This document shows positions 1-64,000 of a DNA stretch of 64,000 nucleotides, piece by piece. The position numbers were made by a program, and so were the translations under genes. The notes below the pieces were generated by a model. It was given only the letters and a program-made list of their open reading frames with translations. It was not told the DNA's origin and did no database searches. Source of the stretch: Tetmemena sp. SeJ-2015 (lineage: Eukaryota; Ciliophora; Spirotrichea; Sporadotrichida; Oxytrichidae); assembly GCA_027382625.1 (NCBI GenBank), contig JAJKFJ010022933.1, forward strand, positions 62,001 to 126,000, in the 5' to 3' direction. Each line of letters begins with the position of its first letter. The stretch's first letter is position 1.

Positions 1-155
1 AAACTCAAAAGCAAAGTGAACTAAAGCAAATTAAAAATGCACCCTCGAAGCTTGTCTTTCTACTATTGAAAATTTTATATGCTTTTTAAAGCCATATTCG
101 AAAATTAAAGTTAAACTATCATTTAGAATATGAATTAAAGTTTATTTTAAGTATA

Positions 156-2833
156 ATGTCCTTTGACTTGAAAGAAATCCATCGGCTCTTTAGGAAATTT
201 TACCTTGAAATTGATTTTTCTTTTTTGACAAAGATGAAAACATGACTTTTGAATTCGATGAAATGATAGATTGCTTTGAACTCTTCAGTAACGAAGACAT
301 GCTCGGAAAAAGACTTATGAAGAAAGTGCTCAAAAGTAAGAATCATAAATCAATCCATTTATTTTTACGGTATAGGTATTGGAGCTAATTTCAATGCAGG
401 CATAATTTCTTTATTCAAAGAAGGGCAGCAGACAACTATGGCTTTTCCTTAAGAGATATATGAGCAGGTATTTTAGATTATGCAACATGAGGGCTAAGAC
501 TACATAGATTTCTTTGTAAGAATATCTTCATGCCTTTGATAATTTTCATAGAACTTTATGCCTTTTCTTCAACTCTTCTTCATCAGTAAACTTTTCTCTG
601 CAGTAGACAAAAGAGAGAAATATTTCAAGGAGTTGCTCGATGAAGACTCAAAGAGTGGTTTATATCAGTGTTTCATGAGGGCAGGCCTTCAAGATAAAAA
701 CCACTACGAGAAGAACATAACCTATAGAATGGTTGAAAAAGCCATCATAGATATGCGAGGCTACTACCAGGGTACTTTTGGGTTTGATCAGAGTGAAAAT
801 GTGCTCAGGCAAGTACAGGAGAAAATGCAGGTTGACTCAATCAGTTTGATCGAAAGGAAAAAACAGTCTTATCATGAGGTGTAGAGCAATGTTCAGAGTT
901 TTTCGAATTGGCTAGCTTATACGTAAAATATAACGAGCTGTATAATACTTATAGAGTGGGATTGCAGCTGATGTGGTCTGAGTTAAGACAAAGAGAACTA
1001 GATTACAAAGATTAATCCAAAGAGAGACTAGCATTTGAGTTCATTTTTGAAGAGAGGATGTGGAAACTAGCATCTCAGATTCAATTCTTCGACTTGAAAT
1101 TTATCCCTCAATAAGTAACTGAGTTGATAAAGCAAAGGGTTTCAGAAAGGAATACCAACATCACCTATCTTTTATTTATTACAGAGATAGAGGAAATCAA
1201 GATAACAACGATGCTTAGTAGGCTAATGAGGACAGTTTTTACATCTTTGACTTTTCAGATTCCCTGACAGAAGTACTGCGTCAATATAGTCCTTGGATAA
1301 AGCACTAATATGTAGAAAGATCCATCTACTACTATATCTGGAATTTGATTCACAAAAGTGCGACTAATAGAAACGGCTCTCCTAACTAGTAAAGAAATTT
1401 TCATGCTAGACAGCCAAGCTTTGGATATGACCCAAATGCAAACGGCTCTTAGTTTAATAAGTACGATCAAAAGCTACTCTTAATTAAATTATTACTGAAG
1501 CTGTTTGGATTGAGCTACGAGAGCTCTTAAAAGAGAAACGCTTTGTTCTAGAAAATGGAGAAGATTAAGTTTATGAGATACATCAAAATATAAGTTGACC
1601 CTTCTATCATAGCCTCTCTTTCAGATAAGATTTTGTATGAAGATTGTTTTTATTATCACTATCATTTTTGCTTCAGAGTGATGAACGAGCACGCAATCAA
1701 GCTTTTGATAAAGCAATCAGTGATTAACGTTTAAACAAGTATTCTCTTTTATAGTTTAGAAGGTTAGCTAAATTACAATAGGAATTCAGATGAAGTGAGC
1801 GAAGCTGATAGAGATTTCTTTAAAGGGCTCCCAGAGAAGAAAGAAAGTAAATTTGGAAGCAGCATGAATGGCACTTAGAATCTGAAAAGAGAGTCAGATG
1901 AACAGGTGAATAGCAATTTACCAATTCCAACTATAGAGTCTGAGTAGATCCCTGAGGGCAGTTAAAATGATAATGGAATGAAGAAAATTAAAATGCTATT
2001 CATGATTTTCATAATTTTTGCTTGGTATTTCAGACTACAAAAAGAGAATGGCTAAGAAGAAAAAATTTATGAAGAAGTTTTCAGGAGACTCAGTGGACAA
2101 TCAGCTAGAATAAAGTGTCTAGTAAAATATTTAAAAGGAAGTCATCTCTAAAGCTACTTTGACTCCTATCAGAGAGGAAGAAAGGAAGGATCTGATAAAT
2201 GTGCTTTTGATTTCAACCAAAATAGCAGAGCCTCTCAAAAAGGCCTCATTTTTTGAGAAAAATGAAGATAATTTTGCTTCCGCCCCTTCCCAAACCACGA
2301 AAGATGAAAGTGCAAGAGTAATTAAAGCTCAAAATTAAAGTCCATAAATTGAGAATCAATTGCCTAATTCTAAAGAGAAGGATAAAAAGAAGCTGATCAA
2401 GTCAACTGAATTCGTGCCTGAGGAGGAATACGCAAAGAGAAAGTAATATGAGAAGCTGGAGCTTTATAAGAAGATAGATAAAAACTAAATCCTGTAGTAA
2501 TTCAAAGAGTTTGGACAAAACCCTTTTGAAGAAGAAGATGATGAGAGTTAAAGCAAAAGCTCTTAAAAGGGAATGTTTATTTTTAGAGGAATGTCGGAGT
2601 TCAAATTCGAAAGGAAACCAAAGAAAGCGCCTAAGTAAAAGAAAAGCGAAATCAGGTTTGAAAGAAGAGAAAATGCAGAGCATTTAAAAGAATAAAGAAG
2701 GATTTTAAATGCGAAGAAACTCAAGTCACAGATGTTGAACGAAATCTACAGAAACGAGATGGAGTTTAAGGATGATGATTTGTAAAGGTCTTGTATGAGA
2801 GGTTGTGAAAGTCCATAGTGCTTTATATTTTGA
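156..2833 (+). CDS. Hypothetical large protein with N-terminal EF-hand
   Basis: I do not recognise this protein (about 850 residues). It starts at the ATG at 156. Residues near 30-45 form a good EF-hand loop, DKDENMTFEFDE (Asp, Asp, Asn, Thr, Phe, Glu at the ligand positions), if a T-rich insert of 2, 5 or 8 nt around 215-222 is removed. Two short introns are visible: 336-375 (GTAAGA...TATAG) and 516-551 (GTAAGA...CATAG). Small frame shifts near 890, 1260 and 1985-2035 look like unexcised inserts. The middle is mixed hydrophobic/aromatic; the last 250 residues are Lys/Glu-rich and probably helical. TGA at 2831-2833 ends it. In-frame TAA/TAG codons are frequent and must be Gln. The EF-hand suggests Ca2+ binding; nothing else about function can be supported. 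Confidence 0.6.
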
Positions 2834-2934
2834 ATTAATTCTAAACAAGCAACTATCGATTCAGTAAATACTTCTCAGAGTGAAATAAAAGTCTTTCTAA
2901 GTTTAATTGAGTTTTATAATTTTTGAACTGTTAA

Positions 2935-5274
2935 ATGCAAGAAAATATTTCGCAAAGAAACTAATTGAATCTTCACTCCCCTTAGATTCAAGAATTAATT
3001 TCACATGACAAGAAGACTTACAAACTGAAGGTGCATCTAATAGATTAAGAAACTAGAAACATAGAGAAAAACGAACAAACTCAAAATAAGAGCTCCTAAT
3101 TTGCTTAAAATAGTCTGATTAAGATGTAAACTGGTATAAAAAATTTGGAGAGCAGTAATTTGGCAGCATAGAACGCAAGAAACGGTGCTAAAAATCAGAT
3201 AAGAAGCCTCAATAACTAGTCTATCGAAAAATTAAGAATGAATGAAAACGCAAGCACCAAGATTTCATTGGCTTTGAGAACTAGATAGGAAAATTAAACC
3301 ATCAATAAAAGTTATTAGGTTAGCTAGGTTCGACTCAGAAATATTTCTAATCCTAGTTATGCTTCTTATACAAATGAGTCGTCCCCATTGACTCAGAGAT
3401 ATAATCTATAGCAATAGTCTCAGAAGCACTCTTTAGGCATTTTGAGCTAAAGTAGACTAGTTGGGAAACAATAGATTCCTGAGTTGCAACTTTTCCATAA
3501 GAGAAACTAATCTATAGACTAATTTAAAAACCTCAATTCAAAAATGCACATCCCAGTCCAAAACTCCTCTCGATATGAGGCCAAAGTACAAAGTAATTCG
3601 AATAGTATAAAAGCCACATACGATGACGAATTTCTTAAATGATTATTTCTTTTTTCGATGACCATTTTACGCTTCCTTCTTTTAGAGGTCAAAATCAAGT
3701 ATCTCGGCTTAGGTAAAATCAGATTTTAAAATAGCAAACTCATTTTTAGTCTGTGAATTAATCAATCAACAACTCTTTAATGAATAATTCTTAGATTCAA
3801 AGCTCAGGAGAAAAGTAAATTCCTTAAATCTTAAGAAGAAACCTAAACTAAAACAACTCCTTAAATATAGTTTCAGTATTCGACAGATCTTCTTCTAACC
3901 CAAAGCAAGCCGAAATATTGCTAAAGAGAGGATTCTAAGCATAAAAGGAGAATGAAAATATTTTTTCTTCCAATTATAATTTGTATATTGGTGGGCTTAT
4001 AAAATCCGTAGAGACAACTTTTGCATTCATTTTATAGTTTTACTCAGTACTTTCCATTCTGATTATTTTTTTTGTTCCATATATGGAGACATCTCAAGAT
4101 AACAGACTTTTTTAAAAAGAGCCAGTAACTAAAAAGATGAGCAAACTAAATGGCTATATTCAAAAGATCTCAAACCAAATAATTTAGAAATAGCAAAAAC
4201 CTCAAAATGAAACTCTTCTCATAAACTAGCAAACTATAAACGAGCATTCTATTGTAGTTAATAAACCTGAATAACTTTCTAAGCAAGGCAGTTTGAAAAA
4301 ATTAAATTTGCAGCTAGTAAATCATTATAAGTAGATAGCAAGTCACCAATCAACAGAAAGAAGCTAATCTATAATACAAATATAGTTCAGTACTCATTTC
4401 AATTAATTGTAACTTGTCTTAGAGTATTGAAAATAACAAGAGATTTCATTTTAAAGCTAGAAAGGAAAGACAAAACGTGGCAAATGACCAAAACGTAAAT
4501 AATGAACTGGCAAGTCCTCTTAAGTAAAAGTTACATGTAAGCCCACTCTCTAACAAATTTAAGTTCAAGATCAAAGCTCATTTATAGTTTTTTTTCATGT
4601 CAAAATAACTGGTTCTTTTCCAGATTAAATACCAAAGACTTATTTTATATTCTTAGAGAGAGCGAGTCCACACAAACTAGGGTTCTCTTAATTTTATTAA
4701 CCAGCAGGAAAAACTAAGAAATAAGTCTTTGAAAACCCTAATTAGCATTTATTTTATTTCAAGTAGAAGAGACAATTTTAAGGGTGTTGTGGAACAGTAA
4801 TCTAACTTGTTGGAAGCTCAAAGATAGAATTCTATCTCAAACGCTGGTTCGATGACTATAGAGATTCCTTGAATAGCTCCATGAAGTAGATATCTTTTGA
4901 CCATATAAAAAAAGTTAATTTATTTAGTGCAGAAGCTCTCTAGACAGTAGTCTTAGTCTTCAATTGGAAAAAATGATGAGAATAGAACCACTCAGAAATT
5001 TAAAAGCCCTTTTTATCATTAGTCACTCGAAAATAGCTTTAGCATTAATCCGTAAACTATTTCTTTTTTTTTGGGGACTAATTTTGTATAATTTAATTCA
5101 ATGAAATAGAAAGGAATAGCTTTTTATTTTTTGGCAGCTTTCGCAAATTAGTAAACATTTTTGATAATTTTAATATTTCTAACTATCAATATAAAAATCC
5201 AAAACAAGAAAGTTTTGACAAAAGCAAGCCTTAATTTGTAGACACAACGGAAAGACTTAGCATCCCTATAATGA
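2935..5274 (+). CDS. Hypothetical Gln/Asn/Ser-rich membrane protein
   Basis: Unrecognised. The ATG at 2935 opens a Gln/Ser/Asn-rich region up to about 3640, where the first frame ends in TGA and a second frame takes over after an insert (about 3640-3770). The later part contains a hydrophobic stretch at about 4010-4090 (TFAFILQFYSVLSILIIFFV) and another near 5110-5190 (FLIILIFLTINI), both plausible membrane spans. Further frame changes near 4430 and 4870-4930 look like IESs or introns. TGA at 5272-5274 is the last stop in the chain. It could be two neighbouring genes rather than one, because the joins are inferred from frame continuity and composition, not from homology. Confidence 0.4.
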
Positions 5275-5524
5275 ATTTAGAACCGAAAAGAATCAATATC
5301 TTATAAAAGTCTATTTGGCTTTTTTAAGCTATTGAAATAAACTGACATTATGAGAAATGGAAATTAAAAGCTATTTATTACTCACTATCTTTCTCCATAT
5401 TTTGTATAAAATAATCTTAAATATTAAATTAAAAAAAAATCGCTTGTGATTATTTTTATTTAAAAGAAGACCTTTAAATGATAAATGTGGGAGAACTGGG
5501 GATGATGACTAATCATACTTTTCA

Positions 5525-6043
5525 ATGACATTCAGCAAGGACTTATTTGACTAAAATAATAGTTTAGTAAGGAATATTCAAGTCCCTCCGCCAGAGTTAG
5601 ATGATCAGTAATTTAAATACGAGAATATTAAAACAGAGAAGAAAATAATCTTCAAGAACTCCCAAACTGTAAAAGGCTCAATGAACTCGAACAATATGAA
5701 AAAGGATTTAAACTAATCAATTTTTAAGAACATTAAGAATCAAAATTTTATCAGGGAAGTAAATTAAATGAAGGCATCAGAATTGTAGTTTTCTCCAGGC
5801 ATTTAAAACTAAGGAAGCCATAAGGAAAGCATAAATATCGAGTCAATATATGAGAAAATGAATGTTAAAAGAGGAGGACATGTAAAATTATTACCAAACT
5901 TATAATAAATAGAGGCTTTTCCTTTTGGACTCAAGTTAGTTCACAACTCGATCTTTTATTCATACAAGATGCAATAGAATTGTACCTCGTTAATAGATGT
6001 GTAATAAAATAGCCCAGTCCTTGAATATTTTAATTTTATTTGA
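5525..6043 (+). CDS. Hypothetical 172-residue protein
   Basis: A single uninterrupted frame from the ATG at 5525 to TGA at 6041-6043, with many TAA/TAG codons read as Gln. The protein is Asn/Lys/Ser/Gln-rich, has no hydrophobic span and no motif I recognise. It ends 66 nt from the 3' end of the convergent phosphorylase gene. It could instead be the last segment of the preceding gene if the 5275-5524 stretch is an IES. Confidence 0.4.
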
Positions 6044-6109
6044 TTTGAATCTTGCTAATTATTCATCCAATACAGATGATCATTGAAATATTTGATTAAC
6101 AAATTAAAC

Positions 6110-9065
6110 TCATTCATTATCCACGCTGTTGTTACTTAGGTCTTCATCCATATTTCCAGAGCTCCCTCTACTCTTATTTAGCTCTTCCTGACTACCAGAG
6201 AGTAAATTAGTCGAACTTACTACTCTTTGATTTGCGCTTTGCGATGGCTTGGGTACATCTACTGAATTTATCTTCCAAACCTTCTCACATAGCTTTTCAA
6301 TAGTGGTGTCTATAGAAAGATTACCAAGTTGAGATAAGGTTATCATAGTTCTCTTGCAAAACTCTAGCTTATTCCTAAACACTCTCTCCACTTCATCTTG
6401 GGCGTTTATATAAGCTTTGAAGTCAACTCCAATCAAATGCTGATCCTCACCACTAAGGATGTTGTTTAAAATATCTCTAATGCTGCTATCGCATTCTCCA
6501 AATTCACCACTCATAACAATCGAAGCAATCTCTTTGAATTCATCGCAGATCAACTTTTTCCTATCTTCATTAACATTAAAATTAATTATCATTCGAGCAG
6601 TTCTTAATGAGTCTTTGTGTTTCTTCATAATTCGAGCCAAAGAGTGTAATGTTTTCCTCTCCTAAGTACTTCAAAACAGTGCAATTTGTGGCATCTCTTG
6701 AACCAAGAATCAAAGCTCCATTTAAGAGGAATTTCTCAGAGATAGTTGTGCAAGCCTCAACACCAGGAAGTGAAATTTATTGGTTGAAGTCGGCTGCTGG
6801 AACAACTAAGTGCTCCTTTGATGCATTATAATTAGGAATGAAAATCACACGAAGTAGTTGCTGAGTTTCTTTGTCAGAATTGATCTTGTGTGCAACTTGA
6901 TTAATAAGCTTTACAATGGATTTAGATCTCTTGTTTCCAATAGCAGTTTTGCCTCCAATCAAATGGAATCTCGTAACTATCCCTGTCTTATTCGAGAGAG
7001 ACTTAATGAACTTGTATTTCTGAATGATATAGAGAATATACATCAGTTATCTCTTGCTCTCATCTACTCTTTTCACCATGATGTCAAAGAGGATATTTTT
7101 GAGATCCTGTTCTTTAAGATTAAGTATGAAATCATCGAATTGAGTCTTCTTCTTTATCCAGTTTAAAAGCCTCATCTTATTTTCAGCTCTGACGTTCAGG
7201 AATTTCTCGAAAAATTCAAGATCATCAGTGTATGATGCAAAAGGGGCTAGAAGATTTAAATTCATTAACCATTCTGATTCATCCTTGATCTCCTCTGTAA
7301 TTAGTTTTGATAAAGATCTATTGCAATTATGAATCCACCTTCTTGGGTTTGCACCGTTTTCGATAAGTATAAAAGCCTTTGGTATGAATTCATAGAAGTC
7401 TTTGAATACTTCAGTAGTCAGAATTTTGAATTACAGCTATGAGCAGAGAACTACTTTGTGACAGCAAATAAGGCAAAGATTAGCTATTCTAACTTGCTTT
7501 GGATTAGATTCCTCAATGATTGACATTTTTCTAATCCTTTCATGATGCTCATGAGCAGGAAAGTAGCTCTTTACCTTTTCTAAGAAGATGTGATTGATCA
7601 AGTAAATTAGTTCCATGTGTCGAGGAAGCAACTTTGCAAACATATCTACTGGCCATTTTTCCATTTGGCTCTCTCTAATTGTGTAAAAGCCACAACTAAA
7701 AGTGCGATAAGTTGTATTCCAAGCATCAAGCCATTCGAGATTGTATTCATCAATTAGAATTCTCAACATCTCTAGAATTGCGATAGCTTGATGAGTTTCA
7801 TGCAAAAATACAGCATTCTTTTGATCGAAAAATTCAAACCTATGATGTGATATCTTCGTATATCTTCTGAAAATATCTTAAAGTGTTGAAGCAACATAGA
7901 AATACTGCTATTTCAATCTCAACTCCTTTCCACCTTAAACTTTGTCATTAGGGTAAAATATAGAGCTAATGTATTCTGCTTCTTAGAGTTTCTCAACTGA
8001 TTTATAATAGTCTGGCTCTTCTCCATACATAGACTCTTCATAATCATCATAAGGCCTTGATCTCCAAAGTCTAAGATTGTTTGTATTAAATGTATTGTAT
8101 CCAGTCACAGGCATGTCATAAGCAGTCGATAAGACAAGCTCACCTCCTTCCCAGATACTCCTTTCAACAGTCTTTCCTAAATTAGAGTCAAACACCTTTT
8201 CCTTTTTCACACTGCCGTACATTCTTATTTAAAGTATAAAATCTCACTTTGTAAATGATGTCGGGCCTTTCTATTTCCCATGGATTTCCTTTCTCAAGCC
8301 AATAATCTGGCTTCTCAACTTGCTCAAAATCTACCACTTCCTGTCTAAAGATGCCATAATCATATCTCAAGCCATAAGCCCAGCAGGGAATATTCTTGGT
8401 ACACATGGAGTCAATAGAATCAGCTGCAATTCTTCCTAGTACCCCATAACCTAAGTTTATATCAATCTCTTCCTCGTATAATGAGTTCTAATATCCATTA
8501 TGACATTGAGAATCTTACTAATTCATATCCGATATCTGAAAGTGCTTTTTTGTATTTCGACTCAAGGTCGTTGTTAAGTAGATTAATCTGCATAAGTCTC
8601 CCAAAAATATATTCCATAGATAAGAAATAGACTCTTTTCACATCGTTGTGCTAAAATTATAAGGATTTAAATTTTACCAAGTAGTATTGATTTGTGTCAT
8701 TGAAGCACTCTATCATTCTGTCTCTTAAGGAATAAGCGACTGCTTATGAGCAACCCTATAAAAACGTTCTTCTATTTAATGATTACAAAATTAGAGAAGT
8801 TGAATCTCGTCATTGCAAGAGTATATTCCACATGAGCGACTATTGATTTTTATATTGATGCTTAGTCTCTCCCTAGATACTGTCCCATCAGACTCCATAT
8901 CTTTGAGTTTTTCTCATCTTATTACTCAGTTGTAGTAAATTCAGGCTAAATTTATCATAATTATTACGCTTACTCTATAGAGTGGCCCCTCACTTTCCTG
9001 TAAATCAAATTTAGAAACTCCATCTTGTCCCGCATAGTTGCTAGGTGATCCTTATGATATGACAT
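6110..9065 (-). CDS. Glycogen/starch phosphorylase family protein, divergent
   Basis: Family: releases glucose-1-phosphate from alpha-1,4-glucan, using pyridoxal phosphate (PLP) bound to a Lys. Read on the minus strand, the order is collinear with animal phosphorylase: [18 protein letters not shown] (PKRIYYLSLEF block, about 8600), [15 protein letters not shown] then [10 protein letters not shown] (8400-8260), RLWRSRP (8060), [20 protein letters not shown] (7610-7670), [10 protein letters not shown] (7345), [13 protein letters not shown] (7050-7085), [10 protein letters not shown] (6940), [13 protein letters not shown] (6690-6740). Introns of about 30 nt lie near 8484-8515 and 8652-8678, and a 19-nt IES at 8218-8236. 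The stop is at 6110-6112. Odd: the glycine loop before the PLP Lys, usually EASGTGNMKF, reads [10 protein letters not shown], and HEYKRQ reads DESKR. The Lys is kept, but catalytic competence is doubtful. Confidence 0.9.
8218..8236. other. IES, 19 nt, in phosphorylase gene (pointer TA)
   Basis: Removing 19 nt between TA at 8218-8219 and TA at 8237-8238 fuses two frames and gives [12 protein letters not shown] across the conserved NPWE...RFYG block. Without removal, both frames run into unrelated sequence. The pointer is only 2 nt, so the exact cut is uncertain. Confidence 0.7.
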
Positions 9066-9395
9066 GCCTCTGACTGTTGTGATCGGCTAAAAAAATGTAA
9101 ATATCTAACTTTACAGTGCTTTTGACTATTCTCCATAACTTTAATTTAATTTAATTTAATTTATATGGAATTAAGCATCCCTATCGGGCATATAATACTT
9201 AATCGATTTAAAGTAATTCACAGGAGTAACTCCTTAATAAGTTGTGCCACGTCACCGTGAAAGCCCACCATCTTCATAACTTTAAATAACTTAACTATAA
9301 TTATTTCCTCAGTAATCACTTCTTGATTTTATTTTTAGGTTGTCTATGTATGTAGATTGAAATTACTACTTAATTGAATAAAGAAAGTAATTGAA
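9066..9395. other. Intergenic stretch with (TTAAT)n repeat
   Basis: This lies between the phosphorylase start and the end of the lipid kinase gene, both on the minus strand. It holds a short tandem run of TTAAT (about four and a half units, 9140-9162) and otherwise AT-rich sequence in which I see no gene. Confidence 0.5.
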
Positions 9396-12300
9396 TCACT
9401 AAAAGGCATTGTTCATAAATCTTGTGAATCTTTCTGCATATTGAACCGGAGGCACGCAACTAATTTATCTACTGTTGTATTTGATACTCTTTAATAAATA
9501 TGACTTCATTAAATAATAATGCATGTTCAAGCTTTTTAATTGCACTATAAAAGTTAAAAGAGTTGGAAATGCTTACTTATACTCGGTAAGGATATCAATT
9601 ATTCCAATAAAATAGATGCACTGTTTTTCAATGCTGAGTATTCCTTGCTCACATAACTCAGACAAGGGTGGGTGATTCATAATCGAACTGTTTGAATACC
9701 TGTCTATAGATGAGAAGAAGTAGTTATTCTAACTATATGTATGAGTTTGCAATGGAGAGGAAAACTCACTCTGCTCGCTATTTAATCTGCTTGCGTGACT
9801 CGGTTGAGGATGCTTGGTCTTATAATGAACTCCGACAAGCAAACTGTAATCAATTATTTAATTCCTAGCAAAGAAGGCAGCATCCTTTTGTATAGTTTCA
9901 AGAAGTCTCTTTTTCAAACTTCCTTCTATCTTAAACTTTTCATTAAATCTCATAAAGTCCAAGTCTTTGAGAGCGATTGTTGAATCTCCATCTTCAATGC
10001 TCTGATTAGGTTAGAGAGTATTTCTACCTTGAGTAGAGCCCTTCAAGTCATATCTTCTATCAATCTTTTTGTGGGTGTTGAAAACATTTCCCATAATTGA
10101 GAAGTATACCTTCTTAGCCTTCTTGTGCTTCTTACGATAGAAAATAACTTTGTGCAAGCCAAAGACCTTACTAATAATTGACTCGCTGTTTTCTATCGTT
10201 AAGTAATTATGATACTCTTTTAGGATTCTCTTAAGGAACTTAAATTCATTTCTAGAAATCGTTTTAAGCACAAATTTTCCATCAGAAGTGTAATAAAAGA
10301 AAGAGCCACTCTTTCCTGAAGAGCAAAGTTCAGCAAGAGTCTAAAAATTCGCATTAAACATATAGCCAAGGATATGCTCTGGACCCAAGGAGTTTGAATA
10401 TAAAGCCTTTTTTATACCACAAGTTTTTCTAATGTTTGCGAAAATCTAAGGTGCGTAGTCGTAAAAGGTGCAAGCTTTTATGTCATCTTTTGCTTGTGTT
10501 CTAAAGGGTACAAGCTCATGCTTACACTTTATTTTAAAATCCTTTTCTGTAGGCTCAAGCATCGGTATATCAAGAGTAGAGTCAATAGCTTTCTTTATTC
10601 CAAGCATTATATTGAAAACTAGATTAAAGTTCTCATGAGCTGGATGAATCATCTTCACGTTTTATGGCATGTTAGTTCTTTATCTCTGTCCCTTCAAGAT
10701 TTTATTTCTCTTTTTCTCAAGAGTCTTTGGGATATTTTGTCTAACTTATTCATAAATAAAAACGATTTTTAATATCATATTCTTTGAGAGCAGATTAGGC
10801 ATTAGCTTAGCTTAAAAATATATTGCTAATATCATCGTGATCTTCAACTTATAGATTTTTAAATACGTGGTTGAAGCTTTCATGCTTTTCGACTATGAAT
10901 TTCATCATCTATGAAAGCATTTTCTTTGCTGTGCCTATTTTATAATTCAATTTGGTTTCATCTATACTTTTTCTTGCTTAATAATTTCCGAATTCCCTTC
11001 TTGAACTTTAATTATCGATTTCAATGTTTTTAGATTTCTTTTATTGGTTAGCTTTTAATAAATTTCAAGGGGGAATTTAGGCTAAATATATTTTAAGTAT
11101 TTTAATTTTCATAAAATGTGGGAAAAAAGTTTTGATTTTCAACTAAGTTCTGAACTGATTCTAAAATTTATTGAATCCCTAGTTTCAGATTTTAAATTAA
11201 TTTTATAAAGTTCATTTTAAATATAGATTGAAAATAAGCTTGATCCTCAGTAACTGCAAATGTCATAGCTGACTCTGCATTCTTTTAGGGTTGCTCAGGA
11301 AGAAAAGTAAATCTATGAGAGTTTTATAACTAAAGCTAAACTTCAGTTTAAGTAGAAGTAGACTGCTTTTAAGGTTATTGATGATTATTTGGATCATTCT
11401 GAATTATCTAAGAAACTGACTTTGACTACTCTTGCTTTAGCTTTCTTTAACTTTCTAGTTTGCTTATTTCAAGAGCTGCCTATTCCTAAACGCTCACTCT
11501 CTTTTTAGAAATTTAGGGAAGGATACTTTAGTTCTAGATGCTTTTTCTAACCTGATTAGCTTGCAGTGGCTATCTCGGTGATTTATTAAGATGCTCTTTG
11601 AAAGATGGTTTGGTATTTATATTGACCAAATACTTTTGCATTTCTTTGATCTTTTAGATAAGTGCTATCTCCTTTGAGTCTAGTCCTTTAAGTTGAATGT
11701 TTTCTTCGTTAAATTGCAGCTAGATCTCTGAAGGGCCGAGGAGCTCATGATCGCTGTCTGAAGAAGATTAAAATGAATCTGAAGACTCTGAATCATGAGC
11801 GATATTATCTTTCATCTAGGAATCAATCTCGTTTTCAAGTATTGTCATTTGAGAATTTATAAGCTGCAACTAGGCAGGTGACTCCACAAAGAAAATTTGC
11901 CCTGGATAGTTCGGATTGGATCTCAAGTGAATTTCTTTTAAAGCCTCTATTGCCAAGTTAACTGACTTCGTTTCTTCGAACTTCGAAATATTCATCTCAA
12001 ACTCCTAGTCATAAAAATTAAGATCATTTGCTGCACGAACTGAATTCTGTGCTGTTTGAAAATAGATATGATTACTATTTCTTGGATTCGCTATCGTATC
12101 TGGATGATTCTGTCCTTCTAATTCTTCAATTTAGACTTTAGAGATGTCATTAAAGTGCTTAGGTCTCGTATCTTCTTCCTCGCTTCCACCTTCATACATG
12201 TAATTATCATCTCTGAGGTTAGATACTGAATCCCTCTCAAACATTGAAGAGTCACCTTTATCATCGTAAAGCTAAGAGTTATCCCCTTCGATATCTGATG

Positions 12301-13757
12301 CTCTTATATGAGGAGGAATAACTAATAAGCCTTGAGTTTTTTCAAATCCAATATCATCCCTTTGTCGATTTACAAATCTTGAGTTTTAGTTATAATTGCC
12401 AATGATACGTCTTTATGGAGGCAGGGGTTTACTTCTACCATCGTCGGATAAATTTTGGTAAGACTCAATTATTTCGTCAGTCACACCATTTAGCTTCACT
12501 GACTCCTCTTCGATAATGTCGAAATCTTGATTATTTTGCGTAAGCATTTGATTAAGTGATCGCTTACCTTTCATGTGTACACTTGGTCGAGAGTTAAGTT
12601 ATCTTCCCAGAAGAGTATTTTATTTCTAGTGGCTGGACATAATCTTTGTTTGAATTTTCCTGAGGTTCTTATTTGAGTGTATTCTCGAAGACTTCGGAGA
12701 TTTGCTATTAAAATTAAATATATTGAAAACATCTCTAGGGAAATTTATCCCGTTCTTGTCCTTAGGCTCTAAATTCATGAAAAGATCCTCGCCTATTCTC
12801 TAAACACCGTCATTATTATTGCGACCAGCGTCATTCTTATCGTAGGCTTCTAATTGAGAAATATAGGATACGTTATTGCTCTAAGTTGGAGTCACTACAC
12901 CTGAGATTAAATCACAAAATAAATGAAATGACTTCCATGATTTGCTATATTTTTAGCTGAAGTTGCTTTTGATACTGATTGAAATCTTTTTTATAGGGCA
13001 TAAAGATTCTCTCTTTAAGCTTTTGTTCTTTCTATTCTTGCTTTCCCAAGTTTTCATTAAGTCTTTTGTTCATTGCTTCCTCTGGCTTTGAAATCCAAAA
13101 TAGCAAGTCAGGATGTTCCTTCATAGTTCGAATAAAACTACAAGTATACTTTTAAGAGTGAAGACGATTACTTACTCATTCAAATCGAAGAATTCTTTCT
13201 CACTGGCTATCATCCGAAACACTCTCTCGATAAATTTAGGATTAATCGGCACTATTTAAGGTAACTTTGAATTTGAAATTACTTGGCTTGGCAAGAGCTG
13301 TTTAATTAAATGAGCGAATGAACCCACAATCTTGCGAAAATCGAGGAAGGTAATTAAAATGTTAATAATAATTTATCCGGAGCATTTTTCATCTAGAAGT
13401 TCGAAACTTTGCTTTAATTTCTCTTCCACTGTTCCATATAGCAGAACATCAATATAATTCAAATACTGCTCCAAGGTTAACAATATAAAGTAGTTATCTA
13501 TTGAAATTAGTCAATGGTGTATTTTAATTACAAATCCGTTTCTTTCTTTGTCCATGACTTAAATTATATTCTAATTAATTAAGTTCAACTTGAAACATTC
13601 TATCGCACATAAAAGAAAGGGATTCTATGCCGATTATACCCAGTGATTCTCGATAATTTTTGTGAGAAAGTTTGTGATTGACTGCCTGAGATTCAAATCT
13701 GGATTGAATTATAACTTGAAATTCTGGCTTACCTCTTGGTGAATTCAAAAAGTTCAT
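9396..13757 (-). CDS. Phosphatidylinositol phosphate kinase with EF-hand N-terminus
   Basis: Family: phosphorylates phosphatidylinositol monophosphates to PIP2 at membranes. The C-terminal catalytic domain (10660 down to 9396) is clear: NFNLVFNIMLGIKKAID, FFYYTSDGKFVLKTISRNEF, IDRRYDLKGSTQGR (DLKGS nucleotide/substrate motif, about 10040), IIDYSLLVGVHY (the IDYSLL/MDYSLL motif, about 9845), IYFIGIIDILTEY and a final YAERFTRFMNN; stop at 9396-9398. A GTAAGC...TATAG intron follows LTEY near 9545-9575. Upstream, 13757-13150 encodes an NCS-like EF-hand region (FMCDRMFQVEL; YLNYIDVLLYGTVEEKLKQ; FELLDEKCSGQI), then about 700 Ser/Gln-rich residues. The EF-hand-to-kinase link relies on open frames with small inserts (near 11050 and 10755). 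Family precedent: apicomplexan PIP5Ks carry an EF-hand/NCS-like N-terminus. The true start may lie up to 14040. Confidence 0.82.
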
Positions 13758-14046
13758 CTTCTTGGATCAAATATAATATAAATACACACATAATTGGAAC
13801 CTCCAAACTTTTCCATACTTCTATTGAAGATGAAGTCTAGTGCCCTGAATGGTTTTGGGTTACTTCTTGCCACAACATGAAAGAGATCTCATTTGTAAGA
13901 TGTTGTTTCTGTTTTTGAAACAAGATGTCTATATTTTTAAATCTATTTTTAATCACTTCTATTGCATCATCTATGTTGTAAGATGTGAGTTAATATTAGT
14001 GTTTAACATTCCAATAAAGTGTTGATAATTAGTAATTAGGTAATCA

Positions 14047-14702
14047 ATGGAGTCATCAGATAGCACTTAAAATAAGGCTTAAGCTGAGGAAGGTGTGAGC
14101 CAGACTTAAACTAGCTTGCCCAAGCAAAAAATGGATTAGCAGACTTTGTACAAGAAAGGAGTAGAAGCACTGAGAGAGGCTGCTTCTATCTTGATTTGCA
14201 ACTGGTTTGACTTGAACTACGCAATTGAGCAGGGACTCAGCACTAAGAATAAAAAGCTGAAGCTTGAAGATGAAAAAGAGATAGATCAACTTAAGGATTT
14301 AATTAGCTACCTCAAGAGTGAGAGAAAGAGCGACATGGCACTCAGAAATGACTTAATCTCGGCAATGGTAGATTTGAGTAAGCTAAGAAGATGAATAACT
14401 CTTTATAGGTTTGGAATAGGATATAGAGCTTTAAGATTATGAAGACTGTTTACTTGATTTCATGGACATGAATTTTAACATGATGATTGAAGATAATTCT
14501 GCCAAGGAGATCATTAAATATAAGCTCCTTTTATTTTAATTAGATAGGTTCTGCTATTATGAAAGTCAGATATCAACTTTTTAAGAGTGCTTAAGACTTG
14601 GAGTATTTAGAATCTGAGGTTTCATTAAATAATTTTAGAATATTGAATGATGCAGATGGATTTGAAATGGTAACAAACGATAAAAAAGGAAGGAGAAGAT
14701 GA
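14047..14702 (+). CDS. Small coiled-coil protein, hypothetical
   Basis: The ATG at 14047 opens a frame rich in charged residues (KKGVEALREAASILICNWFD; KLKLEDEKEIDQLKDLISYL) that ends in TGA at 14393-14395. A second frame with the same character continues (LEQDIELQDYEDCLLDFMDM) after a short insert, and a third finishes at TGA 14700-14702 (EYLESEVSLNNFRILNDADG). It looks like one helical protein of about 190 residues with two small introns or IESs. No family recognised. It is divergent from the lipid kinase gene, whose 5' end nearly abuts it. Confidence 0.5.
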
Positions 14703-14997
14703 TTTCTTCCCCTCTAAAACTAATACTTTCAATTTCTTAATTATTATTCAAGGGAAATATTTATTATATTGATATTTAAAAGCTCAATAAAAATTTAAAT
14801 TTTGATAAAATTTGTGATAATTATCCCATTAAAATATAGTCATTTTTTAAGAAGTTAGATATAAATTATATTTATGACAGCAATAATTAAAGAATTCCTT
14901 AATAGTTGAGGCACCCTATCAACCTTTATATATTCTCGCAAATAAAATATTTGTCGTGAATAAATTAGTAAATAAATTTCATTTAATTTCGGTAAAT
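14703..14997. other. AT-rich intergenic stretch
   Basis: No gene seen. The stretch is about 80% A+T and separates the small coiled-coil gene from the long plus-strand gene that follows. It probably holds the end of one macronuclear chromosome and the start of the next, but there is no telomeric repeat to mark it. Confidence 0.4.
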
Positions 14998-17900
14998 ATG
15001 AAGCGGTAGGACACTGATGATGAGAACTCTTCTTCTGAAACTGAATCTGAAGGAGAGGAACCTATGCCTGAAGATGAAAATAATTCACTCTACATGTCTT
15101 AAATCTAGTATCAAGACCTCAAAGAGTTAGTTGCCCCTCTCTCTATGGTTTGATAATCATTTTATGTAGTCGAAGCAAAGTGGTAGGAAACATGGATACT
15201 ATTCGATGGCTGAGAAAGAGGTATAACAAAACAACTAAAAAACCCTATCTAATGACTGACAGCGAAAACAAGCATATTCAGAAGATCAAAACAGTTTTTC
15301 AGAACTTTGATTTTGATGGATCAAGTAGGCTTCTAGTTTTATGGTAAATGTAATTTTAGAAACGCTGGATGCTGAAGAGGTCTTTCAGATGCTTGAAGAG
15401 AATAATATAGATATTCCCATACCTATACTCAAGAGCTTGTTTTCAATAGTCAAAAAACTTAATCAATTTTATTTCCATTTGAATATTTTTAGTAGGCCCT
15501 AGGAAAGCTGGTGAACTTAGAATGGGAGAATTCATCAAGTTTTCATTTGACTAAATTGCGAACAAGAGTAAGACTAATCATTTGAAAACTTTTAATTATT
15601 TTCATAGAATTCCGAAAGCTGATATAGACAATCAGGAGCAATTTAAAGGAAGAGTCGCTTACTAAGCAATCAACTTTCCTGCCTTTTTCTTTCCCCACTT
15701 TATTGAACTATAATTTCATAAAAGAAGGCAACTAGACAAAATATTCACAAGCTTATTAAAAAGAACGTAAGCCTACATATCCTATCCTATCATGGCTTAT
15801 ACATCTCGCTTTATAGCAACTGAAAGTGGATCAAGTATTTGAGGACATAAAAATGTTCGAGCAGCTACTCACTCTCAGTCAGCAATCTGAGAAAACAGGC
15901 GGAGAGGAAAACTACATTTATCGAGAGATCAAGCTAGAGAAAGAACTCAACAAGCTCAAGAAAAAGATCATGAGAGACATTTCAAAAGAGGAATTAAGAA
16001 AGCTCCTTCCTTACGAGGAATTTCATTAACTACCATCATTAAAATCATTTCTAAGTAGAGCTTTAGCCGATGAGGACAGTGATTTAGAGGAAGAGGAGGA
16101 AAATTCTCTCTCAAACCTCTTTTTTGGGGAATTTAAAACTCCAAAAAAAAAACTTAAGGAGATTTTAAAGAAGAGAGGCAGAGAAGAAAGACCCAGAATT
16201 AAGTTCAACAAGGAGGGAACAAAACGAGGAACATATTGATGAGTTCATAGCCTCACTCTCTCAGAGGAAATCTGCTTAGAACAATAATCCTGTGATAAAG
16301 ATATCTGAGGCTTCTCCGAGGAACTTTAGCGGAAGTGTTCTTGTGAAAAATTCAATCAAAGAAGCAAACCCCAAAAGATTTAAAAATTTTAGAAGCTTTT
16401 TTTGTAAAAATCCTCTTTATTTTGAAAGATTTTAAAACCCCGGAAATTGATGGATGTAGCCCGGGAAAAAAATAGAAATTTTTCCCCAACAAACTGATAA
16501 GAACTAAAAAGTAAATAATTATGTTTACATCATTTAAGCTTCAAGCTAGCTTTTGAAAACTCCCTCTCAAGCGGAAATCAAATAGCAAAAGTAAATAGAT
16601 GAGCTACTTTCTTAAAGCTCTCTTCATCTAATTTCAGAAAAGGACAAGCCCTAATTATCTCATAGGTCGTTAGTGCCTGAAAGTATCCTTAAAACTTCTT
16701 ATCAAAAGAGAGAACACCACCGACAAGAAGAGGAGCTGCAAAAAGAAATTCAGTTGACCAAGGAGTAAACTCTTTCTAGAGTGTCTTAAATCATATAGAC
16801 TGCTCAGTAGCAAGCTGAAAAATAAAGGCCTGAATTCATCAAGCAAATTATGAGAGAACAACTCCAGGCGAGGAAAAGCCAAATAAGACTTAGGACTTCG
16901 CAATCTCAGAGAAGATTCAGTACTATGAACAGTCAAATTACATCCCAAGGAGGAGATCAGTTTTCCGAAAACAGATTTACAGCAAAGCGATTTACAAATC
17001 AATTTCAAAAGTATAGAAATCAGAATATGCTACTTCGGAGGTAAACTGAGCCCGAAGCTTAAACTTTAGAAACTGTTCCGAGAACTTACTCAGGCTTAGT
17101 GAAGGTAAAGGATAATTTAGCTTCTATACAAAATATGAGACTGACTTCGAGTTAAATAAGTTAAAGACCAAACTTAAGAATGTCAACCTCACAAAAACTA
17201 TTGCCAACATATTAAGCTCTTGGTAAGATAACTCAACAAACAGAGTAATCCTAACTTTTTCAAGCCTCTTCATCAGATAATTTCTAAAAACTAGCATCTA
17301 TCAATGGTTCCTAGTCACCAATTTCCTAATACACTCGAGATCTTACGACAGCAGCAACTAGAAGAATAATTGGAGGAGAGCCTGAACTTCTTAGTTAGAA
17401 GGAAGTCTCATCCTAGATAAGAAAATTTGATAAGAATGAGTTCAAGCACTTTGGAATAATGCTCAAGATTACCTCTCCTGCAAAGAAACTAGGAAAGAAC
17501 CACCAAAAGAAATTAGTCATGATTTAGGAGTCAATGACAAAAGTGGTGGGAAATCCGTTTGAGTAAAACTAAAACATCAAGTTCTTTGAACCCGAATATG
17601 AAAAGCAAAGATGGAATGTTACTCAGCCCTTCCTCAACAGAGTTAAAAACCAAATTCATACTCTTAATCAATAGAACCATTTTCATGATAAACCTTTTGT
17701 CTTTGAAAATACTTTATCCCAAATTAATAGTCTCAGTCGGCCTGATAGTAATTATTTAATGCCACTTTTTAGGTTTTTATTTCATTAAGAAAGAAAGAAA
17801 ACTAGTGGAAATATCCCTCTAGGAGTTAGCAAAGATAAATTAAGAGGATCTAAATCTGAAATTCGGAGAATAGTCAGATCAGGATAGCTTGAAATAGAGA

Positions 17901-20900
17901 CTAACCTTCTCTTTTATAGAGTTGATCAGAGAACAAAATTCTCCTTTGGCATCTCTTTTGATTCCTTAAGGACTTAAGAAAATTTTTAAACAAGTGCTAG
18001 AAATAGAAGATGGAGAAGATGATGAAATGAAAAACTTAGAGGGAAGTCAAATTTTTAACATACAAAAAAATAAATCAGGAAATATGAGCTCTAGTCAGTT
18101 GATGAGTCCTTATAAAGAAGGAAATTATCAGAATCCGTTTGAATAGGTTAAAAATAGGGAAAATTAAGAGAAGAAGAATAACTCTATACAAAAATTGCAA
18201 GCTACTGAAATGAGGCTATAAAATGCTCATCATGATTTTATAAATCAGATACTAGACTTTAATTAGGATTACTATGTGACAAGCTCTTCTGACTTCTCTG
18301 TGAATCTCTGGTCGAAAGAGTTTTAGCATTTGATTCAGGGATTCAATCTTGGGGATGAAGTAGTGAGTCTAGCTAGAGCCTTGGATGACTTTCTTGTCTG
18401 CGGATGTATCAATCATTTAAATTGAAGGTTTCTAATTAACATTTTATGAAGACATAAATGGCATGATGGGTGTTATCGATATCGGTAGTTGCAAGGTAAC
18501 TTAAATAAATAAGCGAGCTCATATGGGAACAGTAATTTCCTGCATCCCGCTAAATAAGCTGGGAAGAGAATACATAGTAAGCTAAGATGATTCTCGAGAG
18601 ATTAAAGAATTTAATTCTCTAGATAGATCAGCGACTTTGGACAACCGATAGCAAAGATTATGGGAAGATCCTACAATCCAGTGTGGAATGTTCAGAGCTT
18701 AATTGAAGTTGAAATAGAAGGTATGAATGATCCTGTGATCGTTTCTGCTCAAGGTAGCGAACCCAAACTAATTATTGATTATTGTAATAAATATGCTACA
18801 GAGTTGATATAAACAGAGGTTAGTTAGAATAGATTAGCGAAATTTTTACTAGAGGACTTTCCTCTGCCCTGGTTCTGATATCTTAAGAATATTATGCATC
18901 CTCAAGCTAAACTTTGATTGAATTCTTCCACACTAAGAATCAATAAAACGTGAATACGATTACAATCCCAGAATCTCAAAGCAAGGATGAGATTGACAAC
19001 TATTTTAACAGCAACGAAGGTGTGATGACAATGTCAGTCCATCCCATTTTCGGTGATCCTAACAAAAGATATTTGGCTGTATCTGGAACAAACAGGCAAA
19101 TCTTGTTCTACAAGGTAGACCTACAACTAAAATGTCAGTCTATGCTTTTATTCACACTGAATACATCCCATTAGAACGCTATTAACAACATATCTTTCTT
19201 TATTTAATTTCCTACGACTTAAGGATCCAGGTTATTGCTATTTAGTTTCAGCCTCAATTGATAAGTTCTAGGGAATTCATAAAGTAGAGTTTCCAGTCCT
19301 TGAAAACGATGGATAGAACTCCAAGCTATAAAGCTCAAGGAAATAGTTAGGTAGATTGGATTCTAACTCTCAAAAGCAGAGTGTGAAGGGCATTCTTAAA
19401 AAAGAGCCATCAGTAGGCGGTGACAACTAGAAAAGTGATTATAAATTCTTAAATGAGTATCTGAAAGAAAATCAGGAAAACAGAGCAGATAAGACTCACC
19501 CTAATTGCTGTCTTATATTTTGATAATTATACATTAACTCTTAGAAAGTAAGAATTTAGATACATGAGGATGTAAAATATATAAAATTCTATCAAGTCTA
19601 TCCCTTTATCAATTAAAATGGCTTTTTAGACAAGTAGAAAGTAAGTTTCTTAAATAAATTAAGACCTATCGTATAGCATTGGAATAGAACACCCCTTATA
19701 ATAAGACTTATTTGAAAACAACTTTAACTCATATACCTATCCAGATATATTAATTTTGTAATAGAAAGAAGGCTTCTATAGACGAGAGATAATATTTACG
19801 AGTTAAGACCTTTAGATTACAACTAACTATTGAGTTTAGCATCTAGGAGACAGCAATTATATAATAATAACTCATCTATACACCAGTTTCAACCTTAACA
19901 TTTTGTCACTTAAAATTACTAAAACCCTTCTTTAATAAAAATGCTTCTTTAAAGTAAATTTTTTCTAAGCTTGATTTTATCAGGTCAGATTTTTTGGAGC
20001 CTAAATAGCAAGACAGGAGAGATAACTTCTTTAAACTGTAAACTTGATAGCAAAAGCCACTAAACTAGCTTAAATAAGTTGAGCAACAGTAAAACTCCTC
20101 TCTTAATGATTGTGAAAATTCGCATTTGTCATAATAAAGTGGCCGTTTCAGAAATAGGTCTGCAATTAATTTATGATGTATCTTAAATTGAAAGTACTAC
20201 CTAGATGGAGATCATATCTCAAAAGTCCAAGAGAAATTCCAGCTTAAATTTCTTGAGGAGGATATTCTGCAGAGAAAAGAAAGAGCCCAAATATTAGCCA
20301 CAAAGTTACCTTCAGAATATACATTAATAGTAGGAGAACTCTTATCAAGCCAATCAATCTTTATTAAGAGACTAAAATCGATTGAACTAATTCTCGTAAA
20401 TTATAAAAGATGAAGAAAGTGTTCATTTCCCAAACACCACTTTAGATCATTCCAGGAATATAATGATATATTTAATAAGCAGCTTGATTAAAGGTTCCTA
20501 CTCAATCGTTCTAAACCAAAGAACACTCTTATCATCGACTAGAATGAGCTTAAAAATATTGATGAAATTTTAGTTACTCAAGCTAACTCCAATTTCCCCA
20601 AAGACGCTTCCATTAGAATTCCATTAAACAAGGGAAACACCTAAAGTAGACTAAGCAATTACATGGATTTATCTTTTCTTCCTCATAATCCGAGATAAAG
20701 AAATTTCTCTTCAATTTTTGGAGAAACTGGAGTTTTCAAAGTAGAGGAATTAATTAACAGAAACAAAAATGACTTGAGGAAAGAAGTATAGAGGAGAGGA
20801 GAAAACTCAAGAAATAATTTTGTGCAACTTATGGATTTGATAAATACTCCTCTTTTAACATAATCAGATCTTGCATCTACAAGTGCTTACACAACCTAAT

Positions 20901-21778
20901 AAATTAATCCTTATGAGTTGATAAATTCTCCAAATGCTTATAACAGCTTGAACCCTAAGATCAAGAAAAAAATCTCTTCTACTCAAATGATAGTAAGCCC
21001 TAGAATTTCTAAGACTCCAATATCGGCTCCAGATTAAGTAAATAATAAGAGAAACGAACCTCAAATCCCTCCATTTTCTCCTGCTTAATAAATTCAGTTA
21101 TTTTAAAAGAAAATTTAACCCACTTAAAACAAATCTCTAATAGAGACACCCCAGCAAAATGAAAACCAAAACTAATTAAATCCAAGCTCACTTTCTGTAA
21201 ATTATGTAAACAATACTAAAAACTAAACTAATCCAGTTACACTTCCAAATATCAAAGATTTAATAAGCTAGATCTTAGATGGCCAATAATCAAAGAGAAA
21301 TCCTCTTTTAAGCTAGCCATTATAACAAATATGCAAGCTGCATCCTGTGCTAAACAAAATCTGCTTTGATTGTTTGACTAAAATAGTTGAGAACTGTGTA
21401 GAAGTCAAATTGTTCAATAAAGGGGAAGTAGTGTATAAAGAGGATCAAAAGGATAATAATATAATATTCCCTCTGTATGGAAGCCTGGCTATAAGTTCAA
21501 AATAATTGGGAAATTTGGGAACAGTATCATGGGGATAGACAGCTGGGGAAGAATGCTTTTGTGATCCTAAATATACAAATCGATAATTTGAATGCCAAAG
21601 TGCTTCTTAAGCAGGTACTTTGATATTAGATGCTGACCTTTACTAGAAATTAAAGCAAAAAGGATTCGCAAATTAGTAGTGTATCAAATTTTTGGATCAT
21701 GTTTTTAAGAAGAATTTTATCAATAAGTAAAATTGGACCTCAAAATTATCAAAAGAGCCTAAACAAGACTTAGTATGA
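14998..21778 (+). CDS. Very long protein: EF-hand, WD40-like repeats, C-terminal cyclic-nucleotide-binding domain
   Basis: Read as one gene from the ATG at 14998 to TGA at 21776-21778. N-terminus: acidic, then an EF-hand-like region (TVFQNFDFDGSS near 15300; LDAEEVFQMLEENNIDIP; RMGEFIKFSFDQI). 15826-16230: Lys/Glu-rich helix. 16460-17440: Gln/Ser/Arg-rich. 18240-20200: WD40-like blades (YVTSSSDFSVNLWSKEF; GTVISCIPLNKLGREYIVSQ; RYLAVSGTNRQILFYKVD; YCYLVSASIDKFQGIHKVEF; LSGQIFWSLNSKTGEITSL). 21380-21660: a CNBD-like beta-roll (EVKLFNKGEVVYKEDQKDNN, PLYGSLAISSK, GEECF). Two pointer-bounded IESs (16374-16424 and 16439-16459) join the EF-hand and Gln-rich parts in frame, which argues for a single gene; other joins (near 16200, 17770, 18420) are inferred. 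It could be two genes, split near 16450 or 18430. Role unknown; Ca2+ and cyclic-nucleotide sensing is a guess from the domains. Confidence 0.55.
16374..16424. other. Candidate IES, 51 nt (pointer AAAGATTT)
   Basis: AAAGATTT occurs at 16374-16381 and 16425-16432. The 51 nt between are very AT-rich and a multiple of three, so removal keeps the frame (NPKRF...QNPG). Assignment rests on the 8-nt repeat and composition; there is no homologue to test it against. Confidence 0.5.
16439..16459. other. Candidate IES, 21 nt, carries the in-frame TGA (pointer CCCGG)
   Basis: CCCGG occurs at 16439-16443 and 16460-16464. Removing 21 nt deletes the only in-frame TGA between the EF-hand part and the long Gln-rich part of the gene, and keeps the frame (NPG|KKIEIF). 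Confidence 0.6.
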
Positions 21779-22735
21779 AATAATTGTATTCTTTATACTG
21801 ACTTATATCTGAATCATTTCTTTTAGATTTAAATGATAAAGTCGCTGACCTTCCAGACCTTAATCTCTCAATTTATTAAGCATTGAGTTTTCTTTCTTTC
21901 ATAATCTATTGAGTGATTTCTTCTACATCACTTTACTATCTGAGAACCTCCATGCACTATCTATCACCTTGCTTTATCTTCTTTTTGAACGCATTAACTT
22001 TGTCTACTTTAGTTTTGAATCCCTCAATAAGACTGAGGCAATCTTCTAGAACTGAGCTCTTGTCGAATAGTTTGATGACAGCTTTGATTTACTCCATTAA
22101 GAAGACGAGGGATTGTTTGACATTTGACTTTCTAAACTTATCTTGAGAATCTCTAAGTACCCCTTGGAACTAGTCTATCAGTTTTTCATTAGGAAGCATT
22201 TTGACTCGGAGTGTTTCCGATATCTCTTCTGCAACAAAAGCTAAGGATTTTACAACATGTTCTTAATGATCTAGTTCACACATTTGACACAAGTAAGAGT
22301 GGTCCTCTGTGCATAGTTTGTGAATCGGTTTGTTGTGAGTAGCGCAGATTGGAGACTGCATAGGAACAATCTTCTCATACTGAGATTAATTCAGACTGTT
22401 GTTACCTTCCATTTTAAATTTCTTCTTAATATCGCCCTCTGCCTGATCAAGCGTATCAAAGTTTTAAAGTTATTAAGAAAATTAAGAAAAATTCAAACTT
22501 AGGAGTGCAATAAAGGATTAGATGCAGAAGGCACTAATTTTCGTAACTATGGCTGCTTATTAAATGCTAAAGGCGAGTGAATTGAGAATTTCTGAATCAT
22601 AGGGGTCTGTGTTGGTATCCCTTTCACATTAAGGTGCCCTCTATAAGTCAGCTCAGGGGTTTTCAAGCTTTTAATTTTCTCCTATAAAATTGCCTAATCA
22701 AATTATCTTATCAAAGTTCCATTACTATCATACAT
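21720..22735 (-). CDS. B-box zinc-finger protein
   Basis: Starts at the ATG 22735-22733 (MYDSNGTLIRQFDQAI...). A GTTTGA...GATCAG intron (about 22446-22501) is needed to join LLHSQ to AEGDIKKKFK in frame. A B-box follows at about 22370-22270: CATHNKPIHKL, CTEDHSYLCQMCELDHQEH, with the Cys/His/Asp spacing of a B-box zinc finger. The remainder is a predicted coiled coil (about 140 residues), as in TRIM-type proteins, but I see no RING. The TGA at 21720-21722 overlaps the last 59 nt of the convergent plus-strand gene, so the real 3' end may be slightly upstream. In this family B-boxes mediate protein-protein contacts; the specific role is unknown. Confidence 0.75.
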
Positions 22736-22738
22736 CTT

Positions 22739-25700
22739 TCAATTTAATAAGACGAAATTTTATAGTTTAGTTGCCTTCTAGCTCAGATAGTTCAATAGAT
22801 ATAGCTATTTATTGATTAATCTTGATAGAGCATTAATTTTCCTATCTTTTTAATTTAAAGTGATTGTCAATGAGTTGCAGATTGCATGTATTATGTTCTC
22901 CCTTTATTTATTATTTTAGCTTTGACTATTTGCCTGTCTATATTATTCAATCAAATATAAAAATGCATGTCTTATTAAATTTATTTCATCTGCATCTACT
23001 TAAGGAGCCTTCTATGGTTATTTAGTCTCTTTCGCCTTATTCTTTTGCTCTGAATCTGACATATCTTCATCATCATCTTCCTCATCTCCACTCTCACTAT
23101 CATCATCAGGAGCCTGCAATTAACCCTTTTACTCTTCTTGTCTCTTTCTTTTCGCTTCAATCTTATGCTGATTAAACTCTCTCAACTTCTCCAACTCCTC
23201 AGATTCTTAACAAATATACATGAAACATTAAAGATAAAAGGAAAGTATGCTAAATCATCCAAAATTATAAAGTGAAATAATTCAATCACTGATTATTATA
23301 AGGAGGTTAAGAGTTGCTCTCTTTACGAGCAATCTTATCTGCTAAGATAAGCACTTTCTTCTTAAGATCTTCACTCTTCTACGCCATAAAGCTGGTATGA
23401 ACTTACACGTTTTATGCAATACCCAAAATTTCATTGTTATCTCTTATCAAGTTTCCCATAAGCTGAGAAATCTCATAAGTATTTAGTGCAAGCAAACTCA
23501 TGTTATTGTTAAATGCATTCAAATTCTTCTGATAGTATGCCTCGCTATCATGCAAAATCTCCAGCTTTTTACTTTCCCTTTCTAACTCTTCCATCCTCTT
23601 TTCCTACTGCTTCTTTAGCCGCTCTTACTCGTCATCCTAGGCTGTTGTTAGAATAATTGGAGGAAGCCTAACTGTGTTGCTTTGAGGATTCGTCTTGTCT
23701 TTGAAATGATTGATTACATTCTTCATTCCTTCAGAGTAGGTGATTATAGGTATCTGCTGTTCCTTTAAATTCTAGTGTTGAGACATGAGCTCAAATTTCT
23801 CATCTCCCTCATCATCGGATTTATCGAAAGAAGAGTCATTAGAACCTAATAAGTCTCTATTGGCCGAGGCAGTTTTATTTCTAAACGTCTTTCTTCTCTT
23901 AAGAGATTTGAATTTAGCAATCTCAGGTGAAGCACTGATGTTCACTAGCTTTCGGCTAGTCTCTTTCTTATCTTAGATGATTTCCTCTTTGTGCTTGCGC
24001 AAAAGCTCTTGTATGAGTCGTCTGTGGTACTTTCGCTTTTCATTTGCTATGTTGGACATCTAATTCTTAATATCTTAAAACTACTCTAAAAGTTCCTCAA
24101 GTCCACTCTTCTTAATTACAAGCAAGTGGCATTCTTGTTCTGCTTCAGCCATGCACTCTCTTTACAGTCTACGCTAATAGAGGCAGTCACTATCTCCAAA
24201 GTAAGAGCCTTCAACGTATAAGTTGAAGGGAACATTGTAAGCTTCATCTTCAGGCTCATCTTCATCTTCCTTGTTTTTAACTTTGGGCTGGTAATGTGGA
24301 TTAATTGCGGGATCATTCAAGTCTATATGCATCACCACACTTCCTTTGAGAATGAAGTAGACTATAATTTCATTAAAAAAAGATTCAATTTACTTTCATC
24401 AGCATGATCTCCTTATGAATACAGAATGTCGCCCTTATATATTTTCATATTCTTTAACAGAGGTAATACTTGCCACAGGAAATCAGGATTCTTCTCTGAG
24501 AAAAATTTGATCCCTTGAATGATATTGCCATGTGTGTGAGATACCACTTCAGACTTCAAAGAAGGAGGCAGCTCAGAGAGCAACTTTTCTTGATCATCTA
24601 TGGAAGTAACATCCTTGTTATTGTTCTCTAGGAATCGTTTGATGCGTTGCTCTAATTGAGGTGGCAGTTCAATACGTTTAGAGAAGTCACTGAGGGTAGT
24701 AAGTTTCTGCTTAAGAATGCTGTTCTTAGTATCCATACTTGCTATGACACTTGACAGGTTACCGATTGTGAAAGAGTAGAATCCTACTCCAAATACCATC
24801 CATAAAACACTCAGCACCTATTCAGTGGTAGTCTTAGCTGGTATGTCCCCATAACCTACAGTAGTAATTGTTTGCAGAGACCAGTAAACTGATGTTAAAT
24901 ACTGATAGCCATCATCATTATCCTCGATTCCTCTCAATACGACCCAACTGTTGTACTCAAAGTCGTTAAACTTTGCAGATAGAAACCAGAAGCAACTCAT
25001 CAAGTGAACCATAAAAAATACACCAGCTGTTACCTGCACCATTCTCATCATGCCTTAGTTCATTTTAAGAGCGTCTATGTAGCGCCTGAAGGTTCTATTA
25101 TATCTGAAGAGCGAAAACATCTTGAATAGTCTTAGAATACGCAGAAGTCTGTAAAGTCTAGGCAGTCTTGTCAATCTTATAAGCTTTACATTCTTACTAT
25201 TGCCTGATCCTCCATCAGAGGATCCTGACATATACTAAAATGGAATACAAGCAGATAGGTCCAAAGCAAACCAAGATGTTATATAAATCTACAAAATTCA
25301 TTAATCAAAGTAATGTCTTATGTTTAAGTTTTAGTTCCTTGCTATCCGAGAAAATCTCACTTCAATAAATCCAGTATTTTGATCTTCATATGCAGATATG
25401 AACTGGACTTTCTTATATAATTTTAAAAGACTATGAGGTCAATATAAAAAAGGCAGTCCAAGAATAATTCAAAATTAGCCAATGAATTATCGTCGCTATC
25501 GAAAAAAGCAGTTTAAACAGGTACAAAAGAGGCTGTGTAAGCGAGTAGGAATATAATAACAAAGTTCCAAAACTTTTTAATTGGAGAATCAGGTAGCAAG
25601 ATTATTTATCTAATAAAAATTATTTATTGGAAAATAATATTCGTGAATGAATTGGACTCTTTTTCAAAAAGGCCTCTCTTTCTTCTTTGGTATGATCAAC

Positions 25701-26146
25701 ATTAATATTCTTAGTTGTTCCAAAAATCATTATCTTCTTATGCACTTCTTTGAAAATGGATTTAATTTTGGCTCCACCTACAGATTTAAGATAGCAACGA
25801 TTCCATAAAAATAAGCAGCGCTCATCTTGCTCATCTTGATTCAAACTTACAAAAGGAACATCGAATTCAGTTTCATCTTCTCCTGATGAGTAGTCAAACT
25901 TTAATCTTTAAATTATTTAAACTCTGAGACAACTTTGAGGGCTTCTATTTCATCTTTCTCAATAAAACTAGTTTTGAAGCTCTTCCACCAATTTTGCATC
26001 CTTTCTTTGCAGCCGATTCTTCTCTCCTCTTCTACAACTTACTTAGGCTTATCAATAGCTGCTCTTAATGCATTTGTAGTTCTCTGTCTAAGTATTCTTT
26101 GCATTCTCAGAGCAAGATTATTTTGTTGAGCATTTGCTAATAACAT
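22739..26146 (-). CDS. Voltage-gated K+ channel with cyclic-nucleotide-binding domain
   Basis: EAG/KCNH- or plant-Shaker-like channel in the plasma or ciliary membrane. Start at ATG 26146-26144. S1 near 25540 (WNFVIIFLLAYTASFVPV). S4 at about 25195-25120, RLTRLPRLYRLLRILRLFK, with Arg every third residue. S5 FFMVHLMSCFWFL; pore TITTVGYGDIP (about 24850-24885), the K+ selectivity filter; S6 VLWMVFGVGFYSFTIGN; then a C-linker (KQKLTTLSDFSKRIELP) and CNBD (NMKIYKGDILY at 24420; VEGSYFGDSD at 24200; HLLVIKKSGLEELLEQF). A long Lys/Glu-rich tail follows, with an intron at about 23205-23290 (GTGATT...GTTAAG) and an acidic Asp/Glu/Ser run at 23050-23110. The frame stays open to TGA 22739-22741, only 4 nt from the next start, so the true C-terminus is probably near 22980. 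Confidence 0.88.
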
Positions 26147-26194
26147 TATAAATTGATATTTGTATCTAAGTACTATGATCTTTGATACTACTGT

Positions 26195-26790
26195 TCTGAA
26201 CGGTGATAAAATAATAATTAAGACAAGTGAGATACAAGATTAAGCTTCAGTTGTTCTGATCGTGGAGAATCCTCATCTGATTCGCATTTGAAACTGCTAG
26301 AACTGAAGCTGTGACTGACCATATCTCTAGATTATCTCAGAATCGTCTCTTTCCTACTATCATTGAGTTGGTTAATTCCTTGCGCCAACTCATTGACTTG
26401 CTATTGTATATTTAGCTGCTATTTCTAAATTGTGGACATGTGGCTTGGATTGTTGTTTCCCCCAAGGAATGAGTTTTAAAAGCCTTCTTGTCTTTGCTTA
26501 GATTTGTCTACTAAAATATAAAGGAATGTTTCACTTCACTTAAAACCTGGTTCATTTGAAAATCAAGAGAGTTACGCAGCACATCGAATTTTTATTTGGC
26601 TTGCTATTGCTGTTAAGGGTCTCCAGCAGCCTCAATCATAGCTTTCATCATCTTTACCTCTAAACTTTTTCTAGACTAGAGTAGTCCCTCAAGTATCTGC
26701 ATGTTTGAGTCTTTATTCATCGCCTCGTTTCTCTAAATACATAGTATAAAATGAAAAGTAACTTAAGAGAGAGACTCACCATAATAGGAA
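26195..26790 (-). CDS. Gln/Ser-rich segment: copine C-terminal extension or separate small gene
   Basis: Minus-strand frame MRNEAMNKDSNMQILEGLLQ..., preceded by a GTGAGT...TTTAG intron (about 26735-26780) and interrupted by a GTTTTAAGTG...TTTAG insert near 26510. It continues as a Gln/Asn/Ser-rich sequence (GGNNNPSHMSTIQKQQLNIQ; SHSFSSSSFKCESDEDSPRS). No family recognised. It could be the tail of the copine gene, joined through the CCTTAAAT-bounded insert at 26806-26835, or an independent gene whose start is spliced. The 3' end runs towards the K+ channel start and is not defined. Confidence 0.4.
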
Positions 26791-26805
26791 TTTCGGATAC
26801 TTCAG

Positions 26806-26835
26806 CCTTAAATTTTATAATTAAGTAATACAGCA
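26806..26835. other. Candidate IES, 30 nt (pointer CCTTAAAT)
   Basis: CCTTAAAT at 26806-26813 and 26836-26843 bounds 30 nt of AT-rich sequence just below the copine stop; a third CCTTAAA lies at about 26847. Its effect on the reading frame was not resolved. Confidence 0.4.
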
Positions 26836-26913
26836 CCTTAAATCTCCTTAAAGCCAATTTATGATACTTGAAATTAAAGAATGAAAATTCAAAGACTAGT
26901 TGATCACATAATC

Positions 26914-29339
26914 TTCTTTCTGCTCTGTCTTTCCTGATCTGCAGTGTCAGAGTTATTTTGGTTGCTAATCAGTCCTTATAGCACTTCAATGTTCCATTCA
27001 AATAGTTTCTGCTAGTGAATCATTTACTCTACTAATTTTTAATCAACCCCTAATTCTTCAGCTTGTGAATAGAGTTTCGCATTCTTCTCTTCTACTAGAT
27101 TTATAACATTCATAAGAGACTGCTGAACTGCTTCTCCTTTGAAGCCAAATTTATTTGCTTTTAGCTGATTCAAGAAGAGGTAAGTTAATGAAATATTGCA
27201 TAAATAAAAATGCAAGTTTCAATCTCTTTGGGGACACTCTCTATAGCTGTCTCTTTAAGGCTTGAGAGTGCCTAGTCAGGGCGATGACCATATTTGGATT
27301 TAATTCTGTCATAAAAATGGACGTTGAACTGGAGCCAGCAGCTCATTTGAAGATTATATTTCATGGTATAGTCCTAGAACTTAATCGTGTCTAGATCCTC
27401 ACTCACTATATTTGAGGTAGAAAGATTTATCAAATGAACCTGCAAAGGAAGGCCATCCCAAGTTGAATCAAGTGTCTCTAAAACATCAGCCAAATCATCT
27501 ATGAGACCGGGGGAGAGAATATAAAGGACGTAAAAGCAATCTATCCTACCGTTGTTTTCATCAATGGTCTTTCGAACTGCTTCTCCGAGCATTTTGAAGA
27601 AGCTAAAGACTGGAAGAAGCTTGATAGGGGTTGATAGCTCTAAACTCTTTAAGCATCTTGTATAGGATTCATCTAAACTTCTAGATATTTATTGACGCAA
27701 ATATTCTAAATAAGGTTAGGTTATCAATTCAGGATCATTGGTCACGAACGGATTTCTTAGATCTTAGCTCAGAGGGAACAGGGGAGCTGCTTCATTTGCA
27801 GTTTGAGTAGTTTTAGCAGAGTATCCAAATACTGGAATGTTAAGTATATTTGAATAAGATTCTCCTATCATCTTAAGAATGTCTTTATAATCATTAGGCT
27901 TATCACTTTTAGTTGAATGCAAACATTGATCATCCAAGAAGGTAAGATTAGCAAGACTAAAATCCACAGCTATTATAGGGACTACTTGAAGCTAACTTTG
28001 ATTCATAACATCTATCAAAGAGTTATATGACTCACTCATAATAGGGCCTAAGAGTAAGGCTCTTCCTAAGATCTACTGATCATAGGATAGAAAGTCTACT
28101 TGTTTCCTTGGAGCAGTTATATAAGGATTTGCATCATCAACTATCTCCATTTTTCTCTCAACCACCTGCATTTCAGTCTTGCTTTCCTCGCTTGTGCCTT
28201 AACCACTATTAATCAATATCTGCTTAATTTCCATGACTTCTAACTGATTTTATTACTTCTAGCTCTAAGGTATCCTCTCTAGTTTAATTTACTACTGCTC
28301 TATATCTTGGAAGTCTTTGCCTTTAATTTTGATACAGCCCTGAATATATATAAGAGGTGTGATGAAGGATGAAGTTCTTTATTTTTCTTAGTCCAATGAT
28401 TCAAAGTTAACCATAAAGTGCCTGCCTTAAAATTAAAGCTCCTTCATAATGAGGAATGCAAACTGTAAGCTGCACACATCTCTCATTCATTTCTTCTCTC
28501 TTTGCTATCTTAATCTTTGAAAAATAGAAGCCATGATCCTCACTCATTTTTATCGCATACTTTGTAGTGTCTAGCAAAGTAAGCTTAAGGTTTTTAGACC
28601 TAAATGCAGAATCTTATAGTAATATGATGACTCAGTCTATGCTCTTGCAAACTAAGCTGCAGATTGTTTTATGAAAAATTCCTAAAAAATTCAATGAGAA
28701 AGAATAAGGAATAAAAATACAAAAGAACAGGAACTGAAGTTGGCGAAGTGAGAACTTGCAAGTTTTTGAGAACTTAATTGAATTCAAAGATGCCTTAATC
28801 TAGAGAAATTATTTTATAAAAATTTTATGCTTACATATAGTGTAATCTTGGATTTCTAGTTCATCATCAGTCATTTGATTCAAAGATCTTTCGTCAGGAA
28901 TTGGATTTACTTCAATTGATAGCTTTGCGTTAAGGAATCTAAATTTGAAGGGAAATCTAACCTTCTTTATTAAACCATGACTACTTTATTGACTTTTGGG
29001 CTCAAACCATTTAGCCACAAGCTCTTCGCCTATTTTGACTTCAAATTACATTCCATCACTCCTTCTGAGATCATCTCTGATCATACCCACTAGACTTAAT
29101 TCAAGTATGCATTTTTAGAAATCTGTCATCTAAACTCTTCCATCATCTTTAAATACAATGAAATATACTTGGTAGCTATTTTTCCTCTCAGATGGCTTTG
29201 ATACAACTTCAATAATCTTATCATTCTTTTTCTTCCCAAATAATCCACTGAATCTGTTAGATAACTACTCAGCTATACTTTTCTTTTGATTAGTTTACTC
29301 ATTTTAGGAGAGTTATCTCTTATGCCCTGATCTTTCCAT
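26914..29339 (-). CDS. Copine family protein (C2-like region plus vWA/copine domain)
   Basis: Copines are Ca2+-dependent, phospholipid-binding cytosolic proteins. Start ATG 29339 (MERSGHKRQLSQ). The first 300 residues are divergent C2-like beta-strands (SYQVYFIVFKDDGRVQMTDF; DHGFYFSKIKIAKREEMNER; VQLTVCIPHYEGALILRQAL). The copine/vWA domain (27970-27240) is clearer: VVPIIAVDFSLANLTF (the DFT-x-SN metal-site region of copines, altered to DFSLAN), KPNDYKDILKMIGESYSNIL, IPVFGYSAKTT, GRIDCFYVLYILSPGLIDDL, WDGLPLQVHLINLS, and a terminal VPKEIET. A UBA-like helical tail follows (GEAVQQSLMNVINLVEEKNA; EELGVDQKLVEQMI); stop at 26914-26916. IESs or introns interrupt near 28800-28620, 28430 and 27195. 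The Asp of the metal site is kept but spacing is altered, so Ca2+ binding is uncertain. Confidence 0.75.
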
Positions 29340-29403
29340 TTAAAAATTAAGAGTAATATTTTTTATTAAATATCTTTAAATTATAAAATAAAGCCTAAAT
29401 ATC

Positions 29404-31411
29404 TCAAACAAAGGTGTCTCCCGAATATTTTAATATAGAACTATTCTGTAGATAATTTACTCCAGGACTATGGGATGAAAAATCATTCCTTCCTCTTTCA
29501 TTATCTCTTGAATATATCTCTCTTGCTATGCTTGTTCTTTCAAAAGCTGGTTTAGGCGCATTTTCTCTTTGCTAACTTCCTTCTTTTGACGAATTTTACC
29601 TTTAATTGGCGTGATACATCTCATAATATTGCTTTATTAAATCCTCATTTTGGTATCTATCTTGTCCTATAGAGGAAGTCTGACTTTCCTTTAGCTGACT
29701 AATTTGAGGAGAGTAATTTTAAGAATTCTCAAAACTTTATTAGGTAGATGGTATCTTGCTGATTATCTCATTTTTAGCATTTTAGTTTATGCTATTAAGA
29801 AACTCCAAATCAACTGAGGATAGCATTTTTAATTGGGAGCTTGCTCCCTCTAGATGGCTTTAGAGATTGAGAACAGTAATTTAATCTTGGTGCTTAGAAT
29901 GTTGATAGATACTATTCCTCACATATTCAGCTAACTAGGTATTGATATCTCCTTACTTTGGTTAAACTTTCTTGCTGCTTGAGCTATCAATTAGTTGGGA
30001 GATCTTGCCAAACTTTTCATTCACTTTTTATCTCAAATCTTAAACCTAAAGTAAGCTATTACTTTGATAGTTTTTAATTAACTTAAATTTAATTTATCAG
30101 GCCTAATTAGCAAACAAGACTTAGCATAGGTAGAGTAGATTTACTTGCTTTCTTCAACTCTCTAAAGACAATTAGAGTGATTGGATTATATTTAATCAGT
30201 GCTAAAAATATATGTTTAAATTTGTTTTATACTTCAAAGAATATAGAAAAATATTCCAAAGAATTGTCATTGAAATCGAGATCTGCGGCTCTTTTATCAT
30301 TAACTCAGAAACGAGTTTTAAACCTGAAATATTTTATTACAATCATGAAAATATTCCTTTAACATATGATTAATTTAAATATGATAGTTCTGTTCATCAT
30401 CTATTTAATTCTTTTCTTGCATTAAATTTTAAGTTTCGCTTTCGCTTTAAGGACTTAAATTAGCCTAAAGTGGCTGCTAACTAATCGCGAAATCACTTGG
30501 TGAATTGAAACTTGCAGTATTATTCTTAGTGTGATAAATTGTGCCTGCTGCACCAGTATTGCTTTTATAACTGAACAGCTAAGAGAGGTTAGAATGAGAA
30601 AGCATGGTGTTTGCTGAGAAGGCATTCTTCACTGATGTTTTCTCCGATGACACGTTTTATGAATAGCTGCATTAGCTTAAAGGGTTAACGTTATTTGAGT
30701 AATTTGTAGCATCAGAATTTTTCCCCTCAGATCTCTCCTTTGCTCTCAACGATTAAGTTATGAAATTTAGTTCATTATTCAATGGAGACGCATCCTTGTT
30801 CAGTAACTATTATAGTTCAGGTAGATTCAATTACTCAGGCGATAGCAAATTCTGACTCTTTTGATCATAAAATATAACTAACAGTTCACTAAAGATATAG
30901 GTTTTGTGATTTCTACTGTTATTGTCATTAGATTTATTGTAAAAGCTTTACTCTTTGAAACCGCAAAATGATTCATATCTAGCCTTAAAGTATTCCAGTT
31001 GAGTCTTACAATCCCCATAGTGTTTTAAGAGAATCTATTTCTCCTCATTAACTTAGTTATATCTTTAGATTTACTCAAGTAGCAATTCCTCTATAGATTT
31101 TTAAGATATGCTTAATTCCTATAGAGCTTATGCTTGCTATTTCAACTGAGTTTGCAGCTGAGTTATTTTTTAGTTTTAGAGATTGGATCTTTAAGCTTCT
31201 TTTTGCAATTCCTAATCTTTTTCTTCTATTTGTCTCTGGATTTGAGAAAAGATTTCTATGTTCTTTTGTACTTACTGCTTTAGAAGTAGATTTTGATTCT
31301 TAAACTCTGAATAATGATCTTGTGCTTTCAAAGTGTCATTGAATTGCGTGTTCTGTGTTTAAAATACGCGGACAAAATGAGGTTAAATAAATTTAAATTC
31401 AAATTTGACAT
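29404..31411 (-). CDS. Coiled-coil, Gln-rich hypothetical protein
   Basis: The N-terminal part (31400-30270) is one long frame with a beta-like start (FGVNVKFEFKFIQPHFVRVF) followed by a long predicted coiled coil (LLLKQQVQKNIEIFSQIQRQ; LQTQLKQQAQALQELSISQK; YGDCKTQLEYFKARYESFCG) and a Ser/Asn-rich stretch. After a gap of about 200 nt (30060-30270) with no clear frame, a second frame (KVNEKFGKISQLIDSSSSKK ... NDFSSHSPGVNYLQNSS) runs to TGA 29404-29406. I treat both as one gene; they could be two. The start is uncertain, because the open frame continues into the neighbour's 5' end; the ATG at 31411 is in another frame. No family recognised. Confidence 0.45.
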
Positions 31412-31420
31412 TTACACCAA

Positions 31421-34400
31421 ATGAGTGCTGACCTTAAGGATTCTCAGAGAGAAGGAAAGCTTTTGCTCATCTCAAATAAGTTCAATGAGGATTCCTCTAT
31501 GAGAGAGCAGCTAGTTTTCATGTCAGAGTAAAAGTAGAAAGAAAACAGCAATAGTAGCAACTTTTTAAATCTCTCTTCAAAGCACAGCCCTTCTCTCATT
31601 GATGGTTTGAGTTCATTAAACAAGACTAAGCGCTAAAGCAGATAGGGGAGACACAACTGGAGATAAATGCTCACTCCACACTAGATGAATGACCTCACAC
31701 AAAACGAATTTAACACTCGCCCCAGTCACTGTTCCCCAGATCAAGACAATAAGTTTCTAGGTACAGATATGAGCAGCAAATAAGATCCTGACTAAGCTGA
31801 TTAGATGCTCATTTTATAGACTCATGATTTGAGTGAGAGAATCAATGGACTCAAGAATTTTTAAACTGAGGAAGATGAGGAGGAATTCAAATAATCCCTG
31901 GAGTCTTATGATTAGAATGCAAACTCATAAAAGATTAATCTTCTCTCTCAGACCTCTAACAACCAAGTCATGTCTCTATTTTTGCAAACTATGACTGGAA
32001 ATTAGAGTCAAGCAAGTAATGGGCTACAATTTTTCAGAGATCTTGAAAAGCAGTACTTGACAAAGGCAATGAAAAGAGAATCTTCAAGATCACCTTCCTT
32101 AGACGAGAATTAGTTTCCACCTGAAGGAGTCTAAGTAATGACAGAGTCATAGATGCTAGACCAAATAGATGATATTTCTCAATAGACTAGCGTCTCTCAA
32201 TCTTTTCAACATATTACAGGCAATAATGATGAAACGGAGTTGCAATCGCCCCAAGAGTAATTCAGTGCGGGCTTCAATATCTATGGCATGCAAAACAGAA
32301 AATTTGAAGGTGGCAATTCTAGCATCCAGAATTAGAATGGATTCTATCAAAATTTGTAGAACTATTTCTAAGACTTTCACAATTAAAGACTTAAAGAACT
32401 TAATCTAGAACAGAACTAACATGTTTTAAAAATATTTTTTACACCAATAATCCGATCAACAATAAAAGGAGGCATTTTTGAGAGCTTCTATTGCAAATGT
32501 GTCATTAGGAGCTTCAGCTGTCTAAAACACAAATGCATTCCAAGATTCGTTTGCTCAAGCGCAGTCTTATAGTGAGGTTGTAATTTTAAATTTTAGCTTT
32601 AGTTCTCTCCAGCTATTTTCAGAAATCAGACAAAAACTTATCATCGAGAGGTGAACGAAATGAGCCCCCCTCTTAATAGTCAAATATTCCACAGTAGTGA
32701 TGATTCAAGACAGCCTTCAGAAGAAGGAAATAAATTCTTGAGCTCTTAAACTCCAATATTAGACTCCAAAAAGAGAGTTATAGATATCAAAACTTTTTCT
32801 CTTGATTTAAATAAAATAAGAAAAGAGGCTAAGTAGAAAAATATCTAGGAGAATACTGAAGGTTAATAGTTTCATGAAGCCAAATTTAACCAGGAAGAAA
32901 ATGAGATTGAGGTGTAAATGATTGAACATGAAGAAGATGTTCTTAATACTTACAGAAATAACTGTGAGTTAGCTAGATAACTCATGCATTCTTCTCTAAC
33001 TAACACTCAAGCGCAATCTTCTGAGCAGTAGTACTAAACTTTTATATCCCACAACGGATAGAGATAGGATCTGATAGTCTTGAGTAACTCAGACTCAACT
33101 TAGAACTGCACTCCTGATGTCTATCAAACTGCTAAGTTCAACAACCTCGCAGGTTTTTCTGGGGAGAGTTTGAAAAATACTTTAAGCTATGAACAAGCAT
33201 TAAGAACACCCATCAATTAATTCAATGAGAGAAGTCAGAATTCTCAGACTGTAGTAAGCAGCTAAAATCAGACTATTTAGACATCAAGATTTAGCAATGA
33301 ATTCAAAATTTCTTAAAATCAGAACTAAAACACTTTTCTTTTCGAGGAAAATGTTCAACTAAAAGACTACTTGAAAAGAGCATATCACTGTGTTGTGCAA
33401 TTTCTTAATAGCAATGACCCCTCAAAGCTAAGTCCAAATCTAATACAAGAGCTTCAGATCTTTGCAGATTTAGAGTAAAATAAGAGAGATTGGATTATGA
33501 GTTCACAAAATTTTGGAAATAACTAGATAAGATAAGACTCTTAAGTATCTTCTTATTAACCGGTATCTCCAAGTTTCAAAGATGACTAATCCTTCTCTAG
33601 GAATCAACTAGAGAGCTAAATTCGAAGGGAAAGTAATTCATATCAACAAAACTAATAGTAAAGTTAAAATAAGTAAATAGAGCAAAGTCAAACATCATAG
33701 TAAAATACTCCAAGCTCCATAAAGTCTAATCTTTCAGATATAAAATAGAATCTAAAGAAGACTAAGAAATCTATTCATCAAGCTAAAAAGCTTATATTTC
33801 AAGAGAAATGCGTGAGCACGTCTCACGAGAAGTAATTGAATGAGTTAAATCTTAAAATCGAAGATCTCTCAAGATAACTGCAAATAATATCCTCTATTCA
33901 AGGTTTAAATTATTTAGATGTGGATTATATAACTCATTTTTTATCTAGATTTTGCTTAATAAAAAATAATTTAAGGCTCATCGTTGATTCCCACAGTAAT
34001 GAATAATTTTACTTCACCTTAAGATAAAAGATATAGTCATTTACCTGGTCAATACTAGTCACCCTAATCATAGATGTATCTAACGAGCTGCACAAGATGC
34101 TGTTCAAGTGCACACACTAAAAGTCTCCAAAGGAATAATTTATAAGTAGCAAGCCCAATAAATTTTGATAATTCTCATCCTCGCTCCTATTTTTAAACGA
34201 GGTCAAGATAACCAAAGCTTGATGATAGTTATTTTAGTATTTAATGTAGTTTCAAAAGTAACTCTTTCGAGAACTATGATATAGTCGAATCATAGAAGTC
34301 TAAAATGATGATGAGAAGATAATCGAACGAGGAATATTCTTTCTTGAGAGACGAAGCAGAGATGCTTCAATAGAGCTCTAGATAAATGTAGGATCAGATA

Positions 34401-34490
34401 GTGCATCAAGAAATGCAACCTAAGAAAGGTAAAAATCATTCAAGCAATCAATTCAATGATAAAGGTCGCATTCAAATTTCAAAAGCTCAA
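31421..34490 (+). CDS. Large Gln/Ser/Asn-rich hypothetical protein
   Basis: The ATG at 31421 opens a long frame of about 950 residues, rich in Gln, Ser and Asn, much of the Gln from TAA/TAG. A GTTGTA...TTTCAG intron-like insert lies at about 32577-32622 and a second change of frame at about 32640. The middle has short helical patches (DYLKRAYHCVVQFLNSNDP; ELNLKIEDLSRQLQIISS). It has no domain that I can name and looks largely disordered. The frame remains open up to the next gene at 34508, so the stop is not identified with certainty. Divergent from the coiled-coil gene at 29404-31411, with almost no space between them. Confidence 0.5.
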
Positions 34491-34507
34491 ATTAATTAAT
34501 TAAAAAA

Positions 34508-35868
34508 ATGTCCTTTAAAGTTTTAATCATTTTAGCATTTACATTTGTAAATTTTCAGGGTCAGTAGGCTCAAGTAGATGAGTGTTAATCAGGAATAGGA
34601 ACTCAATATGATGGTTTCTAAGAAGTATATCTATGATCTACCTATTTCGATTTGAACAGTTTCTACTCCTTTAAGTCGCCATTTTTAAGATTAGGAGAGA
34701 GCCATGTTATTTCTGATCTCCATCTCTCGTTTTGGGCAAGATTTGAGGACGGCAATCAATTTAATGGAACATTAGTTGCAATCTAAGATGGTACATAACC
34801 TCAGCAAAGCATTTTAAGACTTTCAATAAGGAAAAATGTAGCAAATTCTTCCTATTCTCTAAACCTGAAAATCTTCTAAGATGAAATTTAAGTAGACTTG
34901 ACTTAAATGATTCAAAATTACAGCTTAGTAAAAGATGCATGGAATTATTACCAAATATTTTTCAACACAACTTCAACCTTTCTATCAGTAAATGGCTAGA
35001 AGATAGCATTGAAATCTAACTCAGAAAATTTAGTCCAGAAGATATTCAATAATTAAGTCTAGAATCCTGTTGTGACACCTATTTTCACTTTGGGGAAGGA
35101 CGGCTTTTAAGGCTATATTAGGGAATTTATCTTGGCTGAGAATCTAATAGAGCCTACTAAATATAGCCAGAGATATATGCACTCTAAGCCAATGCCACTT
35201 GATCTGAACCTAATTTCTTATTTCGGACTAGACGGTTACTTGGGAAACACATTTTTAGAAGATGTAAATAATATGGATATGCAGAGTGAGATATAATTTG
35301 ACTAAAGCAATGAGCCTGATGTCATCTGCTCATGTGAAATGAGTGATGAGCAAAATCAGTATGAGGGATCAGCAAATTATGCTTATCTAAATAATAGGAG
35401 TCAAGTCGGGTAAATTTCGATATCAAATGCAGAGAATTAAATAGGTTAACAGATAAAAAATTTGGAGATAGGATTTAGTTTATTCATAGATGATATTAGA
35501 ACTGTATAGCAAAGTAATTTTATCAGCCATGGATAAGTTTGGAATCTTATTCATTCTATTTATTTTAATTAAATCTCACTATTTATAATAAAACCTAGTT
35601 CCGATTAAAGTTTTAGGCAGCTAAAATTTGACTCTTTCTTTTTCTAATGTGCTTAAGTACGAGGATACGATATTTTACTCTCATTAAAAATACATTTTTA
35701 TTCATTGGATGGACTATAGACTTACGATTAACAAGACTCATGCGATTCTCACAGTTTCAGATTTTACAAACCAAGCTACTTCAAAAATATTTTCTCTTTC
35801 TCAAGAATAATAAGATATGTCTTAAATGTAGTGTCAAGAAAGAAAATATAAAAATCATAAATATCTGA
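34508..35868 (+). CDS. Secreted lectin/LamG-like protein
   Basis: Starts at the ATG at 34508 with a good signal peptide (SFKVLIILAFTFVNFQGQ, cleavage likely near residue 18-20). The rest, after a short frame shift at about 34630, resembles a concanavalin-A-like/LamG beta-sandwich: ISDLHLSFWARFEDGNQFNG, TLVAIQDG, LSIRKNVANSSYSLNLKIFQ, AWNYYQIFFNTTSTFLSVNG, GYIREFILAENL. This predicts an extracellular or surface protein that binds carbohydrate or protein. A Cys-containing stretch follows (DVICSCEMSDEQ). The 3' end is unclear: two frames are open near 35650-35870, and the convergent 117-residue gene begins there. Confidence 0.5.
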
Positions 35869-36208
35869 GCAAATTATACTCTGCATCAAAATCTTTCAAT
35901 TTAGCGAGCTCTATTTCAAGCTCTTCATATTTGTATTTCCCCAGAGGGAAGAAGACACAAGCATTGAATCTGTTGAATCCTTCAAGTCTACTTCCTCTAC
36001 CTACACCATATTTCTTCATATTCCAAGCTACTATAAAATAGATCAAGCCGTCAACCACAAAAATTGAATAGTGTAAAATTTTGAAATCTGGATGAAGAAA
36101 GTAAATAAAGTGCACGAGAACCAGAATTAAAATTGCATCTCTTGCAATTATGGTAAAAGAAGAACATGCATCGTAAGCAAAGAGAAGCAAATTAAGAGCA
36201 GAAGACAT
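35855..36208 (-). CDS. Small membrane protein, 117 residues, hypothetical
   Basis: A continuous frame with no in-frame TAA/TAG, from ATG 36208 to TGA 35855-35857. Three hydrophobic segments (ALNLLLFAYDACSSFTII; ILILVLVHFIYFL; HYSIFVVDGLIYFIVAW) suggest three membrane spans, followed by a short charged tail (KYKYEELEIELAKLKDFDAE). An in-frame TGA lies just upstream of the ATG, so the start is well supported. The family is not recognised. It could still be an MDS of the large membrane gene upstream on the same strand. Confidence 0.6.
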   Translation of the reverse strand: MSSALNLLLFAYDACSSFTIIARDAILILVLVHFIYFLHPDFKILHYSIFVVDGLIYFIVAWNMKKYGVGRGSRLEGFNRFNACVFFPLGKYKYEELEIELAKLKDFDAEYNLLRYL

Positions 36209-36249
36209 GTTCCCATTAGCTTTTTGACTACAGGAATTTACTATTTATC

Positions 36250-39200
36250 AAGCGTCCTGTAATTTTCAAATATTCCCTCTAAAGAAGGAGTAGATTCTTC
36301 ATTAAATTGAGAACTTCTATTTTCTATATTATGTTCTTAATCATCTAGATGAAGCTATTTGATTTATTTTACTCTTCTTTACTTATTTTGATTAACGCTC
36401 ACCTGAATTTACCCTTCTTTTTTATTTTTCAATTTATGCTTTAGTTTCTTTGGTTTCGATTCTAGCTGTTTAGTTTCTTCTTCGCCATTTACATCGGATT
36501 CTCCCCCTTCAAATATTTATTAATTTTGCATTTCTTCTGAAACTATAACCTAGAAATCATTGAAAATAATACTTAACTTATAAAATCTTCATCTTATTGA
36601 ACCGATAATCCTTCTTCTATTTCTTGATTGAAATTATTAAGTTATTCATTTTATAAATCTTGGTCTAATTCTTAAATTTCTTCTGGTTATAACTTTTAAG
36701 GGATGTAGCTTTCTTCATTCATGCCTCCATCAATATTTTATTCATTATCCATTTAAATCTGAATATCTTCAGCTTGATTATATTCGATATTCTTAGATGA
36801 TTTTACTTAAGAATTCCTGTCCAAGTTCTTTGATGGAGAGAAGTCCTACATTTCAATTTCATTATTTTTGGCAATCTAATTGCTTTTCTTACTGTTAGCA
36901 ATTTTTTTCTTTTTATTCTTTGAAGTCTTATAAAGCCCACTATCATTATCGTTACTATTCTGTGATGAGCGGAGATTATTCTGAGATTGCTTTTTAAGTG
37001 ACTTGCTTTTGCGGTAATTGAGAATCTCGTCTCCTCTAACTGTGTCTTCCTAATTTTACTTAACCTAGCTTATTCTAACTACAGATGAGAGATCCTTAGC
37101 TGAGGAACCTAGCATTAAATTTAAAATGCATTCTATTCATGGAGTTCTCCAGCCTCATAGACTAATCTATGTACCCAGACTAATTAAACTCATCATCTGC
37201 AAGCCCTAATAAAAAAAATAAGATTTAAAGCCTGCTCTTATCATGTTGTCTCAGCATGCTTAGATCTTCATGCTGATTTATATTGCTTTGATATCTCCAC
37301 TTCTTGATATTCTTAGGATAGTAGAGTGAAAATACTATATTTTAAGTTCTTGGTCTAAGCAATGAGATAACTAAATTTGTTGCGAAAGATACCACAAAAA
37401 CGAAACCAAAGCTAGTTTGATTTTAAAGCCCCATGAAAATCAGTAGACTTTCCCCAGATATCATCAGGAAATAATTATTAAGTAGAAGAAGACGAATAGG
37501 TCTGCTAAGGTATAAGTTCTGCTTTATGAGATAATTCAGAAAAGGATTAAATTGCAGATAGATAGCGCCGAAGAGTCTTGATAAAGAATGCTTTCTTATG
37601 TTCTCGTCAGTCTGCAGCTTATTGTAATATCTCTAGGGGTCTATTTTTCTCTAATTGCTCAAGAATTTTAGCAAGTCCTATCATAATCAAAATGAAAGTC
37701 AAATATCCTGTAGGGATAATGATCCTTAGAATAGGGAGCTTTTAGAATATAGTGAGTGTAGTATTTTTATAAGGGTCATAATCAACCACATAATAGTCTA
37801 CTCTTGGTTTGTAAATAATGTCAAATGCGCTCAAATGAGAGAAGTTGCAAGTTACATACCCCCAAAGGAGACGAGAGATATCGATGTTTGAAGATTAATC
37901 AGTAATGTTGGACAACTGATCCACATCTTGATTAGAAACACAATATATCAAATCGCTCTTGTTCTCAATGTATTAAATAGCATTCCTCAATGATTGAAGA
38001 ATTTGGAATGTAATTGAGAGATTTATTAGAGAGCTAGATGTATCTATTTTAGAGAAAGAGCTATCATAGACGGTTACTTGCACTGAAGACCTAGAGGCTG
38101 TATAGTATCTTAGCAAATCAGTATAATTGTTATTATCAGGGGTAGGCTTGTGCTTCAATATTAATTAGAAGGAGTTTTATGGCAACTAACTTCCAGAGAG
38201 CTATAAATAACTCTAATCAACTTAAAGATAAGGCGATTCGATGGTTAAAGGCTTAAGTCCGATTAAATCTGTGTCTTTCAAACGGTAAAGAGTGGTTTTA
38301 GATCTATCTTTTTCCAAAGAGTTAAAACTCCTTGAAGAACCTTATACAAGTTAAGTTGACAACAGTTTGTAAAACACATTCACAACAGAATCATAATTCG
38401 AAATATTTAAAGTTGAAGAAGTGATCAATTAGTAGATAGAGTTTAAGTAAATACTAAGGTATCTATTATTGTTGTTGAGGTCATATAGAAGTGTGAGCTA
38501 ATTTGCTGTTATCAAGTCCTGACTTAGAGCGTTTTATAATGAGTTAACGTAAGGGAAGCTTGCATTTTATATTATTGAAAAAGAAAGAGAAGCTGTTTTC
38601 AAGAGCAAAGATTTGATTAGAAGTTGCTCTTCATCGTTGAAATAAGAATATTGAATCCCGTTATAGACTTCAAAGTATTTGTTTAAATTAACCTGCATGT
38701 AATCTTACCGAATTTCTCGGCTATTTAACTTAGAGATTATTTGCATCAATCCGTGTTATTTGTTAAGTTGGATTTAAATCTAAGAAAGATCAGAATAGTC
38801 TGTTATTTAAATAGGCTTATTGATTTGAGGAACCACAAGTTGATTGAAAGCTGTAATTGTCATCATAGCCAAGTCTTAAGTAACTTACACTTTGTTTCAT
38901 TACAAGCACCGAATAATCATTGCTTGAAATAAAAATATAAATTAGTCTTCCTCTAAAGAGATCTACAGCAACCGAAGTAGTATTTTTGGGAAGGTTAAGC
39001 ACATAACTGTACTCATACGCCTTGTTTACTAAGATTTCAAAGCTGTTGTCGCTTTAAACAGCTCTAATCCTGAAATATTCGTTATCATCAAGCTCATAAT
39101 TGCTTATTTGTATATAGAAGTCACTGAATATTGCAAAACCTGAGTTAGGCATTATAGTATAGATTTTAATTAAAATCGGTGATTGATTAAAATAAATAAA

Positions 39201-42200
39201 TGAAGAGTTTCAACTTCGTGGCAGTTGAAATTATAGATTCACCCCATGATCCGTAGCTTGTTCGATAGCTAATCAAAAATTAATATCAGTTTCTTCTTTA
39301 AACATCTTCATAGCACCTCTCAGCAGCAAGATATGATTCGAGCAATTTCATTAGATCCAAATATAATGTCAATTAACTATTGTGTCGCTTATAACTCTGT
39401 ACCGAAGCATTCCAGAGAATAGTTGCAAGGATTAATAGTTCTTAGATTTTTTATGCTGAATCGAATGGTGTAATAATTATTCAAATCTGAGACCCTTCAA
39501 CAGCCTCTGATTTTCTCCATTTTTAATTTAATATATAAATTAATTTGATTTTACATTAAATTCTCTGCCATACTGACAGAGTGCCATTAAAGTTTTCTTA
39601 TGATGCAAAAACAAATCTCGTTACTTTAAATGATTAAGAGACCTAATACCCCAACTAAGATATATAGTCGTAGACTGAAAGAGCTACTCTAATTGTACTT
39701 ATATTAGAAACTTGTAAGTCTTGAATAATCTAAAGCGGCTTGAATCCTATGGAGTAATTTTAGTACAAGCGGCTCTTATTATTTGCCTGCACATTCCAAA
39801 GATAAAATAAGTTTAAAGATATAAATAGGAGGAGTTTTGAGATTATTAAATTGCTGCAGCTTCAAAAAGAGTGCAAGATGGAAAGAAAATTGTTAAATCA
39901 TCGATGAGGAATTATCCAAATTTATTAGTTGATATACTACACAAGGGAAGTGTGTTAGAAATTGAGTCAGAAACAATAGTGATTTCTATAGTCTCGTTTT
40001 ACCATACTTAACCTTCTTAATCTTTTATTCTTGCAATAAATTCAAATGACTAAAACTCTTGATCCTAGTCAGAGATATTAATTTTCACACATATATTTTA
40101 ACTTCAATAGATATTTTCTATAATTATTTGCTATATAGATATTATATACCACTAAACTCAAATTGTTATTATGATTTTAAATAGAGACAATTGTTCCTTG
40201 AGGTATTTATAGCAAGCATCCATTTGTTAATTGATTGCATTAACTCTAAGTTAAAAGTGCAACTGGGCAAATGAACTAGCAGGTAATTTACCTATTTTAA
40301 TCTGGATCATATGAATCTTAAAGGCTAAGTTGGAACGAATGAATTCGAGGATTGAGAATTTTATGATTAGCTGACAGTTTAAGTTTCAGATCAGATGGTA
40401 ATATTTTCAAAACAAATTCATCAATTAAATGATACTCTGAAGTCCAATTTGGAGCAGAGAAAGTTATTGTTATCTGGAAAGCTATTTCATTTATATCTTT
40501 TGGAAGAACTAAAGAAGATTTCAGGATTAAACTAAGTCCATCGATATCATTCATCCAAAATTTATTAACTCCTGTTGTTAAAGTAGTCCATTCTACTTTA
40601 GATATCTAGACATCGTCGCAATAGTTAAAATTAATAGTAAAAGGGGTATATTCTGATTGAATAAGGAAAGATTTGATCTCTCTTGACTGTTGCTATTCCA
40701 TCCTTCGCACTTAATTTAAAGTCTAAACAGCTATTGAAATTTTGTTCGACTACAGTTACAGAGATTTCTTATGAGTCACTTAGCTTTCCATTTATTTAAA
40801 CCTGTAATCTTATCATAAATTGACTTCCAACTTGATTTAGCTAAGATCATTCTCTTTAAGCCTTAGAAATCGTAAGTGAAGCTCCACTAGTTTAAGAACA
40901 AATAGATGATAAATTATCTGGACAGTCCCAATAAAATACTTTATTGAGTTGCTGCTCTTGATCAGGATCGTATGAAAGGCTCGCATTTATTGTAATTGAT
41001 TATTCTAGTGAGACACTAATACTGGTTCCTTGCTCAATAACTACTATTGGAGGTGACTATACTCTTGAAATTTACAGTGACTTTACTATATAGCTGTGCT
41101 CAATCCATAGACTGGACTAGTAAGAGAAGAGAAGAACAAAGTCTATCTAATAGATTTGAGAGACCTTCATTTCTAAAATATACTCACTTGACATTGAAAA
41201 CTGGTTAGATTATTGATAGTTGTAATCATCCGCAGGAGAGAACACATAGAATTTTGAATTTATTGGCTTAAAACTAGAGCAACTATTGCTGTCAAGAATA
41301 GCTGTGAATTTTAAGTCTGTTCGATTTTAATAAGAGAATTTTAAATTAGAGATGTCTTATTGGAAGGTAATAGCGCAGTTTTAGAAGCTCTACATCTTGA
41401 GTTTGTATTTTTAGACTGCAAATGGAAAAGGTTTAATGACTTCTGATTCAGGATAAGCATTATTTTGGATGTCTAATAAATAATTAATTAATACGACCGA
41501 GGTGGTAGATAAAATCTTCATTCCTAAATTCAGCCTATCAAATTAAAATAAATGGGCTCATGTCAACTTTTAAGCCATTAATGAAACTTTATGCTGATAT
41601 CAGAGTGGAATCGTAAGCCCAAGTATAGAACAATGAATATTAAAATAAATGATAATTAATGATGAGCTAGGGGAGTCAGGATCATATGAAGATGAAGCAT
41701 CAATAGAAAGAGTACTTTCAAAATCAATTTCTCCATTTTGGATGTTTGTATCAGCAACAACTTATATTCGAGCTTTCTATATTAGAATATTCAGAGTAAA
41801 GTTCTTCCAGTTAGTATTGTCAATTTAAGCACTGTAATTAACTTGTATTTAGAAACCAGGTTCTAAAGTATCTCTTAAGTCTGCTCTAATAGAAGCATAG
41901 AGCCCACAAATTATTTTTATTTATCCCATCGGAACTAATGTCTAAAAATTAATTAGGATTGGTATATCCATCAACACTCCATAGTGTATAAGTTATGCTA
42001 TGTTAGATCAGCGAATCTTCGTCTGAAGCATCAATCGATGGTTTGCAATCCAGGTAGTATGTAGGAGCTATTAAGAAAACTTCCTGTTGCTTGGTAAAGT
42101 ATTGATAGTTCTGAAGTTATATAGTAGGACACATGTTGTATTCAGGCTGGTAGAAGCTTGTGGTAAAAGTTTTAGATGTTTAATAATTGAGAAAGCTTGA

Positions 42201-44521
42201 AGAAACCTAAACTGTGAACAAGTATTGGGCGTAGTTTACTATTCTTAGCTTGTGAAGAGGAATATAAATAAAGAATTTTTGCTATCTTAGTGGCTTGGTT
42301 AATTTTGCACAATTAATCCTAATCTGATTAGGAGTAGAAAAGGGATTTCTAACAAGTCAGAGAATATCTCAAATCTGGTATAGGGAAGTAATCTACATTT
42401 ACTTTAGATGAGCTTGCATCAATAATCAAATATGACTAATCAGATCGAGATATTCTTGATTTAATTTCTTTTATGATAAGGATTAATGGCTGTGATATGA
42501 AGTTTATTGTTTAAGAGTCTATTAAGTTTCTAGTTTAGGTATTTTGCATAAATGAGTATTAGCTTTAGATTTTTATTTGACTTAAATTGATTGGGAATTT
42601 GATGAATGTTAGGACTTTGCTGTCTGTTGAAAGGGAATAGTAAGTAGCATCAATATTTTCAGAAGACCATTAAATTGATTATGAAGTAACAGGTGTCAGA
42701 CAATCATTAGAGATGTCAAGAGATAGGGATAAATTTGCTGGATTCATTAAAGAGGACACTTTTATTTAATGATTAGAATTGTAAGTAGGTTCTATTTCTA
42801 TGCTGGGACACGAAGGAGTATCATCAAATTTAAAATTTATTTTGAACAAATTAGCATACTCAAAATTAGGATAATGCTGATTTACTAAGAGATCGTTCTA
42901 TTAGAATTCCTTGAATCAATCATTAAGGTAAATATGAAAGTGTAAGTAGAGTCTAAAGAGAGAGAGTCTTCATAAATTAGGAGATTCAGACTCTGCTGTG
43001 TATTTGAATTTGAAATAGAATCTAAAAGCTATCCTTAATTTAAAGTATTGCTGTTTGAGGTAGAATCAGAATTGTTAACTTATAAATAGCTCCAAACAAT
43101 TGAAACATCATCGTCTATTTAAAATACTTTCTCAACATAGATATACTAAATATCTGCTTTGATCTCTATCAAATCATTTCCCTAACTATCTTCAGTTAGA
43201 GTACGAAACAAGTCAATTGTGAAGTCATCTCTAATGCAGCAAGACTATTCTGAATTTAATAAAGTTGAAGGAGGGCAAATTATTAGGTCTTTGTCATTAA
43301 CATAAGAAATTGGTTCAAGCTGCGAATAAGAGAAGAAATCAGTTTGCTAATACTTAGATTAGGAAATATTTTGTATCCTGGTCCCATAGCCAGAATCAAG
43401 TGAGAGAAATACTAAAAGTCCACTTCGCTAATTAAGTTATAATAAATTGGTTGAAAGTGATTAGAATCTGAATCTGTTAATGTCTTCTTAAGATTTAGCT
43501 CTTGCCCATATTCTCACTTATCTGATTATTCCATTAAATTTGGTTAAGTTATTTTGATCTATAGTGTTTCCAATGACTGTCCTTATTGACTAACCATTTG
43601 GAAGAAAATAATAAAAAGGGTGATTGTATGTGAGTCTATAGTTAAATTTTACAACAAATTCTCATCGTTTTTATTGTAAGCATACAATTTTAGCCACTGA
43701 TCACCAGCTGCTCCATTACTTACACAAGCCACATGAACCCACTCTTCTTTCGGAACGGCTTCATTTAAAAAAGCACTATCTAAGAACCCTTGCTGGCTTG
43801 ATGAATATGGATTGCATTCAATCTAAGCACTATCATTCAGATTATTCAGTTAAATTATGATCAAAGGAGTAGATGACTGCTAATAATTTGACATAATAAC
43901 TGCATTAGATTGCTGATTACTAGTGAAGCCTTTGAATTTGATCCAACTTTCAAAAGTATAAAAGTTGGATGAGCTCGGAACGAAAGCTTAGAAGATCCCT
44001 CCACTTTTTTAATTATCTCCATCATTAAATAGGGTGTAAAATTAAATGTACCTTTAGAGATCCTTGCAAACAAGGCCATCGAATTAAGATGAAGATTGAC
44101 TTTGATTGCATGGAGGCCTAATCTATTTGAATTGCAGATTCTAAGTTGATATCACATACTTTGAAGCTTGACTGCTTGAGTTTGCAGCAAAATTTGAGGT
44201 AAAGTTCCCTTCATAGACTTGTTTTACCTTATCTTTATCATTAATTCCAATAGAATCAATTGAAGACTGAGAGAAAAACTCTCTTGAAAAATTGTAATTA
44301 GCAACAACCTACCCATTCAAGCTATAATTCAAAGACCTAAGGTACATTTCTTTATCAGAACTGTCTATTATAAGCTTATCATTTAAGATATTATCTTAGG
44401 ATAGTATTGGATTAAAGGGTTGAGAAAGAGAAAATATCTTCTAAACAAAATCTTGGACAATATTAGAAATCAATATTTAAAGGCATTTTTTTCACAGATT
44501 TTAAAGCATTTGAATATTCAT
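36250..44521 (-). CDS. Giant surface protein: LamG-like N-terminus, beta-rich ectodomain, C-terminal membrane region
   Basis: The start at ATG 44521-44519 becomes an open frame only after removing a 24-nt IES (44476-44499). N-terminus: a LamG/concanavalin-like domain (SNFYTFESWIKFKGFTSNQQ; VPKEEWVHVACVSNG, 44000-43690). 43500-38000 encodes thousands of bases of beta-rich sequence with repeating Ig/PKD-like character, broken by many frame changes. Near 37790-37200 a membrane region appears: LRIIIPTGYLTFILIMIGLA, then HSLSRLFGAIYLQFNPFLNY, LLLNNYFLMISGESLLIFMG, FGFVFVVSFATNLVISLL. The C-terminus is a charged Gln/Glu-rich tail ending near 36250. The layout (huge ectodomain, then a first helix and further spans) resembles polycystin-1/REJ-type ciliate proteins; that is inference from architecture only. 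The region could contain more than one gene. Confidence 0.5.
44476..44499. other. IES, 24 nt, removes an early TGA (pointer TTTAAAG)
   Basis: TTTAAAG lies at 44476-44482 and 44500-44506. On the coding (minus) strand, removing 24 nt joins MNIQMLQ to ILISNIVQDFV in the same frame and deletes the TGA that would end translation after nine codons. Confidence 0.65.
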
Positions 44522-44596
44522 TTTTGCACACTAAAGAAGTAAAGAAGCTAATGATTTATAATAATATCATATCAAATCCTTAAATCAATCACAAAG

Positions 44597-45007
<411 letters not shown>

Positions 45008-45197
45008 GATATTCCTGAATATCAAGCAAGATTAAAATATAAAGCCAAGGCTATTAATTTCTAATACATTATATTTCAAAAGTTTTAGCAGATATTAAAT
45101 TCCATTATTTAAACTAAATATAGCTAGTGGATTGGATCAAGTGAATAATTTCAATCATCATACCATATTTATGAAGATGCTCAAGAATGATTTCATA

Positions 45198-45681
45198 GCA
45201 AGAGATATCTATGCAAAAGAAGGAGGTGTTAAAGCATTCTACAAGGGGTGAGATTATTATTGCAAACTGATTGATGTATAGGCTTTACTATTAATTTATG
45301 CCACTTTGAGATTAGGAATTTACTTCAACTTCTTAGAATTTAGGATGCAGGAGCTTTCGGTTCATTTTAAAACTAAAACTCAACTTTACCCGAGGCAGAA
45401 AGAAGAAAATAGTCAATTTTTGAAATGAAGGAGAGAATGACTGCCAAGTTTGGCAAGGGTCACGATAAAAGCATCATGAAATAACTAAGCTCTAGAAGAT
45501 GAAGAGATTACCAGATGGTACTATGCCATATAAGGGATTCATTGACTGTGCCACCAAGACTGCCACAAGAGAAGGAATCACTGGTTTCTGGGCTGGTCTC
45601 CCTACTTACTACTTCAGAGTGGGACCTCATTCCATCATCACTCTCCTATCAGCTGAGTTTTTCAGAAAGAAGTTCTTCTGA
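45198..45681 (+). other. Carrier gene, even MDS block (2-4-6)
   Basis: Holds MDS2 (45198-45331), MDS4 (45428-45478) and MDS6 (45487-45681) in order, separated by IESs of 96 nt (45332-45427) and 8 nt (45479-45486). These encode the second half of repeat 1, a 17-codon linker before repeat 3, and the C-terminal half of repeat 3. Confidence 0.9.
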
Positions 45682-46786
45682 CGCATATGACTTTAGAAAC
45701 AAATCTGATAGGTCAATTGCTCAAATCTTATCCTTACTTAACTTAACTTTGCACGAAATATTTACACTCATCTAGCTAGATCTTATATATTAGCTAAATA
45801 TGACGATAGCAAATCTAAGTTTCATACACGTAATGTATGATTCAAAAAGTGAGTAAGAAGTTTTATAAAATTAGCATGATGATGATGTGGAGTGATTCTG
45901 CATTAACTTGTGAGATATATTTTATCGAGTTGTCGTCATAGATTCTAAATTTATTAAATCTCCTCATTTAAATATGGCCCAAAAAAGTAAGCCCCCATTT
46001 CTCTAATCCTAAATATAAGATTCATGCTTATTTAAAGTGAAGAACTTCGCTATCGGAGGTCTTTCAGGAATGACTGCTACCTCAGTTGTATGTGACTTAA
46101 ACAACCTTGTTAATGAATGCTATAGATTCAACCTATTGATATGGTGAAAGTGAGAATTCAGCTTAAGAGTGAGGCTCAAGGAGGCAACTTGTCCCCATTC
46201 AAAATTGCAAGAGTATTAAATGGATTGTACTGATATTCTCAATTAGTATAGGCTTGATTCTGCTCTCTTAAGACAGGCAATCTATGTCATTTGATAATCA
46301 AAATTCTAATGACTTTCAACTTGAGTGACTATGTGAAGAATCAAGTTAACGGAGGTGCTAACTTGACCATGTTGTAGAAGACAGGAGTATCACTCTTTGC
46401 AGGTATTAAATAATGCTTGGTTCATTTATTGGCACTCCCTGCGATTTAGTTCTCGTTAGAATGCAGTCCGACTCAACTTTATCCTTCTTACTACTTCTTT
46501 ATTCGTAGTTACTTAGAAGAAACTATAAGAATGTGTTTGATGCCTTCAGAAGAATTGTCTCTGAGGAAGGTATCACCTCTTGCTGGAATGGTGCTGCTCC
46601 TACCATTTGCAGAGCTATGTCTCTAAACGTAGCTCAACTAGTCACCTATGATGAAGTCAAGGAGAGAATAAACCTGATATTTATTCAAATTATAGAGAAA
46701 GCATCATGTTTACCGCATCTATGGTTTCAGCTGTTGCCACTAGCACAGCATCTCTCCCCTTCGACAACATTAAAACCAAGCTCTAG
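45198..46786 (+). CDS. Mitochondrial carrier, 2-oxoglutarate/malate type (SLC25A11-like); scrambled germline gene, 6 MDSs
   Basis: Inner-membrane solute carrier of three repeated domains. Protein order is MDS1 45974-46213, MDS2 45198-45331, MDS3 46315-46669, MDS4 45428-45478, MDS5 46698-46786, MDS6 45487-45681 (TGA 45679-45681). Pointers: 1/2 GCAAGAG, 2/3 TTCAACTT, 3/4 AAGGAGAGAAT, 4/5 AAAGCATCATG, 5/6 AAGCTCTAG. Every join keeps the frame and matches SLC25A11: FAIGGLSGMTA, PIDMVKVRIQL (repeat 1 signature), YATLRLGIYFNLSDY, GTPCDLVLVRM (repeat 2), RRNYKNVFDAF, SMVSAVATSTASLPFDNIK (repeat 3), GLPTYYFRVGPHS. MDS1 has a GTATGT...TATAG intron (46088-46125). MDS3 has small IESs at 46405-46412 (AT) and 46488-46508 (TTACT). 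The stretch 45247-45300 in MDS2 is not fully resolved. The substrate is inferred from overall similarity. Confidence 0.92.
45682..45973. other. AT-rich spacer between even and odd MDS blocks of the carrier gene
   Basis: No coding segment seen. It follows the carrier stop codon (end of MDS6) and precedes the start codon (MDS1). It therefore contains both the 3' flank and the 5' flank of the future macronuclear molecule, in back-to-front order. Confidence 0.5.
45974..46786 (+). other. Carrier gene, odd MDS block (1-3-5)
   Basis: Holds MDS1 (45974-46213, start codon), MDS3 (46315-46669) and MDS5 (46698-46786), separated by IESs of 101 nt (46214-46314) and 28 nt (46670-46697). Even and odd pieces interleave only through the pointers listed for the gene. 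Confidence 0.9.
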
Positions 46787-46866
46787 ATAAAAAATATCTA
46801 TTTTATTCTATTCAATTAGGCTAACTATTTATTGAATTATCAATATATAAGATAAAATAGTTAAAT

Positions 46867-48295
46867 ATGAGCTTCTTCCTTTGGTTCTTTATAGTTAACA
46901 CCGTCATAGGAGTTATCTTGTTCTAAATTTATTAATTTAATGTTCGAATGGGCGTGGGCAAATTCTAAGAAACTTAGAAATCTCGATCTAATTTATGAAA
47001 GCAAGTATCCAGCCTGGAGAAGGGCAGATAGAAAATGGGAAAAGATGCATTACTATCTAAACTAAGAATAAATTTAACTGCTATTAGAAAATATTTAACC
47101 TATGCAATTTTAAAATTGATATAAATCACTGATTTTAGTTTATTCACTCCGTTTATACTCCTGATTAATTTGGCTCTATCGTCTTTGTATCAACCACGTA
47201 CAGGTAATAATTGTGACGTAATAAAGCTTTTTTAGTATTCTCGACATTGGCCACGGATACAATGCTAATCTATGATACTAGATTAAATCTTAAAGATTTA
47301 TAATTTAATGTTTAAGAATCCTCCTCGAGGATGGAGATTGACTGTCGTTAATTACTTTTGACTACAGCGAATATCTAGGCAAAGATTACAAGAAAACACA
47401 GGTTCTCCCTAAACATGCTCCAAGTGCTTACGTTTGGAGTGGGCATACTTCATGGATTGACAATCATTAATATATTGTCTATATAATAAAATTAAAAAAA
47501 TTAATCTAATCTCTAAGATTTTTGTTTAAATATTATTTAGGTTTTATCCATTTTTTTCTTCTTCCATAATACTTAGTCTAGAGTTTCTTTGAGCAGTGAA
47601 TTAGGGGGATTTTCTAGAATGAAGATTTGTCCGATAAAATTATAAAAATTGAAGTTGAATGGAATGAACCAAGTAATAGATAAATTTATGAAGAAGACCT
47701 TCCTAGACATATCATACTATCCATAATTTTTGTGCTGAAAATTTATCATGACAGATTTAATATATTTTTATCATCAATCTCTATTTCTTCAGTAACCAAA
47801 GTATCACATACTCTTCCTTATAGTTTAAGAGGTTTTAGGTCTAAATTTAAGTTACTCTTAGCTTCTAGATATTAGTAGTCTTTTTAATTTAATGACTAAA
47901 TATGTTTTAAAGAATTGTGCTTTATTCTTAGAAACTTAATTCCTTGTGAGTGAATTAAAGGCAATAATGGAATTTTTAAGAATTGAGTTAAACTTACTTG
48001 GGAAAAGAATCATTAGCAAAGACCTAGTTTAAAAGTACCTCCTTCGAAAGTTGTTTTTTAATGGACAATAAAATGAATAGAGCAGGAACTACTGAAGAAA
48101 AGGATAAGATCATTGAAGAATTAGTTGTGCACTTTAAATTCTGATAATGAAGGTCAGCCATCACCCATTGGAGTCATGACATCCATCCCTTCAAAAGAGG
48201 AGTCTTTGTTGGAAATGCCTCAATCAAGCCAGGATTCAAAATTAAGATACTTAGCTGTAGGATACAGAAAGCCAAATAAAACTAAGGAAGAATGA
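46867..48295 (+). other. Acyltransferase gene, odd MDS block (1-3-5-7-9-11-13)
   Basis: Pointer copies here, with their partners in the even block: AAATTC 46960/48368; TGAAAGCAAGTAT 46996/48385; CGTTTATACTCCT 47150/48411; TAGATT 47279/48447; TCGTTAATTACTT 47345/48458; TTTGACTAC 47357/48538; ATTGACAATC 47456/48565; TGAATAGAGCA 48074/48672; GAAG 48115/48741; AAAAGAGG 48194/48816; AAGCCAGGATTC 48227/48840; TAGCTGTAGGATA 48252/49121. All pieces are in the same orientation. GAAG (MDS9/10) is the weakest pair. Confidence 0.88.
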
Positions 48296-49133
48296 AATTG
48301 TTAGTTAGTGATCAATTTATTTCCTAATCTTTTCTTATATTTTTGTATTCATCATAGTTTGAATAAAAAATTCGATCAGGCAGTTGAAAGCAAGTATTTA
48401 ATTAATTTAGCGTTTATACTCCTAAGGGCTTTCCTAGCAGTTGGCTTAGATTTATTTTCGTTAATTACTTGATTAGATTCGTGGCTGCTTGCAATTACCT
48501 TGCAAGTGGAGTATGGTATAGAATCAATGAAATGGACTTTGACTACTACTACTTATTCTACTAAATTGACAATCTGATTTGTATGGCAGCATATGGAAGC
48601 ACTTACTTAAATATGATAAGCAAAGGTGCCTTTTGTAGGAAATATCTTAACTGTCCATGGAATGATGTACGTGAATAGAGCAATAGTAATGGATTCTCAA
48701 TTAGGTTTAAGACTAAAGCAAACTGAGAATGAAAAAAATAGAAGTCTAATAAATAAGAAGGATTGGAGTCTTCCCTGAGGGAACTACTTTCAACAATAGC
48801 TATATTCTGCCCTTAAAAAGAGGGTGTGAATTTATAGTTAAGCCAGGATTCTTAGATTATGATTGTCCTTATGTGCACGCTCACTAAGATCAAAAGCACA
48901 AACTGCAGCAATATATTCTTCAGTTCTCTTCCTTCGAGATCTTTTGCAGGGTGGGTACTCTTCCAATATTCGTCCCTAACGATTACATGTATGAGAAATT
49001 CAAGGATAAGGGAACTGAAAAGTGGGAGATTTACGCCTGGGTCATCAGAGATATTCTATCCAAGGCCTCAGGAAAGCCCAAATTTGATATTGAACTTAAG
49101 ACCAAGTTCGATTACGAGCTAGCTGTAGGATAG
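46867..49133 (+). CDS. Membrane glycerophospholipid acyltransferase (LPLAT family, LPCAT/AGPAT-like); scrambled gene, 13 MDSs
   Basis: Family: acyl-CoA-dependent acylation of lysophospholipids at the ER. Odd MDSs: 1 46867-46965, 3 46996-47162, 5 47279-47357, 7 47357-47465, 9 48074-48118, 11 48194-48238, 13 48252-48295 (TGA). Even MDSs: 2 48368-48397, 4 48411-48452, 6 48458-48546, 8 48565-48682, 10 48741-48823, 12 48840-49133. Joined in numerical order they give one frame: membrane N-terminus (SFFLWFFIVNTVIGVILF), ESKYPAWRRADRKWEKM, GWRLTVVNYLIRFVAACNYL, the H-x4-D catalytic motif in SGHTSWIDNLICM, YVNRAGTTEEKDK, VFPEGTTFNNSYILPLKRG (acceptor-binding motif), SIKPGFLDYD, TLPIFVPNDYMYEKFKDKG and a C-terminus RKPNKTKEE. 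Pointer lengths 4-13 nt. MDS3 contains an unresolved insert (about 47060-47135). Confidence 0.9.
47466..48073. other. Long IES inside the odd block of the acyltransferase gene
   Basis: 608 nt between MDS7 and MDS9, AT-rich. One plus-strand frame near 47640-47720 looks faintly protein-like (EVEWNEPSNRQIYEEDLPRH), but I cannot place it in the acyltransferase. The stretch is much longer than the other IESs of this gene, so it may hide a further MDS or part of another gene. Confidence 0.4.
48368..49133 (+). other. Acyltransferase gene, even MDS block (2-4-6-8-10-12)
   Basis: Six even-numbered MDSs in order: 48368-48397, 48411-48452, 48458-48546, 48565-48682, 48741-48823, 48840-49133. Gaps between them are only 13, 5, 18, 58 and 16 nt. 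Read alone, the block encodes alternate slices of the protein and no complete motif set: MDS8 begins at the IDN of the HTSWIDN motif and MDS10 carries the FPEGT motif. Confidence 0.88.
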
Positions 49134-49192
49134 AAGATATATTCATCATCATGCTAAAAATTAACATTATCTAGGGTAATTAATTAAAATAC

Positions 49193-50489
49193 TCATTCGA
49201 TTTTATTCTGTCTTGATCTGAGCTTTGATATTAAGTATTCACCTGACGACACAATTATTGCGCCTAATATTCCAAAAGCCAATCCAAGTAATTCCATCAT
49301 CTTCAATTAAAATATTAAAGCATCTCATCTTCAACGACTATCCTGACACATAAGTTGTAAGCAGAGTCAGGTAAATGATTTAAGTAAGCATTAAAGAAGC
49401 AGCTGGTCCGGCCAATCCATTTGCAACAGCTTGCACTATTAAAATCTTGCCAGTTGCTATGAAGCAACTTCCTATAGAGCCTATTAAGAAATCTCCCCAC
49501 TCAACTTCACCTTGAAATAGGAAGTATACTCCTATTACAAAGTAGATTTAATACTCGAATATAAGCCCATCAATTGAGACATCCCACGAGCTATAGGCTT
49601 TCTTATAAAATCTCACAAATATATGCTTGATAGATAGGGATAAAGGTGAGAGGAGAGCAAGTACTATGCTCATATAGGCATTCCTGCTAACATCCTCTTA
49701 GTTTATCTCAGTTAGTGCTTCCTGTGAAGTTTCGTTGGTACTTAGACTTAAGCATACCACACATCCAATCATTGTTGCTATTCCTGTGAGTTGCACTCGG
49801 GAAACCTTCTCTTTGAAGAATATGTAGAATATTATCAAGTTGTAAACTGAGGTTAGAGAGTTCAGCGATATAATAACTCCTTGGTTGATGTTTCCAAGTT
49901 TAGCATAGTAGAAAGCGAATGTGATAGTGGTTAAATTTAGGAGATTAGTGACTCCATTTCCAAAAAGAGGAATGAGGTTTGAGTATTTGAAGGATTTGTC
50001 TTCGTTAAATAAGTTGGACTTGAGATAGTTTATGTAAGTTCCATGAAAATTAAATTAAGAATTGACTTATTCCGCAAACATTACTGCATTCGATAAATCG
50101 CAAGGATAATATAAGGTATTAGACCTACATATCCTATGGTTTTTATACCGTTTCTTGATATTATAGTTAGTGTATAGTTTCCTAGTGCCATCATGAGACC
50201 AGTCATTATTCTAAAAAAATATTAAATATTTCACAAATAACCAAAGATTATCTTAATTATTAAGTAAAATCTGATAGCTTTAATATAAATATATCTATCT
50301 AAAAATATAACAATAAAATTGACTCCTTAAATAATTGGATAATACAAAATATAAATTAAGGCTTGCACTATCCATAATTTACTTTGCTTTTAAATTGGAT
50401 CTTTCTTCAAAAGAGGCTCTTTTAGCTCATCCAGTTGATTCTTAGAATCTTGTAATTAAAGCTTTTACATTTATTATATTCGATTTCAT
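49193..50489 (-). CDS. Drug/metabolite transporter superfamily (EamA/SLC35-like) membrane protein
   Basis: Multi-pass transporter. From ATG 50489 (MKSNIINVKALITR), a hydrophilic start with an ELKEPLLKK stretch leads to a first span (WIVQALIYILYYPIIQGVNF). After an insert (about 50220-50300) come LMMALGNYTLTIISRNGIKT, GYVGLIPYIILAIY, FAFYYAKLGNINQGVIISLN, LTSVYNLIIFYIFFKEKVSR, LTGIATMIGCVVCLSLS, YMSIVLALLSPLSLSIKH, FVIGVYFLFQGEVEWGDFL, GLAGPAASLMLTQIIYLTLL and a last span LGLAFGILGAIIVSSGEYLI; stop at 49193-49195. Internal pseudo-symmetry and the ISLNSLTSVYNLI...FFKEK pattern fit DMT carriers. About ten spans can be counted. The substrate is unknown. A small insert near 49310-49345 separates the last two spans. 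Confidence 0.75.
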
Positions 50490-50632
50490 TTTAGCTGGGT
50501 GCAATGATTTATAAATTTATTTGGTCAAATGTATTTGCTTATATTTCTGCAGAGAATCATAAAGACGATTATGATTTTATGTCTTGAGGTAAAAAATAAA
50601 ATCTAAGTATAGAAGACAATCTCTGAATCAAA

Positions 50633-52504
50633 ATGGAGAAATCATAGAAATTCGAATAGATTCAGTCAGCATCTTAGCTCTGCTTGATCACTCAAAGATA
50701 GGTAATTTATTAGAGTTAATGAGCTTAGAAAGCTTAGTTAGATTCAATTATTGCAAGATACTAGAGCCTGAAAACAATTGAAAACGGAGAGGTGGTCTAA
50801 TTGTATGAAGAGCTACTTTTAGTTGAGGATGAAGTTAATTTTTACTTTGATAGCTGTCAGCAAACTCTCGTAACTATTTTTAGATTCGATAATATAAAAC
50901 CTATTTTAGAGCGATGCTGGGCTGGAGAGCTTGACTCTTATTTGCAGAACCATTAATGAGGATCCGCATTTGATGAAGATTAGAGTAGATAATTAAGTTA
51001 CATATGAGAGTAGGTCCTAGAGGGATGAGTCAATGCAATAAAGCCTGAATAATAGTAAAATCAGTCAAAAACAAATGAGTAATGCAAATAATGGGATTGA
51101 AAATGGATCACTCTATAATAATTTGAATGAGGATGAAGATTCTTCACTTAGCTAGTAGGATTCAATATCAATCAACGTGGAACCATACCTGATAAGTTAC
51201 GATGACTAAAAAGTTATTTCAGCTGAGAAAGATAAGCATCATCATCCTATAGACTAGAGATAGGAAAGTGCTTTGGTCAAAACTTAAGATGAGGAATAAA
51301 AAATTATCTAAGAATCCGCTGAAGAAGAGGAAAAGTATTTTATGGCAAGGCATCACAGCTCAGATGACTTGTCGAGATTTTAGGAGGAATAAAAACACTC
51401 ATAGTTTAATTATAAGGTAGAAGAGATGTTAAATGAAATTCTCTTTCTCTAGGAGGAGTACAGAATTGATGAAGCTGGAGAGAAACTTAAAGCAGTAAAA
51501 TAGTTTATAGAAGATGCAAAAACAGATGTTATTATTTTTGAAGGGTATTTTTTATGAGAATAGAGAAGGAGTAGATGAGTTGTTGAGAGTTAAAATTACA
51601 GAAAACTAAAAAATATAAAAACTAGAGAGGGATCTTTTAGAGGTTAGCAGAATTTTGCGATTATTGGATGATGATTCCGGATATGCAACTGTGTCATAAG
51701 ACAAAAAGAAGGGTTTAAAGATGCAAGTAAAAAAGGTAGATGGAGAAAAATTCGTTACATTCAGATTCGAAGCAAAGGAGTAAAAGATACACCTTTTCAA
51801 TTTACTGTGCATGATTTATGAGACAGATTTATACTAGCTTTGGTTTCCCTAGTGCAAAAGATCTTACACCGTAAGCAAAATTTATAACATTAAATTTTTT
51901 CTAGATTAAAAAGCTTGGAAAGGCTTGCAAGATGGCTTATGCAGAATTTTTCTTTCCTTTCCCTATGTCTAATAGAGAAGGAATCCTTTACGGATTCGGA
52001 AATAACAGAGTAAAGACAAATGGTTCTATTCTTGTAATGGCAAAAAGTTTGAGTTAAATAAGCGATCCTATGGTTCAACAAGAGGTTGGGGAGTTGAATT
52101 TCTAGAGACGAAAAGAAGGGCTGGTTGAGATGCAAATATTGACTTATGGCTTTGAAATAACACCAATTAGTGCAAACGAGCTCACTCTGAGATCTGTCAT
52201 GCAGTTCAATCCATAAATAGAGAGGATACCTGAGTCACTTATCAATTGGGTTACGAAATAATTTCTAGACATGATGATTTCTAAGATGATAAGTTTCAGC
52301 AAAGGATTCAAAGGCACTTAGTATGAGAAGAGACTTAAAGCAACTGAAAATGCAGTTTTTTACTTATGGATTCAACAGTAAAAATTATAATTATTTGTGC
52401 ACATTTAATTGAGTATATCCGCGATTTTTATAATGACAAAGGATGGGCTTATCAGCCTTATACTTTTTGACAAATTAACGTGTACTATATCTTGTTTTTA
52501 TTGA
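50633..52504 (+). CDS. START-like lipid-binding domain protein
   Basis: The ATG at 50633 opens a Gln/Glu-rich N-terminal half (about 50640-51500, one or more frame changes), then a domain resembling START/lipid-transfer folds: IHLFNLLCMIYETDLYQLWF (about 51790), KACKMAYAEFFFPFPMSNRE, ILYGFGNNRVKTNGSILVMA, VEMQILTYGFEITPISANEL, TLRSVMQFNPQIERIPESLI, NWVTKQFLDMMISKM (about 52250). The pattern FNLI...YE.DL...WFP, followed by FPFP.S.RE and an IPESLINWV helix, matches ciliate START-like proteins. An intron-like gap lies at 51875-51905. The frame stays open to TGA 52502-52504, but the conserved part ends near 52380. Ligand unknown. Confidence 0.6.
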
Positions 52505-52538
52505 AACAATTGAATATTTTTGGGAAATTATAAATATC

Positions 52539-53850
52539 ATGATAGATAAATAGAAGAAGTAGAAAGTTTCTTCTTTTCCACATTTTTCCTAATTTTAAGA
52601 CTCTTATAAAGATGTTGAAGAGAATCTATATTAAAACAGGAGGATAGTGAACACTTCCCATCGAGCATTTCAGTCTGTTCAAAAGCACAAAAAGTTGATT
52701 ATAAACAGTTTAAGGCTTTTAAGTGACTAGTCTGCAGAAGAAATACTTCAAAACTGCTAAGATAAAAAATAAAAACTCACCATTTTGAGAGATGCTTTGA
52801 ATGAACCTTAAAAAGCTAAGCAATAAAAGCAGAATTTAATGGAAAGTTATCCCATTTCAAAAGCAGTAGTAGAAAACTTTATAAAAAGACAAAAAGAGTT
52901 CTAAGTTGTATAACCTAGAGTTAAAATGATGAAGAGGCTTAAATCTGCTAGAAATTCAAACCAAAATGTAAAAAATGAAATAAATTAAAAAGAGTTAAAT
53001 TCAGATAAAGCTTTCAATCCCTATTTAGAAGAGGAATAAACAACTGCGCAAAGCTTTCATACAGTTCTTTTGAATAATCAGATATAGATAGAGGAAAATA
53101 AGGAGTCTCATTCTTAATTTAAAGATAGATAACCTACTAGCTATTAAAAAAGGTGAATAGTTTTCCGAACAAAATCTGTTTAGCTAGAAGCGCCAATAAG
53201 AGCCTTATCATCTGATCTATTATATTAATTCAGATTTATTTCCTGATCAGGATTCTTAATCTAGGAAAACTGAATTTATATTTTAAAAAAACTGATCAAG
53301 AAGACTTGAATGATCCAATTAATTTAAATAGTGCCTCTAAATTCTCTCGGAGAGCAACTTCTAGATCAAGAAATTCATTTGACATGAAAAACCATCAACA
53401 TAAATCTGAGTTTTCTGCGTTCCCACTAAGAGAGCATAAATTGGAAATTTTAAACAGTTAAAGAAGATATGACTTACTTAATAATGAGGTATTCTAAAGT
53501 TATAATGACCTTCCTCAAGCCCTGACAGAAAGAGAGACTGATTAGTAAGCTACTTCTAAATAAATAAACATACTTTCATCTAAAATATTTCCTCTCATGG
53601 ATAGATAAAACTCTTCTAAGTCCATATCTAGGCTCTCTAAGCATATAAACTATGTGAACTCTTCGATTAAAGGAAACTGTTAAAGAAGATAAAAACCAGC
53701 TGATGTTATCAGCAAGAATAATTAAAATGAAGTCATATCACCTAGTCCTACTAGGAAATATTTCATCAGCAAATACTATGCCAATAATTTCATTAAAAAG
53801 GAAGATGAAAAGTAAAAAAAGTTAAGGAAATTTCAACTTGGTGCATTCAT
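52539..53850 (+). CDS. Hypothetical Lys/Gln/Ser-rich protein
   Basis: The ATG at 52539 opens a frame of about 205 codons to TGA at about 53155. A second frame of similar composition runs from about 53290 to 53850 (DLNDPINLNSASKFSRRATS; FPLMDRQNSSKSISRLSKHI; RKYFISKYYANNFIKKEDEK). Between them (53155-53290) lie two short frames separated by likely IESs. Basic, low-complexity, no domain recognised. The 3' end is set where the protein-like composition stops; the frame itself continues without TGA. Confidence 0.4.
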
Positions 53851-54045
53851 CAGTTAATTTATGTTAATACATTAATATAAAAAAAGGATAAATCAACGGT
53901 ATCTATTATTATTTTTTCCTTAATTGATAAAGATTGTGATATGTGATATATACCTTCTGATTAAAGATTTTTTTGGATTGCATTAATCTCTCTAAAAATG
54001 TTATAAAAGCTACTCATTTTACATTCAAAATTTTTTTTTATAAAT

Positions 54046-54650
54046 ATGTCATTACACTCAAATATATATTGGTACCAGATTTATCCAAAGAATCTTAAAG
54101 AAAAAATTTAATTAGTAGGTAATAAAGTAGAGGGATAGATTCATCTATAAGTTTTGATAAATAAAAGTGGCTTAAGAAAAACACTCTGCCTGATTATGAA
54201 TTCATTTGAAAATTAGCTTCCTCCATCAATCTATCAACCAATCATTCTTAAAGGTATTTGAGGAAAGATGTGTAATTAATTTATTATAAATCTTTTGGTA
54301 TTAGTTAGTGCTTTGTGAAGCTATGATGTAATCTAGGAATACTTAGGAATCTGTGGCTCCCTTGAGGACCTCAATTCTGTTTAGCATGCAAAAGCGATTT
54401 GACCCAGTGCCAAACAAATCCAAGAAATATAACGACGATCTTAATCACTTGATAACGTGGAATCCTATTTCTAAGGGGTCAGAAAGCTTTAAAAGTTAGA
54501 GTAACTGCGTCAAGTCAAATAATCAAAGCAGAAAAGAAACGCAACCAGATTCTGACGAAGATTCTAATAGAACTCACTATAGCCTAGACAAATAATATAA
54601 AATAAACTCATTTAATAAAGTAAAGAGTATAAAATTATGTTTAACTCTGA
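54046..54650 (+). CDS. Hypothetical small protein in at least two exons
   Basis: The ATG at 54046 opens SLHSNIYWYQIYPKNLKEKI..., ending near 54240 with QLPPSIYQPIILK followed by GTATTTGAGG, a possible 5' splice site. After about 70 nt, a second protein-like frame (VAPLRTSILFSMQKRFDPVP; KKYNDDLNHLITWNPISKGS; RKETQPDSDEDSNRTHYSLD) runs past 54600. No family recognised, and the joint is not resolved. Confidence 0.4.
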
Positions 54651-54952
54651 AAAGTTAAAAATAGATAGTTTTTTTTTTTTAAAATTAGTAATTATTACAA
54701 AGAAGAGTCTATTGTGAATAGAAATGACAGCTAACATCTATATTCTTACAAATTAATGTGAATTCAATAAAAATTTTCGTTTATAGATGGTATAAGAAAT
54801 TTTGTCAGTTATCTTTAATTTTGAAATATGCTTGATTTATTTCGCAACAAAAACAAGCAATCTAAAACGTCAGATCACATATAAATTTTGTAAGGATAAT
54901 GAAATATTAAAGATCAAGAATTTAATCTTTATTTTTTTTCTTAATTATAAAA
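54651..54952. other. AT-rich spacer with T11 run
   Basis: No convincing gene. It contains a T-rich run at about 54669-54680. A short frame starting at about 54828 (MLDLFRNKNKQSKTSDHIQ) ends after about 25 codons. Confidence 0.4.
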
Positions 54953-56150
54953 ATGAGGTTATAATTTAAGCAATAGTTGAGAAATTCAAATCACATATAA
55001 AGGAAACTGGTTTCCAAAAGAAATTCACTTGCTTCTAACTATGAAGTTGAGAATAAAAAAGAGACTCCCTATCAAGATTATATTCAGCGAAAGTAAAATG
55101 TTCTCGACCATAAGTTACAAAAGATAAATATATTCAACTTATCTTCCTTATATTTAACAGAGGGAGAAATCAACTAAACTTAAGTGTAATAAATCTAGAG
55201 AGCCAAAAATCTACTGAGTCCCTCACTAATTACCATTTAGCTGAACAAAATAGAGGAAATTCAGCCAAGTATTCTAAAAGGGTACTAATTTCTAGAAGAT
55301 TTATTTATTTTTATGACCTACGACGTCGATTGGTTTTGATGGTCAAAAATCTACTTGCAATCTTAATTAATCACAAGTTACTCTACACCCTTACTCCACG
55401 GAATAAAATGAGAAGAATGCTGTTCCTACTTCAAACTTTAAATTACTGAGTGAGAGTTGCTTCATGCCTTAAGGTTTCCTTTAAGAAGCATTTTTGGGTG
55501 GCGATTCTTTATATTTTTAATTGTGGCAAGGTAAAGTCAAATATGTATCTGAGATTAAAACAACAGCGACAGCAAAAGAAGAATCTGATGAGCAATAATA
55601 GTAAAGGAGTAGAACATTAATCGACTCCATTATAAGAGAAAAGGAAAGCTTAAGCCAAAGAATCCTAAATTTTAAAGTTAAAAGAGATTTTGAATGAATT
55701 CTCTGTTCGAAAATCATCCTCAAAAATTAATAATTAGTATGAGTAAAAGATGCTATCTAATATGAATATCAAAGTTCAAATTATCATAACTTGTATATCA
55801 TTTAGTCCTAAGGAATGGTCATTCAACAGTATTGTTAAATGTAAACGGAACACATTAGGTTGAAGATAGCAGATCCCATCACTCGAAGTAAAAAGCTTGC
55901 CTGAATATATCTGGCTAGGCTTTACCCCAAGCTCAAATGCAAAACTAAACAAAAGATCATTATAGGAGGAATAGCATTTGTCTTTCTAAGCCCTCTCAAA
56001 AGCATTAAAGTGAATTATTACTTTGGGAGTTTAATTTTACTATCTTTAATTTCAAATTGAGTATGACCTCACCACTCCTGATCTTCTCTCTTATAATAGT
56101 TACTAGACTGATGCTAAATTAAAACCTCGCTAAACTTTAATACTCAATGT
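54953..56150 (+). CDS. Hypothetical protein, possibly lipid/beta-domain related, unrecognised
   Basis: ATG 54953 (MRLQFKQQLRNSNHIQRKLV). Frame 1 runs to TGA at about 55336 (LSPSLITIQLNKIEEIQPSI; FLEDLFIFMTYDVDWF). The same frame resumes immediately after it (KLLSESCFMPQGFLQEAFLG; GDSLYFQLWQGKVKYVSEIK) to TGA at about 55695, and a third open frame follows to about 56150 (LVLRNGHSTVLLNVNGTHQV). The pattern LYFQLWQGKVKYVSEIK suggests a beta-strand-rich domain. The single in-frame TGA at 55336 implies an insert there. No motif gives a function. Confidence 0.4.
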
Positions 56151-56338
56151 GATAAAATTAATTAGCTCATAATAATTTACAAATGAAGAGAAAATTTAAT
56201 AAATAATGAAAGTTGATGCTTTTAATGTCGATTGAATCAAATGATTTTGTAAGAATTTATCAAAATAATTATTTCATCACTATTTGATAATGAATCTCGA
56301 CATTATGAAATTAGAGAATAGATTAAAAAGGAAAGAAC

Positions 56339-58185
56339 AAGGACTTGAAAATATGCAATCTAAAGCTTCAAGGTCAAACTGTTTTGAGCTTCGCAGCAGC
56401 TTACGGATTCAAAAATATCTAGAACATCATCTGTTTTAATATTTCATTTTCATCAGAAATTTAAAGCGCGGATAGTGTGAGTATGATTATGTCGAAATCA
56501 TGGCATGCCCTGGAGGATGCTTAAACGGAGGAGGCTAAATTAAGCCTAACTAGTTCAATTTGTCACCAAAGGACCTCTTGGATAATTTAGAAATTCTAAT
56601 TAGGAATCAAGAATCTAAAGAGCTGGTTCCAGAGCCAGAGAAAAATAAAGTCATAGTGTAGCTTATTAAGATGATGTCGGTTGCTTATGATGGGTGGCAA
56701 AAGACAAACTTCAAAGCAGTTTCGAAGGACCTAATCACTCACAGCATCAAATGGTGACAAGATAATTAATAAGATTTTAATCAGTAGTTATTTTCCAATT
56801 AATTTCATTATTCCTCCCCTCTTAGCAAGCGAAATACGATTAAATAGAATAATAACCTTTGATAAAATGTTCTCGACTAAATTATCAGATTTAGATGACT
56901 TTATCGCACCCTCTTAGGAATGTGTGAAGATGATTCTGCCATCAACTAGTTCTGATTCAACAAAAGTTTAGATTAATTCAGGCATCTAGATAGACTAAGA
57001 TATGGTATAGTTATGAAATGTTAATCCAGCTTTAGAGTGATGAGTGGAGTGTAAAAACAGATCCTGGTCATAATATTAGACCAGATTTGATAAAGGCAAA
57101 AGGAGAGGGTTAGACAGCAAAAGTCTCTTTATCAGACTGTTTAGCTTGTAGTGGATGCGTTACCTCAGCAGAAACTGTGCTAATTCAATAACATAGCATC
57201 GAGCAATTCCTCTCTCTGTTCAATGCTTAGAATTTCGTTGTAGTTGCCATATCTCCTTAGAGTTTGGCATCTCTAACACTTTTCTATCAGCTGAAGGATG
57301 AAGTGTAGACTTTTAGGAAACTTCAAACTCTTTTCACAAGCAAAGGTGCCAAAGTAGTCTTAGATCTCTCACTATTCAGTTTGCTTACACTTCAACTGAG
57401 TTTTGATGAGTTCAAGCAGAAATTTATGACGAGTGAAAAATATTAAAAGGTCAAAGAGACACTATAAAATATTAAAGACGAGGTTTAATAAGAAGATTTC
57501 GAAGAAAAAAAGTAATCGGCAAAGAAGGTCTTTAAGAAATCGGTTCAAGAACCAGGATTACCCATTCTTGCATCAGAATGCCCGGGTTGGGTATGCTATG
57601 CTGAAAAATAAGTAGGGGAATAAGCTTTTCCGTTCATGTCCACAGTTAAGTCACCATAACAGCTTTGTGGATGTCTCTTGAAGCATTTCCTTTCTATGAA
57701 GAACAAAATATCGCCTGAGTTTATAAAAGTAGTGACTGTTATGCCTTGCTATGATAAGAAGTTAGAGGCAGTGAGGCCTAATTTTACTTTGAGAGAGGAT
57801 ATAGGCTAAGATAATCCTGATTTGGAAATAAAAGAGGTAGACACTGTCTTGGCCACACATGAGCTAGTAGAACTGATTGGTTCTGAGAGAGATAGCTTTG
57901 ATAAATTTGAGGAATATAAATGGGTAAAGGAAGAGGATGAATTGATGAGAGGAAGTCCCTCAGGTTGGGGATTCATGGAATTGATGGAATAATTTGTCGA
58001 TGCATCCCAAGATGTTTAATCTCTCAAGGTCGTTTCTTTATATAATATGACCTCTAATGGCTATCTTGAATAATAAATTCTTTTAAAGAGAAAGAATACA
58101 TAATGAGAAGATCAGCGAGGGAAATATTTGGGCTTGAGTTTAGCTCGGATGAACAGTTAGACTATACTCAAGGAAAGAATAAGGA
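56339..58185 (+). CDS. CIAO3: CIAO3/NAR1 (NARFL), cytosolic Fe-S assembly factor; scrambled, C-terminal MDS first
   Basis: Hydrogenase-like protein of the cytosolic Fe-S protein assembly (CIA) pathway. The N-terminal part starts at ATG 56867 (KLSDLDDFIAPSQEC), has a GTATAG...CTTTAG intron (57007-57037), then SLSDCLACSGCVTSAETVLI (4Fe-4S Cys), FVVVAISPQSLASL, ASECPGWVCYAEK, KSPQQLCGCLLKHF, VTVMPCYDKKLEAVRPNF, and NGYLEYIMRRSAREIFG after removal of a 26-nt IES (58068-58093, pointer GAATA). It ends at pointer AAGGA, 58181-58185. The C-terminal MDS lies upstream: it begins with AAGGA at 56339-56343 and encodes KDLKICNLKL, LSFAAAYGFKNIQNII, VEIMACPGGCLNGGGQIKP and a terminal Trp before TGA 56755-56757. 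All expected cluster-ligand Cys are present. The C-terminal Trp fits the CIA-targeting tail. Confidence 0.95.
56427..56449. other. IES, 23 nt, in the C-terminal CIAO3 MDS (pointer TCATC)
   Basis: TCATC at 56427-56431 and 56450-56454. Removal joins FKNIQNII to RNLKRGQCEYDYVEIMACPG in frame, matching the conserved NIQNLVQ...RG.C.YHYVEVMACP block of NAR1. Confidence 0.85.
58068..58093. other. IES, 26 nt, in CIAO3 (pointer GAATA)
   Basis: GAATA at 58068-58072 and 58094-58098. Removal gives NGYLEYIMRRSAREIFG, aligned without a gap to the family's GGYLEHVFRHAARELFG. Unremoved, the frame stops at TGA about 30 nt later. Confidence 0.85.
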
Positions 58186-58407
58186 ATATTCTAGATAATG
58201 ATATAAGCTTTTTAAAAATGAATTAAACTTGTAAAGTATTGAAATTCTTCTCGACCAAGTTAGAAGTTGAAAGGTTTCAACTAACTTGATTATTTGCGGA
58301 AGAAGAATCTGGATAGATATCTTCCATCCTATGCCTATCCGATTGAAAATTTCGTACTCTCAGAAGTCTGACCAAGGATCCGATTCTTGGTGGCAGAGGC
58401 TTCTCCC
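58186..58407. other. Spacer between convergent CIAO3 and RBR ligase genes
   Basis: 222 nt, AT-rich. It contains an imperfect inverted repeat around AAGTTAGAAG...CAACTAACTTG (about 58256-58287). No gene seen. Confidence 0.4.
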
Positions 58408-60219
58408 TTAGAAATGCTCAGGTCCAGAGACAGCTTTGTTGCAAATATAGCAGAAGAATTTATGGCACTCGATGCATTCAAGTAAGTTTGCTCTTGTCTT
58501 TTTCTCGTTAAGAGCTGAACAAGTTGGGCATTTGGCGCAGAATTTTAGGTTGACATAATCTTCTCCATCGTTGAGATGCTTTGACTTTATCTCCCATGTA
58601 AGATGCTCTGGCTGTAGGTGAGGCTCCTCAATTCCGCACTCAGGTCTTTCCTTATAATGCTTCATGCCTTTTGCATCTCCGAGGCAAACCCAGCAGAAGT
58701 GATGATGGCACTTTGGGCATTGCATTTTGGTGCATCCTGATTTCTCTTTTTGAACTCTGATTCCGCACTTCAGGTTAGGGCAGTATTTTGCGCAATATCT
58801 GAAGAAGAGAATGTTAAGAGCTTCTTCAGCTCTTTTATTTCTGAGATTTAGATCCTCCTTCTAGGCTTCTGAAATGAGCTCATATAGGTCTAATCTATTG
58901 ACAAGGCACCTCTTGTATGGGTGATGCCTTTCTCTGCAGTCAAGACAGAACATGAAGTCGCAGTGTTAGCATTTTCCAAAGTTAGATTCTTATTCTATTG
59001 TTGCAAGTGATCCACAGCCAGGGAGTGGACACCATCCTAAATCATCCATTTGAGCGATGGCGTTATTGAGAGATATCTAATCATATTTTTCAAGCTGAGC
59101 TTTACCAAGGTTTAGATTTCTGATATCCAAGTCATTGAGATTTTTCTTGCATGAAGATTCCGCACAAATTAACTTGTTATTATCATAATAAAGTAAGCCC
59201 TTTAAATATAGGTAATTAATTCTAAACTTAGAAGTATATTGAGAATATATTAAAAACTATTGAAACTATTTATACTTCGAATTTTAAAAGCTTATAAATT
59301 ATGTTTTAATTTTTAGAAATAAAAATGAAAGCCTATATTAGCAAAAGGTAAGATTTACAAAAATCAGATATATAATGAAAAACACTCAATAATCTAGTTT
59401 GAGTTTATAGCTGTGTTTACCATTTGCAATATGCATTCTAGGCAGAAGTAATGCTCACATCCTGACAAGAAGAAGAATTTATCACCAAGAAGCCTCCTCA
59501 TGCAAATGCCGCAATCATGCTCTTCTTAATTAAATGATCTTCTTTAGGCCTCCATAGACTGTTCATAAACTTTCTGAAAATCTATACCTGAGTTGTACTT
59601 AAAAAAGACTCTTCCTTAATCATCGATTTTAATATCCGTTCCAAGGTTTTATTACTCAAAGAAGGTGTTTAGAAAATCATCTTGCACTAGTATGATACAC
59701 TCATAAGTGACTGGGGAGTTCTCAGACCATTTTTAAGCGAGTTCATCACAGAGGAACTTTTCAAAAGGTTTGTAGAAAGTGCTTGTCATCAGGAACAGAG
59801 GACTGCAATTTGAGGGGTATGAAGTTGGGATTGCTAGAAAAATTTCTAAGGGTGGCAAGCATCTTAGCTCTATCTTTATGTCTTTAGCCGCATCATGAAT
59901 AATGAACTTTTTGTTGCAATTAGGAAATGAAAGATAGCTATTTTAAATTAAGGAATGAGACTGAGTTTGAAGACTTTTGATATCTTCTATGCATGTTTAT
60001 CTTATGTTCCACGAAAAATTTCCTCAGGCTGAAAGACTTGAAACTCATGCGAATTTTGAATGCTTGTGATTGATTCAACTTCTTGATCGGTCATGAATAT
60101 GTTATCGTTTACTTGATCCTCGCTGATTTCATCACTTAGTCAAGTTATTTGTAGCCGAAGAATTCTTTGAGGTTTAGACTTGGGATTATTTGAGAAGAGT
60201 TTGATAGATGCTCCACCAT
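58408..60219 (-). CDS. RBR E3 ubiquitin ligase (RNF14-like)
   Basis: RING-between-RING ligase: takes ubiquitin from E2 onto a RING2 Cys, then to substrate. ATG 60219 (MVEHLSNSSQIIPSLNLKEF). The first 250 residues look RWD-like (IKIELRCLPPLEIFLAIPTS; LVQDDFLNTFFEQQNLG). RING1: DCGICMRRLLGDKFFFLSGC, EHYFCLECILQM (about 59510-59430). After an insert of about 250 nt (59160-59415): LICAESSCKKNL, then IBR DLGWCPLPGCGSL, GKCQHCDFMFCLDC. RING2: CPNLKCGIRVQKEKSGCTKM, QCPKCHHHFCWVC (about 58770-58690), where GCTKM carries the presumed catalytic Cys. A further Cys-rich module ends it (CPTCSALNEKK; CIECHKFFCYICNKAVSG); stop at 58408-58410. Domain order is normal, so the gene is not scrambled. RWD plus RBR is the RNF14 arrangement; exact orthology is not proven. 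Confidence 0.88.
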
Positions 60220-60399
60220 TGTTTAAATTCTGTAAAATAGTTCACTTTAATTAATTCAAAATATTAATTAGCAATTCACTTTAAAGTCCTCTTTTTCTCG
60301 AAATAGCATTTAATGTTAATCTAGAATATTGTCAGGTAGAGTAGTATTAGGTATGCATCATAAATAAACCATTAATTAATAGCAAAGACAAAGACAAAA

Positions 60400-63300
60400 A
60401 TGAAAAAGAAGATTGATGAAAGGATCAAGATCATGATCGACAATTGTGTCAAACTCAACTAGAGAGGACTTATGATTCTCATTGGAGATAGAGGAGTCTA
60501 TCAAGTAAGAAAATTAATTCGGCTTATTCTTTTAGGTTGTCAATCTTCATTATAAATTAATCCTACCTTTTTTGTACTTACTTGTGTTCATCAGATGCTT
60601 GCAAGAGCAAGAGTAAAGGCCCAGCCATCCCTCCTGTGGTGTTATAAGAGAGAACTAAAATTTCATCAAATAAGCAGAAGAGAGTCAAGCAAATTAAGAA
60701 AGCAGAACAGAAAGGCAACTTAGATAAAGAAGAAGTGAATTAGATGAGCTCTTCATGTCATCAAAGGATATTAGGTACTGCTACTACAAAGACTCGCATA
60801 AAATTCTCGGAAAAACATTTGGCATGTGTGTACTCTAAGACTAAAGAAGAATTGTTAAAATGTTTTAAGACTTTGAGAGTGTGACTCCTAATGTTTGTGC
60901 AGAACTATTGAAACAGTTGAAGGCGGTGGATTAGTTGTGATGCTTTTTAACACTATGAGCAGCTTGAAGCAGTTCTACACTATCTCTATGGATGTGCATG
61001 CTAGGTACAGAACTGAAGCTCATGGAATGGTTGAGCCAAGATTTAACGAGAGATTTATTCTCAGTTTAAGCTAGTGCCAAACATGCATTGCCATAGACGA
61101 TGAGCTGAACATCTAATTTAATTATAGACTTAAAGAGAAACATTTTGCCTATTACTTCTCACATTAAGGAAATTAAGGAAGTCAAACTCCCTGGACAAGA
61201 AGAAGGATCTGACAAAATTGAAAATCTCTATCTAACTTAAGAGTAGAGAGAGCTTAAGGAACTCAAAGACTAACTCAAATCATATATAAATGTATAATTT
61301 AATCAACAAAACCTATTGGAAATTTAGTAAGCATTTGCAAAACTTTGGATTAAGCCAGAGCTGTGATGTAAGTTGTGGATACTATCTCTGAAAAATCTTT
61401 GAAGACAACCATATCTCTAACTGCAGGAAGAGGAAGAGGAAAATCTTCAGCCTTGGGAATCTCAATAGCTAGTGCAATCGTCTATGGTTACTCAAATATT
61501 TTCGTGACAGCTCCTACACCAGAGAACTTAGGAAGTGTATTCGAGTTCGTTTTCAAAGGACTAGACTCTCTTGGATACAAGGAGCACTAAGATTATGAAA
61601 TTTTGTAGAGCACTAATCCTGAGTTTAATAATGCTGTTGTAAGAGTAAATATCTTCAGAGACCACAGGCAAACTATTCAATACATCATGCTTAAAATTCA
61701 ATAGGTCAATACAAAATTATTTTTTATCAGGCCATAGGATCACGCAAAACTTTCTCAGGCTGAGCTACTCGTAATAGATGAGGCTGCCGCTATCCCAATC
61801 ACTCTTGTGAAATAGCTTCTTGGACCTTATTTGGTTTTCTTATCCTCAACAGTGAATGGTTATGAGGGCACTGGTAGATCACTATCTCTTAAACTAGTGC
61901 ATCAGCTCAGAGAATAAGCCAGACTAAGAGTTTAGAATCTAATTATATTGAATTTTATCAAGGTCAGCAGTCTCAGACCTAATCTTTCGGAACAGGCAGA
62001 TAGCTTAAAGAGCTAACTCCTAGATGAGCCTATCAGATACGGAGTGAATGACCCTATTGAAAAATGGTTGAATGATTTGCTATGCCTCAAGGCAACTGAA
62101 GAAATTGAAAACCTTAAGGGAGGATGCCCTCACCCCAATCAGTGTGACCTTTATTATGTGAACAGAGACACTCTCTTCTCATATCATTCTTCAAGTGAGA
62201 AGTTCCTCAAGAAGATCATGTCCATATTAAATTTTATTCCGTTTCATTACATTTACTACTTTTCGTTTCTTCTCATTACAAGAACACTCCTAATGACTTA
62301 CTTTTGTTGTCAGACGCACCTGCTCACTAGGTTTTTGTTTTACTAGGTCCCATAAGTGAGGGATCATCAGCATTACCTGACATTTTATGCGCAGTATAAG
62401 TATGCTTTGAGGGAGATATAAGCAAGTAATCTCTATAAGAGAATCTCAAGAGAGGAATCTAATTAGATTTTATGTATAAAACAGGATACATTTTATTTAT
62501 GATAAAATTAATCCAAGTTTTAGAATTCCATAATTTTTTTGGATTTAAGATGAACTATTTTAAAACTTTACCTATAATACTTTAAAGCTGACCCATTTTA
62601 TTTTTCATTTTTTGAATTGAATCCGTCCCTCAGGAGATTTAATTCCTTGGACTATTTCTGAGCAATATCAGGACGACTCCTTTGGCTCTCTAAATGGAGT
62701 AAGAGTTATCCGCATAGCTACTCACCCAAATGCCCAAAATAAGGGCTATGGGTCTCGCACTCTCGAACTTTTGATGAAGTACTATCAGTCCTAACTTACT
62801 GATTTCGACAACATCCAAACTAACGAGGCTGAATAATTTTCTAACAAGAAAGCTAAAGCCACACCTGTTGTTGATCCCAAAGTTACTCTCAAGGAGGAAA
62901 AATTAAAGCCAAAGAAAAACCTGAAGCCTATTCTCCAAAAACTCTCAGAAAGAAAGCACAGATTAAATTTTTATAAGTTAAACATATTTAAAGCCTCTCC
63001 TGTTTAATATATAGGAACGTCATTTGGATTAACAAAGGAGCTGTTCAATTTCTGGAGAAAGAACAAGTTCGTGCCTCTTTATCTAAGACAAACTGCAAAT
63101 GAACTGACAGGTGAGCACACTTGCTTGATGATCAGACCCATCAATACTTAGGACTAAACTGTGACCCTCCCGGATCAAATTCAGAAGTGTAAGCTTATTT
63201 TTATATCCCCTTATAATCCATGATTAGATGCTGAGGAAGCTGGTTCGGATGACTCTTGGGCCGCACCATACACGACTGATTTTAGAAAGAGAATGCTAAA

Positions 63301-63582
63301 TCTACTCCATTCGAGTTCTGCTCTCTACCATCAGCTCTCGCACTTCAAATTGTCAATCCAACTATCAAGGCCATTGCAGGAAATGATGAAAATAATGAAG
63401 ATCAAGATAAATAGACAAGCTCATTAATTTCGATTTGTAAAACATCTATTAAATCAAGAATTAAGGACAAAAATGGGGAATGCTTGCGAACTGATTTCAT
63501 TCACTTCCTTTATGGCCTAGAGGGACTACTGAAAATTAAATTAAGATTAAAATGGAAAATAGTTTGGTCATTGTTCTCTTGA
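60400..63582 (+). CDS. NAT10: NAT10/KRE33 RNA cytidine acetyltransferase, C-terminus missing
   Basis: Nucleolar enzyme making N4-acetylcytidine in 18S rRNA and tRNA, using a helicase module and a GNAT domain. Start ATG 60400 (KKKIDERIKIMIDNCVKLNQ, RGLMILIGDRG). Intron 60505-60535. IESs at 60546-60586 (TTCAT), 61108-61138 (AACAT) and 61684-61725 (ATC). Blocks in order: SLLWCYKREL, GKTFGMCVLQD, GGGLVVMLFNTMSSLKQFYT, LPITSHIKEIK, TAGRGRGKSSALG (P-loop, 61420-61460), SNIFVTAPTPENL, LVIDEAAAIPI, VNGYEGTGRSLSLKL, EKWLNDLLCL, YYVNRDTLFSYHSSSEKFLK, VRIATHPNAQNKGYGSRTLE (acetyl-CoA loop, 62710-62765), GTSFGLTKELFNFWRKNKF, YLRQTANELTGEHTCLMIRP. After SALALQIVNPTIKA (about 63340) the usual C-terminal tail (about 200 residues in animals) is not found here; the frame ends at 63580-63582. 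Confidence 0.95.
60546..60586. other. IES, 41 nt, in NAT10 (pointer TTCAT)
   Basis: TTCAT at 60546-60550 and 60587-60591. Removal gives VVNLHQMLARARVKAQPSLL, aligning gap-free with VVILHHMLSKATVKARPSVL of the human protein. Confidence 0.9.
61108..61138. other. IES, 31 nt, in NAT10 (pointer AACAT)
   Basis: AACAT at 61108-61112 and 61139-61143. Removal restores DDELNILPITSHIKEI, matching the family's DDQLNILPISSHV. Confidence 0.9.
61684..61725. other. IES, 42 nt, in-frame without stop, in NAT10 (pointer ATC)
   Basis: ATC at 61684-61686 and 61726-61728. The insert is a multiple of three and free of TGA, so the frame reads through it. Only homology (RQTIQYI|RPQDHAKLSQAEL versus RQTIQYIHPADAVKLGQAEL) shows that it does not belong. 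Confidence 0.8.
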
Positions 63583-64000
63583 CAGAAGGCGAAGGCTTAA
63601 CTGGGAGGTCTTTGTAGGGCTCGCAATTACGACATGATCTAAATCTTTTAGCTTTACGCTTTGACTTAAATTGGGCTTTGATTATTCACTTTGAAGAACT
63701 CAGCATATTTTTTCGTGTAGAGCTATTTGAACTTTTCTTTTTTTTCGGTGATTGATTGATTGGCTTCACAATTGAAGTGTTAAATATAATTTGAAGCGAA
63801 TGCAGGCTTGGTCTTTATCTCGTTGCTAGTGTTAATTTGAAACTCTTTAATTTTAAGATTAAGTTCAGTGAGTTTTTCTCTAGAGTTTTTACTGGGCTAT
63901 ATCCCACAGTGGCAATTTTTGACATCTTACTAGATTTTTCTGAAAATTTCTTGAGGGAGCTTGTAGTTGTATCGCTTATAAATTTGGCATTATCTAGTTC
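63501..64000 (-). CDS. Partial hypothetical protein (5' end beyond window)
   Basis: A minus-strand frame open from the window edge to TGA 63501-63503, with TAA/TAG read as Gln: YNYKLPQEIFRKIQQDVKNC, CGIQPSKNSREKLTELNLKI, ASNYIQHFNCEANQSITEKK, FKQLYTKKYAEFFKVNN. Scattered Cys but no clear zinc-finger spacing. Family not recognised. Its last 80 nt overlap the 3' end of the NAT10 frame on the other strand. Confidence 0.45.

Follow-up and report, generated by a model that had tools for sequence, protein, structure and literature searches.

The window, the whole stretch of 64,000 nucleotides (nts) that we analyzed, belongs to contig C3569, in an assembly of 146 Mb and 5213 contigs. On its plus strand lie two blocks, A (46867–48295) and B (about 48372–49132), which hold complementary, alternating slices of one acyltransferase of the PF01553 family. 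According to the pointer map, the slices follow each other along the DNA in the order 1-3-5-7-9-11-13-15-17 and then 2-4-6-8-10-12-14-16, and all the odd slices are found in one block and all the even slices in the other, units 2 and 4 being less certain. Two alternating blocks with the odd one first had been proposed in the original prediction, and this arrangement was borne out by the pointer map and the joined frame.

Directly upstream of the locus, 46515–46670 encodes a fragment of a mitochondrial carrier (PF00153, E = 2.1 × 10-11), part of a carrier that had earlier been called scrambled. The minus strand at 49242–50426 contains an open frame of 395 amino acids with a weak match to EamA-like transporters that falls short of the cut-off (22.8 against 28.2 bits).

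At all 16 joins of the map, the earlier slice closes with an exact repeat (pointer) of 6 to 13 nts that also opens the slice numbered next. The pointers occur in the same order in blocks A and B: TCGATC, TGAAAGCAAGTAT, CGTTTATACTCCT, TTGGCT and TCGTTAATTACTT are pointers 1 to 5, TTTGACTAC, ATTGACAATC, ACTTACTT, AGCAAAG and TGAATAGAGCA are pointers 6 to 10, and AATTAG, AATGAA, ATTGGAGTC, AAAAGAGG, AAGCCAGGATTC and TAGCTGTAGGATA are pointers 11 to 16. AATTAG and AATGAA have more than one occurrence within a block. The locus had been described as 13 segments with 12 repeat pairs, ten of them exact and 6–13 nts long; the length range held, the counts were corrected to 17 units and 16 pointers, and all 16 are exact, including AAAAGAGG (8 nts), which had been listed apart from the ten. 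In place of GAAG, given as a weak pointer, AATGAA (48146–48151 and 48728–48733) fits better, being in frame and ungapped to the homologues.

All the units are on the plus strand. Unit 1 (block A, 46867–46988) runs from the start ATG to pointer 1, with support from the frame and an ungapped match to P0006 (NTFIGVLLIEWAW and NTVIGVILFEWAW, respectively). Unit 2 (block B, 48372–48397) lies between the exact repeats of pointers 1 and 2, which are 7 nts apart, and unit 3 (block A, 46996–47162), from pointer 2 to 3, is supported by exact repeats, the frame and the P0006 alignment. Unit 4 (block B, 48411–48446) extends between the exact repeats of pointers 3 and 4, and is followed in the joined order by unit 5 (block A, 47170–47357; pointers 4 to 5), unit 6 (block B, 48458–48546; pointers 5 to 6) and unit 7 (block A, 47357–47465; pointers 6 to 7), which encodes ...WSGHTSWIDN. 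The order continues with units 8 (block B, 48565–48608; pointers 7 to 8), 9 (block A, 47992–48021; pointers 8 to 9), 10 (block B, 48619–48682; pointers 9 to 10), 11 (block A, 48074–48124; pointers 10 to 11), 12 (block B, 48699–48733; pointers 11 to 12) and 13 (block A, 48146–48175; pointers 12 to 13). Unit 14 (block B, 48762–48823; pointers 13 to 14) encodes FPEGTT, units 15 (block A, 48193–48237) and 16 (block B, 48840–49132) extend from pointer 14 to 15 and from pointer 15 to 16, and unit 17 (block A, 48252–48295) runs from pointer 16 to the stop codon TGA at 48293–48295. Units 5–11 and 13–17 are supported by the pointer-aware alignment described below, exact repeats and/or the joined frame, and units 6–11 and 13–16 also by the pointer-blind alignment.

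When the block is switched at each pointer and four stretches of block A are dropped, the result is 1098 nts, or 365 codons followed by the TGA, starting at the ATG at 46867, with the last even slice ending at 49132. This start and the continuous frame to the TGA at 48293, with HTSWID and FPEGTT rebuilt, had been anticipated in the original prediction. The joined frame contains one TAA, read as glutamine, and neither a TAG nor an earlier TGA; block A read straight meets a stop after 43 codons. Pointer 7, ATTGACAATC, with copies at 47456–47465 and 48565–48574, encodes IDN and divides HTSWIDN between units 7 and 8, a split that had also been noticed before. In block A, pointers 5 and 6 have one base in common, 47357, leaving no internal eliminated sequence (IES) between units 5 and 7. 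Unit 6 would go in at 47357 without any removal from block A. The one-base overlap and the four slices with 7–17 nts between pointers offer test points for the joining mechanism.

The IESs between the pointers are 7, 7, none, 526, 52, 21, 17 and 14 nts long in block A and 13, 11, 18, 10, 16, 28 and 16 nts long in block B. The 526-nt IES between units 7 and 9 (47466–47991, plus strand), to which no homologue match is assigned, stands among block A IESs of 7–52 nts. The four stretches dropped from within block A units went unmentioned in the original prediction. Three of them are likely to be conventional IESs, judging from the frame and the homologues: 46924–46945 in unit 1 (pointer GTTC), 47060–47142 in unit 3 (pointer TA) and 47271–47320 in unit 5 (pointer AATC, or TAA, which gives one lysine more). 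An intron was considered for 47060–47142 and rejected, there being no GT near the start of the stretch. The fourth, 47204–47235 in unit 5, is 32 nts long, has the form GT...AG and, by the same two lines of evidence, looks like an RNA intron; introns of Strombidium cf. sulcatum are described in PMC10901763 as mostly 28–42 nts.

The least certain parts of the map are units 2, 4 and 12 and these four gaps. Units 3b, 4 and 5a were placed by eye, using the frame, the pointers CGTTTATACTCCT and TTGGCT and the GT...AG stretch, and were afterwards checked against P0006; the N-terminal joins 3/4 and 4/5 combine by-eye placement with weak conservation. Unit 4 aligns without gaps to P0001 and P0006, is weakly conserved (3 of 9 residues identical to P0001), and its replacement by the block A stretch breaks the frame. 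A profile search with three homologues over the N-terminal joins preferred other, low-scoring paths, and it was unable to recover the map because the 2-nt joins of the map, TA and AG, were disallowed. Unit 12 was recovered by the pointer-aware alignment at one of three settings and missed by the pointer-blind one; it is ungapped to P0012, and the frame breaks if it is left out.

The repeats were compared with chance expectation. The colinear chain of repeats of at least 9 nts between blocks A and B totals 112 nts, whereas 60 dinucleotide shuffles averaged 39 nts and never exceeded 65. The blocks share four 13-mers; in 200 shuffles the average was 0.06 and the highest count 2. For a point drawn at random on a randomly chosen A/B diagonal, the probability of a run of at least 6 nts nearby was about 0.01, and that of a 13-nt run was 6.5 × 10-5; both are upper figures because the 200,000 draws included the real pointers. 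A dynamic programme using only pointers and codon bias gave 22, 14, 10 or 2 joins depending on the penalty; the repeats alone are insufficient to fix the map. Since a single assembly is the source, one may ask whether pieces of one ordinary gene were mixed by an assembly error, but 16 exact repeats that are colinear and placed so as to keep the frame, with some slices as short as a few tens of bases, are unlike mis-assembly, and a DNA search of the assembly with the locus returned one copy only, the locus itself. We regard such an error as extremely unlikely.

Homologues were used as an independent test of the joins. The joined protein matched P0012, which was read from a single unscrambled contig (the longest being of 968 bases), at 142 of 172 residues without a gap, and the match spans 10 of the 16 scrambled joins; P0012 reaches from join 6/7 to join 15/16, and its edge just meets one more, at pointer 5. 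Identity to P0006 from Stylonychia lemnae was 158 of 357 with three gap positions, and identity to P0001, which from its number range we take to be of Oxytricha trifallax, was 179 of 336 aligned residues. When the 16 scrambled joins and the four within block A are counted together, all 20 fell in stretches where the alignment to P0006 is ungapped, and 19 of 20 did so for P0001. A gap lies close to the AATC join in both alignments.

A pointer-blind alignment of P0012 to both strands of 40000–56000, run at a jump cost of 24 and with no knowledge of the repeats, made nine jumps. All eight between-block jumps lay exactly on the diagonals of listed 7–12 nt repeats, and the ninth was a two-base slip at the place expected for unit 12. 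With jump costs of 12, 16 and 20, the joins at TTTGACTAC, ATTGACAATC, ACTTACTT, AGCAAAG, TGAATAGAGCA and AAAAGAGG were unchanged, and spurious short segments appeared at unit 12 and, at a cost of 12, also near unit 16. For P0001 the pointer-blind alignment was too noisy at jump costs of 6–12; the diagonals of TGAATAGAGCA, AAAAGAGG and TAGCTGTAGGATA nevertheless carried joins.

In the pointer-aware alignment to P0001, a jump was allowed at any exact repeat of at least 4 nts, forward or back. The score was 807 with both blocks, 323 with block A alone and 466 with block B alone, in agreement with the earlier claim that neither block is enough by itself. In controls, the highest scores were 126 for 42 other placements in the window and 147 for 20 shuffled queries; the alignment without jumps scored 387, from 48678–49136. 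The last 13 segments of the path alternate A, B, A and so on to A, and their 12 joins are on 12 of the 16 listed pointers. Two further settings left the joins unchanged except around units 11–13, and at each of the three settings residues 35–68 of P0001 were left unresolved and unit 2 was unused.

The alignments to P0001 and P0012 switch back and forth between the blocks; that is, the coding slices are out of order. The same alignments bear on the map of the original prediction, a scrambled gene with 13 segments and 12 pointers including GAAG. Most of its landmarks are correct, but both P0012 and P0001 require nine more block changes between HTSWIDN and the stop, and 13 segments allow five; this version of the scrambled gene is very improbable. 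They bear as well on the idea that two tandem gene copies have decayed to pseudogenes and are never joined by the cell. In its favour, duplication is put forward in PMC9797194 as the origin of odd-even loci. The slices, however, are complementary rather than overlapping, and the paired stretches are dissimilar apart from the pointers; moreover, all the slices are open, conservation extends along the whole joined protein, and both HTSWID and FPEGTT are intact. We therefore give very little credence to a pair of pseudogenes, and the 17-unit scrambled gene is the reading followed below.

The joined protein scored 44.4 bits against PF01553, for which the cut-off is 23, the result expected in the original prediction from a profile search with the joined frame. 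The H-x4-D catalytic motif and the PEG motif are marks of acyltransferases, and HTSWID and FPEGTT, corresponding to them, are intact and at the expected places in the joined frame. A profile built from five family members matched the PlsC structure 5KYM over residues 145–254 (E = 1 × 10-4); its second structure match, phosphofructokinase 1ZXX (E = 0.016), was taken as chance. The likeness to PlsC-type proteins, 5KYM and PF01553, thus consists of the score above the cut-off, the profile match to 5KYM and the placement of the two motifs, whereas in the searches made the regions outside the domain were matched by proteins of this narrower family only. From this sequence evidence, acyltransferase activity is predicted for the joined protein, and the enzyme may acylate a lysophospholipid or glycerol phosphate.

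When the unjoined assembly was searched with the PF01553 profile, 11 acyltransferase places were found, none of them at the locus. A scrambled gene of this kind can be invisible to ordinary annotation, as the domain profile misses the unjoined locus. Relatives of 30–38% identity are located on C1949, C3788 and C2275. Acyltransferase matches with identical scores were seen on the contig pairs C1866/C3720 and C1943/C3964, in the case of C1866 and C3720 also at identical coordinates, which suggests that these are duplicate or haplotype contigs of the assembly.

TGA as stop, TAA and TAG as glutamine codons and C4A4 telomere repeats are marks of spirotrich ciliates. In the assembly, C4A4 telomere-type repeats gave 67 matches, and among them nine contigs carry the repeat from base 1. 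These contig starts, together with the TGA stop and the TAA read as glutamine, fit a spirotrich ciliate.

What is directly seen is a set of repeats that come in the same order in blocks A and B, a joined frame that stays open for 365 codons, and a joined order with which homologues read from unscrambled sequence agree. With these observations we are highly confident that the locus is the germline (micronuclear) precursor of one predicted lysophospholipid acyltransferase (LPLAT) gene, whose 17 slices would be reordered at 16 pointers. The window is likely to be micronuclear DNA, to judge from its organisation, and the PF01553 score and the unscrambled homologues in the joined order give good support to the predicted micronuclear odd-even scrambled LPLAT gene. 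The nature of the gene given in the original prediction, alternating two-block slices of an LPLAT, thus stands, with its counts and one pointer replaced. During macronuclear development, slices 1 to 17 would be ordered by joining at the 16 short exact repeats, and the cell would remove the DNA between the slices. Joining would probably be guided by template RNA of the old macronucleus, a mechanism described in Oxytricha.

The locus is a further example of a known odd-even kind, and the arrangement itself is already well described. Thousands of scrambled genes are reported for Tetmemena, Oxytricha and Euplotes woodruffi in PMC9797194, with scrambled pointers longer than others, and one count in PMC10901763 puts scrambled Oxytricha chromosomes at 29.2%. 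The TEBP-alpha gene of Oxytricha trifallax, as presented in PMC2394655, has 17 macronuclear-destined segments (MDSs), mostly alternating, and IESs down to 4 nts; the present locus resembles it in the odd-then-even order, the number of MDSs, the pointers of a few to about 13 nts and the presence of both very short and conventional IESs. In that description, TEBP-alpha departs from strict alternation (1-3-5-7-10-12-2-4-6-8-9-11-13-...) and its 3′ part follows in simple numerical order, whereas the present locus, in another gene and species, alternates throughout all 17 and has two pointers overlapping by one base with no IES. Odd-even loci are treated as repeat words in PMC5940158 (M1M3M5 M2M4 = 1234 1234). 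The present locus, whose pointers run from 1 to 16 twice in succession, is a pure repeat word and differs in length only from the loci described there. The number of scrambled junctions, 16, compares with 20 in the most scrambled E. woodruffi gene of PMC9797194. As a base-resolved odd-even locus, it places 16 scrambled joins in 2.3 kb of germline assembly.

In the model published in PMC9797194, odd-even loci are produced by local duplication and decay of the copies in alternation. Paralogy of IESs and MDSs, first hinted at by imperfect repeats, failed tests of both similarity and length: comparison of IESs with the MDSs replaced found no similarity in 14 testable pairs (lowest P = 0.15), and correlation between IES and MDS lengths was absent (rho = 0.02, 15 pairs, the block A lengths including the in-block gaps). 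This missing trace of duplication speaks neither for nor against the model, because weaker MDS/IES similarity is reported for older loci in PMC9797194.

When single units were replaced by the stretch of the other block, 9 of 15 replacements broke the frame. The frame survives replacement of units 2, 3, 7, 10, 11 and 15, and these six were therefore decided by homologues. Alternative use of germline segments is known in Oxytricha (PMC4684698) and forms the background to a combinatorial reading, in which the cell would assemble more than one protein by picking the slice of either block between identical pointers; we judge this very unlikely. Unit 2 is the best candidate for it and also the least secure unit of the map: blocks A and B each offer an open stretch of 20 nts, and the peptide reads LD-QAV-ESKY or LD-LIY-ESKY depending on the one used. 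Only the polar residues of homologues at this position favour block B, which is on this basis the putative, still uncertain source of unit 2. The open alternative of equal length for this unit offers a further test point for the joining mechanism.
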